This document shows, piece after piece, positions 1 through 33,154 of a stretch of DNA of 33,154 bases. The stretch is taken from assembly GCA_913054335.1 (NCBI GenBank), contig CAJXHL010000012.1, forward strand, positions 1-33,154. The letters are read 5' to 3'. The stretch is from an uncultured Gammaproteobacteria bacterium. Its GTDB lineage: Bacteria; Pseudomonadota; Gammaproteobacteria; PS1; Pseudothioglobaceae. Position 1 is the first letter of the stretch. Every line of letters begins with the position of its first letter. Below the pieces are notes generated by a model. That model was not told the DNA's origin, did not search any database, and saw only the letters and a list, made by a program, of their open reading frames with translations. The position numbers and the translations under genes are program-made.

Positions 1-129
1 TTGCATGAAGATCTATTACCTAATGCTCGTGTATTTCAGGGATTTAATCAGTTTTTTCCGCGATGCGATTATGGGTCCCCCAGTCTTAAAGATGCTTTGA
101 CTCAAATAAAGTCAATCGTTAAAGGCTAG
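1..129 (+). CDS. C-terminal fragment of an unidentified protein (5' end outside window)
   Basis: Frame 1 is open from the first base to a TAG at 127-129 and encodes about 42 residues. It includes an aromatic/basic stretch ([14 protein letters not shown]) and ends in an amphipathic, helix-like [12 protein letters not shown] do not recognise the family. The gene converges on pdxB and the two stop codons overlap by a few bases (126-129), so there is no terminator between them. That the frame is coding rests only on its openness, its ordinary composition and the tight convergent fit; the start lies upstream of the window or could be the TTG at base 1. Confidence 0.45.
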
Positions 130-1163
130 GCGTTTGGTAGTGTTATTTTGCTATCAAAATGATGCCACTCATAACGTTCAGGATAGTGGCGACGATAGTC
201 ATCAAAATTTGAAATATCTTTTATTGCTAGACCATCCTTAATAAATGGATAGATTGCATTCAATGTGGTTTGTAAAGCACGCTGCTTAATAGCAACTTGT
301 GGCGGCTGAACAAGATTTGCGATTGCATCATTCGCATCAGTGTTAGTGAACTTGCAAAGCGCTTGGTAAATCATATAACTGCCCATAAATTTAGCGTCGA
401 CAGAGTGCCCTGCAATATGCGGTGTTGCCCAGTAAGCAGACTGCTGCAGTAATGGGTTGATATAAGGCTCATTCTCCCAGCAATCGATCACATTGGCTTT
501 GGTTTGGGTTTTTTGCCAAATTGCTTCATCAATAATTCCACCTCTTGCTGCGTTAATGATAATAGTATTCTCACCAATTAAATCAAAATTATGATGTGCT
601 AGTAGATTATGGCTCGGATGTGCTCCGGTAAATGTAAGTGGTGTATGAAAACTAATGATATCTGCACTTAAAGCCTCGTTTAGTTCAACAAAATCACCGT
701 TCGATTCTCGATCTTGTCTCGGTGGGTCGTTAAGCAGGGTCGTCATACCAAGCTGTTTTGCTAATAGGTTTAGACGTGTACCAACATTGCCAACACCAAT
801 AATGCCCAGCGTTTTTTCTGCCAAATCAAAGTCATAATCCACCGCTAAATTAGCCAGGGCACTGATGACATATTCAGCAACGGAATTGGCGTTACAGCCT
901 TGAGCGGATGCAAAAGCGATGTTGTTTTGTTTAAGGTAATTCTCATCAATATGATCCAAGCCCACCACAGTTGAGCCAACAAACATAACGCGAGAGTCCT
1001 GAAGAAGGTCTTTGTTAATTTTGGTGCGGGATCTAACAATAAGAACGTCACAATCTCGTACGGCATCTCGATTAATATCACGCCCTGGTAGCATGACAAT
1101 CTCCCCAAAGCTACTAAAGATTTCTTGGTAAGCATAAACAGCATCGTCAATCAGTAGTTTCAT
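126..1163 (-). CDS. pdxB: Erythronate-4-phosphate dehydrogenase
   Basis: Oxidises 4-phospho-D-erythronate to 2-oxo-3-hydroxy-4-phosphobutanoate, the second step of DXP-dependent pyridoxal phosphate synthesis, in the cytosol. The protein has the D-2-hydroxyacid dehydrogenase layout: an N-terminal substrate domain ([20 protein letters not shown]), a Rossmann nucleotide-binding motif ([10 protein letters not shown]), then the catalytic Arg in AARGGIIDE, Glu in WENEPYI and His in TPHIAGHS. At about 345 residues it is somewhat shorter than the E. coli enzyme (378), the difference lying in the C-terminal dimerisation domain. A start six codons upstream is possible, but the ATG at 1161-1163 has GAGGT seven bases before it and overlaps the ung stop as ATGA, which points to translational coupling. 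PdxB rather than SerA or GhrA is favoured by [11 protein letters not shown] and the C-terminal region. Confidence 0.93.
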
Positions 1164-1837
1164 AAAGTTACCTCGCCCCATTCAATAGACTGTTGGTTGG
1201 TGGATATAAGGTAGTCATTGGCTTGAGAAAAATGCTGACAACCGAAAAAGCCTTTATGTGCAGAAAAGGGAGAAGGGTGTGGCGCTGTTAAAATCAAATG
1301 TTTCTCACTGTCTATAAGTTCTGTTTTTTTGCCAGCATAAGCGCCCCAAAGCAGAAAAACTAAATGCTGTTTTTTATCACTTAGTAGGCTAATAACATGA
1401 TCAGTAAACACCTCCCAGCCTTGATTAGCATGCGAGGCAGGGTTGTTTTTCGCAACAGTTAATACACTATTGAGTAATAACACACCTTGTTTTGCCCACG
1501 ATGCTAAATGGCCGTGTTCTGGCGTGTTGATATTTAAATCAGAAGCCAGTTCTTTGTAAATGTTTTTCAGTGATGGCGGAACTCTTACACCTTCTGGTAC
1601 AGAAAAACTTAAGCCCTCAGCTTGACCATCACCGTGATAAGGATCTTGGCCAAGAATAATGACTTTGGTGTTGGCAAAACTTGAGTGTTCGAAGGCTTTA
1701 AACCAAGAACCTCTTGGAGGGTAAATGGTTTTTGAGAGTTGAGCTTGATTGTTTAAAAAACCAAGCAAATTTTGGAAATAATCCTCTTCCGAAATCCCAT
1801 CTAAGTGATCTGACCAGTCACCGATAGTGCTATTCAT
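1160..1837 (-). CDS. ung: Uracil-DNA glycosylase, family 1
   Basis: Removes uracil from DNA arising from cytosine deamination or dUTP misincorporation, starting base-excision repair. The 225-residue length is typical. The catalytic water-activating motif GQDPYH is at residues 63-68 (Asp65), the uracil-recognition Asn is in LLLNSVLTV, and the DNA-intercalation motif HPSPFSA near the C terminus matches the family's HPSPLSA except for Leu to Phe. It is the first gene of a two-gene minus-strand unit with pdxB (ATGA overlap). It diverges from the tpm-like operon across 104 bp. No strong Shine-Dalgarno sequence precedes the ATG. Confidence 0.96.
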
Positions 1838-1941
1838 TACTCATTGTTAATTGCATTGGACATGGTTCTAATTAAAATACGGGCAATTCATTAATTTTGT
1901 TTTTACGAAAAAAACGAAACCCATTATAACAAGGATTAAAG

Positions 1942-2598
1942 ATGACAGACTGGTTGGCGCGGTGGGAGAATAATAAAATTGGTTGGCATGCGGATACTGT
2001 AAATCGATCGCTTATTGATTACCTTGATCTTTTGGAGATTACACCTGGGGACAGTGTATTCGTACCGCTTTGTGGCAAAAGCCTCGACATGATTTATTTA
2101 TCTGAAATGGGTTACTCCGTAATTGGTGTGGAGTTAAGTCATTTGGGTGTTGAACAATTTTTTAAGCATAATAATTTACAATTCAACATAATTGAGACTG
2201 ATGGATTTTCGATTTATCAATCTGAACGTATTAAGATTTACTGTGGTGATTATTTCACCTTGAACGCCAAACATTTGTCGAGCGTATCTGCTGTTTTTGA
2301 TCGGGCATCGTTGATAGCGCTGGAGTTTGATTTAAGAGAAAAATACGCACAGCATTTAACTGATATAATACCTTTTGATGCGCGAGTACTATTGTTAACA
2401 CTCATTTATCCGCAGCATCAGATGAGCGGCCCACCTTATTCCGTTACACATTCGGAGGTTGAGTCGCTTTTTAGTTCGGCTTTCAGATATCGACAATTAC
2501 ATTGTTTTAATGATATTGATAATGAGCCTAAATTTCTACGCTCTGGCGTAGATTATGTTGAGAATGCAGCTTATTTGCTGCACAAAGGGAAAGAGTAA
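1942..2598 (+). CDS. tpm: Thiopurine S-methyltransferase family protein
   Basis: SAM-dependent methyltransferase of the bacterial TPMT family, which methylates thiol compounds and, in Pseudomonas, is linked to tellurite and selenium methylation. The 218-residue length matches bacterial Tpm. The N terminus WLARWENNKIGWH and the motif I variant VFVPLCGKSLDMIYL followed by GYSVIGVELS are diagnostic; FDRASLIAL is the motif around the substrate pocket. An AAGGA precedes the ATG with suitable spacing. It is the first gene of an overlapped run (TAATG with the next gene), diverging from ung. The physiological substrate cannot be read from the sequence. Confidence 0.92.
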   Translation: MTDWLARWENNKIGWHADTVNRSLIDYLDLLEITPGDSVFVPLCGKSLDMIYLSEMGYSVIGVELSHLGVEQFFKHNNLQFNIIETDGFSIYQSERIKIYCGDYFTLNAKHLSSVSAVFDRASLIALEFDLREKYAQHLTDIIPFDARVLLLTLIYPQHQMSGPPYSVTHSEVESLFSSAFRYRQLHCFNDIDNEPKFLRSGVDYVENAAYLLHKGKE

Positions 2599-2903
2599 TG
2601 GCAAAGAAAATGACGGGCATAGTTGCCCAATTTGGTACAAAAGGATACGGCTTTATCACCGGTGATGATGGTGAAAAGTATTTTGTACACCAAAAGAACG
2701 TTTATAACAAAACACGTTTAAGAAGTGACACCAGAGTTGCGTTTAAAATAGAAACGTCGGACAAGGGTCTAGTTGCGGTTAATGTTAAGCTTGAGAAAGG
2801 CGCTGAGGACAAGAAGCCATTAACTGATAGTACGATTAAGCTAATGTTTACCTTCTTGTTGGTGATGCAAATTATCACATCTTATTACGCATTTTTTAAA
2901 TGA
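2598..2903 (+). CDS. Cold-shock domain protein with a C-terminal membrane helix
   Basis: Residues 4-65 form a cold-shock OB-fold: TGIVAQFGTKGYGFIT is the RNP1-like strand and KYFVHQKNV the RNP2-like strand, so it should bind single-stranded nucleic acid. A charged linker (EKGAEDKKP) is followed by one hydrophobic helix, LMFTFLLVMQIITSYYAFF, ending at the C terminus. Common relatives carry an N-terminal cold-shock domain and a multi-helix DUF1294 region; here only one helix remains, so this is either a naturally short form or a truncated descendant. The start overlaps the tpm stop by one base with a GGGAAAGAG ribosome site, and the end overlaps the next gene by ATGA. Function beyond nucleic-acid binding at the membrane is unknown. 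Confidence 0.8.
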   Translation: MAKKMTGIVAQFGTKGYGFITGDDGEKYFVHQKNVYNKTRLRSDTRVAFKIETSDKGLVAVNVKLEKGAEDKKPLTDSTIKLMFTFLLVMQIITSYYAFFK

Positions 2904-3502
2904 AGAAATTAATCGTTTTTGCTATAGCGATCGTTTTATCCGGTTGTTTTTCAACGCCTGCAAGAGAGGTTGTTGACATTTGTCAGCTCCTGGATGAGAA
3001 GGTGAGTTGGTATCAGTCGGTTAAGAAAAGTGAGCAAAAATATCAAGCGCCCATGCATTTGCAATTAGCCATCATTTATCAAGAATCTCACTTTGCCTCA
3101 AGAGCACAACCAGCAAGAACCACTTATCTTGGGTTTATTCCAGGACCAAGACCAAGTTCCGCCTACGGTTATTCACAAGCAAAAACTGAAACGTGGGAAT
3201 GGTATCAGCTAAAGACTGGTAATCGTGATGCCAGTCGAAGCAATTTTTCTGATTCTGTTGATTTTGTTGGTTGGTACATTAACCAATCTAAAATACGTTC
3301 AAAAATCTCTAAATCGGATGCTTACAATCAATATCTTGCTTACCATGAAGGCCATAATGGTTTTAACAATAAAAACTTTAAAGATAAAGCTTGGCTGTTA
3401 AAAGTTGCTAAACATGTTGAGAAAAAATCTAGCGATTTCAAACGACAACTTTCTAAGTGTCGTACACATCTTGATAGCAACAGAGTGTGGTCATTCTTCT
3501 AA
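2900..3502 (+). CDS. SLT-type lytic transglycosylase-like lipoprotein
   Basis: The N terminus is a lipoprotein signal: MKK, a hydrophobic core, then the lipobox LSGC with the acceptor Cys at residue 16. The mature part carries a soluble lytic transglycosylase-like fold: AIIYQESHF supplies the catalytic Glu, SAYGYSQ matches the family's substrate motif, and AYHEGHNGF the later active-site block. It should sit in an envelope membrane facing the periplasm and cleave or bind peptidoglycan. This compact form (200 residues) is the lipoprotein SLT subgroup found in gammaproteobacteria rather than MltC or Slt70. It overlaps the cold-shock gene by 4 bp. Its stop codon is followed two bases later by a GAGGCCTTTGC motif that recurs elsewhere in the window. 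Confidence 0.85.
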   Translation: MKKLIVFAIAIVLSGCFSTPAREVVDICQLLDEKVSWYQSVKKSEQKYQAPMHLQLAIIYQESHFASRAQPARTTYLGFIPGPRPSSAYGYSQAKTETWEWYQLKTGNRDASRSNFSDSVDFVGWYINQSKIRSKISKSDAYNQYLAYHEGHNGFNNKNFKDKAWLLKVAKHVEKKSSDFKRQLSKCRTHLDSNRVWSFF

Positions 3503-3504
3503 TA

Positions 3505-3515
3505 GAGGCCTTTGC
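3505..3515 (+). repeat. Copy of a dispersed GAGRCCTTTG motif after a stop codon
   Basis: GAGGCCTTTGC begins two bases after the SLT lipoprotein stop. Related copies are GAGACCTTTGC at 10841 (four bases after the pyrG stop) and GAGACCTTTG at 30040 (overlapping the tsaB stop). The short match could be chance; the shared position is what makes it notable. The AGAGG within it is also the only purine-rich stretch upstream of the Rieske gene, about 14 bases from its ATG. Confidence 0.35.
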
Positions 3516-3522
3516 ATGAACA

Positions 3523-3831
3523 ATGTGGTTTAAGGCGATAGAAAACCTATCCGAACTGAATGAAATGACGGAAATTTCTGTTGGCGACAATCATCTTGTA
3601 TTGTCCAATCATGAAGGTGAGGTTCGTTGTTTCGAGAACCGTTGTCCACATGAGGATTTCCAATTAAGTCTAGGATGTATTCAAAATGGAAGGATCAAAT
3701 GCTCGTTGCATGGCTTTTCCTTTGACCTAGAAACTGGTGAGAGTTCAGAAGAAGGTGTTGATCCACTTCGTCTATTCCGCATTAAAATAGAGGAACAAGT
3801 TATTTACGTTGAGATAAACCCAGATCAATGA
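3523..3831 (+). CDS. Rieske [2Fe-2S] ferredoxin-like protein
   Basis: A 102-residue stand-alone Rieske domain. The two iron-sulfur ligand boxes are intact: CPHED (Cys41, His43) and CSLHGFSFD (Cys60, His63). This is the soluble type that passes electrons to oxygenases or acts as a small redox partner, not the cytochrome bc1 subunit, because there is no signal or membrane anchor and the disulfide cysteines of bc1-type Rieske proteins are absent. It overlaps the next gene by ATGA (3828-3831), so the two are probably translated together. No oxygenase partner is encoded nearby, so its electron acceptor is unknown. Confidence 0.88.
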   Translation: MWFKAIENLSELNEMTEISVGDNHLVLSNHEGEVRCFENRCPHEDFQLSLGCIQNGRIKCSLHGFSFDLETGESSEEGVDPLRLFRIKIEEQVIYVEINPDQ

Positions 3832-4886
3832 ATTCGCAAGCTCTTATCCATTCAATTATTCAAAGAATTGCTACCGGCCCTGAGTTAAGTAAAAATATTG
3901 AGCTCGAAGAAGCAAGTGCTGCAATGAGCGCCATTCTTAATGGCGAGATTGACGAGGTGCAATCTGCTATTTTTTTGATAGCTCTAAGAATGAAGCGAGA
4001 AACCATCGAAGAAAATTTCGGCATATTGGATGCTTTAATAAAAGCCACAGATGTGCAGCAAACCGATGTAGAAGACTTAATCGATTTGGGCGACCCTTAT
4101 AGTGGTTACAATCGATCGATTCCGATTTCGGCTTTTTTGCCACCACTTTTGGCTGAGCTTGGCCTTCCAACTGTCATTCATGGGCTTGATGGTGTTACGC
4201 CAAAATTTGGCCTTACCCACAAACACATAAATCGAGTTTTAGGCAACAATACTGAGCTGAGTGTTATAGAGGCAAAGGAGCAACTTGGGAGAGATAAAAA
4301 AGGCTGGGTCTATCTAGATCAAAGTCGCTATTGTGCGCCGCTACATGACTTGCTTCCACTGAGAAATAAGGTCGTCAAAAGAACGGTTATTAATACCGTC
4401 GAAAGTTTGATTGGTCCAATCAAAGGTCAGCGCACGCATTCAATTTTGGGTTTTGTTCATAAGCCTTATCCACCTATTTATGCCGCTTTAACAGCGAGAG
4501 CAGGTTTTGATACTAGCTTAGTTATTCGAGGCGTTGAAGGCGGCGTTGTGCCCTCATTACGCCAAAAAGGTTTGATGATCTCCTATGTGGGTGATAAGGA
4601 AAAAGCGAGAGTGGAAATCGACCCCAAAGCAATGGGCATCCAGCAAGAGTTAAGAGCAATTGTGTTTCCTCAGTATTTAAGTGTTGATAATAAGACAGCC
4701 CTAGCAGAGCATACAGTTACTTTGGGAAAAGCGGCACTTTCTGGAGAGAGAGGAATGTTTTATGATGGCCTGGTTTGCACAACAAGTCTCATTCTTTGGC
4801 ACCTAGAAAAATTCAAATATTTATCCGATGCTGCAGAGCACGTCAGAGAAGTGTTGGATTCGGGTTTAGTGCTTAATAGGCTGTAG
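3828..4886 (+). CDS. ybiB: YbiB/TrpD2-like glycosyl transferase-family protein
   Basis: The protein (352 aa) has the anthranilate phosphoribosyltransferase fold: an N-terminal helical domain (residues 1-70) and a C-terminal alpha/beta domain. The TrpD catalytic motifs are altered: where TrpD has GTGGD it has DLGDPYSGY, and where TrpD has KHGN it has IHGLDG. This is the pattern of the TrpD2/YbiB subfamily, whose E. coli member is a LexA-controlled nucleic-acid-binding protein not thought to use anthranilate. Basic segments such as RNKVVKRTV would fit a binding groove. It ends the five-gene overlapped plus-strand run and converges on the CoA transferase gene 11 bp away. A role in tryptophan synthesis is unlikely, since no other trp genes are present. 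Confidence 0.82.
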   Translation: MNSQALIHSIIQRIATGPELSKNIELEEASAAMSAILNGEIDEVQSAIFLIALRMKRETIEENFGILDALIKATDVQQTDVEDLIDLGDPYSGYNRSIPISAFLPPLLAELGLPTVIHGLDGVTPKFGLTHKHINRVLGNNTELSVIEAKEQLGRDKKGWVYLDQSRYCAPLHDLLPLRNKVVKRTVINTVESLIGPIKGQRTHSILGFVHKPYPPIYAALTARAGFDTSLVIRGVEGGVVPSLRQKGLMISYVGDKEKARVEIDPKAMGIQQELRAIVFPQYLSVDNKTALAEHTVTLGKAALSGERGMFYDGLVCTTSLILWHLEKFKYLSDAAEHVREVLDSGLVLNRL

Positions 4887-4897
4887 AAGCCCAAACA

Positions 4898-6112
4898 TTA
4901 GCCAACTATACCAGTCTCAATCAGTTTTCTAATTTTACTATCGCTGTAATCCAATTCGTTTGAGAGTATCTCCATAGCGTGTTGCGAAAGATCCGGTGAA
5001 GCGGAAATGTATTTAAGTGGTGTTTCGGAAAGGTTAATCGGCGAACTAATGGTTTTAATTAGCTTGCCATTGCGATCGGGAATTTCCTTGACAAGATTTC
5101 GATATTTAATTTGCTCATGATTGAAAACTTGCTTTATAGTATTAACCCGGCCACAAGGCACCCCAAGAGCTTCCAGACGTTCAACCCACCAATCAGTTGA
5201 ATGGTTCATCATATGTTTGGCTATGAGTGGAATCAGTGTTACTCGATTATGAACGCGTTGCTCGTTTGTGTTGTAATCAGGATTATCGGCAAGTTCTGGC
5301 GCATTTAAAAGCTGACAAAACTTTTGGAATTGAGAATCATTTCCGATCGCCAGAATCATGTCTCCATCAACGGTTTTAAAGGCTTGATAAGGGACAATAT
5401 TAGGGTGTCCGTTACCGTGTCTTTCTGGGTTTTTACCCGTTGCTAAGTAATTCATGCCTTGATTGGCAAGCGTTGCCGCCTGAACATCTAGTAGAGCAAT
5501 GTCAATATACTGCCCTTTTTTGATATGTTTACGCGCCATAAGCGCGGCGAGTATTGCGTTGCAACTATAGAGGCCTGCCATGATATCAACTAATGCAACG
5601 CCAACTTTCATTGGTGCACCATCAGTCTCTCCTGTAATACTCATCAGACCGCCCTCGGCTTGAACCATTGCGTCATAGCCGAGTTTACTTGAAGCGGGGC
5701 CGGTTTGACCAAAGCCGGTAATAGAACAGTAGATCAAATTAGGGTTAAGTTTGTTGAGTGTCGGATAATCTAGACCATATTTGACAAGGCCACCCACTTT
5801 AAAGTTTTCGATAACAACATCAGAGTCAACAATCAAATCTTGAACTATTTGCTGACCGGTTTTTTGTTTTATATCAATTGCAATCGATTGCTTGTTGCGA
5901 TTTGTACAATGAAAATATGCCGATTGTGGTGGCTGAGATTCGTTCCGTTCTTTAATAAAGGGCGGTCCCCAGAATCTCGTATCATCCCCTTTATTGGGTT
6001 GTTCAATTTTAATCACTTGAGCACCCATATCAGCCAACATTTGTGAAGCCCATGGGCCAGCTAAGATACGACTTAAGTCAACAACTTTGATGTCTTGTAG
6101 TGCGTCTGCCAT
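4898..6112 (-). CDS. CaiB/BaiF (family III) CoA transferase, probable succinyl-CoA:glutarate CoA-transferase
   Basis: A family III CoA transferase of 404 residues. Seen: the N-terminal LAGPWASQMLADMGAQVIK block, the CoA-binding VIENFK, and GYDAMVQAEGG with the catalytic Asp at about residue 147. The family transfers CoA between carboxylates through an Asp-CoA anhydride. The gene directly follows glutaryl-CoA dehydrogenase with a one-base TGATG overlap, the arrangement expected for an enzyme that activates glutarate to glutaryl-CoA (the counterpart of human SUGCT). The glutarate assignment is inference from this pairing; the sequence itself only shows the family. The pair would feed glutarate, for example from lysine or tryptophan breakdown, into crotonyl-CoA. 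Confidence 0.85.
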   Translation of the reverse strand: MADALQDIKVVDLSRILAGPWASQMLADMGAQVIKIEQPNKGDDTRFWGPPFIKERNESQPPQSAYFHCTNRNKQSIAIDIKQKTGQQIVQDLIVDSDVVIENFKVGGLVKYGLDYPTLNKLNPNLIYCSITGFGQTGPASSKLGYDAMVQAEGGLMSITGETDGAPMKVGVALVDIMAGLYSCNAILAALMARKHIKKGQYIDIALLDVQAATLANQGMNYLATGKNPERHGNGHPNIVPYQAFKTVDGDMILAIGNDSQFQKFCQLLNAPELADNPDYNTNEQRVHNRVTLIPLIAKHMMNHSTDWWVERLEALGVPCGRVNTIKQVFNHEQIKYRNLVKEIPDRNGKLIKTISSPINLSETPLKYISASPDLSQHAMEILSNELDYSDSKIRKLIETGIVG

Positions 6113-7293
6113 CAGAAAAATGCTTGCAAACCAGTAATGGCTCTTCCCATAATAAGTGCGTGTATATCGTGTGTCCCTTCATAAGTATTTACAGCTTCAA
6201 GGTTCATTACATGGCGTATTACGCCAAACTCATCATTTATGCCATAACCGCCATGCATATCGCGTGCATTTCGAGCAATGTCTAGTGCTTTACCACAACT
6301 GTTGCGCTTCATCATGGAAATGAGCTCGACAGGACATTGGTTGGCGTCCATTAATCGACCCATTTGCAGGCATCCTTGTAGGCCAATACTAATTTCAGTT
6401 TGCATATCAGCGAGTTTTTTTTGAATCAGTTGGTTTGCTGCTAAAGGCCTATTAAACTGTTTTCTCTCCAGAGTGTAATTTCGCGCGGCTTGAAAACAAA
6501 ATTCAGCTGCTCCAAGTGCGCCCCAGGCTATGCCATAGCGCGCCTTATTTAAGCAACCAAACGGACCACCCAGTCCACTTGTATCAGGAAAATAGTTCTC
6601 TTCGGGTACAAAGACGTTATCCATAACTATTTCACCAGTGATTGAGGCTCTTAACGAAAATTTACCTTCAATTTTTGGTGCTGAAAGACCACTCATACCT
6701 TTTTCAAGGATGAAGCCACGAATAACACCTTCTAACTTAGCCCAAATGATAAATACATCTGCAATTGGTGAGTTGGTAATCCACATCTTATTACCCGTTA
6801 GGCGATAACCGCTGTCGACTTTTTCGGCTCGTGTTGTCATTGAGGCTGGGTCGCTGCCTGAGTTTGGTTCTGTCAGACCAAAACAGCCAATCCATTCTCC
6901 ACTGAGGAGTTTTGGCAGAAATTTTCGCCTCTGCTCTTCACTTCCATAACTATAAATTGGGTGAATCACAAGAGATGATTGGACGCTCATCGCACTGCGA
7001 TAGCCACTATCAACGCGTTCAACTTCACGAGCGATCAACCCATAACTAACGTAGTTGACCTCACTACCGCCATATTCTCCGGGCAATGTTGCCCCCAAAA
7101 GTCCTAGCTGGCCAAGCTCCGTCATAATGTCACGATCGAAGATTTCATTTCGGTTGGCCATTAATATGCGCGGCTGCAAATTAGTCTGGCAATAGTCATG
7201 AGCTATATCACGAATAAGCTTTTCTTCGCCTGTTAGTTGCGCCTCTAAAAACATAGCATCTTGCCAATTAAAAGGAGTTGAAGATTTACTCAT
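6112..7293 (-). CDS. gcdH: Glutaryl-CoA dehydrogenase
   Basis: FAD acyl-CoA dehydrogenase (393 aa) that oxidises and decarboxylates glutaryl-CoA to crotonyl-CoA, passing electrons to ETF. The GCDH subtype is supported by [13 protein letters not shown], which holds the Arg that contacts the substrate carboxylate, by the FAD/substrate segment [12 protein letters not shown], and by the catalytic base Glu372 in [20 protein letters not shown]-like residues (ARDMHGGYG) complete the C-terminal domain. An AGGG eight bases upstream supports this ATG. It is the promoter-proximal gene of the pair with the CoA transferase. The LysR-type regulator often found beside gcdH is missing, but its promoter carries clear dyad boxes. 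Confidence 0.94.
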
Positions 7294-7317
7294 ATTGCTT
7301 ACCCTAGATGTATTAAA

Positions 7318-7364
7318 TTTGTGATCACAAACGGATTATAGCGAAATAAATTCTCTGTGATCAA
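7318..7364 (-). promoter_or_regulatory. gcdH promoter overlapped by two TGTGATCA boxes
   Basis: Reading the minus strand, TTGATC (7364-7359) and a perfect TATAAT (7340-7335) are 18 bp apart and form a good sigma-70 promoter. A perfect 14-bp palindrome, TTTGTGATCACAAA (7318-7331), covers the predicted start site. A second TGTGATCA (7356-7363) overlaps the -35. Two matching boxes at -35 and +1 suggest repression by a dimeric regulator; which one is not known. Confidence 0.6.
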
Positions 7365-7405
7365 AAAATGATGAGAACACACTATCCACTTCAGTTATCT
7401 ATTTG

Positions 7406-9124
7406 TTAGAGAAACTGCTTTGCATTTAATTTGGCGTATTCACCCGACTTAGAAAGTAGCTCTTCATGTGAGCCTTGTTCAATAATTTCACCCTCTTTTA
7501 AGACCACAATTCGATCAGCATTTTGAATGGTACTGAGCCTGTGGGCAATGATGATGGTTGTACGGCCTTCTTGCATTTGGTCAATCGCTGATTGAACCAA
7601 TCTCTCGGTGGCTGAATCGAGGGCAGAAGTTGCCTCGTCCAGAATTAAAATAGGACTGTTTTTGGCAATCGCTCTGGCGATAGAGAGTCGTTGGCGTTGC
7701 CCTCCTGAGAGTGTGGTGCCATCTTCACCAATTTCTGTCTCAAAGCGCTTACCTAGTTTATTAACAAACTCGGTAGAATTAGATATATCCGCCGCCTGCT
7801 CAATCAACTCAATAGACATAGTATCGCTTTGACCAAGGGCTATATTGTTTTTCACGGTGTCGTTAAATAAGCGTACGTTCTGATCAACAAAAGAGATTTG
7901 AGACCGAAGTGCAGTGAGCTCAATATCGTTGATATCTTGTTTATCAATTGAAATACTTCCTGACGTGGGGTTGTAAAAGCGCGCTATCAGACTCACCAGT
8001 GTTGTTTTACCACTGCCAGTACTACCAACAAGGGCAACGGTTTCACCCTGCTTAATTTCTAAATTTATATTATTGAGTGAGGCTCTCTCACCATCATAAC
8101 TAAAACTAACATTTTTAAAGCTAATCTCACCTTTAATGTTTTCAAATTCTCGCTTACCTTGGTTTACTTCTGACTTTTCGTCAATCAATTGAAAAACACT
8201 TTGTCCAGCAACGATTGCTTGTTGAAGGGGCTTGTTAATATTAACGAGGTTTTTAGCTGGTTTAACCAGCATTCCCATGGCGGTAAAGAATGCCAGAAAA
8301 TCACCTGCAGTCATGGTTAAGTAGGTCGATGACACATAAACCACGCAGGCTAATGATAAGCCAATAAGTATATTAACTAGTGCAGTATTAAGGCCGCTTG
8401 CAATATCCACCTTAAAGCGCTGTTGACGTATGGTATTGATGAGGGAGAGAAATTTCCGACTTTCACTTTTTTGGGCGAGGTAAATTTTAATCAAATCACT
8501 GCCGGAAATATTTTCATCCAAAAGGTGGGTCATTCGACCCATAGAATCTTGTACTTTTTTAGAAGAACTCCTCATCCGAGAGCTGGAAAATTTAACAGCT
8601 AAATAGACTAAGGGCAATAGTACTAATAGTGTGAGGCTTAAGAGGTAGTTTTTATAAAATAAGTAGCCAACTAACAAAACAACCGTAAGGGATGATTTGA
8701 TAAAATTAAGCCAGATTGTGGAAGCAGCGGAAGAGATTTGTTCCACATCAAAAGTCAATTTTGAAAGGATTCCCCCGGTTGTGTTTTTATCAAAGTAAGC
8801 TTTGGGTAGTTTTAATAGTTTGGCAAACATATCAACTCTTAAATCCATGATGACTTTATTTGAAATCCATGAACTAGCACTTACCGAAGTAAGTGCAAAT
8901 AGCGAGCTAAGTGCGATGACTAAAAATAGTGCCAATGCATAAAAAAGCGCTATGTCATTGGTGCGATTATCCGTAAAAAGAGTATCAACAATTTGCCCCG
9001 TTATTTCGGGGATGGACGCCTCAAACACAGTTGCAAATACCATCATCAAAGAGGTAAGTGCAAGCTTGCCTATATGGGCTTTCATATAGGGGTAAAGCCG
9101 CTTTATAAATTCTCTATAACCCAT
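7406..9124 (-). CDS. msbA: Lipid A export ABC transporter/permease MsbA
   Basis: A half-transporter that flips lipid A-core across the inner membrane, working as a homodimer. The first ~310 residues are a six-helix ABC exporter domain. The C-terminal ATPase contains Walker A GSTGSGKTT near residue 370, the Q-loop FVDQNVRLFND, signature LSGGQRQR, Walker B ILILDEATSALD and the H-loop AHRLST. Length (572 aa from this start) and the IWLNFIKSSLT region fit MsbA better than other exporters, though a generic lipid or multidrug exporter cannot be excluded. The reading frame extends upstream to 9163; I prefer MGYREF (9124), with MTMGY at 9130 as the alternative, because the longer form would overlap the palindrome at the divergent promoter. 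No convincing ribosome site decides it. Confidence 0.86.
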   Translation of the reverse strand: MGYREFIKRLYPYMKAHIGKLALTSLMMVFATVFEASIPEITGQIVDTLFTDNRTNDIALFYALALFLVIALSSLFALTSVSASSWISNKVIMDLRVDMFAKLLKLPKAYFDKNTTGGILSKLTFDVEQISSAASTIWLNFIKSSLTVVLLVGYLFYKNYLLSLTLLVLLPLVYLAVKFSSSRMRSSSKKVQDSMGRMTHLLDENISGSDLIKIYLAQKSESRKFLSLINTIRQQRFKVDIASGLNTALVNILIGLSLACVVYVSSTYLTMTAGDFLAFFTAMGMLVKPAKNLVNINKPLQQAIVAGQSVFQLIDEKSEVNQGKREFENIKGEISFKNVSFSYDGERASLNNINLEIKQGETVALVGSTGSGKTTLVSLIARFYNPTSGSISIDKQDINDIELTALRSQISFVDQNVRLFNDTVKNNIALGQSDTMSIELIEQAADISNSTEFVNKLGKRFETEIGEDGTTLSGGQRQRLSIARAIAKNSPILILDEATSALDSATERLVQSAIDQMQEGRTTIIIAHRLSTIQNADRIVVLKEGEIIEQGSHEELLSKSGEYAKLNAKQFL

Positions 9125-9156
9125 TGTCATTACTTTGATTGGATGTGTCCATATTC

Positions 9157-9172
9157 TACACAAATTTGTGTA
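9157..9172. promoter_or_regulatory. 16-bp perfect palindrome between msbA and pyrG
   Basis: TACACAAATTTGTGTA is a perfect palindrome in the 78-bp gap between the divergent starts. It lies 31 bp before the pyrG ATG and about 33 bp before the preferred msbA start. A possible pyrG -10 (TATCAT, 9171-9176) begins inside its right arm. The symmetry and position suggest an operator; no cognate regulator is encoded beside it. Confidence 0.5.
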
Positions 9173-9196
9173 TCATAACTATTTCAAACCTGTTAG

Positions 9197-10837
<1,641 letters not shown>

Positions 10838-10840
10838 GTT

Positions 10841-10976
10841 GAGACCTTTGCGTAGTTACGAATAATCATCAAAACACCACCTTCCGCCAACTTAGCTATT
10901 TTCTTAAAGACGACCTTAGATTTACTAGGGCAGACTCTAAGAAAATAGTTAATTCAGCAAAATCTGTTATTTTGCT
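10841..10976. repeat. Convergent intergenic region with a GAGACCTTTGC motif and two inverted repeats
   Basis: Between the stops of pyrG and der (173 bp) the sequence begins with GAGACCTTTGC (10841-10851). CTATTTTCTTA (10896-10906) pairs perfectly with TAAGAAAATAG (10938-10948) across a 31-base loop. AGCAAAAT (10956-10963) pairs with ATTTTGCT (10969-10976) across five bases. Neither hairpin is GC-rich or followed by a clear T tract, so they are weak candidates for bidirectional termination or remnants of a small mobile sequence. Confidence 0.4.
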
Positions 10977-11010
10977 AATCACCCCTAACTGTGCAAAAAT
11001 CTCAAAAAGC

Positions 11011-12405
11011 TTACTTTCTTTTTTTGGTGAATTTCATCAGCCTTCTTCTTTTTTGAATTTGGCGATCGGTTAGCTTATTCTTTTTATCTTTGAACGGGTT
11101 TTCGCCGCTTTTGAATTCAAACTTAATCGGCGTATTGGAAAGGCTTAATGCGTTCGTAAAGAAGTTTTTCAGATAGCGACCATAAGCATTTGGAATGCTT
11201 TGTAGGTGGTTGCCATGCACGGTGAAGGTTGGTGGAAAAACACCAGACTGGTGGATGTATTTTAGCTTTAAGCGTCTACCGGCCACCGGCGGCGGCTGAT
11301 GTCCTTCATTGGCCTTGGCCAAAATTTCATTAAGCATCGGTGTGCCAAACCTTGCACCAGCATTCTCATATGCCTTAATAATTGGTCCAAAAAGCTTTCC
11401 TACGCCAGAGCCATGCAATGCCGAGATGTAGTGAACAGAGGCGTAATTAACAAAAGAAAGCTTTACGTCTAATTTACGTTTGACTTCACTTTTCTGATAA
11501 TCGTCCAGACCATCCCATTTGTTATTGACAATCAACAAGGCTCGACCTTTGTCAGAAATCATACCAAGCAGTGTTGCATCCTGTTCTGTGACGCCTTCGC
11601 TTGCATCCAGTACAAGAATAACCACATGGCAATTTTCAATCGCTTCAATCGCTTTTAAAATACTAAATTTTTCAATTTTATGATCAACACTGCGCTTGCG
11701 TCTTATGCCGGCAGTATCTATTAGGGTGTAGAGTTGGTCGTTACGCTCAAAAGGGATGAAAATGGTATCACGAGTTGTTCCGGGTAAGTCAACAGCTAAA
11801 ACACGTTCCTCACCTAAGATACGGTTTATTAAAGTGGATTTTCCAACGTTTGGTCGCCCAAGAACGGCAACTGCAATGCCTTCAATCTCCGGTTCAACGT
11901 CATCCGTTGGCTCGGGCAAAAGTGGTAATGTTAAATCAATTAATTCTTCAATGCCATGACCGTGTTCAGCAGCAATAGGAACGGGCACACCAAGACCAAG
12001 TTCATAAAATTCAGCAAAAACTGCCTCACTAAGCCCTTCAGCTTTATTACAAACTAAAATTAAATTGAGTTTTAATCTTCTCAATTGCCCTGCAATTTCG
12101 TGATCAAGTGCAGTAACACCGTCTCTGGCACTGACAATAAAGTAGACAACGTCGGATTCATCTAGTGCATTGAGGACTTGGCTATGAACGCCGCTATCAA
12201 TAATATTGTCCTCGTTGGTTAGTCCGCCAGTATCGATAATCGAGCACTGAATATCATCGTCCAAGTCGATCGTTGCGTATTGCCTATCGCGCGTCAGCCC
12301 CTCAAAGTCAGAGACAAGTGCTTGGCGAGATTTACTCAGGCGATTGAATAGGGTGGACTTGCCAACATTGGGACGTCCAACGAGTGAAATAACGGGTAGG
12401 CTCAC
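11011..12405 (-). CDS. der: Ribosome-assembly GTPase Der (EngA)
   Basis: Double-GTPase that assists maturation of the 50S subunit. Two G domains are visible: G1 motifs GRPNVGKS at residues 10-17 and 183-190, G3 motifs DTGG and DTAG, and G4 motifs NKAE and NKWD. The C-terminal KH-like domain includes LKYIHQSG and PTFTVHGNH and ends in a lysine/arginine-rich tail (KRRRLMKFTKKRK). The first G4 reads NKAE instead of the more common NKxD, a known variation. Length 464 is typical. It lies 44 bp downstream of yfgM with no bamB between, unlike the usual hisS-yfgM-bamB-der order. Confidence 0.97.
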   Translation of the reverse strand: MSLPVISLVGRPNVGKSTLFNRLSKSRQALVSDFEGLTRDRQYATIDLDDDIQCSIIDTGGLTNEDNIIDSGVHSQVLNALDESDVVYFIVSARDGVTALDHEIAGQLRRLKLNLILVCNKAEGLSEAVFAEFYELGLGVPVPIAAEHGHGIEELIDLTLPLLPEPTDDVEPEIEGIAVAVLGRPNVGKSTLINRILGEERVLAVDLPGTTRDTIFIPFERNDQLYTLIDTAGIRRKRSVDHKIEKFSILKAIEAIENCHVVILVLDASEGVTEQDATLLGMISDKGRALLIVNNKWDGLDDYQKSEVKRKLDVKLSFVNYASVHYISALHGSGVGKLFGPIIKAYENAGARFGTPMLNEILAKANEGHQPPPVAGRRLKLKYIHQSGVFPPTFTVHGNHLQSIPNAYGRYLKNFFTNALSLSNTPIKFEFKSGENPFKDKKNKLTDRQIQKRRRLMKFTKKRK

Positions 12406-12449
12406 GATAAATTACCAGTTTAGTTGGAAATTACTACAATAAATCTTTA

Positions 12450-13067
12450 TTAGTTAAGGTCGTCTAACTTGATCTGAATTAACCGTATTAGCGTTGAATT
12501 ATCAGTGATACTGTTAATCGCTAGTCGGTAATGCTTTTGAGCCTCTGGCGTATTGGCAAGGTCTAAGTAAATATCACCCTTCATGCTATGCACAAGGCCT
12601 AGGAAGTTAGCATCAGTGAGCGAATCTAGCATAGTAAGTGCACTTTCGTGTTGGCCTAGTTGCAAGTAAACGGTTGCTGTTCGTAGTATTGCTGTTGAGC
12701 TGATTGCACCATTGTCACTTGATGTTAATGGTTCGATTATGCTAAGAACTGATTGGTAGTTACCAGCGTCAAATAGTTTTTTAGCCATCAGCAGTGAGGC
12801 TTGATCAGCGTACGAACTTGAGCCATAGTCGGTCAGTAACTGATCATAAGTTTCAACACTGTTTGAATCTGAAGCATAGGTTAAATAAAGCGCTCTTGCG
12901 CTTTGCGATTGTTGATCTTGGTAGTCACCATAAAAACCCCAGCCCCAAAAAGCACTTAGGCCAATAACAACACCAATGACAATTTGTGAGCCGTTGGTTT
13001 TTAGCCATCTTTTAACTTGCTCGACTTGCTCTTCTTCTGTGCCGCCGACATTAATAAAGTTTTTCAT
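12450..13067 (-). CDS. yfgM: YfgM-type membrane-anchored TPR protein (ancillary SecYEG translocon subunit)
   Basis: A 205-residue protein with a cytoplasmic N terminus rich in acid and base (EEEQVEQVKRWLKTNG), one membrane helix at about residues 28-45 (IVIGVVIGLSAFWGWGFYG) and a periplasmic domain of TPR-like helix pairs. In E. coli YfgM binds the SecYEG translocon and the chaperone PpiD. The family signature is the EEQVEQVKRWLKTNG block before the helix and the conserved aromatic turn after it. It overlaps hisS by 4 bp and precedes der, the conserved locus minus bamB. Confidence 0.88.
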   Translation of the reverse strand: MKNFINVGGTEEEQVEQVKRWLKTNGSQIVIGVVIGLSAFWGWGFYGDYQDQQSQSARALYLTYASDSNSVETYDQLLTDYGSSSYADQASLLMAKKLFDAGNYQSVLSIIEPLTSSDNGAISSTAILRTATVYLQLGQHESALTMLDSLTDANFLGLVHSMKGDIYLDLANTPEAQKHYRLAINSITDNSTLIRLIQIKLDDLN

Positions 13068-14332
13068 AAGATCTCCTGAAGATGGGCAATGATACCCTCT
13101 AGCGTGATTAATTGTTGTTCGCCTTGACCTTTCAATGGCTTAACACTAATTTGATTGTTCCTAATTTCCTCTTCGCCCAAAATTAAAGCATAGTCTGAGT
13201 TTGATTTATCGGCTTTTTTCATCTGCGATTTTAAACTTCCAATACTGATATCGTTTATCACAATAATTTCAGGTAGATTCTGGTGGATGTCATTACAGAT
13301 TCTCATGGAAGCTTGTTGTGCCTCACCACCCAAAGCGACGAAATAAAGACTTGGTGCTTGTTTTATGAGTGATTCAGATTGTTCGCTGATAAGTAACATT
13401 AAGCGCTCCAAACCCATAGCAAAACCAACCCCAGGTGTGGGTTTGCCACCCATTTGCTCTACCAAACCATCATAACGTCCACCAGCACAAATCGTACCTT
13501 GTGTGCCAAGGTCATTTGAAATCCATTCAAAAACGGTTCGGTTGTAATAATCTAGTCCCCTTACCAATCGAGGGTTGACGGTGTAATCAATGTTTAGGCA
13601 GTCAAGAAAACCAGTGAATTCTTCAAAGTGTTTGGCAGATTCTTCGTCCAAATGATCAATCATTTTTGGCGCGTTGGCAATCAATGTGGCCATATCGGAA
13701 TTTTTAGAATCCAAAATACGCAATGGATTGTTCTCAAGTCGGCGCAAACTGTCCTCATCAAGCTCTCCCTTATGCTCAGAAAAATAACTGTAAAGTAGTG
13801 TTCTGTATTCTGCTCTGGTTTCGTTTGAGCCTAGCGAGTTGACCTCTAAACTAACGTTTTCGAGCCCTAGTCTTTGCCAAAGTTGTGCACTCATAGCAAT
13901 AAGTTCGGCATCAATTTTTGCATCTGTTGCACCAAATATTTCCACACCTACTTGGTGAAATTGGCGATAGCGACCTTTTTGTGGGCGCTCATGTCTAAAC
14001 ATTGGCCCCTGGTAAAATACTTTTTGAATGCCTTCTCTTGGTAAGTTGTGCTCTATCATCATGCGCACACAGCCTGCTGTGCCTTCAGGTCGAAGTGTCA
14101 GTGAGTCGCCGCCAAGGTCTTGCCAGGTGTACATTTCTCTTTCAACAATGTCAGTGATTGCGCCAATCGCGCGGGTAAATGTTTCAGTTTTTTCAACGAT
14201 CGGTGTGCGGATATTTTTGTAGCCATAAGAGATTAACAGCTTGTTAATGACACTTTCCATGGCTAACCAAAGATTGGAGTCTTTGGGTAGAAGGTCGTTC
14301 ATTCCTCTAATGGCTTGTATTTTCTTGCTCAT
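13064..14332 (-). CDS. hisS: Histidyl-tRNA synthetase
   Basis: Class II aminoacyl-tRNA synthetase charging tRNA-His. Seen: the N-terminal IRGMNDLLP, motif 1 around YGYKNIRTPIVE, motif 2 GPMFRHERPQKGRYRQFHQ with the ATP-binding Arg, the histidine-specific LVRGLDYYNRTVFE and AGGRYDGL, and motif 3 GVGFAMGLERL. A C-terminal anticodon-binding domain follows. The 422 residues match the bacterial length. This ATG starts the conserved MSKKIQAIRGMNDLLP sequence. It heads the hisS-yfgM-der unit; a TAAAAT in the leader on the minus strand may be its -10, but no matching -35 is clear. Confidence 0.97.
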   Translation of the reverse strand: MSKKIQAIRGMNDLLPKDSNLWLAMESVINKLLISYGYKNIRTPIVEKTETFTRAIGAITDIVEREMYTWQDLGGDSLTLRPEGTAGCVRMMIEHNLPREGIQKVFYQGPMFRHERPQKGRYRQFHQVGVEIFGATDAKIDAELIAMSAQLWQRLGLENVSLEVNSLGSNETRAEYRTLLYSYFSEHKGELDEDSLRRLENNPLRILDSKNSDMATLIANAPKMIDHLDEESAKHFEEFTGFLDCLNIDYTVNPRLVRGLDYYNRTVFEWISNDLGTQGTICAGGRYDGLVEQMGGKPTPGVGFAMGLERLMLLISEQSESLIKQAPSLYFVALGGEAQQASMRICNDIHQNLPEIIVINDISIGSLKSQMKKADKSNSDYALILGEEEIRNNQISVKPLKGQGEQQLITLEGIIAHLQEIL

Positions 14333-14558
14333 GTTGCTGTTTGTTTTTGTATGAGGAGTATTTTACCTATGAAATGCCTCTTCTTGTTCAGCCTATAGCG
14401 CCTAGAACTGGTTGATTTTATCGGATTTATTGTTTTGAATTGTCTCGAATGATGTAAACAGAAAAAGAAACAACCAAGTGACGATGACGGCTTTGGTAAT
14501 CAAGTTGCATATTCATCAGACTAAATCTCAAATACAACAGATTAACTTATAGCAAGAA
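14333..14558. other. Non-coding gap between hisS and a pseudogene
   Basis: This 226-bp stretch has no convincing reading frame on either strand. It holds the hisS leader (minus strand, TAAAAT near 14365) and, further on, sequence that would lie downstream of the broken reductase-like gene. One minus-strand frame just below 14590 can be read as a possible continuation of that gene after a frameshift, but the match is too weak to annotate. Confidence 0.4.
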
Positions 14559-14873
14559 TTATTCTTGACTTGGTGTCCACTTTGATGCTTTTCTGGATGG
14601 CGGTGCATTATCAAGTCTCGCTTGTAGGGCGAAGTGGCTGGTAATCTGGGAAGTGATTGCGGTCAGTAACTTTAGCTGCCCTCTATCCTTTGCTTCGACC
14701 ACTGCGCCAACTCGATTAATGAGCTTGGAGACCTTTGGATTTGGTGGGCTGTAGGTGACTGGGCCGAGCTGTTGTGAGATTGGTGGCAACGAAATCGCCT
14801 TGAAAAGTCTGGCGTTCGCACTTATCAAAGTTTGAGACTCGCTGAAAGTGAGCATACAGACGCAGTTGACCAC
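14559..14873 (-). pseudogene. Decayed pyrroline-5-carboxylate-reductase-like (ProC-type NAD(P)-binding) gene
   Basis: About 100 codons remain open. The segment FKAISLPPI, LGPVTYSPPNPKVSKLINRVG and AVVEAKDRGQLKLLTAITS resembles the middle of ProC-like reductases, where a conserved (R)AIPLPPV block is followed by a glycine/proline turn and the start of the helical dimerisation domain. The N-terminal Rossmann domain and most of the C-terminal domain are missing. A gap of roughly 15 residues is apparent before FKAISLPP, and the tail (DNAPPSRKASKWTPSQE) no longer looks like the family, as after a frameshift. It lies immediately beyond the GntR regulator of the hydroxyproline island and was probably once part of it. 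Assignment is from remembered family pattern only. Confidence 0.5.
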
Positions 14874-14929
14874 AGATTGTTGCTCATGAAATCGACTAAA
14901 TAGGTTGTATTGTTATAAGTATGAGGTGA

Positions 14930-15643
14930 CTATAGCGATATAATAATGTTGCTGGTATTTCTTGAGCCAAGATATTTAAGAAATTGCTGTTGCATTTCTA
15001 ATGTATGTTCATGCGCAAGGCGTTCTGCCAAATTGACATCTTGCGCTTCAATTGCATCAATCATTGCTTGGTGGTTGTCAACCATTTTGCTAGGTAAATG
15101 ATCATCGAAGGATTTGAAGTACAATCTTAGAGATCGTCGTCCGTCATCCAACAGGCGACGATAAATATTCTCAAAATAGCTGTTATTGCCTGCTTTAGCG
15201 ATAGCTAGATGAAAATCTCGATTGCTAAGAATCATTTTCATAGCATCATTTTGTGCGACAGAGAGGTTAAATTTGACTTGCTCTTCACGAATTAACTGAA
15301 GACTGGCTTCGTTTCGAAATTTGGCCGCCAAACGTGTCACAGTTCGCTGAACAAGGTCCAACGCATCTACGTATTGTGAGAACTCCTCAATCCTAAGAGG
15401 GGTGACTATTGTTCCCTTATTGGGTAAGGTTTGTAACAAAGATTCTGAAACCAGTCGGACCATTGCCTCACGCACGGGAGAGCGCGATACGTTAAAACGT
15501 TTTGCGATACTTACTTCATCAATCAGTTGACATGGTTGCAAAGTTAGAGAAAGTATTTCATCACGTATCGTTTCGTAAATAACAATAGCGCTATATCCTT
15601 TGGGTTTTCTTTTTGCTGTATCTTGAGTTGTGGCTTTTGTCAT
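14930..15643 (-). CDS. GntR-family regulator, FadR/FCD subfamily
   Basis: A 237-residue transcription factor. The N-terminal winged helix (about residues 18-85) has IYETIRDEILSLTL, then the recognition-helix region VSIAKRFNVSRSPVREAMVRL typical of GntR proteins. The C-terminal FCD ligand domain (about 95-220) carries metal-binding-type residues in RDFHLAIAKAGNN and DNHQAMIDAIEAQD. It is divergent from the hydroxyproline catabolic genes across 192 bp of AT-rich DNA, so it most likely controls them and itself, relieved by a pathway compound. That role is inference from position. Confidence 0.9.
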   Translation of the reverse strand: MTKATTQDTAKRKPKGYSAIVIYETIRDEILSLTLQPCQLIDEVSIAKRFNVSRSPVREAMVRLVSESLLQTLPNKGTIVTPLRIEEFSQYVDALDLVQRTVTRLAAKFRNEASLQLIREEQVKFNLSVAQNDAMKMILSNRDFHLAIAKAGNNSYFENIYRRLLDDGRRSLRLYFKSFDDHLPSKMVDNHQAMIDAIEAQDVNLAERLAHEHTLEMQQQFLKYLGSRNTSNIIISL

Positions 15644-15728
15644 TGATAGGATTTATTACTTAAATAAAAACTTAAATAGTTATATACTTATTTACTTGTG
15701 TATCTTACTTTAACCTGCTATTTTTTTA

Positions 15729-15757
15729 TTGACATATATGTATTTGATGTATACTTT
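15729..15757 (+). promoter_or_regulatory. Promoter of the hydroxyproline catabolic genes
   Basis: A perfect TTGACA (15729-15734) precedes TACTTT (15752-15757) by 17 bp, or TATACT (15750-15755) by 15 bp. Small dyads overlap it: ACATATATGT begins in the -35 and GTATAC lies in the -10. GntR-type operators are often short dyads of this sort, so the adjacent regulator could act here. The surrounding gap (15644-15835) is strongly AT-rich, with an ACTTAAATA repeat near the regulator's start. Confidence 0.55.
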
Positions 15758-15835
15758 ATCACAAATACAAAATGTCGACAAGTATTAATATAATCTTATC
15801 ACAGTATTCAGCTAAAAAAATAACAGGAGTAAAAA

Positions 15836-16744
15836 ATGAATTTTGAAGGAATCTATACGCCGGTTATCACACCATTCAATGAAGATGGGTCGATTGACTG
15901 GGAAAGTTACGGCGAGGTAATCGAATGGCAAATCGAAAATGGTGTTTCTGGGATTATTGCTGGCGGTTCGACTGGTGAGTTTTATGCTATGTCTAAAGAA
16001 GAGCGCATTCAGCAATTTAACTTCGCCTCTGAAAAGATTAACGGTCGAGTAGAGTTAATGTGCGGTGTTAATGATATTCGTGTGTCTGAGTGCCTTGAGA
16101 TTACTGTTGCTGCCCGCGATGCTGGTGCACAGTCACTGTTGGTAGCTGCTCCTCCTTACTCCCTACCTTCCGAGGCCGAGTTGGCTCACCACGTGTTGAA
16201 AATCGCTGATACTGCAGGCTTGCCTATTATGCTTTACAATTACCCTGGTAGAACAGGTGTCGAGATGGGTGAAGAGTTTTTAACGACGGTCTCAAGTAAT
16301 CCCTTAATTGCTGGTATCAAAGAATCCAGCGGTGACTACAGCCGTTTACCTTATTTAACACAAAACTTCTCAAATATTGAGTTGGTCGTAGGCGGTGAGG
16401 AACAAGTTGTCGAGTTTGCAGCTTGGGGCGCAAAAGCTTGGGTCTGTGCTACGGCTAACTTCTTTCCGTCTGAATGTGTTCAATTTATGGATATTATTGG
16501 AAAGCAGTCTGATTTTGAGCGTGGTAAACGCATTATGGACGCCTTCATGCCCTTAATGGCTGTTCTTGAGCAGGGCGGAAAATTCTTGCAATGTGTTAAA
16601 TTTGGTTGTGAACTACAAGGACGCCCAAGTGGTATTGTTCGTCCACCATTATTACCAATGGACAATACACTTAAACAAGAAATGTCAAACATTGTCACTA
16701 TTGCACGGCAGGCGCTTGACATAATTCTTAACAATAAGGAATGA
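15836..16744 (+). CDS. lhpC: DHDPS-family lyase, probable 1-pyrroline-4-hydroxy-2-carboxylate deaminase
   Basis: A 302-residue (beta/alpha)8 enzyme of the dihydrodipicolinate synthase/N-acetylneuraminate lyase family. The Schiff-base Lys162 lies in AGIKESSGD, the catalytic Tyr136 in YNYPGRTG, and the carboxylate-binding loop is GGSTGEF. In hydroxyproline pathways such an enzyme dehydrates and deaminates pyrroline-4-hydroxy-2-carboxylate to 2-oxoglutarate semialdehyde. That specificity is inferred from the next gene (an aldehyde dehydrogenase), the racemase-family genes and the FAD dehydrogenase downstream, all on one strand. It is not dapA itself, since the setting is catabolic. An AGGAG precedes the ATG. 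It overlaps the next frame by ATGA. Confidence 0.85.
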   Translation: MNFEGIYTPVITPFNEDGSIDWESYGEVIEWQIENGVSGIIAGGSTGEFYAMSKEERIQQFNFASEKINGRVELMCGVNDIRVSECLEITVAARDAGAQSLLVAAPPYSLPSEAELAHHVLKIADTAGLPIMLYNYPGRTGVEMGEEFLTTVSSNPLIAGIKESSGDYSRLPYLTQNFSNIELVVGGEEQVVEFAAWGAKAWVCATANFFPSECVQFMDIIGKQSDFERGKRIMDAFMPLMAVLEQGGKFLQCVKFGCELQGRPSGIVRPPLLPMDNTLKQEMSNIVTIARQALDIILNNKE

Positions 16745-16749
16745 TAAAA

Positions 16750-18261
16750 ATGTCCAGCCTACTAACCAAAGAACAATACGCAGCCAAAGCCGCTGATATC
16801 AAATTCTACGTTGAACCCTTTATTGATGGTAAATACCAGAAGTCAAAAGCAGGCAATACTATGGATACCATAAACCCAGCTACTGGTGAGGTTCTTGCTC
16901 AAGTGACTGCTTGTGACGCCTCTGATGTGGATTATGCTGTTGAAGTATCACGCAAAGCCTTTGATGAGGGCAAGTGGTCTCTTATGGCGCCGGGAGATCG
17001 TAAATTGGTACTGCTTAAACTTGCAAATCTGATTGAAGATAATCAAACAGAACTTGCCGTTCTTGAGAGCTTAGAAAGCGGTAAACCCATCAGTGAGTGT
17101 CAGCTGACCGATCTGCCAGAAACTATTGGAACGATTCAGTGGCACGCTGAGGCGATCGACAAGATATACGATCAAATATCACCCACCAATTCGAATACAG
17201 TAGGCCTAATAGTGCGTGAGCCTTTAGGTGTGGTTGGTTGTGTATTGCCTTGGAACTTTCCATTGATGATGTTGGCTTGGAAGATAGCTCCAGCACTTGC
17301 TGGTGGAAGTAGTGTAATTGTTAAGCCTGCTGAACAAACCTCGATGACCGCTCTACGTATTGGCGAACTGGCAATCGAAGCTGGTATTCCGGCAGGGGTA
17401 CTTAACATTCTACCTGGTATGGGTCCTGAAGTTGGTGAGCCAATGGGGAGGCATCATGGTATTGATGCTGTCTCATTTACCGGTTCTACCGAAGTTGGCA
17501 GACTGTTCTTAGAATTCTCAGCACAAAGCAACCTTAAAAAAATTATTCTCGAATGCGGTGGCAAAAACCCAGCAGTGGTATTATCCGATGCCGACAACCT
17601 TGATTCTGTAGCAGAACACTGCGTGGCAGCAGCACTTTGGAACATGGGTCAAAACTGTACGGCAAACTCACGTCTTATTGTTCACAAAGACATTAAAGAC
17701 ACACTACTGGAAAAAGTCAGAGAGAAAATGGCCGACTGGCATACCGGTGATCCGATGGACCCAGGCAACCAATTGGGTGCTATTATCTCTCGTGAGCAGT
17801 ATGATAAGATTCTAGGCTATATCCAATCCGCTAAAGATGAGGGCGCTGAGCTAATCGAAGGTGGTAATGCCATTGAAGCGGGTAATGGTTTGTTTATTGA
17901 GCCAACTCTATTCGCTGGCGTTACTCCTGAGATGACCATTGCTAAAGAAGAGATCTTTGGCCCAGTATTTGCAATGATGGTAGTTGATAGCGATGAAGAG
18001 GCTATTCAGCTAGCAAATGATACTTGTTATGGTTTACAAGCGTCATTGTATACTTCCAATGTTACTAAGGCACATAAGTACGGTAGAGCACTGCAGGCCG
18101 GCACTGTCTCGGTTAACTGCTATGGTGAGGGTGATATGACAACACCATTTGGTGGTTACAAACTGTCTGGCTTTGGTGGGCGTGATAACTCACTGATGGC
18201 GCATGACCAGTACACCGAGGTTAAGACGATTTGGATTGATGTTAGTGGGGCTCTTTCTTGA
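16750..18261 (+). CDS. Aldehyde dehydrogenase, probable 2-oxoglutarate semialdehyde dehydrogenase
   Basis: NAD(P)-dependent aldehyde dehydrogenase of 503 residues. Seen: [18 protein letters not shown] for cofactor binding, FTGSTEVG, the general base Glu in LECGGKNP (about 268) and the nucleophile Cys in GQNCTANSR (about 303), with the C-terminal [14 protein letters not shown]. General similarity is to the PuuC/gamma-aminobutyraldehyde group. In this cluster the expected reaction is oxidation of 2-oxoglutarate semialdehyde to 2-oxoglutarate, the last step of hydroxyproline breakdown; this is inference from context. An in-frame ATG at 16741 is possible, but AAGGA abuts it directly and is well placed (nine bases) only for the ATG at 16750. 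Confidence 0.88.
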
Positions 18262-19289
18262 ATAGTAGTAAATTAATTCATATAGTTAGCTGCCACGCCG
18301 AGGGCGAAGTGGGTAATGTGATCGTTGGTGGCGTTACGCCGCCACCGGGTGAAAGCCTTTGGGAGCAGTCACTCTGGTTGGCGAAGGATCAGAACTTAAG
18401 GCAATTTGTTTTAAACGAGCCTCGAGGTGGTGTGTACACTCATTGTAATCTGCTCGTACCCGCGCAGCACCCAGAAGCACAACAGGGATTTCTCATTATG
18501 GAACCCGAGCACACGCCGCCAATGTCTGGATCTAATTCGATTTGTGTTTCTACGGTTTTGCTTGAAACAGGGCTAATTCCAATGCAAGAGCCTATTACCG
18601 AGTTTGTACTCGAAGCGCCCGGCGGATTGGTCCCTGTTAAGGCGTATTGTGAAAACGGCAGAGTAAAGAGTATTGAAGTAAGTAATGTGGCATCTTTTGT
18701 CGACCAACTTGATGTATTTGTTGAGGTTGAAGGTCTTGGTACACTAAAAGTTGATACGGCTTATGGCGGTGATAGCTTTGTGATTGTTGATGCTGGCGCA
18801 CTTGGTTTTAAGATTGAACCAGATGAAGCTGCAGACCTGGCTAAAATTGGCGCTAAAATTACCGCTGCCGCCAATCAACAACTTGGGTTTACTCACCCAA
18901 ACATTCCTGACTGGAGTCATATTTCATTTTGTCAACTTGCACTGCCTTTGTTTGAAGAAGAAGGTGTTAAAGTCAGCCGCAATAGTGTGGTCATAGATCC
19001 TGGAAAACTTGATCGATCTCCTTGTGGTACCGGCTGTTCTGCTCGCTTAGCAGTGTTGCGCGAGAGAGGAGTACTGAAAAAGGGCGATCGCATGATTGGT
19101 CGCTCGATTATTAATTCACGGTTTGATTGTTCCATCGTTGAAGATGTCAAGGTTGCCGAGAAGAGGGCTATTATTCCTTCCATCCGAGGACGTGCCTGGA
19201 TTACCGGCACTCATCAGTTAATGCTTGATCCCGATGATCCTTGGCCAGAAGGGTATCGACTAACAGATACCTGGCCGTTAAAACGATAA
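18258..19289 (+). CDS. Proline racemase superfamily protein 1, probable 4-hydroxyproline 2-epimerase
   Basis: 343 residues of the proline racemase/hydroxyproline epimerase fold. The first catalytic position is Ser90 (PPMSGSNS) where many members have Cys; the second is Cys256 in DRSPCGTG. A Thr at the second position would mark trans-3-hydroxyproline dehydratases, so this is not one of those. HAEGEVGN and the [12 protein letters not shown] block are the other landmarks. The expected job is conversion of trans-4-hydroxy-L-proline to the cis-D epimer for the FAD dehydrogenase downstream. Translation starts at a TTG whose TTGA overlaps the aldehyde dehydrogenase stop. A second paralogue follows after 208 bp. 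Confidence 0.85.
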
Positions 19290-19497
19290 AACCAAGAATT
19301 GCAGTCTATGTGTTATGTATTACTATTATGTTCTGTTGATAGTGGTGATTAACATCTTATGAGTGCGATGAAAAAAAAATTGAATGTGGTTTATTGAAGC
19401 TATTATTTGCGATGGTTGAACTAAGCTATTCGGTGTGCCTTATCAAGCAGGGTTCGCGAGAGTAGAATAGAAACGATTAACAAAAGGAAGGTACAGA
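19290..19497 (+). other. Gap between the two racemase paralogues
   Basis: These 208 bp interrupt an otherwise close-packed set of genes. Reading frames are short and unconvincing. No strong terminator hairpin is visible. TTGAAT near 19380 and TATTAT downstream are only weak promoter elements. GGAAGG shortly before 19498 is a good ribosome site for the second racemase gene, so that gene may have its own expression signal. Confidence 0.4.
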
Positions 19498-20532
19498 ATG
19501 CGATGGAATAAAACGATAACAATGGTAGAAGCACACGCGGAAGGCGAGGTCGGTCGAATCGTTACCGGTGGCGTCATAGACCTTCCAGGTAAAACCATGC
19601 TCGAGAAAATGAATTACATCAATCAAGTGGATGACAGTTTGCGCCGTTTTTTGGTATTTGAACCTCGTGGTTATGCACAGATGTCGACGAATCTTGTGTT
19701 TGCATCAACGAATGATGAGGCAGATGTTGGTTTCATAGTCCTACAGGGTGATAAAGCTCATGCTATGTCTGGTTCGAATAGTATTTGTCTTGTTACAGTC
19801 TTGTTGGAGACCGGCATGATCGAGATGAAAGAGCCAAATACTCTTGTAACAATTGATACCCCGGCAGGCCTAGTTCGTGCAAACGCCACCTGTAAAGATG
19901 GGAAATGCATTCGCGTTACCTTGGATATGACACTTTCATACGCTGACCAGTTGGATGCCATTGTAGAAGTTGAAGGGCTTGGTAAAGTCACCGTCGATAT
20001 TTCATTTGGCGGGATTTTTTATGCTCTTATTGACCCAGCACAATTTGATTTACAAATTAAACCAGAAAATGCCCGAAAACTTGTTGATATAGGCACTCGT
20101 GTTCACAGGGCTGTAAACGAGCAACTTGATATTTGTCACCCCGAACTGAAAGATTTACAAGGTATTTCCTACACGATGTTTGTTGGCTATGACGACGGCG
20201 GGGCTATGAAGGGTGCCACCATTATGCCGCCAGGTCGCATCGATCGTTCACCTTGTGGTACTGGCAACTCTGCTCGGCTTGCTGTGATGGCTGCACGCGG
20301 GCAAGTTGAGGTTGGAAAGGTTTTGACAGCAAAGTCGATCATCGATAGTGAGTTTCAAGTAGAAGTAGTCTCAGAAAGCACTATTGCAGGTCGTCCAGCT
20401 ATTTTTCCTAGAATTTCTGGCCGAGGCTGGATTCATGGCTTCCATCAGGTTGGCGTCGACCCAAGCGACCCTTACCCGCAGGGCTACATGGTTGCCGATT
20501 GCTGGGGTGATGCATTTGATCTGCTAAGTTAA
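19498..20532 (+). CDS. Proline racemase superfamily protein 2
   Basis: 344 residues, clearly homologous to the preceding gene (HAEGEVGRIVTGGV, FEPRGYAQMSTNL). Its catalytic pair is again Ser91 (HAMSGSNS) and Cys253 (DRSPCGTG). It differs in the block before the second half: SFGGIFYALIDP here against [11 protein letters not shown] in the neighbour, and it has an insertion YDDGGAMKGATIMPPG before the second catalytic motif. These differences suggest a different substrate, such as another hydroxyproline isomer or proline itself. A GGAAGG ribosome site supports the ATG. The FAD dehydrogenase follows 9 bp later. Confidence 0.83.
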   Translation: MRWNKTITMVEAHAEGEVGRIVTGGVIDLPGKTMLEKMNYINQVDDSLRRFLVFEPRGYAQMSTNLVFASTNDEADVGFIVLQGDKAHAMSGSNSICLVTVLLETGMIEMKEPNTLVTIDTPAGLVRANATCKDGKCIRVTLDMTLSYADQLDAIVEVEGLGKVTVDISFGGIFYALIDPAQFDLQIKPENARKLVDIGTRVHRAVNEQLDICHPELKDLQGISYTMFVGYDDGGAMKGATIMPPGRIDRSPCGTGNSARLAVMAARGQVEVGKVLTAKSIIDSEFQVEVVSESTIAGRPAIFPRISGRGWIHGFHQVGVDPSDPYPQGYMVADCWGDAFDLLS

Positions 20533-20541
20533 AGGTAGGGC

Positions 20542-21804
20542 GTGCCAGAACAAAAGCTTTCTTCGGGTGCATCAATTGCGATTATAGGGGCCGGTATTGT
20601 TGGTGTCGCAAGTGCTTGTGCTCTACAGCGTAACGGCTATGAGGTTACCGTCTATGATCCAGATCCACCGGGTGAAGGCGGGCCGTCTCGCGCAAATGCT
20701 GGTCATGTTGCAGCGTCTGATATTCATCCCTTAAGCACACCAGGGATTCAGTGGAAGGCACTAAAAATGCTGACAAACCCTAATGCCCCGCTGAAAATTC
20801 CTGTACGAGATGCTTTAGCGCAGATTCCATGGTTTTGGCGATTTTGGCAAACTTCCCGAGGAAGTCGCTTTGAGACCGCTACCAGAGCGCTTAGTTACCT
20901 GAGTCGTTATGCGTTTAACGACATTCATAAAATGCTAGAATTTGCTGGTTTGAGCAATATGCTCGTAAACAAAGGCGGCGTTTTTCTCTATGATACTGAG
21001 CAAAGTTTTTTTGCCAGCAGGGCAGTCTGGGCTAAAAAAAGCGCCGCTGGCTTTGAAAGTGAAGAAATAGATGCAAAACGAATAGCCTATGATGTGCCAT
21101 CGATTAACGATAAATTTCGCCACGGCGTGCATTCCTACGGGTGGGGGCAAGTGCAAGACCCACTGGATTTGGTTCGGGAGCTCGCTAGATCGGCACAATC
21201 AAATGGTGTTGTTTTTATTCAAAATCGAGTGAATGGATTGTCTGAAGGTAAGCATTCTGTCACGCTTGAGACCGATGAGGGTGGTAAGCTACATGATGCT
21301 GTTATAGTGGCTGCGGGAGTTGGCTCGGTACAGTTTGCGAAATCGTGCGGGGATTTTCTGCCAATCGCGGCAGAGAGAGGCTACAACCTAACAATACAAG
21401 ATCCAGGTGTTGAGCTTGACTTACCCTTGGTATTTGCTGATCGTGGTATTGTGGCAACTCAGGTGACTAGTGGCTTGCGCATAGGTGGCTGGGCAGAATA
21501 TGCTCGCCCTGATCGACCTGCTAATCAAAACTATTATAAATCCATCGCTAGGATCAGCCAAGAATTGTTCCCAGGTTTAAATATGAGTAATACAAACTAC
21601 TGGATGGGTAATCGACCTTCATTGCCCGACTCGGTGCCAGTTATTTCTCGTTCTCGACATACACATCGCGTTTATTATAATTGTGGTCACGGGCACTACG
21701 GTCTGTCCTTTTCGGCGACTTCGGCACGTCTACTTTGCGAGTTGATAGTTGGAGATAGGGACTTATCAAAGCATAGGCCTTATTCAATTGATCGCTTCAT
21801 TTAG
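20542..21804 (+). CDS. FAD-dependent D-amino-acid (D-hydroxyproline) dehydrogenase
   Basis: A 420-residue DadA-type flavoprotein. The N-terminal FAD dinucleotide motif is IIGAGIVGVASACAL, with the adenosine-binding acidic residue in VTVYDPDPPGEGG. The middle substrate domain includes QDPLDLVRELA, and the C-terminal FAD segment is NCGHGHYGLSFS. In this set it should oxidise cis-4-hydroxy-D-proline to pyrroline-4-hydroxy-2-carboxylate at the membrane or with a carrier; a D-proline or D-alanine role is the alternative. It is a single-subunit type, not the multi-subunit LhpBEF kind. It starts at GTG with AGG upstream. It converges on the 5'-nucleotidase gene 12 bp away. Confidence 0.86.
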   Translation: MPEQKLSSGASIAIIGAGIVGVASACALQRNGYEVTVYDPDPPGEGGPSRANAGHVAASDIHPLSTPGIQWKALKMLTNPNAPLKIPVRDALAQIPWFWRFWQTSRGSRFETATRALSYLSRYAFNDIHKMLEFAGLSNMLVNKGGVFLYDTEQSFFASRAVWAKKSAAGFESEEIDAKRIAYDVPSINDKFRHGVHSYGWGQVQDPLDLVRELARSAQSNGVVFIQNRVNGLSEGKHSVTLETDEGGKLHDAVIVAAGVGSVQFAKSCGDFLPIAAERGYNLTIQDPGVELDLPLVFADRGIVATQVTSGLRIGGWAEYARPDRPANQNYYKSIARISQELFPGLNMSNTNYWMGNRPSLPDSVPVISRSRHTHRVYYNCGHGHYGLSFSATSARLLCELIVGDRDLSKHRPYSIDRFI

Positions 21805-21816
21805 GCCGATCGAGGT

Positions 21817-22719
21817 TTATTGATTCTTTAAACCAGTGGGCACGTGACCGGTGGACACGTATTGTGATGCTGAACGACAATGCTGATGTTGATCGTCAAA
21901 AAAGATATCGGCACCAAACTCTCTTAAGAAAACACCCTTTTCTAGTCCGCCCAAGAAAAACGCCTCATCAATACGAATACCCCATTGCCTCATAGTGTGA
22001 ATCACGCGCTTATGGGATGGCGCTGAGCGCGCAGTAACCAAGGCTGTACGTATAGGGTTGTTTTCTTCGGGAAAGGTGGATTGGATTTTTTGTAATGAAG
22101 CCAAAAATGACTTGAATGGGCCAGCTTTTAACTCGATATTGGCGGATTGTTTTTCATTCTCCTCAAAAGCCTCAAGACCTTGCTCCTGAAATATTCTTTC
22201 GGACTCATCCGAGAAAATAACAGCGTCGCCATCAAAGGCAATTCTAAGCTGTGAAGGGTGGACGTTATCGGATTTTGATTCGACAATAGAGGCTGCAGCA
22301 AAGCCAGATTCAAGCGCCTTTTGCACATCATGATAATTGCTTGAAAGAAACAAGTCGGCCTCGAAAGCACCAACAAATGGGTGCGTGCTTTCACCTCTAG
22401 TAAAGGCCGCCCTTGAAATGTTTAAGTCGTAATGTTCAATCGAATTAAAGATTCTAAGGCCCGTATCGGCGCTGTTTCGAGACAACAGAATAACGTCAAT
22501 TGGTGTTTTTTCACTGTTAAGCGCAAGGAGTTTCTTTACCAAAGTGAAACCAACGCCGGGATTTAAAACAACATCTTCATTTTCTTGTTGATGTTTTGCA
22601 TAGGCCTCAACGCCTTGATCTTTGTAAATCTGATGAGACTCATCAAGGTTAAACAACGCCCTTGAAGAAATGGCAATAACCAGTTTAGTGTTTTTGTTTG
22701 TTATTTGCTTTTCTGCCAT
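21817..22719 (-). CDS. Cytosolic 5'-nucleotidase (PF06189-type)
   Basis: A 300-residue protein of the family related to vertebrate cytosolic 5'-nucleotidase I, a HAD-like phosphatase that dephosphorylates nucleoside monophosphates such as AMP. Seen: the AISSRALFNLDESHQIY block, the HAD Asp motif in IAFDGDAVIFSDESERIF, TARSAPSHKRVI and FFLGGLEKGVFLREFGADIFFDDQ near the C terminus. The N-terminal half (ALFNLDESHQIYKDQGVEAY) and the middle (AVIFSDESERIFQEQGLEAF) echo each other, so the protein seems to contain an internal repeat. It overlaps yqiB by 19 bp and follows cpdA in one unit, which suggests that it acts on the AMP made by cAMP cleavage; this is inference. Confidence 0.87.
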   Translation of the reverse strand: MAEKQITNKNTKLVIAISSRALFNLDESHQIYKDQGVEAYAKHQQENEDVVLNPGVGFTLVKKLLALNSEKTPIDVILLSRNSADTGLRIFNSIEHYDLNISRAAFTRGESTHPFVGAFEADLFLSSNYHDVQKALESGFAAASIVESKSDNVHPSQLRIAFDGDAVIFSDESERIFQEQGLEAFEENEKQSANIELKAGPFKSFLASLQKIQSTFPEENNPIRTALVTARSAPSHKRVIHTMRQWGIRIDEAFFLGGLEKGVFLREFGADIFFDDQHQHCRSASQYVSTGHVPTGLKNQ

Positions 22720-23168
22720 GTTGCGCCATTGTACCTATGGATACAGTAATCAAGCCATCTTAACATAAAGTGATTTAACTCCCACTGCAAGGCTAAATCT
22801 GAACAATTGCTTTTATTAGGATGATCGCTGTTAATTTTGGTTTCTTCGCAGACTGAAATAACTTCTAATAATTTTGCATCAAAATACAATTTAAATCGAA
22901 TATCTGGTCTATTGATAACCCCGCCTTCTAATTTGTGTTTGTGAGTTAGGGTGTAAGTGCCAGTATAGGGCGATTTTTCGCGACAGATAAGATGAAGATT
23001 CCTTAGGTTGCTTTTAAGCGCCTCGTGATTATCTTTAATACCTGGCAGAAGAGGGATAAGTTGGCATATTTTTTGAAAGTTGGCCTCAAACAGCTGACAA
23101 ATATTTGAATAATTCACCGTTCTTTCGGTTTCATAAATGGCTTTAGTTAGGTCTTCGTCGCGCATCAT
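22701..23168 (-). CDS. yqiB: DUF1249 family protein YqiB
   Basis: A small soluble protein (about 155 residues) of the gammaproteobacterial DUF1249 family, function unknown. Recognisable blocks are YSNICQLFEANFQKICQLIP, YTGTYTLTHKH and RPDIRFKLYFDAKLLEVIS. In E. coli yqiB lies beside cpdA, as here. Two adjacent in-frame ATGs (23168 and 23165) overlap the cpdA stop, either as ATGA or TGATG; a TTG at 23174 would give a longer form. It overlaps the nucleotidase downstream. Confidence 0.85.
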   Translation of the reverse strand: MMRDEDLTKAIYETERTVNYSNICQLFEANFQKICQLIPLLPGIKDNHEALKSNLRNLHLICREKSPYTGTYTLTHKHKLEGGVINRPDIRFKLYFDAKLLEVISVCEETKINSDHPNKSNCSDLALQWELNHFMLRWLDYCIHRYNGATWQKSK

Positions 23169-23866
23169 AGCCAACGAGTCTCACATGCAATTTTACCGTC
23201 TGAATGCAGTGTGTAATGATTGTAGCCAATCGAACCTGGACCGTTAAATTGCAACGCAGTGGAAGGGCAAGAATACAATTTAATGTCATTATAATCAAAG
23301 ACTTCGCTTTGATGGGCATGCCCCCAAAGTACTGCTTTGACGTTTGAGTGCTTGTCAATTATTGAAAATAAATCCTCTGGATTTTCAAGAGATAGTTCGT
23401 CATCCCAGTCGCTTCTCATCGGTACGATAGGATGGTGCAGGCAGACAACAGAGTATTTTGCATGTGTTTCACTAATCGCTTCTTCCAAAAAAAGCAATTG
23501 TTCCTTAGTTAAAAAGCCACTGACTTTGTTCACTTGTACCGAGTCTAGGGTGATAATTTGCCAATCACCCAACTGAATAACATTTTGCAGTTCTGTTTCA
23601 AAGGCTTGGGATAAATTACGTTTGTCGTCATGATTGCCAGGCATAACATGAATGTCAACATCGACAACCTTAAGTTGCTCTTGTAATTTTTTGTACGCGC
23701 TTGGTGTGCCGTTGTGGGTTAAATCTCCACTGACTAATAGTGCGTCAAACGTCCTACTCTTAATGTGATTGAGGATGTTTTCAAGGTTTGCCACTGAGTC
23801 AACATCCATCACCATTTTCTCATCGTCAATATGGCAATCACTGATTTGAATAAAAGAGGTGCTCAT
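23165..23866 (-). CDS. cpdA: 3',5'-cyclic AMP phosphodiesterase CpdA
   Basis: A calcineurin-like metallophosphoesterase (233 aa) that hydrolyses cAMP to AMP. The metal-ligand motifs are complete and in order: SDCHID, VSGDLTHNG, MPGNHDD, CLHHP and WGHAHQSE. The CpdA type is supported by ISDCH at the N terminus, the single-domain length and the coupled yqiB. It lies 22 bp downstream of dnaB on the same strand and overlaps yqiB. Another class III phosphodiesterase role is possible. Confidence 0.9.
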   Translation of the reverse strand: MSTSFIQISDCHIDDEKMVMDVDSVANLENILNHIKSRTFDALLVSGDLTHNGTPSAYKKLQEQLKVVDVDIHVMPGNHDDKRNLSQAFETELQNVIQLGDWQIITLDSVQVNKVSGFLTKEQLLFLEEAISETHAKYSVVCLHHPIVPMRSDWDDELSLENPEDLFSIIDKHSNVKAVLWGHAHQSEVFDYNDIKLYSCPSTALQFNGPGSIGYNHYTLHSDGKIACETRWL

Positions 23867-23888
23867 ACAGATGTGCTGACAGTAAAAC

Positions 23889-25331
23889 TTAGAAAGGTTC
23901 TTGGTCGAAATGCGTCATGTTTTTAAGGGAGGCGATATCCATTTCGTCGTCGCTTATGTTTTGGAATTGGTCTTCATAGGCAATATCTTCGAATCGTGCG
24001 TATTGGCCAATAAAGGTCAATTTAATATTGCCCGTTGCACCATTTCGATGTTTGGATATTTTCAAATCCGCTTTGCCAATTTCTTCAGGGTTGGAGTAAG
24101 AATCATCATGGTATTGCTCGTCACGATAGATAAAGCCGATAATGTCAGCATCTTGCTCGATCGATCCAGACTCTCGCAAGTCTGCCATTTGTGGCATCCT
24201 TCCTTTGCCAGCCTTTGGTCTTGATTCAACACCGCGGTTAAGTTGAGAAAGAGCAATCACTGGCACGCCAATTTCTTTGGCAAGGGCCTTAAGTGAGCGT
24301 GAAATTTCAGAAATTTCTTGCACTCTATTTTCCGCTTTGCCGTGCACCGTCATTAGTTGTAGGTAATCCACCATAATCAGACCTAAGTCAGGATATTGGC
24401 GTTTTAGTCGGCGACATTTAGCACGAATTTCAGTAGGCGTTATTGATGGCGTCTCGTCAATCAAAATGGTGTTTTCTTCAAAGGCTCGTACGGCATGGTT
24501 AAAGCTATTCCAATCGACCTCGGTCATTGAGCCGTCGCGTAATTTAGTAGCATCTATGCGACCAAAAGAAGAGATCATCCTCAGTACTAATTGCTCGGTC
24601 GGCATCTCTAAACTAAAGACAGCGACAGGTATCGAATTATGAATAGCGACGTGTTCAACGATGTTCATAGAAATTGCTGTCTTGCCCATACTTGGACGAC
24701 CAGCAATGATAATAAGGTCACCGTTTTGGAAACCCGATGTCAATTTATCTAGTTCGCTAAAGCCAGTTTCAACACCCTTAACACCCGTTTTTTCGTGCAT
24801 TTCGTGCACACGGTTAACCACGTCTTTAATAATGTCTTTAACATTAACAACATCTTGTTTATTGCGTGAGACTTGCTCGGCAATCTCAAAAATCTTTTTC
24901 TCTGAGAGGTCAAGTAATTCATTGACCTCGATGTCTTTTGGCTGGAATGCAGTGTCGGCAATTTCCCTACCCACAGCAATCAGTTGTCGGTAAACAGAAA
25001 GCTCTCTTACGTGTTTAGCATAGGCTTCGATATTAGAAACACTCGGCGTGTTGTCGGCAATTTGTGCCAAGTATGCAAAGCCGCCAATCGATTCCTCATC
25101 TTGAGTTTTGATGACTTGCTCTTTAACGGTGAGAATATCGGCAGGTTTGTCGTGCTCTAAAAGCCTAATAATGGCATCATAAATAATGCGGTGTTTAGCG
25201 TTATAAAAATCTGTCGTACTTAGGATATCAGCAACTCTGTCCCACGCGTCATTATGCAGTAGTAAGCCACCGAGTACCGATTGCTCTGAATCGATTGAAT
25301 TTGGTGGTAATTTGCTATTTTCGATATCCAT
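23889..25331 (-). CDS. dnaB: Replicative DNA helicase DnaB
   Basis: The hexameric 5'-3' helicase of the replication fork. The N-terminal domain (SIDSEQSVLGGLL) binds primase; the RecA-like C-terminal domain has Walker A AGRPSMGKT, Walker B LIMVDYLQL, the ALSQLNRGVE and SGSIEQDADI motifs and the arginine-finger region SKHRNGATG. Length 480 is standard and there is no intein. The frame extends six codons upstream to a TTG at 25349, but that would begin inside the terminator's T tract; MDIENSKLPP is the expected N terminus. No clear ribosome site is seen. It lies downstream of rplI beyond a terminator. Confidence 0.96.
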   Translation of the reverse strand: MDIENSKLPPNSIDSEQSVLGGLLLHNDAWDRVADILSTTDFYNAKHRIIYDAIIRLLEHDKPADILTVKEQVIKTQDEESIGGFAYLAQIADNTPSVSNIEAYAKHVRELSVYRQLIAVGREIADTAFQPKDIEVNELLDLSEKKIFEIAEQVSRNKQDVVNVKDIIKDVVNRVHEMHEKTGVKGVETGFSELDKLTSGFQNGDLIIIAGRPSMGKTAISMNIVEHVAIHNSIPVAVFSLEMPTEQLVLRMISSFGRIDATKLRDGSMTEVDWNSFNHAVRAFEENTILIDETPSITPTEIRAKCRRLKRQYPDLGLIMVDYLQLMTVHGKAENRVQEISEISRSLKALAKEIGVPVIALSQLNRGVESRPKAGKGRMPQMADLRESGSIEQDADIIGFIYRDEQYHDDSYSNPEEIGKADLKISKHRNGATGNIKLTFIGQYARFEDIAYEDQFQNISDDEMDIASLKNMTHFDQEPF

Positions 25332-25350
25332 AAATTTTTGGAGATACAAT

Positions 25351-25380
25351 AAAAAACCCTCGGATGAGGGCTTTTTATTT
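25351..25380 (-). terminator. Rho-independent terminator after rplI
   Basis: CCCTC (25357-25361), loop GGAT, GAGGG (25366-25370), with an A run on one side and T run on the other. On the minus strand it ends in TTTTTT, ending the rpsF-rpsR-rplI transcript. The stem is short (5 GC-rich bp, extended by A/T), so some read-through into dnaB is likely. It could also work in the other direction (CTTTTT). Confidence 0.75.
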
Positions 25381-25406
25381 TAACGCAATTTGTTAATTTA
25401 TTTTGC

Positions 25407-25862
25407 TTATTCGCTATCAGTAGCCGCCTCAACAATCACCTTAACGTTAACCGCCATATCTGTGTATAGAGAGACAGATACTTCGTATTCACCAACGTGG
25501 CGAATGGACTCAGGTAAATGGATATCGCGCTTCTCAACTTCGAAGCCTTGAGCGGTTAAGTTCTCAAGGATGTCAGCAGCACTAACAGAACCAAATAGCT
25601 TGCCTTCTTCACTAGCATTAGCTTGGATAGTGCAAGTTACATCGTTCATTGCCGTTTCTTTCGCTTGAGCTTCTGACAATGTAGCAGCTTCTTTTGCTAA
25701 TAAGTCAGCTTTGATTATTTCAAATTCAGCCAAGTTAACTTTTGTTGCTGGTTTAACCTTGCCTTGTGGGATTAGAAAATTACGAGCATAGCCAGACTTA
25801 ACATTTGCTATGTCACCAATAGCGCCTAATTTTTGAATTCTTTCTAATAAAATTACTTGCAT
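25407..25862 (-). CDS. rplI: 50S ribosomal protein L9
   Basis: 151 residues. The N-terminal domain begins MQVILLERIQKLGAIGDIANVKSGYARNFLIP, split here as MQVILLERIQKLG and VKSGYARNFLIP, the L9 signature; it binds 23S rRNA domain V. A long connecting helix (residues 40-75) and the C-terminal domain with KLFGSVSAADI follow. An AGGAG six bases before the ATG supports the start. Third gene of rpsF-rpsR-rplI. Confidence 0.98.
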   Translation of the reverse strand: MQVILLERIQKLGAIGDIANVKSGYARNFLIPQGKVKPATKVNLAEFEIIKADLLAKEAATLSEAQAKETAMNDVTCTIQANASEEGKLFGSVSAADILENLTAQGFEVEKRDIHLPESIRHVGEYEVSVSLYTDMAVNVKVIVEAATDSE

Positions 25863-25871
25863 GTCAAACTC

Positions 25872-26129
25872 CTATTTCTTGTGTTTGTCAGTGTAAGGAA
25901 TCAACGCTAAAAATCTTGCTCTTTTAATAGCAGTTGTTAGTTGACGTTGGAATTTAGCACAAGTACCAGTCATTCTTGATGGCGTAATTTTGCCACTTTC
26001 GTCAATGTTCTTTAATAGCGTGTCAACATCTTTGTAATCAATTTCTTTTACGCCTGCTTTAGTAAAGCGGCAAAAACGATTAATAGGAACCTGATGTCTG
26101 CGTTTTCTCTTTTTCATTTGCTTTGCCAT
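25872..26129 (-). CDS. rpsR: 30S ribosomal protein S18
   Basis: 85 residues, basic. [37 protein letters not shown] and [14 protein letters not shown] are the S18 signature. It pairs with S6 on the 30S platform. AGGAG with six-base spacing precedes the ATG. It lies between rpsF and rplI, nine bases from each. Confidence 0.98.
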
Positions 26130-26138
26130 ATCAATCTC

Positions 26139-26468
26139 CTATTTTTCTTCTGTTGTGGCCATCATGATTGATGGTTCAGTAATAGCTTCCGATCTAGAAA
26201 TAATTAGATTTCTAAGAATTGCATCGTTAAAACGGAAGTTATAGTTAAGCTTATCAAGTGTTTCTTGATCACACTCAATGTTGAGCATTAAGTAGTGTGC
26301 TTTATAGATTTTGTTGATTGGATAGGCTAGGTGCTTACGACCCCAGTCTTCTTCGCGGTGAACGCTACCACCACCTGTAGTGATGATTTCTTTGTATTTA
26401 TCAATCATTGTTGACACCTGCGAACTTTGGTCCGGGTGAACAATGAGAGTTACTTCGTAATGTCTCAT
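26139..26468 (-). CDS. rpsF: 30S ribosomal protein S6
   Basis: 109 residues from [30 protein letters not shown] and [11 protein letters not shown] are S6 landmarks. An upstream in-frame ATG at 26474 directly abuts the GAGGAG ribosome site, whereas the ATG at 26468 is six bases past it, so the latter is chosen. First gene of the ribosomal unit. A strong leader hairpin lies just upstream. Confidence 0.97.
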
Positions 26469-26487
26469 TAACATCTCCTCATGGTTT

Positions 26488-26519
26488 AAAAAAAGCTTGC
26501 CAGCGTGCGCTGATCAAGC
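26488..26519 (-). promoter_or_regulatory. Stem-loop in the rpsF leader, possible attenuator
   Basis: In transcript sense (minus strand) GCTTG-AT-CAGCG pairs with CGCTG-G-CAAGC around a two-base CA turn, followed directly by seven Ts (26494-26488) and then 20 bases to the rpsF ATG. The shape equals an intrinsic terminator placed in the leader, which fits attenuation or autoregulation by S6:S18. The known S6:S18 leader motif has a conserved CCG in a bulge, which I do not see here. Confidence 0.55.
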
Positions 26520-26531
26520 AAGGAAGTGCGT

Positions 26532-26560
26532 ATTTTATACTAGTTGTGTCTTGTTCACAA
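26532..26560 (-). promoter_or_regulatory. Promoter of rpsF-rpsR-rplI
   Basis: On the minus strand TTGTGA (26560-26555) and TAAAAT (26537-26532) are separated by 17 bp. The predicted start, near 26525, places the leader stem-loop about six bases into the transcript. Confidence 0.5.
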
Positions 26561-26847
26561 TCCTTTGTATACTTTTGTTTTTAGGAGGGTTTTGTTTCAA
26601 TGCCTTTCTCTCTAAAAAGAAAAATATAACTTGTCAAAAAAACTTTATCCAATTAATAAAATATCGAAAAAAACCGGAATGAGTCTAAAAACACTAATGA
26701 GCAAGGGTGACCCTTACTCATTTGGGCTAAATAATGTCATTTAGAGGGTAAAAATAGCCTTTTTAGGGTCTTTTATAGCTGAAAAAAGCTTGAATATTGT
26801 TTCGGCTGGAAAATTTCGGAAATTTTAAAAATGGCATGATTTATGGC
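26561..26847. other. AT-rich gap with a 27-bp dyad between rpsF and ohrR
   Basis: No convincing gene. The main structure is at 26696-26722: AATGAG-C-AAGGGT on the left mirrors ACCCTT-A-CTCATT on the right around a single central base, with one mismatch pair. In the ohrR direction it is followed after a few bases by TTTTT, so it might be that operon's terminator. A second AT-only hairpin, AAAATTT-CGG-AAATTTT, lies at 26810-26826. Confidence 0.45.
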
Positions 26848-27288
26848 CTATTTGGACAATATTTCCAGTAAATTATTCAGATCGGTTCGCAGACGATTAA
26901 TTTTTTCCATTGGGAAATGTTCAGCCATTCCTGAAAGTAATTCTGTAGGAATACACAACGCTTTTTCTTTAAGAGAAGAGCCTTTATTAGTTAATTTTAC
27001 AATGACTCGTCGCTCGTCAATTATAGAGCGTGTGCGCTTAATAATGCCTTTAACCTCCATTCTCTTTAACAGCGGTGTTAGGGTATTGGTCTCTAACATT
27101 AATTTGCTGCCAATTTCGCTTACAGTTAATTCGTCATTCTCCCACAATACCAACAAAATCAGATATTGTGGATAGGTTATGTCTAATTCTTCTAACAGGG
27201 GCTGGTAAAGCTTAGTTACCATTCTTGAAGCGGCGTAGAGCGGAAAACAAAGTTGATTGTCCAGCTGCAACAAGGCTTCGGTTTTCAT
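26848..27288 (-). CDS. ohrR: OhrR-type MarR-family organic-peroxide sensor
   Basis: 146 residues. The N terminus LDNQLCFPLYAASRMVTKLYQPLL contains the reactive Cys (Cys14) that defines one-cysteine and two-cysteine OhrR proteins, here split as LDNQLCFPLYAASR. YPQYLILLVLW supplies the tyrosines that hydrogen-bond the Cys, and the winged helix includes SEIGSKLMLETNTLTPLLKRME. Repressors of this type release DNA when the Cys is oxidised by organic hydroperoxides or hypochlorite. A second cysteine (Cys near 122) is present but not in the usual two-Cys position. The ATG follows the gpx stop with no gap (TAGATG), so it is the second gene of the gpx operon and probably autoregulated. Confidence 0.92.
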   Translation of the reverse strand: MKTEALLQLDNQLCFPLYAASRMVTKLYQPLLEELDITYPQYLILLVLWENDELTVSEIGSKLMLETNTLTPLLKRMEVKGIIKRTRSIIDERRVIVKLTNKGSSLKEKALCIPTELLSGMAEHFPMEKINRLRTDLNNLLEILSK

Positions 27289-27780
27289 CTAATTACTCTC
27301 ACTTAAAAGTGGCTTAATATAAGAGGCAATCTCACTTGGCTTAGTTTTTGAACTAAATCTTTTGATTGGTGTGCCGTCAGGGCCGATAAGAAATTTAGTG
27401 AAGTTCCATTTAATGCGACCGCCCAATAAACCTTTAAGTTCTTTTTTAAGAAATTTATAAAGAGGGTGGGCGTCTGAACCATTAACGTTAATCTTTTGCG
27501 ACATGGGGAAAGTTATGTTGTAATTATTACTACAAAAAGATTGAATTTCTTCGCTGGAGCCTGGCTCTTGATGGCCGAATTGGTCGCATGGAAAGCCGAG
27601 CACAACAAGCCCATTGTCCTTGTGCTCTTTATAGAGTTTCTCTAATCCTTTGTATTGACCTGTAAAGCCGCATTTGCTTGCGGTATTTACTATTAACAAT
27701 GTTTTGCCTTTAAAGTCAGCCATAGAGATTGGCTGAGAGTCTAGCCCATTTATTGTAAATTGATAAAAATCTTTGTTCAT
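27289..27780 (-). CDS. Glutathione peroxidase (cysteine type)
   Basis: About 163 residues from MNKDFYQF. Reduces hydroperoxides with glutathione or thioredoxin. The active site uses Cys in NTASKCGFTGQY (not selenocysteine: the codon is an ordinary Cys codon), then the Gln in GFPCDQFGHQEPG and the Trp-Asn in KWNFTKFLI. The frame runs 21 codons further upstream to 27843, but that part would cover the operator and promoter, and MNKDFYQFTINGL is the expected N terminus. It is followed without a gap by ohrR. OhrR usually controls an OsmC-type peroxidase (ohr); here Gpx takes that place. Confidence 0.93.
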   Translation of the reverse strand: MNKDFYQFTINGLDSQPISMADFKGKTLLIVNTASKCGFTGQYKGLEKLYKEHKDNGLVVLGFPCDQFGHQEPGSSEEIQSFCSNNYNITFPMSQKINVNGSDAHPLYKFLKKELKGLLGGRIKWNFTKFLIGPDGTPIKRFSSKTKPSEIASYIKPLLSESN

Positions 27781-27808
27781 TTTTGAGTTCTTTATTAGGT
27801 ATATTATC

Positions 27809-27861
27809 ACACGATTAAATCGTGTACGATATATTATACACAAGCAAATTCAATATTACAA
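27809..27861 (-). promoter_or_regulatory. gpx-ohrR promoter with a 17-bp OhrR-like operator at the start site
   Basis: Minus strand: TTGTAA (27861-27856), 17 bp, perfect TATAAT (27838-27833). The palindrome ACACGATTAAATCGTGT (27809-27825; two perfect 8-bp arms around one base) covers about +1 to +17. Its central ATTAAAT is the core of the Bacillus OhrR operator type (TACAATT-A-AATTGTA). A looser dyad, GTGTACGATA/TATTATACAC (27822-27841), spans the -10. Confidence 0.7.
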
Positions 27862-27970
27862 TAAATATAATAACTTTGTGTATGAGAAGAGCGGTTAATG
27901 AATTGCTTACAATGCCAAGATTAATCGTAATAGGCGTATGATTAACGCTATAACACTTTAGGAAAATACG

Positions 27971-28321
27971 ATGATAAAAACCGCCGGAGAATTAATAGCA
28001 GAGGCACAAACTCAAATCAATTGTGTTGATGTGGTGTCAGCCAAAGCATTGTATGACGGTTCAGAAAGTGGCATTATCGTCGATTTGCGAGAAGCCGAGA
28101 GTGCGGCAAAATCTAAATTGAAGAATTCCACCAATATTTCTCGCGGACTGCTTGAGATGAAAATAGCCAAACTGTGCCCTGATTCTGATACTTTAATATT
28201 AACTCATTGCGCCGGTGGTGGTCGTGCATCGCTTGGCGCTCTTACACTGCAACGGATGGGCTATACCAATGTTCATGCGATTACGACGACTTTTGACGAG
28301 ATAAAAGAATCTTTTGGCTAG
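27971..28321 (+). CDS. Rhodanese-like sulfurtransferase domain protein
   Basis: A single rhodanese domain of 116 residues. The fold markers are VVSAKALYDGSESGIIVDLREAES (split: VSAKALYDG, IIVDLREAES) and the active-site loop HCAGGGRASLGA with the persulfide-forming Cys. ALTLQRMGYTNVHAI follows the loop. AGGA seven bases before the ATG supports the start. It diverges from gpx and is separated by about 190 bp from it; the substrate cannot be told from sequence. It is of the soluble type, without signal peptide. Confidence 0.88.
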   Translation: MIKTAGELIAEAQTQINCVDVVSAKALYDGSESGIIVDLREAESAAKSKLKNSTNISRGLLEMKIAKLCPDSDTLILTHCAGGGRASLGALTLQRMGYTNVHAITTTFDEIKESFG

Positions 28322-28353
28322 GCAGCCCAGCAATGAAGGAATCGAGGATAAAA

Positions 28354-28665
28354 ATGACCACGGCTAAGCACTCCATCGGTGATTTGATTTATCATAAATT
28401 GTATGGCTATCGAGGCGTTATTGTTGACATAGACCCCTGCTTTCAGTTGACAGATGAATGGTACGATAGGGTTGCGAGTAGCCGACCGCCAAAAAACGAG
28501 CCTTGGTATCATGTGCTTGTAAACCAATCGCTAAATTCGACTTATGTGGCGGAACAAAACTTAGAGCCAGATTTGACTGGTGAGAAAATCGACCACCCTA
28601 TGGTTGAGTTGTTTTTTACAGGGTTGCAAGATGGGCGCTACATTAGCAATGAAAAAATTAATTAA
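28354..28665 (+). CDS. hspQ: Heat shock protein HspQ (YccV, hemimethylated-DNA-binding type)
   Basis: 103 residues from MTTAKHSIGDLIYHK. Motifs: YGYRGVIVDIDP, WYDRVASSRPPKNEPWYHVLV and STYVAEQNLEPD are diagnostic. In E. coli HspQ binds hemimethylated oriC/dnaA DNA and also delivers or enhances Lon substrates. An upstream in-frame ATG at 28333 lacks a ribosome site; GAGG lies well placed before 28354. It is in line with the rhodanese gene 32 bp upstream and mtgA 29 bp downstream. Confidence 0.9.
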   Translation: MTTAKHSIGDLIYHKLYGYRGVIVDIDPCFQLTDEWYDRVASSRPPKNEPWYHVLVNQSLNSTYVAEQNLEPDLTGEKIDHPMVELFFTGLQDGRYISNEKIN

Positions 28666-28694
28666 GTCTTGTGCCGATTAAATAAGTGTGGTCG

Positions 28695-29351
28695 ATGAAA
28701 AAAATCTTTAAACTGCTTTTTTTCTTAAACTTAGCCTTCTTTGCTGCTTATCTTTTGTATCTTAACGAACAAGTAAAAAGTGTATTTTCAAGCTCGATTG
28801 ACGAAGATGAAAACACTGTCTATCTTGAATACCCACTTGAAACCTACCCGAAAGAGTTGATTAATATGTTGCTGTTGGTCGAAGATCAATCTTTTTATCA
28901 GCACTTTGGAGTGGATTTTATTGAGATAGGGCGCGTTCTTTCAACACACTTGGTTGATGATAAACCGTTAAGAGGGGCAAGTACTATTACTCAACAATTG
29001 ATAAAAAACACTCTGTTATCATCAAAACAAACTCTGAGGCGTAAAGTGGACGAAGCGTTGATGGCCATGTTAATGGAGCTGTATTACGATAAGAATTTTA
29101 TTCTTGAGCGTTACATGAATACGGTATATTTGGCGCAAGATGGTGCTGTGGCTGTTCATGGGTTTGCCGCTGCAGGTGAGCATTATTTTGATAGATCGGT
29201 AGAGCAATTAAACTTGGATGAAATGGCGATGTTGGTTGCCTTGTTAAAAGGGCCGTCGTACTATCACCCAGTTAGACACCCAGAGCGACTTGAAAAACGT
29301 AAAAACTTAATCTTGTCGATGCACCATAAATATAAAAAAATTGTCCAATAA
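28695..29351 (+). CDS. mtgA: Monofunctional peptidoglycan glycosyltransferase
   Basis: GT51 enzyme (218 aa) polymerising lipid II into glycan strands at the inner membrane. One N-terminal membrane helix (LLFFLNLAFFAAYLLYL) is followed by the five GT51 motifs: EDQSFYQHFGVD with the catalytic Glu near 63, RGASTITQQLIKN, the RKVDEALMA and YDKNFILERYMN segments, and the distal LLKGPSYYHPVRHPERLEKR, split here. There is no transpeptidase domain, so it is MtgA-like rather than a class A PBP. A GTG three codons upstream is the alternative start. It precedes tsaB. Confidence 0.9.
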   Translation: MKKIFKLLFFLNLAFFAAYLLYLNEQVKSVFSSSIDEDENTVYLEYPLETYPKELINMLLLVEDQSFYQHFGVDFIEIGRVLSTHLVDDKPLRGASTITQQLIKNTLLSSKQTLRRKVDEALMAMLMELYYDKNFILERYMNTVYLAQDGAVAVHGFAAAGEHYFDRSVEQLNLDEMAMLVALLKGPSYYHPVRHPERLEKRKNLILSMHHKYKKIVQ

Positions 29352-29375
29352 TATTAGTTGAAATATATTTCAAAC

Positions 29376-30041
29376 ATGAAAATTCTTGCAATCGATACAT
29401 GCACTGAAATTACCTCTGTCACCCTTTGTGTTGATGGTAAAAAATTAACACGTGTATTGCGTGATGTCCCTAAGAGTTCGGGGCATATCTTGGCACTTTG
29501 TGATGAGGTGTTCCAAGAGGCAAGTATTAGTCTTGTCGACTTGGATGTTATTGCTTACACCAAAGGTCCGGGCGCTTTTACGGGTGTAAGAATGTGCATA
29601 GGTGTTGTGCAAGGTTTATCGCTTGCTGCTGATGTTCCAACCATTGGTTTTTCCACGCTTGAATTGTTGGGCTATCGAGCCTCAGCAAAGCTCAAGCACT
29701 ACGCAATAGCTATCGCGCTTGATGCAAGAATGGGCGAGGTTTATTGGGGAGTTTATCGGGATGGTGTACTCAGTAATGAGAAAATTTGCAACCCATCTGC
29801 AGTGGGCAAGCTTAATTCTGAGTTTGCAGGTGTGGGTAGTGGCTGGTCGGTTTACGAGGATGAATTGAGGAGTGCTAGTGGCGTTGAGCGTATTGATACT
29901 GAGCTATTTCCTAAATCTTCCAGCTTAATTGACTTGGCATATGAGGCGCTTAAAAGCGGAAGTGTGGCAAGTTTTGAGCTAGCTCAGCCAACGTATTTAC
30001 GAAATAATGTAGCGCAAAAATCTAAAAAGGTTTCTGTATGA
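29376..30041 (+). CDS. tsaB: tRNA t6A biosynthesis protein TsaB
   Basis: Part of TsaBDE(C), which places threonylcarbamoyl on A37 of ANN-decoding tRNAs. 221 residues from MKILAIDTCTE, the ASKHA N-terminal strand. KGPGAFTGVRMCIGVVQGL is the conserved TsaB block. The frame can be read six codons further from a TTG, but the ATG begins the conserved strand. Its TGA stop is inside the left arm of a 42-bp inverted repeat, so the last codons define part of that element. Confidence 0.93.
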   Translation: MKILAIDTCTEITSVTLCVDGKKLTRVLRDVPKSSGHILALCDEVFQEASISLVDLDVIAYTKGPGAFTGVRMCIGVVQGLSLAADVPTIGFSTLELLGYRASAKLKHYAIAIALDARMGEVYWGVYRDGVLSNEKICNPSAVGKLNSEFAGVGSGWSVYEDELRSASGVERIDTELFPKSSSLIDLAYEALKSGSVASFELAQPTYLRNNVAQKSKKVSV

Positions 30042-30081
30042 GACCTTTGTATAAATCATTTTAGATTTATTTAAAGGTCTC
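30040..30081 (+). repeat. 42-bp inverted repeat overlapping the tsaB stop
   Basis: GAGACCTTT (30040-30048) mirrors AAAGGTCTC (30073-30081) and ATAAATC (30051-30057) mirrors GATTTAT (30064-30070), with a GT/TT mismatch between arms and an ATTTTA loop. No T tract follows, so it is a poor classical terminator; it may be a terminator/RNA-stability stem or a miniature mobile sequence. A further AGACCTTT occurs at 30115-30122. Confidence 0.75.
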
Positions 30082-30084
30082 TAT

Positions 30085-30112
30085 TTAACATTAAGGCACT
30101 TTCTTGTAAAAT
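30085..30112 (+). promoter_or_regulatory. Candidate promoter of the ccm genes
   Basis: TTAACA (30085-30090) and TAAAAT (30107-30112) are 16 bp apart in the 101-bp gap before ccmC. The predicted start would be near 30119, within an AGACCTTT copy. Confidence 0.5.
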
Positions 30113-30142
30113 GTAGACCTTTAGTATTTATCGGATTCCGCT

Positions 30143-30880
30143 ATGTGGAAATGGATTCAAAGGCAAGCCTCACCTAAGGTTTTTTACCAAACCTGCACCA
30201 AATTAACGCCGTGGTTTTTACTGCCCTTCATCGTGCTTGGCGTGGTTGGACTATATTGGTCGCTGGTTGTTTCGCCGGCAGACTATCAACAAGGCGATGG
30301 CTATCGCATTATCTATATTCATGTGCCAAGTGCAATTATGTCAATGACGGTTTACGGCATTATGGCCATTGCTGGCGGTATTGGTCTAATATGGCAAATC
30401 AAAATGGCCGAAGTGGTGGCGAAAGTTTCCGCACCAATTGGTGCTGCTTTTACAATTATTGCCTTGGCAACAGGAGCCATCTGGGGTAAGCCGATGTGGG
30501 GCACTTGGTGGGTTTGGGATGCAAGATTAACTTCTGAACTTATCTTGCTTTTTTTGTACTTGGCTTATATGTCTCTTAATAATGCTTTTGACAATCCTCG
30601 CACAGCAGCTAAATCAAGTTCTATTTTGGCGATTGTTGGTCTGGTTAATTTGCCTATTATTCATTATTCGGTTAAATGGTGGAACACACTGCATCAAGGT
30701 TATACCGTTGGTACCGGTGGGCTAAAAGACCCCGATATGGGCATAGCACTTGGTATTATGTTTCTAGTCTTTGTTCTGCTTTATGCCGCATTGGTGACAA
30801 TTAAAGCCAAAACCGAAGTACTCACTAGAGAGCAAAATTCTCGCTGGGTGAAGGATCTCGTCACCGGAGAGCGCTCATGA
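30143..30880 (+). CDS. ccmC: Heme handling/export protein CcmC
   Basis: Six-helix inner-membrane protein (245 aa) of system I cytochrome c maturation. The periplasmic tryptophan-rich heme motif WGTWWVWDARLTSE is intact, flanked by His in YIHVPSA and IIHYSVKWW that serve as heme ligands. CcmC loads heme onto CcmE. It overlaps ccmD by ATGA. ccmA and ccmB do not precede it; tsaB does, beyond an inverted repeat and a probable promoter. Confidence 0.95.
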   Translation: MWKWIQRQASPKVFYQTCTKLTPWFLLPFIVLGVVGLYWSLVVSPADYQQGDGYRIIYIHVPSAIMSMTVYGIMAIAGGIGLIWQIKMAEVVAKVSAPIGAAFTIIALATGAIWGKPMWGTWWVWDARLTSELILLFLYLAYMSLNNAFDNPRTAAKSSSILAIVGLVNLPIIHYSVKWWNTLHQGYTVGTGGLKDPDMGIALGIMFLVFVLLYAALVTIKAKTEVLTREQNSRWVKDLVTGERS

Positions 30881-31050
30881 CAATGGTGGAGTATTTCTCA
30901 TTCCTGCCTTTCGGTAAATACGCTTTCTATGTCTGGTCTGCTTACGGTATTGCTTTTATCACCGTAGCTACTCTTTTTATTCGCGCTCGGAGTAATCATA
31001 AGAAAACTCTGGTTGCCCTTAGTAATAAATATAGCCGACAAAATGACTAA
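30877..31050 (+). CDS. ccmD: Cytochrome c maturation protein CcmD
   Basis: A 57-residue reading frame beginning MTMVEYFSF. It has one membrane helix (YAFYVWSAYGIAFITVATLFI as a near-continuous hydrophobic run, residues about 16-35) with a basic end (RARSNHKK), the usual CcmD design. It helps release holo-CcmE from CcmC. Overlaps are ATGA with ccmC and 8 bp with ccmE. Position between ccmC and ccmE makes the call firm although sequence conservation in the family is low. Confidence 0.88.
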   Translation: MTMVEYFSFLPFGKYAFYVWSAYGIAFITVATLFIRARSNHKKTLVALSNKYSRQND

Positions 31051-31471
31051 ACGACAAAATAGAATGGCATTGGTTGCAATGCTTATTATTGGTGCGATTG
31101 CAGCAATTGTATTTTTATTTGAAGCACTGGGTAATAACATTAACTATTTTTTTTCACCTACTGAAGTTGTAGAAGGGAAATCTCCAGAAGGAAGAAGTTT
31201 TCGTATAGGTGGCTTGGTCGTTGATGGTAGTCTCAAGCGTGACGGTATGAAGGTTAATTTTGATGTCACTGATAACAAGAATAAAGTTGGCGTTGAATAC
31301 ACTGGAATATTGCCAGATTTATTTAGAGAGGGGCAGGGCATTATTGCAACTGGCTCCCTAGTTGATGGTATATTTCAAGCCGAGCCAAATGGAGTTCTGG
31401 CAAAGCACGATGAAAACTATATGCCACCTGAGGTTGCCGACGCGCTTGAGAAGGCTCAAAAATCCAAATGA
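31043..31471 (+). CDS. ccmE: Heme chaperone CcmE
   Basis: 142 residues from MTKRQNRM. N-terminal anchor helix (LVAMLIIGAIAAIVFLF), then the periplasmic OB-fold. The covalent heme-binding His122 and Tyr126 are in LAKHDENYMPPEV, the standard HxxxY motif. Carries heme from CcmC to the CcmF/H ligase. A longer frame from 31013 exists, but this ATG begins the usual basic N terminus and overlaps the ccmD end. It overlaps ccmG by ATGA; the expected ccmF is not between them. Confidence 0.95.
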   Translation: MTKRQNRMALVAMLIIGAIAAIVFLFEALGNNINYFFSPTEVVEGKSPEGRSFRIGGLVVDGSLKRDGMKVNFDVTDNKNKVGVEYTGILPDLFREGQGIIATGSLVDGIFQAEPNGVLAKHDENYMPPEVADALEKAQKSK

Positions 31472-31974
31472 AAAAACTAATTCCCCTAATTGGTTTTGTT
31501 GTCATTGCCGCCTTTCTTTATCTGTCTCTCAGTTCAAACCCCAGAGAATTACCTTCGCCATTTTTGGGTAAGGCTTTTCCAGATATTGAGGTTGAGGATT
31601 TTTATACGGGCGAAGTCATTTCGCTTCGTGACACCTTTAGAAGTAAAATCACACTGGTTAATGTATGGGCTTCGTGGTGTCCCGCCTGTCGAGCAGAGCA
31701 TCAAATGCTGATGAACATTTCTAAAGAGAACTTAGTGCAATTGATTGGCCTTGACTATAAAGACACAAGGGCGGATGCAAATAAGATGCTTGAGGTGATG
31801 GGTAATCCGTTTGATCTAATCGTGTTTGACCCCAAAGGCAAAGCAGGTCTAGAATTAGGTGTTTACGCAACACCAGAAACATTCTTGGTAAATCGACAAG
31901 GCGTCATCCTTCACAAACATATTGGTGAAATTTCGAAACAGGTTTGGTTGCGAGATTTTCTGCCTCTTATTTAA
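31468..31974 (+). CDS. ccmG: Thiol:disulfide interchange protein CcmG (DsbE)
   Basis: 168 residues: an N-terminal membrane anchor (LIPLIGFVVIAAFLYLSL), then a periplasmic thioredoxin fold. Redox motif WCPAC (Cys71, Cys74) is followed by the acidic RAEH typical of CcmG, and the cis-proline loop is YATPETF. It keeps apocytochrome haem-binding cysteines reduced. It lies directly after ccmE, whereas the usual order has ccmF between. A T-rich stretch follows the stop, without a clear stem. Confidence 0.93.
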   Translation: MKKLIPLIGFVVIAAFLYLSLSSNPRELPSPFLGKAFPDIEVEDFYTGEVISLRDTFRSKITLVNVWASWCPACRAEHQMLMNISKENLVQLIGLDYKDTRADANKMLEVMGNPFDLIVFDPKGKAGLELGVYATPETFLVNRQGVILHKHIGEISKQVWLRDFLPLI

Positions 31975-32042
31975 AAAAATGAATAATCCATAATAATTCA
32001 ACTTTATTTGCATTTATATGGGTTTTTTTTGCGGAAAGTCGC

Positions 32043-32070
32043 TTGACAGTGGGGCTTAATAATGGATAAT
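32043..32070 (+). promoter_or_regulatory. Promoter of hupB
   Basis: Perfect TTGACA (32043-32048), 16 bp, GATAAT (32065-32070). The predicted start near 32077 gives a 64-base leader ending in AAAGGAG before the ATG at 32141. Confidence 0.7.
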
Positions 32071-32140
32071 CGGGTGCAAGGATTAGAGATAATCTGCGCA
32101 TTTTGTAATAAAACTGTAAAACACTAAAGGAGAAAAAAGT

Positions 32141-32413
32141 ATGAATAAATCAGATCTAGTCGCGGCCATTGCCGACGGTTCAGGATTAACAAAAGCGGAC
32201 GCTGCTCGCGCATTGTCTGCAACAACAGATGCCATTTCAGGTGCATTAGCAAGTGGTGACAATGTTGCTATCACAGGTTTCGGTAGTTTTTTAGTTAGAC
32301 AACGTGCAGCACGCACAGGTCGCAACCCCCAAACAGGTGCTACGATCCAGATTGCAGCTTCAAAAGTACCAGCATTTAAAGCAGGAAAATTATTGAAGGA
32401 ATCTGTAAACTAG
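32141..32413 (+). CDS. hupB: DNA-binding protein HU
   Basis: 90 residues, the size of HU-beta. The helical dimerisation part ([20 protein letters not shown], split as [10 protein letters not shown] and [11 protein letters not shown]) is followed by the beta-arm [21 protein letters not shown] and [15 protein letters not shown] rather than IHF is indicated by [15 protein letters not shown] strong AAAGGAG precedes it and a strong terminator follows it. It has its own promoter. Confidence 0.96.
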
Positions 32414-32429
32414 ACAGATTTTTTTTCAG

Positions 32430-32442
32430 TATAATACGCCCG
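32430..32442 (+). promoter_or_regulatory. Possible tRNA promoter inside the hupB terminator region
   Basis: A perfect -10, TATAAT (32430-32435), is followed by a GC-rich discriminator (ACGCCCGG), as in stable-RNA promoters. No -35 is recognisable at 16-18 bp. Starting near 32442 the transcript would lack the first part of the terminator's left arm (32438-32447). Confidence 0.45.
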
Positions 32443-32473
32443 GTTCTGGTTTTAGAACCGGGCATTTTTTTTT
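32438..32473 (+). terminator. Rho-independent terminator of hupB
   Basis: A 10-bp stem, GCCCGGTTCT pairing with AGAACCGGGC around GGTTTT, followed by A and nine Ts (32465-32473). It ends one base before the first base of tRNA-Val. Confidence 0.93.
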
Positions 32474-32549
32474 GGGCGCTTAGCTCAGTTGGGAGAGCAT
32501 CGCCCTTACAAGGCGAGGGTCACAAGTTCAAGTCTTGTAGCGCCCACCA
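32474..32549 (+). tRNA. tRNA-Val (anticodon UAC)
   Basis: 76 nt. Acceptor GGGCGCT pairs with AGCGCCC; D arm GCTC/GAGC; anticodon stem TCGCC/GGCGA with loop CTTACAA (TAC); T arm ACAAG-TTCAAGT-CTTGT; CCA encoded. All arms pair fully. Confidence 0.97.
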
Positions 32550-32556
32550 AATAATT

Positions 32557-32633
32557 GGAGCGGTAGTTCAGTTGGTTAGAACGCCTGCCTGTCACGCAGG
32601 AGGTCGCGGGTTCGACCCCCGTCCGCTCCGCCA
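32557..32633 (+). tRNA. tRNA-Asp (anticodon GUC)
   Basis: 77 nt. Acceptor GGAGCGG pairs with CCGCTCC; D arm GTTC/GAAC; anticodon stem CCTGC/GCAGG with loop CTGTCAC (GTC); T arm GCGGG-TTCGACC-CCCGT; CCA encoded. Lies seven bases after tRNA-Val, so probably one transcript. An integrase begins 176 bp downstream. Confidence 0.97.
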
Positions 32634-32650
32634 ATACACTGTTTAACACT

Positions 32651-32735
32651 ATTCGTTGGTGTTCGTTAACAACCACCCAAGCCCTTGCTACAGCAGGGGT
32701 TTAGTCGGTTTTACGATTCGTTATCGTTCGTTAAC
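32651..32735 (+). repeat. Imperfect 20-bp direct repeat downstream of tRNA-Asp
   Basis: ATTCGTTGGTGTTCGTTAAC (32651-32670) and ATTCGTTATCGTTCGTTAAC (32716-32735) differ at three bases and are spaced by 65 bp. Between tRNA and integrase, this looks like recombinase or excisionase binding sites. A small hairpin, CCCTTGC/GCAGGGG (32682-32699), lies between the copies and lacks a T tract. Confidence 0.6.
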
Positions 32736-32760
32736 CTTCGTCACCAGCTTGCATTCTATT

Positions 32761-33089
32761 GGGAACAAAAGTACAATTGTTCCCATTCAATAAAAAATTG
32801 TTCCCATTTATGTTGACCGATATTAAGATAAGACAGGCTAAAGCACGTACCACAGCACACAAACTACACGATGACCAAGGTTTATACCTGCGTGTAAGCC
32901 CATTAAAGAAAGACAAGAAGGCAACACCAACCAAGACATTTGTTTTTCGATACAAATGGTTAGATAAAGACACGACTATTAATATTGGCAGGTACGGACA
33001 ATGCTCTTTGTCTGATGCGAGGCGCAAGAGAGATGAATATATTGACCAGCTTTTATCTGGGAACAATCCAGCAGAGGATAAATGTTCCC
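32761..33089 (+). repeat. Five TTGTTCCC boxes around the integrase start
   Basis: GGGAACAA at 32761-32768, TTGTTCCC at 32777-32784 and 32798-32805, GGGAACAA at 33059-33066, and ATGTTCCC at 33082-33089. The second and third share AATTGTTCCCATT (13 bp), and the first two form an inverted pair. They flank the integrase start, so they may be arm-type integrase sites or an operator. Confidence 0.6.
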
Positions 33090-33154
33090 AAAGTTTTTCA
33101 GAAATGGCCGCTAAACCACGTGCTCGTGACTTAGGTCTGCCATTTTGTGGATAT
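32810..33154 (+). CDS. N-terminal part of a P4-type tyrosine recombinase (integrase), cut by the window end
   Basis: 115 codons are present, open at the right edge. The N-terminal arm-binding domain (DUF4102 type) is clear: LTDIKIRQAKART, HDDQGLYLRVSP, KTFVFRYKWLDKDTTINIGRYGQ split as TFVFRYKW and INIGRYG, LSDARRKRDEY and GNNPAED. These enzymes insert islands and prophages at tRNA genes. It faces away from tRNA-Asp, as at the attL end of many islands. The last 17 or so residues (AAKPRARDLGLPFCGY) do not look like the expected core-binding helix, so the gene may be altered or the sequence chimeric near its end. No good ribosome site is seen. The catalytic domain is outside the window. Confidence 0.85.
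   Translation, partial: MLTDIKIRQAKARTTAHKLHDDQGLYLRVSPLKKDKKATPTKTFVFRYKWLDKDTTINIGRYGQCSLSDARRKRDEYIDQLLSGNNPAEDKCSQSFSEMAAKPRARDLGLPFCGY

Follow-up and report, generated by a model that had tools for sequence, protein, structure and literature searches.

Does the right-hand end of this contig, where an integrase gene follows a tRNA-Asp gene and then runs off the assembly, mark the edge of an integrated element, and is that integrase still whole? The window, by which we mean the entire stretch of 33,154 bp that was analyzed, coincides with one whole contig (G000:C12), so that its sequence cannot be carried further; the genome comprises 1.70 Mb on 104 contigs and belongs to a family that resembles Thioglobaceae/SUP05. 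Near its right end, a thioredoxin-like gene and an HU-like gene, recognized by eye, lie upstream of two tRNA genes identified with ARAGORN on the forward strand, tRNA-Val (32474 to 32549) and an intact tRNA-Asp(GTC) (32557 to 32633). The gene names used here (ppiD, hupB, thioredoxin-like, phnDCE-like, and XerC/D) were assigned by eye and should be taken as our presumptive labels. A sequence-only reading of this DNA had described a P4-type integrase 176 bp past tRNA-Asp and reading away from it, and this description was confirmed: the frame starts at an ATG at 32810 on the same strand and has no stop before the contig runs out at 33154, and its Arm-DNA-bind_3 domain (PF13356) was detected far beyond chance (E value of 7.8e-20; 71.2 bits versus a cutoff of 27).

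We compared the site with 29 relative loci that carry tRNA-Asp, drawn from 28 genomes; 23 of these loci reach ppiD. In those 23, the distance from the end of tRNA-Asp to the start of ppiD ranged from 15 bp (in G015 and also on contig C42 of G018) to 19,654 bp (in G028). The two genomes that best matched the stretch from hupB to the tRNA (G001 and G020; 92% each) have empty sites, with ppiD 230 and 229 bp after tRNA-Asp, respectively. The window DNA beyond the tRNA (32634 to 33154) had no DNA match in any of the 28 other genomes of the genus, 10 of which are at least 90% complete. Together with copies of the tRNA-Asp 3′ end in three relatives (see below), these comparisons with relatives lacking the insertion support an insertion at tRNA-Asp, as had been proposed from the letters alone. 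Because the closest relatives are without the insert, a recent arrival is suggested. Base composition was considered as a sign of foreign origin and was set aside, since the GC content of the element (0.40) hardly departs from that of the backbone (0.415).

The interval between tRNA-Asp and ppiD is best described as an insertion hotspot of the genus: some genomes have an empty site there, the window has an integrase that looks broken, and still other genomes have tRNA-bounded inserts in which no integrase was detected. Two further loci are worth recording. Two contigs of G018 (C2, locus L057, and C42, locus L058) each carry a tRNA-Asp; in one case the tRNA has a single mismatch and is followed by other genes, and in the other ppiD comes directly after it. 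The pair may represent the site in its filled and empty states, or two copies. In G002 (L061), contig C16 breaks off at its start exactly at the final base of tRNA-Asp.

We presume that the 3′ end of tRNA-Asp is the attachment core, here on the attL side. The sequence CCCGTCCGCTCCGCCA has a single match in the window, where 0 are expected, and, with up to two mismatches allowed, a single match in the whole genome, with no second tRNA-Asp 3′ end and no attR copy. The second copy that had been predicted to the right was therefore not recovered from this genome. It is important to note that the assembly is broken at both edges of the insert, with contig ends on the tRNA-Asp side and on the ppiD side, and because of these breaks the missing copy does not refute the insertion. 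Nor do the core genes stop here in a biological sense, as had been stated: ppiD opens contig C33 of the same genome, exactly from its ATG. The start of that contig at the ppiD start codon (G000:C33:1, L104) perhaps indicates that strains differ just upstream.

In 3 of the 29 relative loci, a copy of the tRNA-Asp 3′ end, flush with the last tRNA base, lies inside the gap: 15 nucleotides about 4.0 kb on in G019 (L065), 14 nucleotides 3.9 kb on in G026 (L075), and 14 nucleotides 14.6 kb on in G028 (L067). A fourth relative (G031) has a longer partial tRNA copy near tRNA-Asp, and the other 25 loci, some of them on short contigs or at empty sites, showed no exact same-strand repeat of at least 10 nucleotides. 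When the integrase profile was run over all frames of 30 regions, the window included, it matched nowhere except in the window and in a remnant of 22 codons in G028 (E value of 0.082). A Pfam scan of open reading frames (ORFs) of at least 60 amino acids covered 4 of the 5 in the G019 insert, all 6 in the G026 insert, and 10 of the 17 in the G028 insert and detected no integrase in any of them; the remaining 1 (G019) and 7 (G028), mostly small, lay outside the scan. By these sequence searches, the tRNA-bounded inserts of G019, G026, and G028 appear to be without an integrase. The cargo of the G028 insert includes a DUF2779 protein, a DNA-ligase-like protein, and repeat proteins.

These inserts also bear on whether the element whose left edge the window shows is a prophage or phage satellite rather than a cargo island, which we regard as very unlikely. 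In favor of such an origin, relatives of the integrase, at 36 to 42% identity, occur in 17 viral contigs. However, two patterns of the element had no exact match in viral contigs, no phage family scored above the Pfam cutoff in the 20 scanned ORFs of the three tRNA-bounded inserts, and the first gene after the integrase resembles a peptidase.

Between tRNA-Asp and the integrase, the 176-bp region (32634 to 32809) is the presumed attL arm and integrase promoter region. Repeat searches identified two arm-type-like direct repeat copies on the forward strand, 23 bp long and 83% identical (32648 to 32670 and 32713 to 32735), the first with TTCGTT twice within it; across the 177 bp that follow the tRNA, this 6-mer is not significantly overrepresented (P of about 0.11). 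A terminator-like hairpin with a weak T run lies between the two repeats (32679 to 32702, forward strand, from a pattern scan), and the number of terminator-like sites in the stretch (3 versus 1.4 [standard deviation, 1.3] in shuffles) is not significant alone. Positions 32630 to 32760 are predicted to fold with a z score of −4.1, and none of 200 shuffles was equally stable. No sigma-70-like promoter was found on the forward strand of the region between the tRNA and the integrase.

Just before the integrase ATG ends an operator-like triple (32760 to 32806), consisting of inverted and direct copies in the order TGGGAACAA, TTGTTCCCA, and TTGTTCCCA. An exact triple was present in 3 of the 28 regions scanned (the window, G028, and G026); at a length of 9, one arose in 0 of 2,000 dinucleotide shuffles of each, and at a length of 8, one arose in 3 of 2,000 for G026. 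In G028, a single-contig genome, the triple precedes the 22-codon integrase remnant, and in G026, no integrase follows it. With one mismatch allowed, the layout was found upstream at 1 of the 16 other integrase loci of the genus (L117), and two A+T-rich matches also appeared in G001 and G020, whose sites are empty. We infer that the repeats are operators controlled by the integrase. Visual inspection showed, upstream of 10 of 16 integrase starts (in L112 to L118 and L120 to L122), short repeats that vary in sequence and whose final copy, an inverted one, immediately precedes the integrase ATG.

The integrase itself is probably not intact. Alignment to full-length integrases and the PF13356 match assign 98 codons (32810 to 33103, forward strand), without a stop or frameshift, to the 5′ portion of a gene for a P4-type tyrosine integrase, and the likeness extends to about SFSEMA, at the start of the core-binding domain. 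From an ATG at 33104 the same frame continues into what is probably the start of a P1/S58 (DmpA-like) peptidase, MAAKPRARDLGLPFCGY, of which 17 codons (33104 to 33154, forward strand) are present before the contig end cuts it. The earlier identification of a P4-type integrase is thus upheld for the arm domain and these 98 codons and has to be qualified for the last 51 bp, which are peptidase-like. Tyrosine integrases carry the catalytic residues R-H-R-Y; the core-binding and catalytic domains are not within the contig, which ends 51 bp after the join. Elsewhere in the genome, PF00589 was found only in two frames of 295 and 312 amino acids, which we take to be XerC/D, and no integrase remainder was found. 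A close homologue of the integrase was likewise absent, at a threshold of 1e-13, from the 368 other genomes of the class that were searched.

The peptidase assignment was examined with a 24-residue tail, which had no match in Pfam or NCBIfam. In a phmmer search, 15 of its residues aligned with PDB 1b65 at an E value of 0.043, the only PDB match up to an E value of 10; we take this entry to be the aminopeptidase named DmpA. A tblastn search of plasmids returned 13 records (E values of 0.2 to 6), and among the 12 listed, 10 are annotated as P1 family peptidases and 2 are unannotated. The resemblance to DmpA lies in KPRARDLGLPF at the N terminus; the window shows just 17 residues, which continue the reading frame of an integrase fragment, and the individual E values are weak. 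Searches of the window's own genome and of 83 genomes of the family (its own included) detected no S58 peptidase, and because of this absence the tail may be chimeric.

The join at 33104 is therefore to be read in one of two ways, either as a real truncation and fusion or as a chimeric contig end. Under the latter, the island would be an ordinary one with an intact integrase, and the last 51 bp would be a chimeric end with foreign peptidase DNA, perhaps attached via a few shared bases at ATGGC. We consider this somewhat unlikely, although the join lies only 51 bp from the contig end, the family genomes searched lack the peptidase, and poor ends do exist in such assemblies, as at G103:C47, which ends in an adapter-like sequence. 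Against it, the join is in frame and falls at an apparent S58 start codon, the stretch matches nowhere else in the genome, and a similar fusion lies well within a long contig of G008.

This second fusion (L109; G008:C5, 8973 to 10338) is a 376-amino-acid frame that follows tRNA-Leu(CAA) inside an 84-kb contig. Residues 7 to 102 form the arm domain, and a nucleotidyltransferase domain starts at residue 127. Codons 106 to 135 are without ATG, GTG, or TTG, and the cargo domain would therefore need to be translated from the integrase start. The ORFs after the fusion resemble, by eye, a phosphonate-type ABC transporter.

To place these two cases, we surveyed arm-domain frames across the family. Besides the window, there are 14 PF13356 frames shorter than 350 amino acids in 13 stretches, of which 11 stretches were examined (L156 and L158 were left out); none contained a fusion with a recognizable cargo protein, and frameshifts, fragments, or contig-end cuts were found instead. 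Long frames were covered in the genus only, where 15 frames of 403 to 432 amino acids were compared, 9 of them aligned through the core and 6 by their first 50 residues. A 115-amino-acid frame from Rhodocyclaceae (L019) was considered as a third fusion and rejected because the integrase carries on in another frame. On the sequences covered, then, the candidate fusions number two, the window (at a contig end) and G008. No description of a truncated integrase fused to cargo appeared among the titles of the best literature matches, which we do not present as a claim that such fusions are unpublished.

The survey yielded two side observations. Among the 26 family stretches around PF13356 frames that were scanned for tRNAs, 9 contained a tmRNA (L112, L114 to L118, L120, L146, and L147), making it commoner than any single tRNA, and some of the integrases there are cut or frameshifted. 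In L146 (G103:C47:1-6000), the integrase frame ends at the contig end in an adapter-like peptide, presumably derived from a sequencing adapter, and this contig end is probably an artifact.

Alternatively, the window may hold the attL relic of a long-decayed element, with the integrase a fossil, the peptidase brought in separately by homologous recombination or deletion, and no bounded island. Frameshifted or partial arm-domain frames are indeed frequent in the 11 family stretches examined, G028 retains only 22 integrase codons, and the G008 tRNA-Leu has no repeat of at least 10 nucleotides up to L109:15000. We nevertheless judge a relic to be unlikely: the 98 codons are without a stop or frameshift, the operator-like repeats are exact copies, and the closest relatives are without the insert, which speaks for a recent arrival.

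The explanation that we favor, and consider likely, is that the window shows the tRNA-proximal edge (attL) of an integrative element that entered at the tRNA-Asp 3′ end, between tRNA-Asp and ppiD, and whose integrase has since been cut and joined to a peptidase cargo gene; within it, the cut and fusion are held with less certainty than the insertion. By analogy with known systems, the integrase would have recombined a tRNA 3′-end copy borne by the element with the chromosome, thereby restoring tRNA-Asp, and, again judging from such systems, may have repressed its own promoter via sites in the 176-bp region. A deletion would then have removed the integrase from the beginning of the core-binding domain onward and placed what was left in frame with the P1/S58 peptidase, the first cargo gene. 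The element would afterward have been unable to move itself, being either a locked island or dependent on another element. If the fusion is real, it would show how a mobile element could, in a simple way, become locked in while its first cargo gene takes over the expression signals of the integrase. A far bolder generalization would be that islands at tRNA genes in this genus have lost the catalytic half of the integrase, with its DNA-binding arm domain fused in frame to the first cargo gene; the cargo would then be translated from the integrase start and come under self-repression of the integrase type at the attL region, and the element would rely on the integrases of other elements for movement. 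We consider this generalization highly improbable.

Several described systems share parts of this arrangement. Like the tRNA-integrated genomic islands covered by Islander (PMC4383910), the locus has an intact tRNA, an adjoining tyrosine integrase, a variable site content, and an empty site in relatives; unlike them, it has a partial integrase, and a search of the window's genome did not recover the displaced tRNA fragment expected at the far end. The KplE1 study (PMC2951348) predicts that integrase genes in a tRNA-first orientation are self-repressed, shows this for several, and gives mean spacings of 208 to 228 for predicted autoregulated tRNA-integrase pairs and about 158 for others. The window has the same orientation as the STI-type pair, intS of KplE1, with the tRNA before the integrase, and its arm-like and operator-like intergenic repeats would likewise make attL and the promoter region overlap (PMC2951348). 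It differs in that its repeats are its own and in that its 176 bp fall between the two sets of means (PMC2951348).

A CIME is defined as an element without integration and transfer genes that has kept attL and attR (PMC5704250). The inserts of G019, G026, and G028, which are tRNA-bounded and in which an integrase was not found, resemble this definition, as does the seemingly truncated integrase of the window; the window keeps attL, whereas attR was not seen in its genome, and those three inserts fit better (PMC5704250). Tycheposons, reported for Methylophilaceae (PMC10872708), are similar in that they bring cargo to tRNA genes of streamlined aquatic bacteria and have a tyrosine recombinase. 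The window differs in its tRNA-Asp and P4-type arm domain. Overall, the layout at tRNA-Asp is of a well-known kind, and the sole unusual point is the apparently truncated and fused integrase, for which there are two examples, the one in the window lying at the end of its contig.
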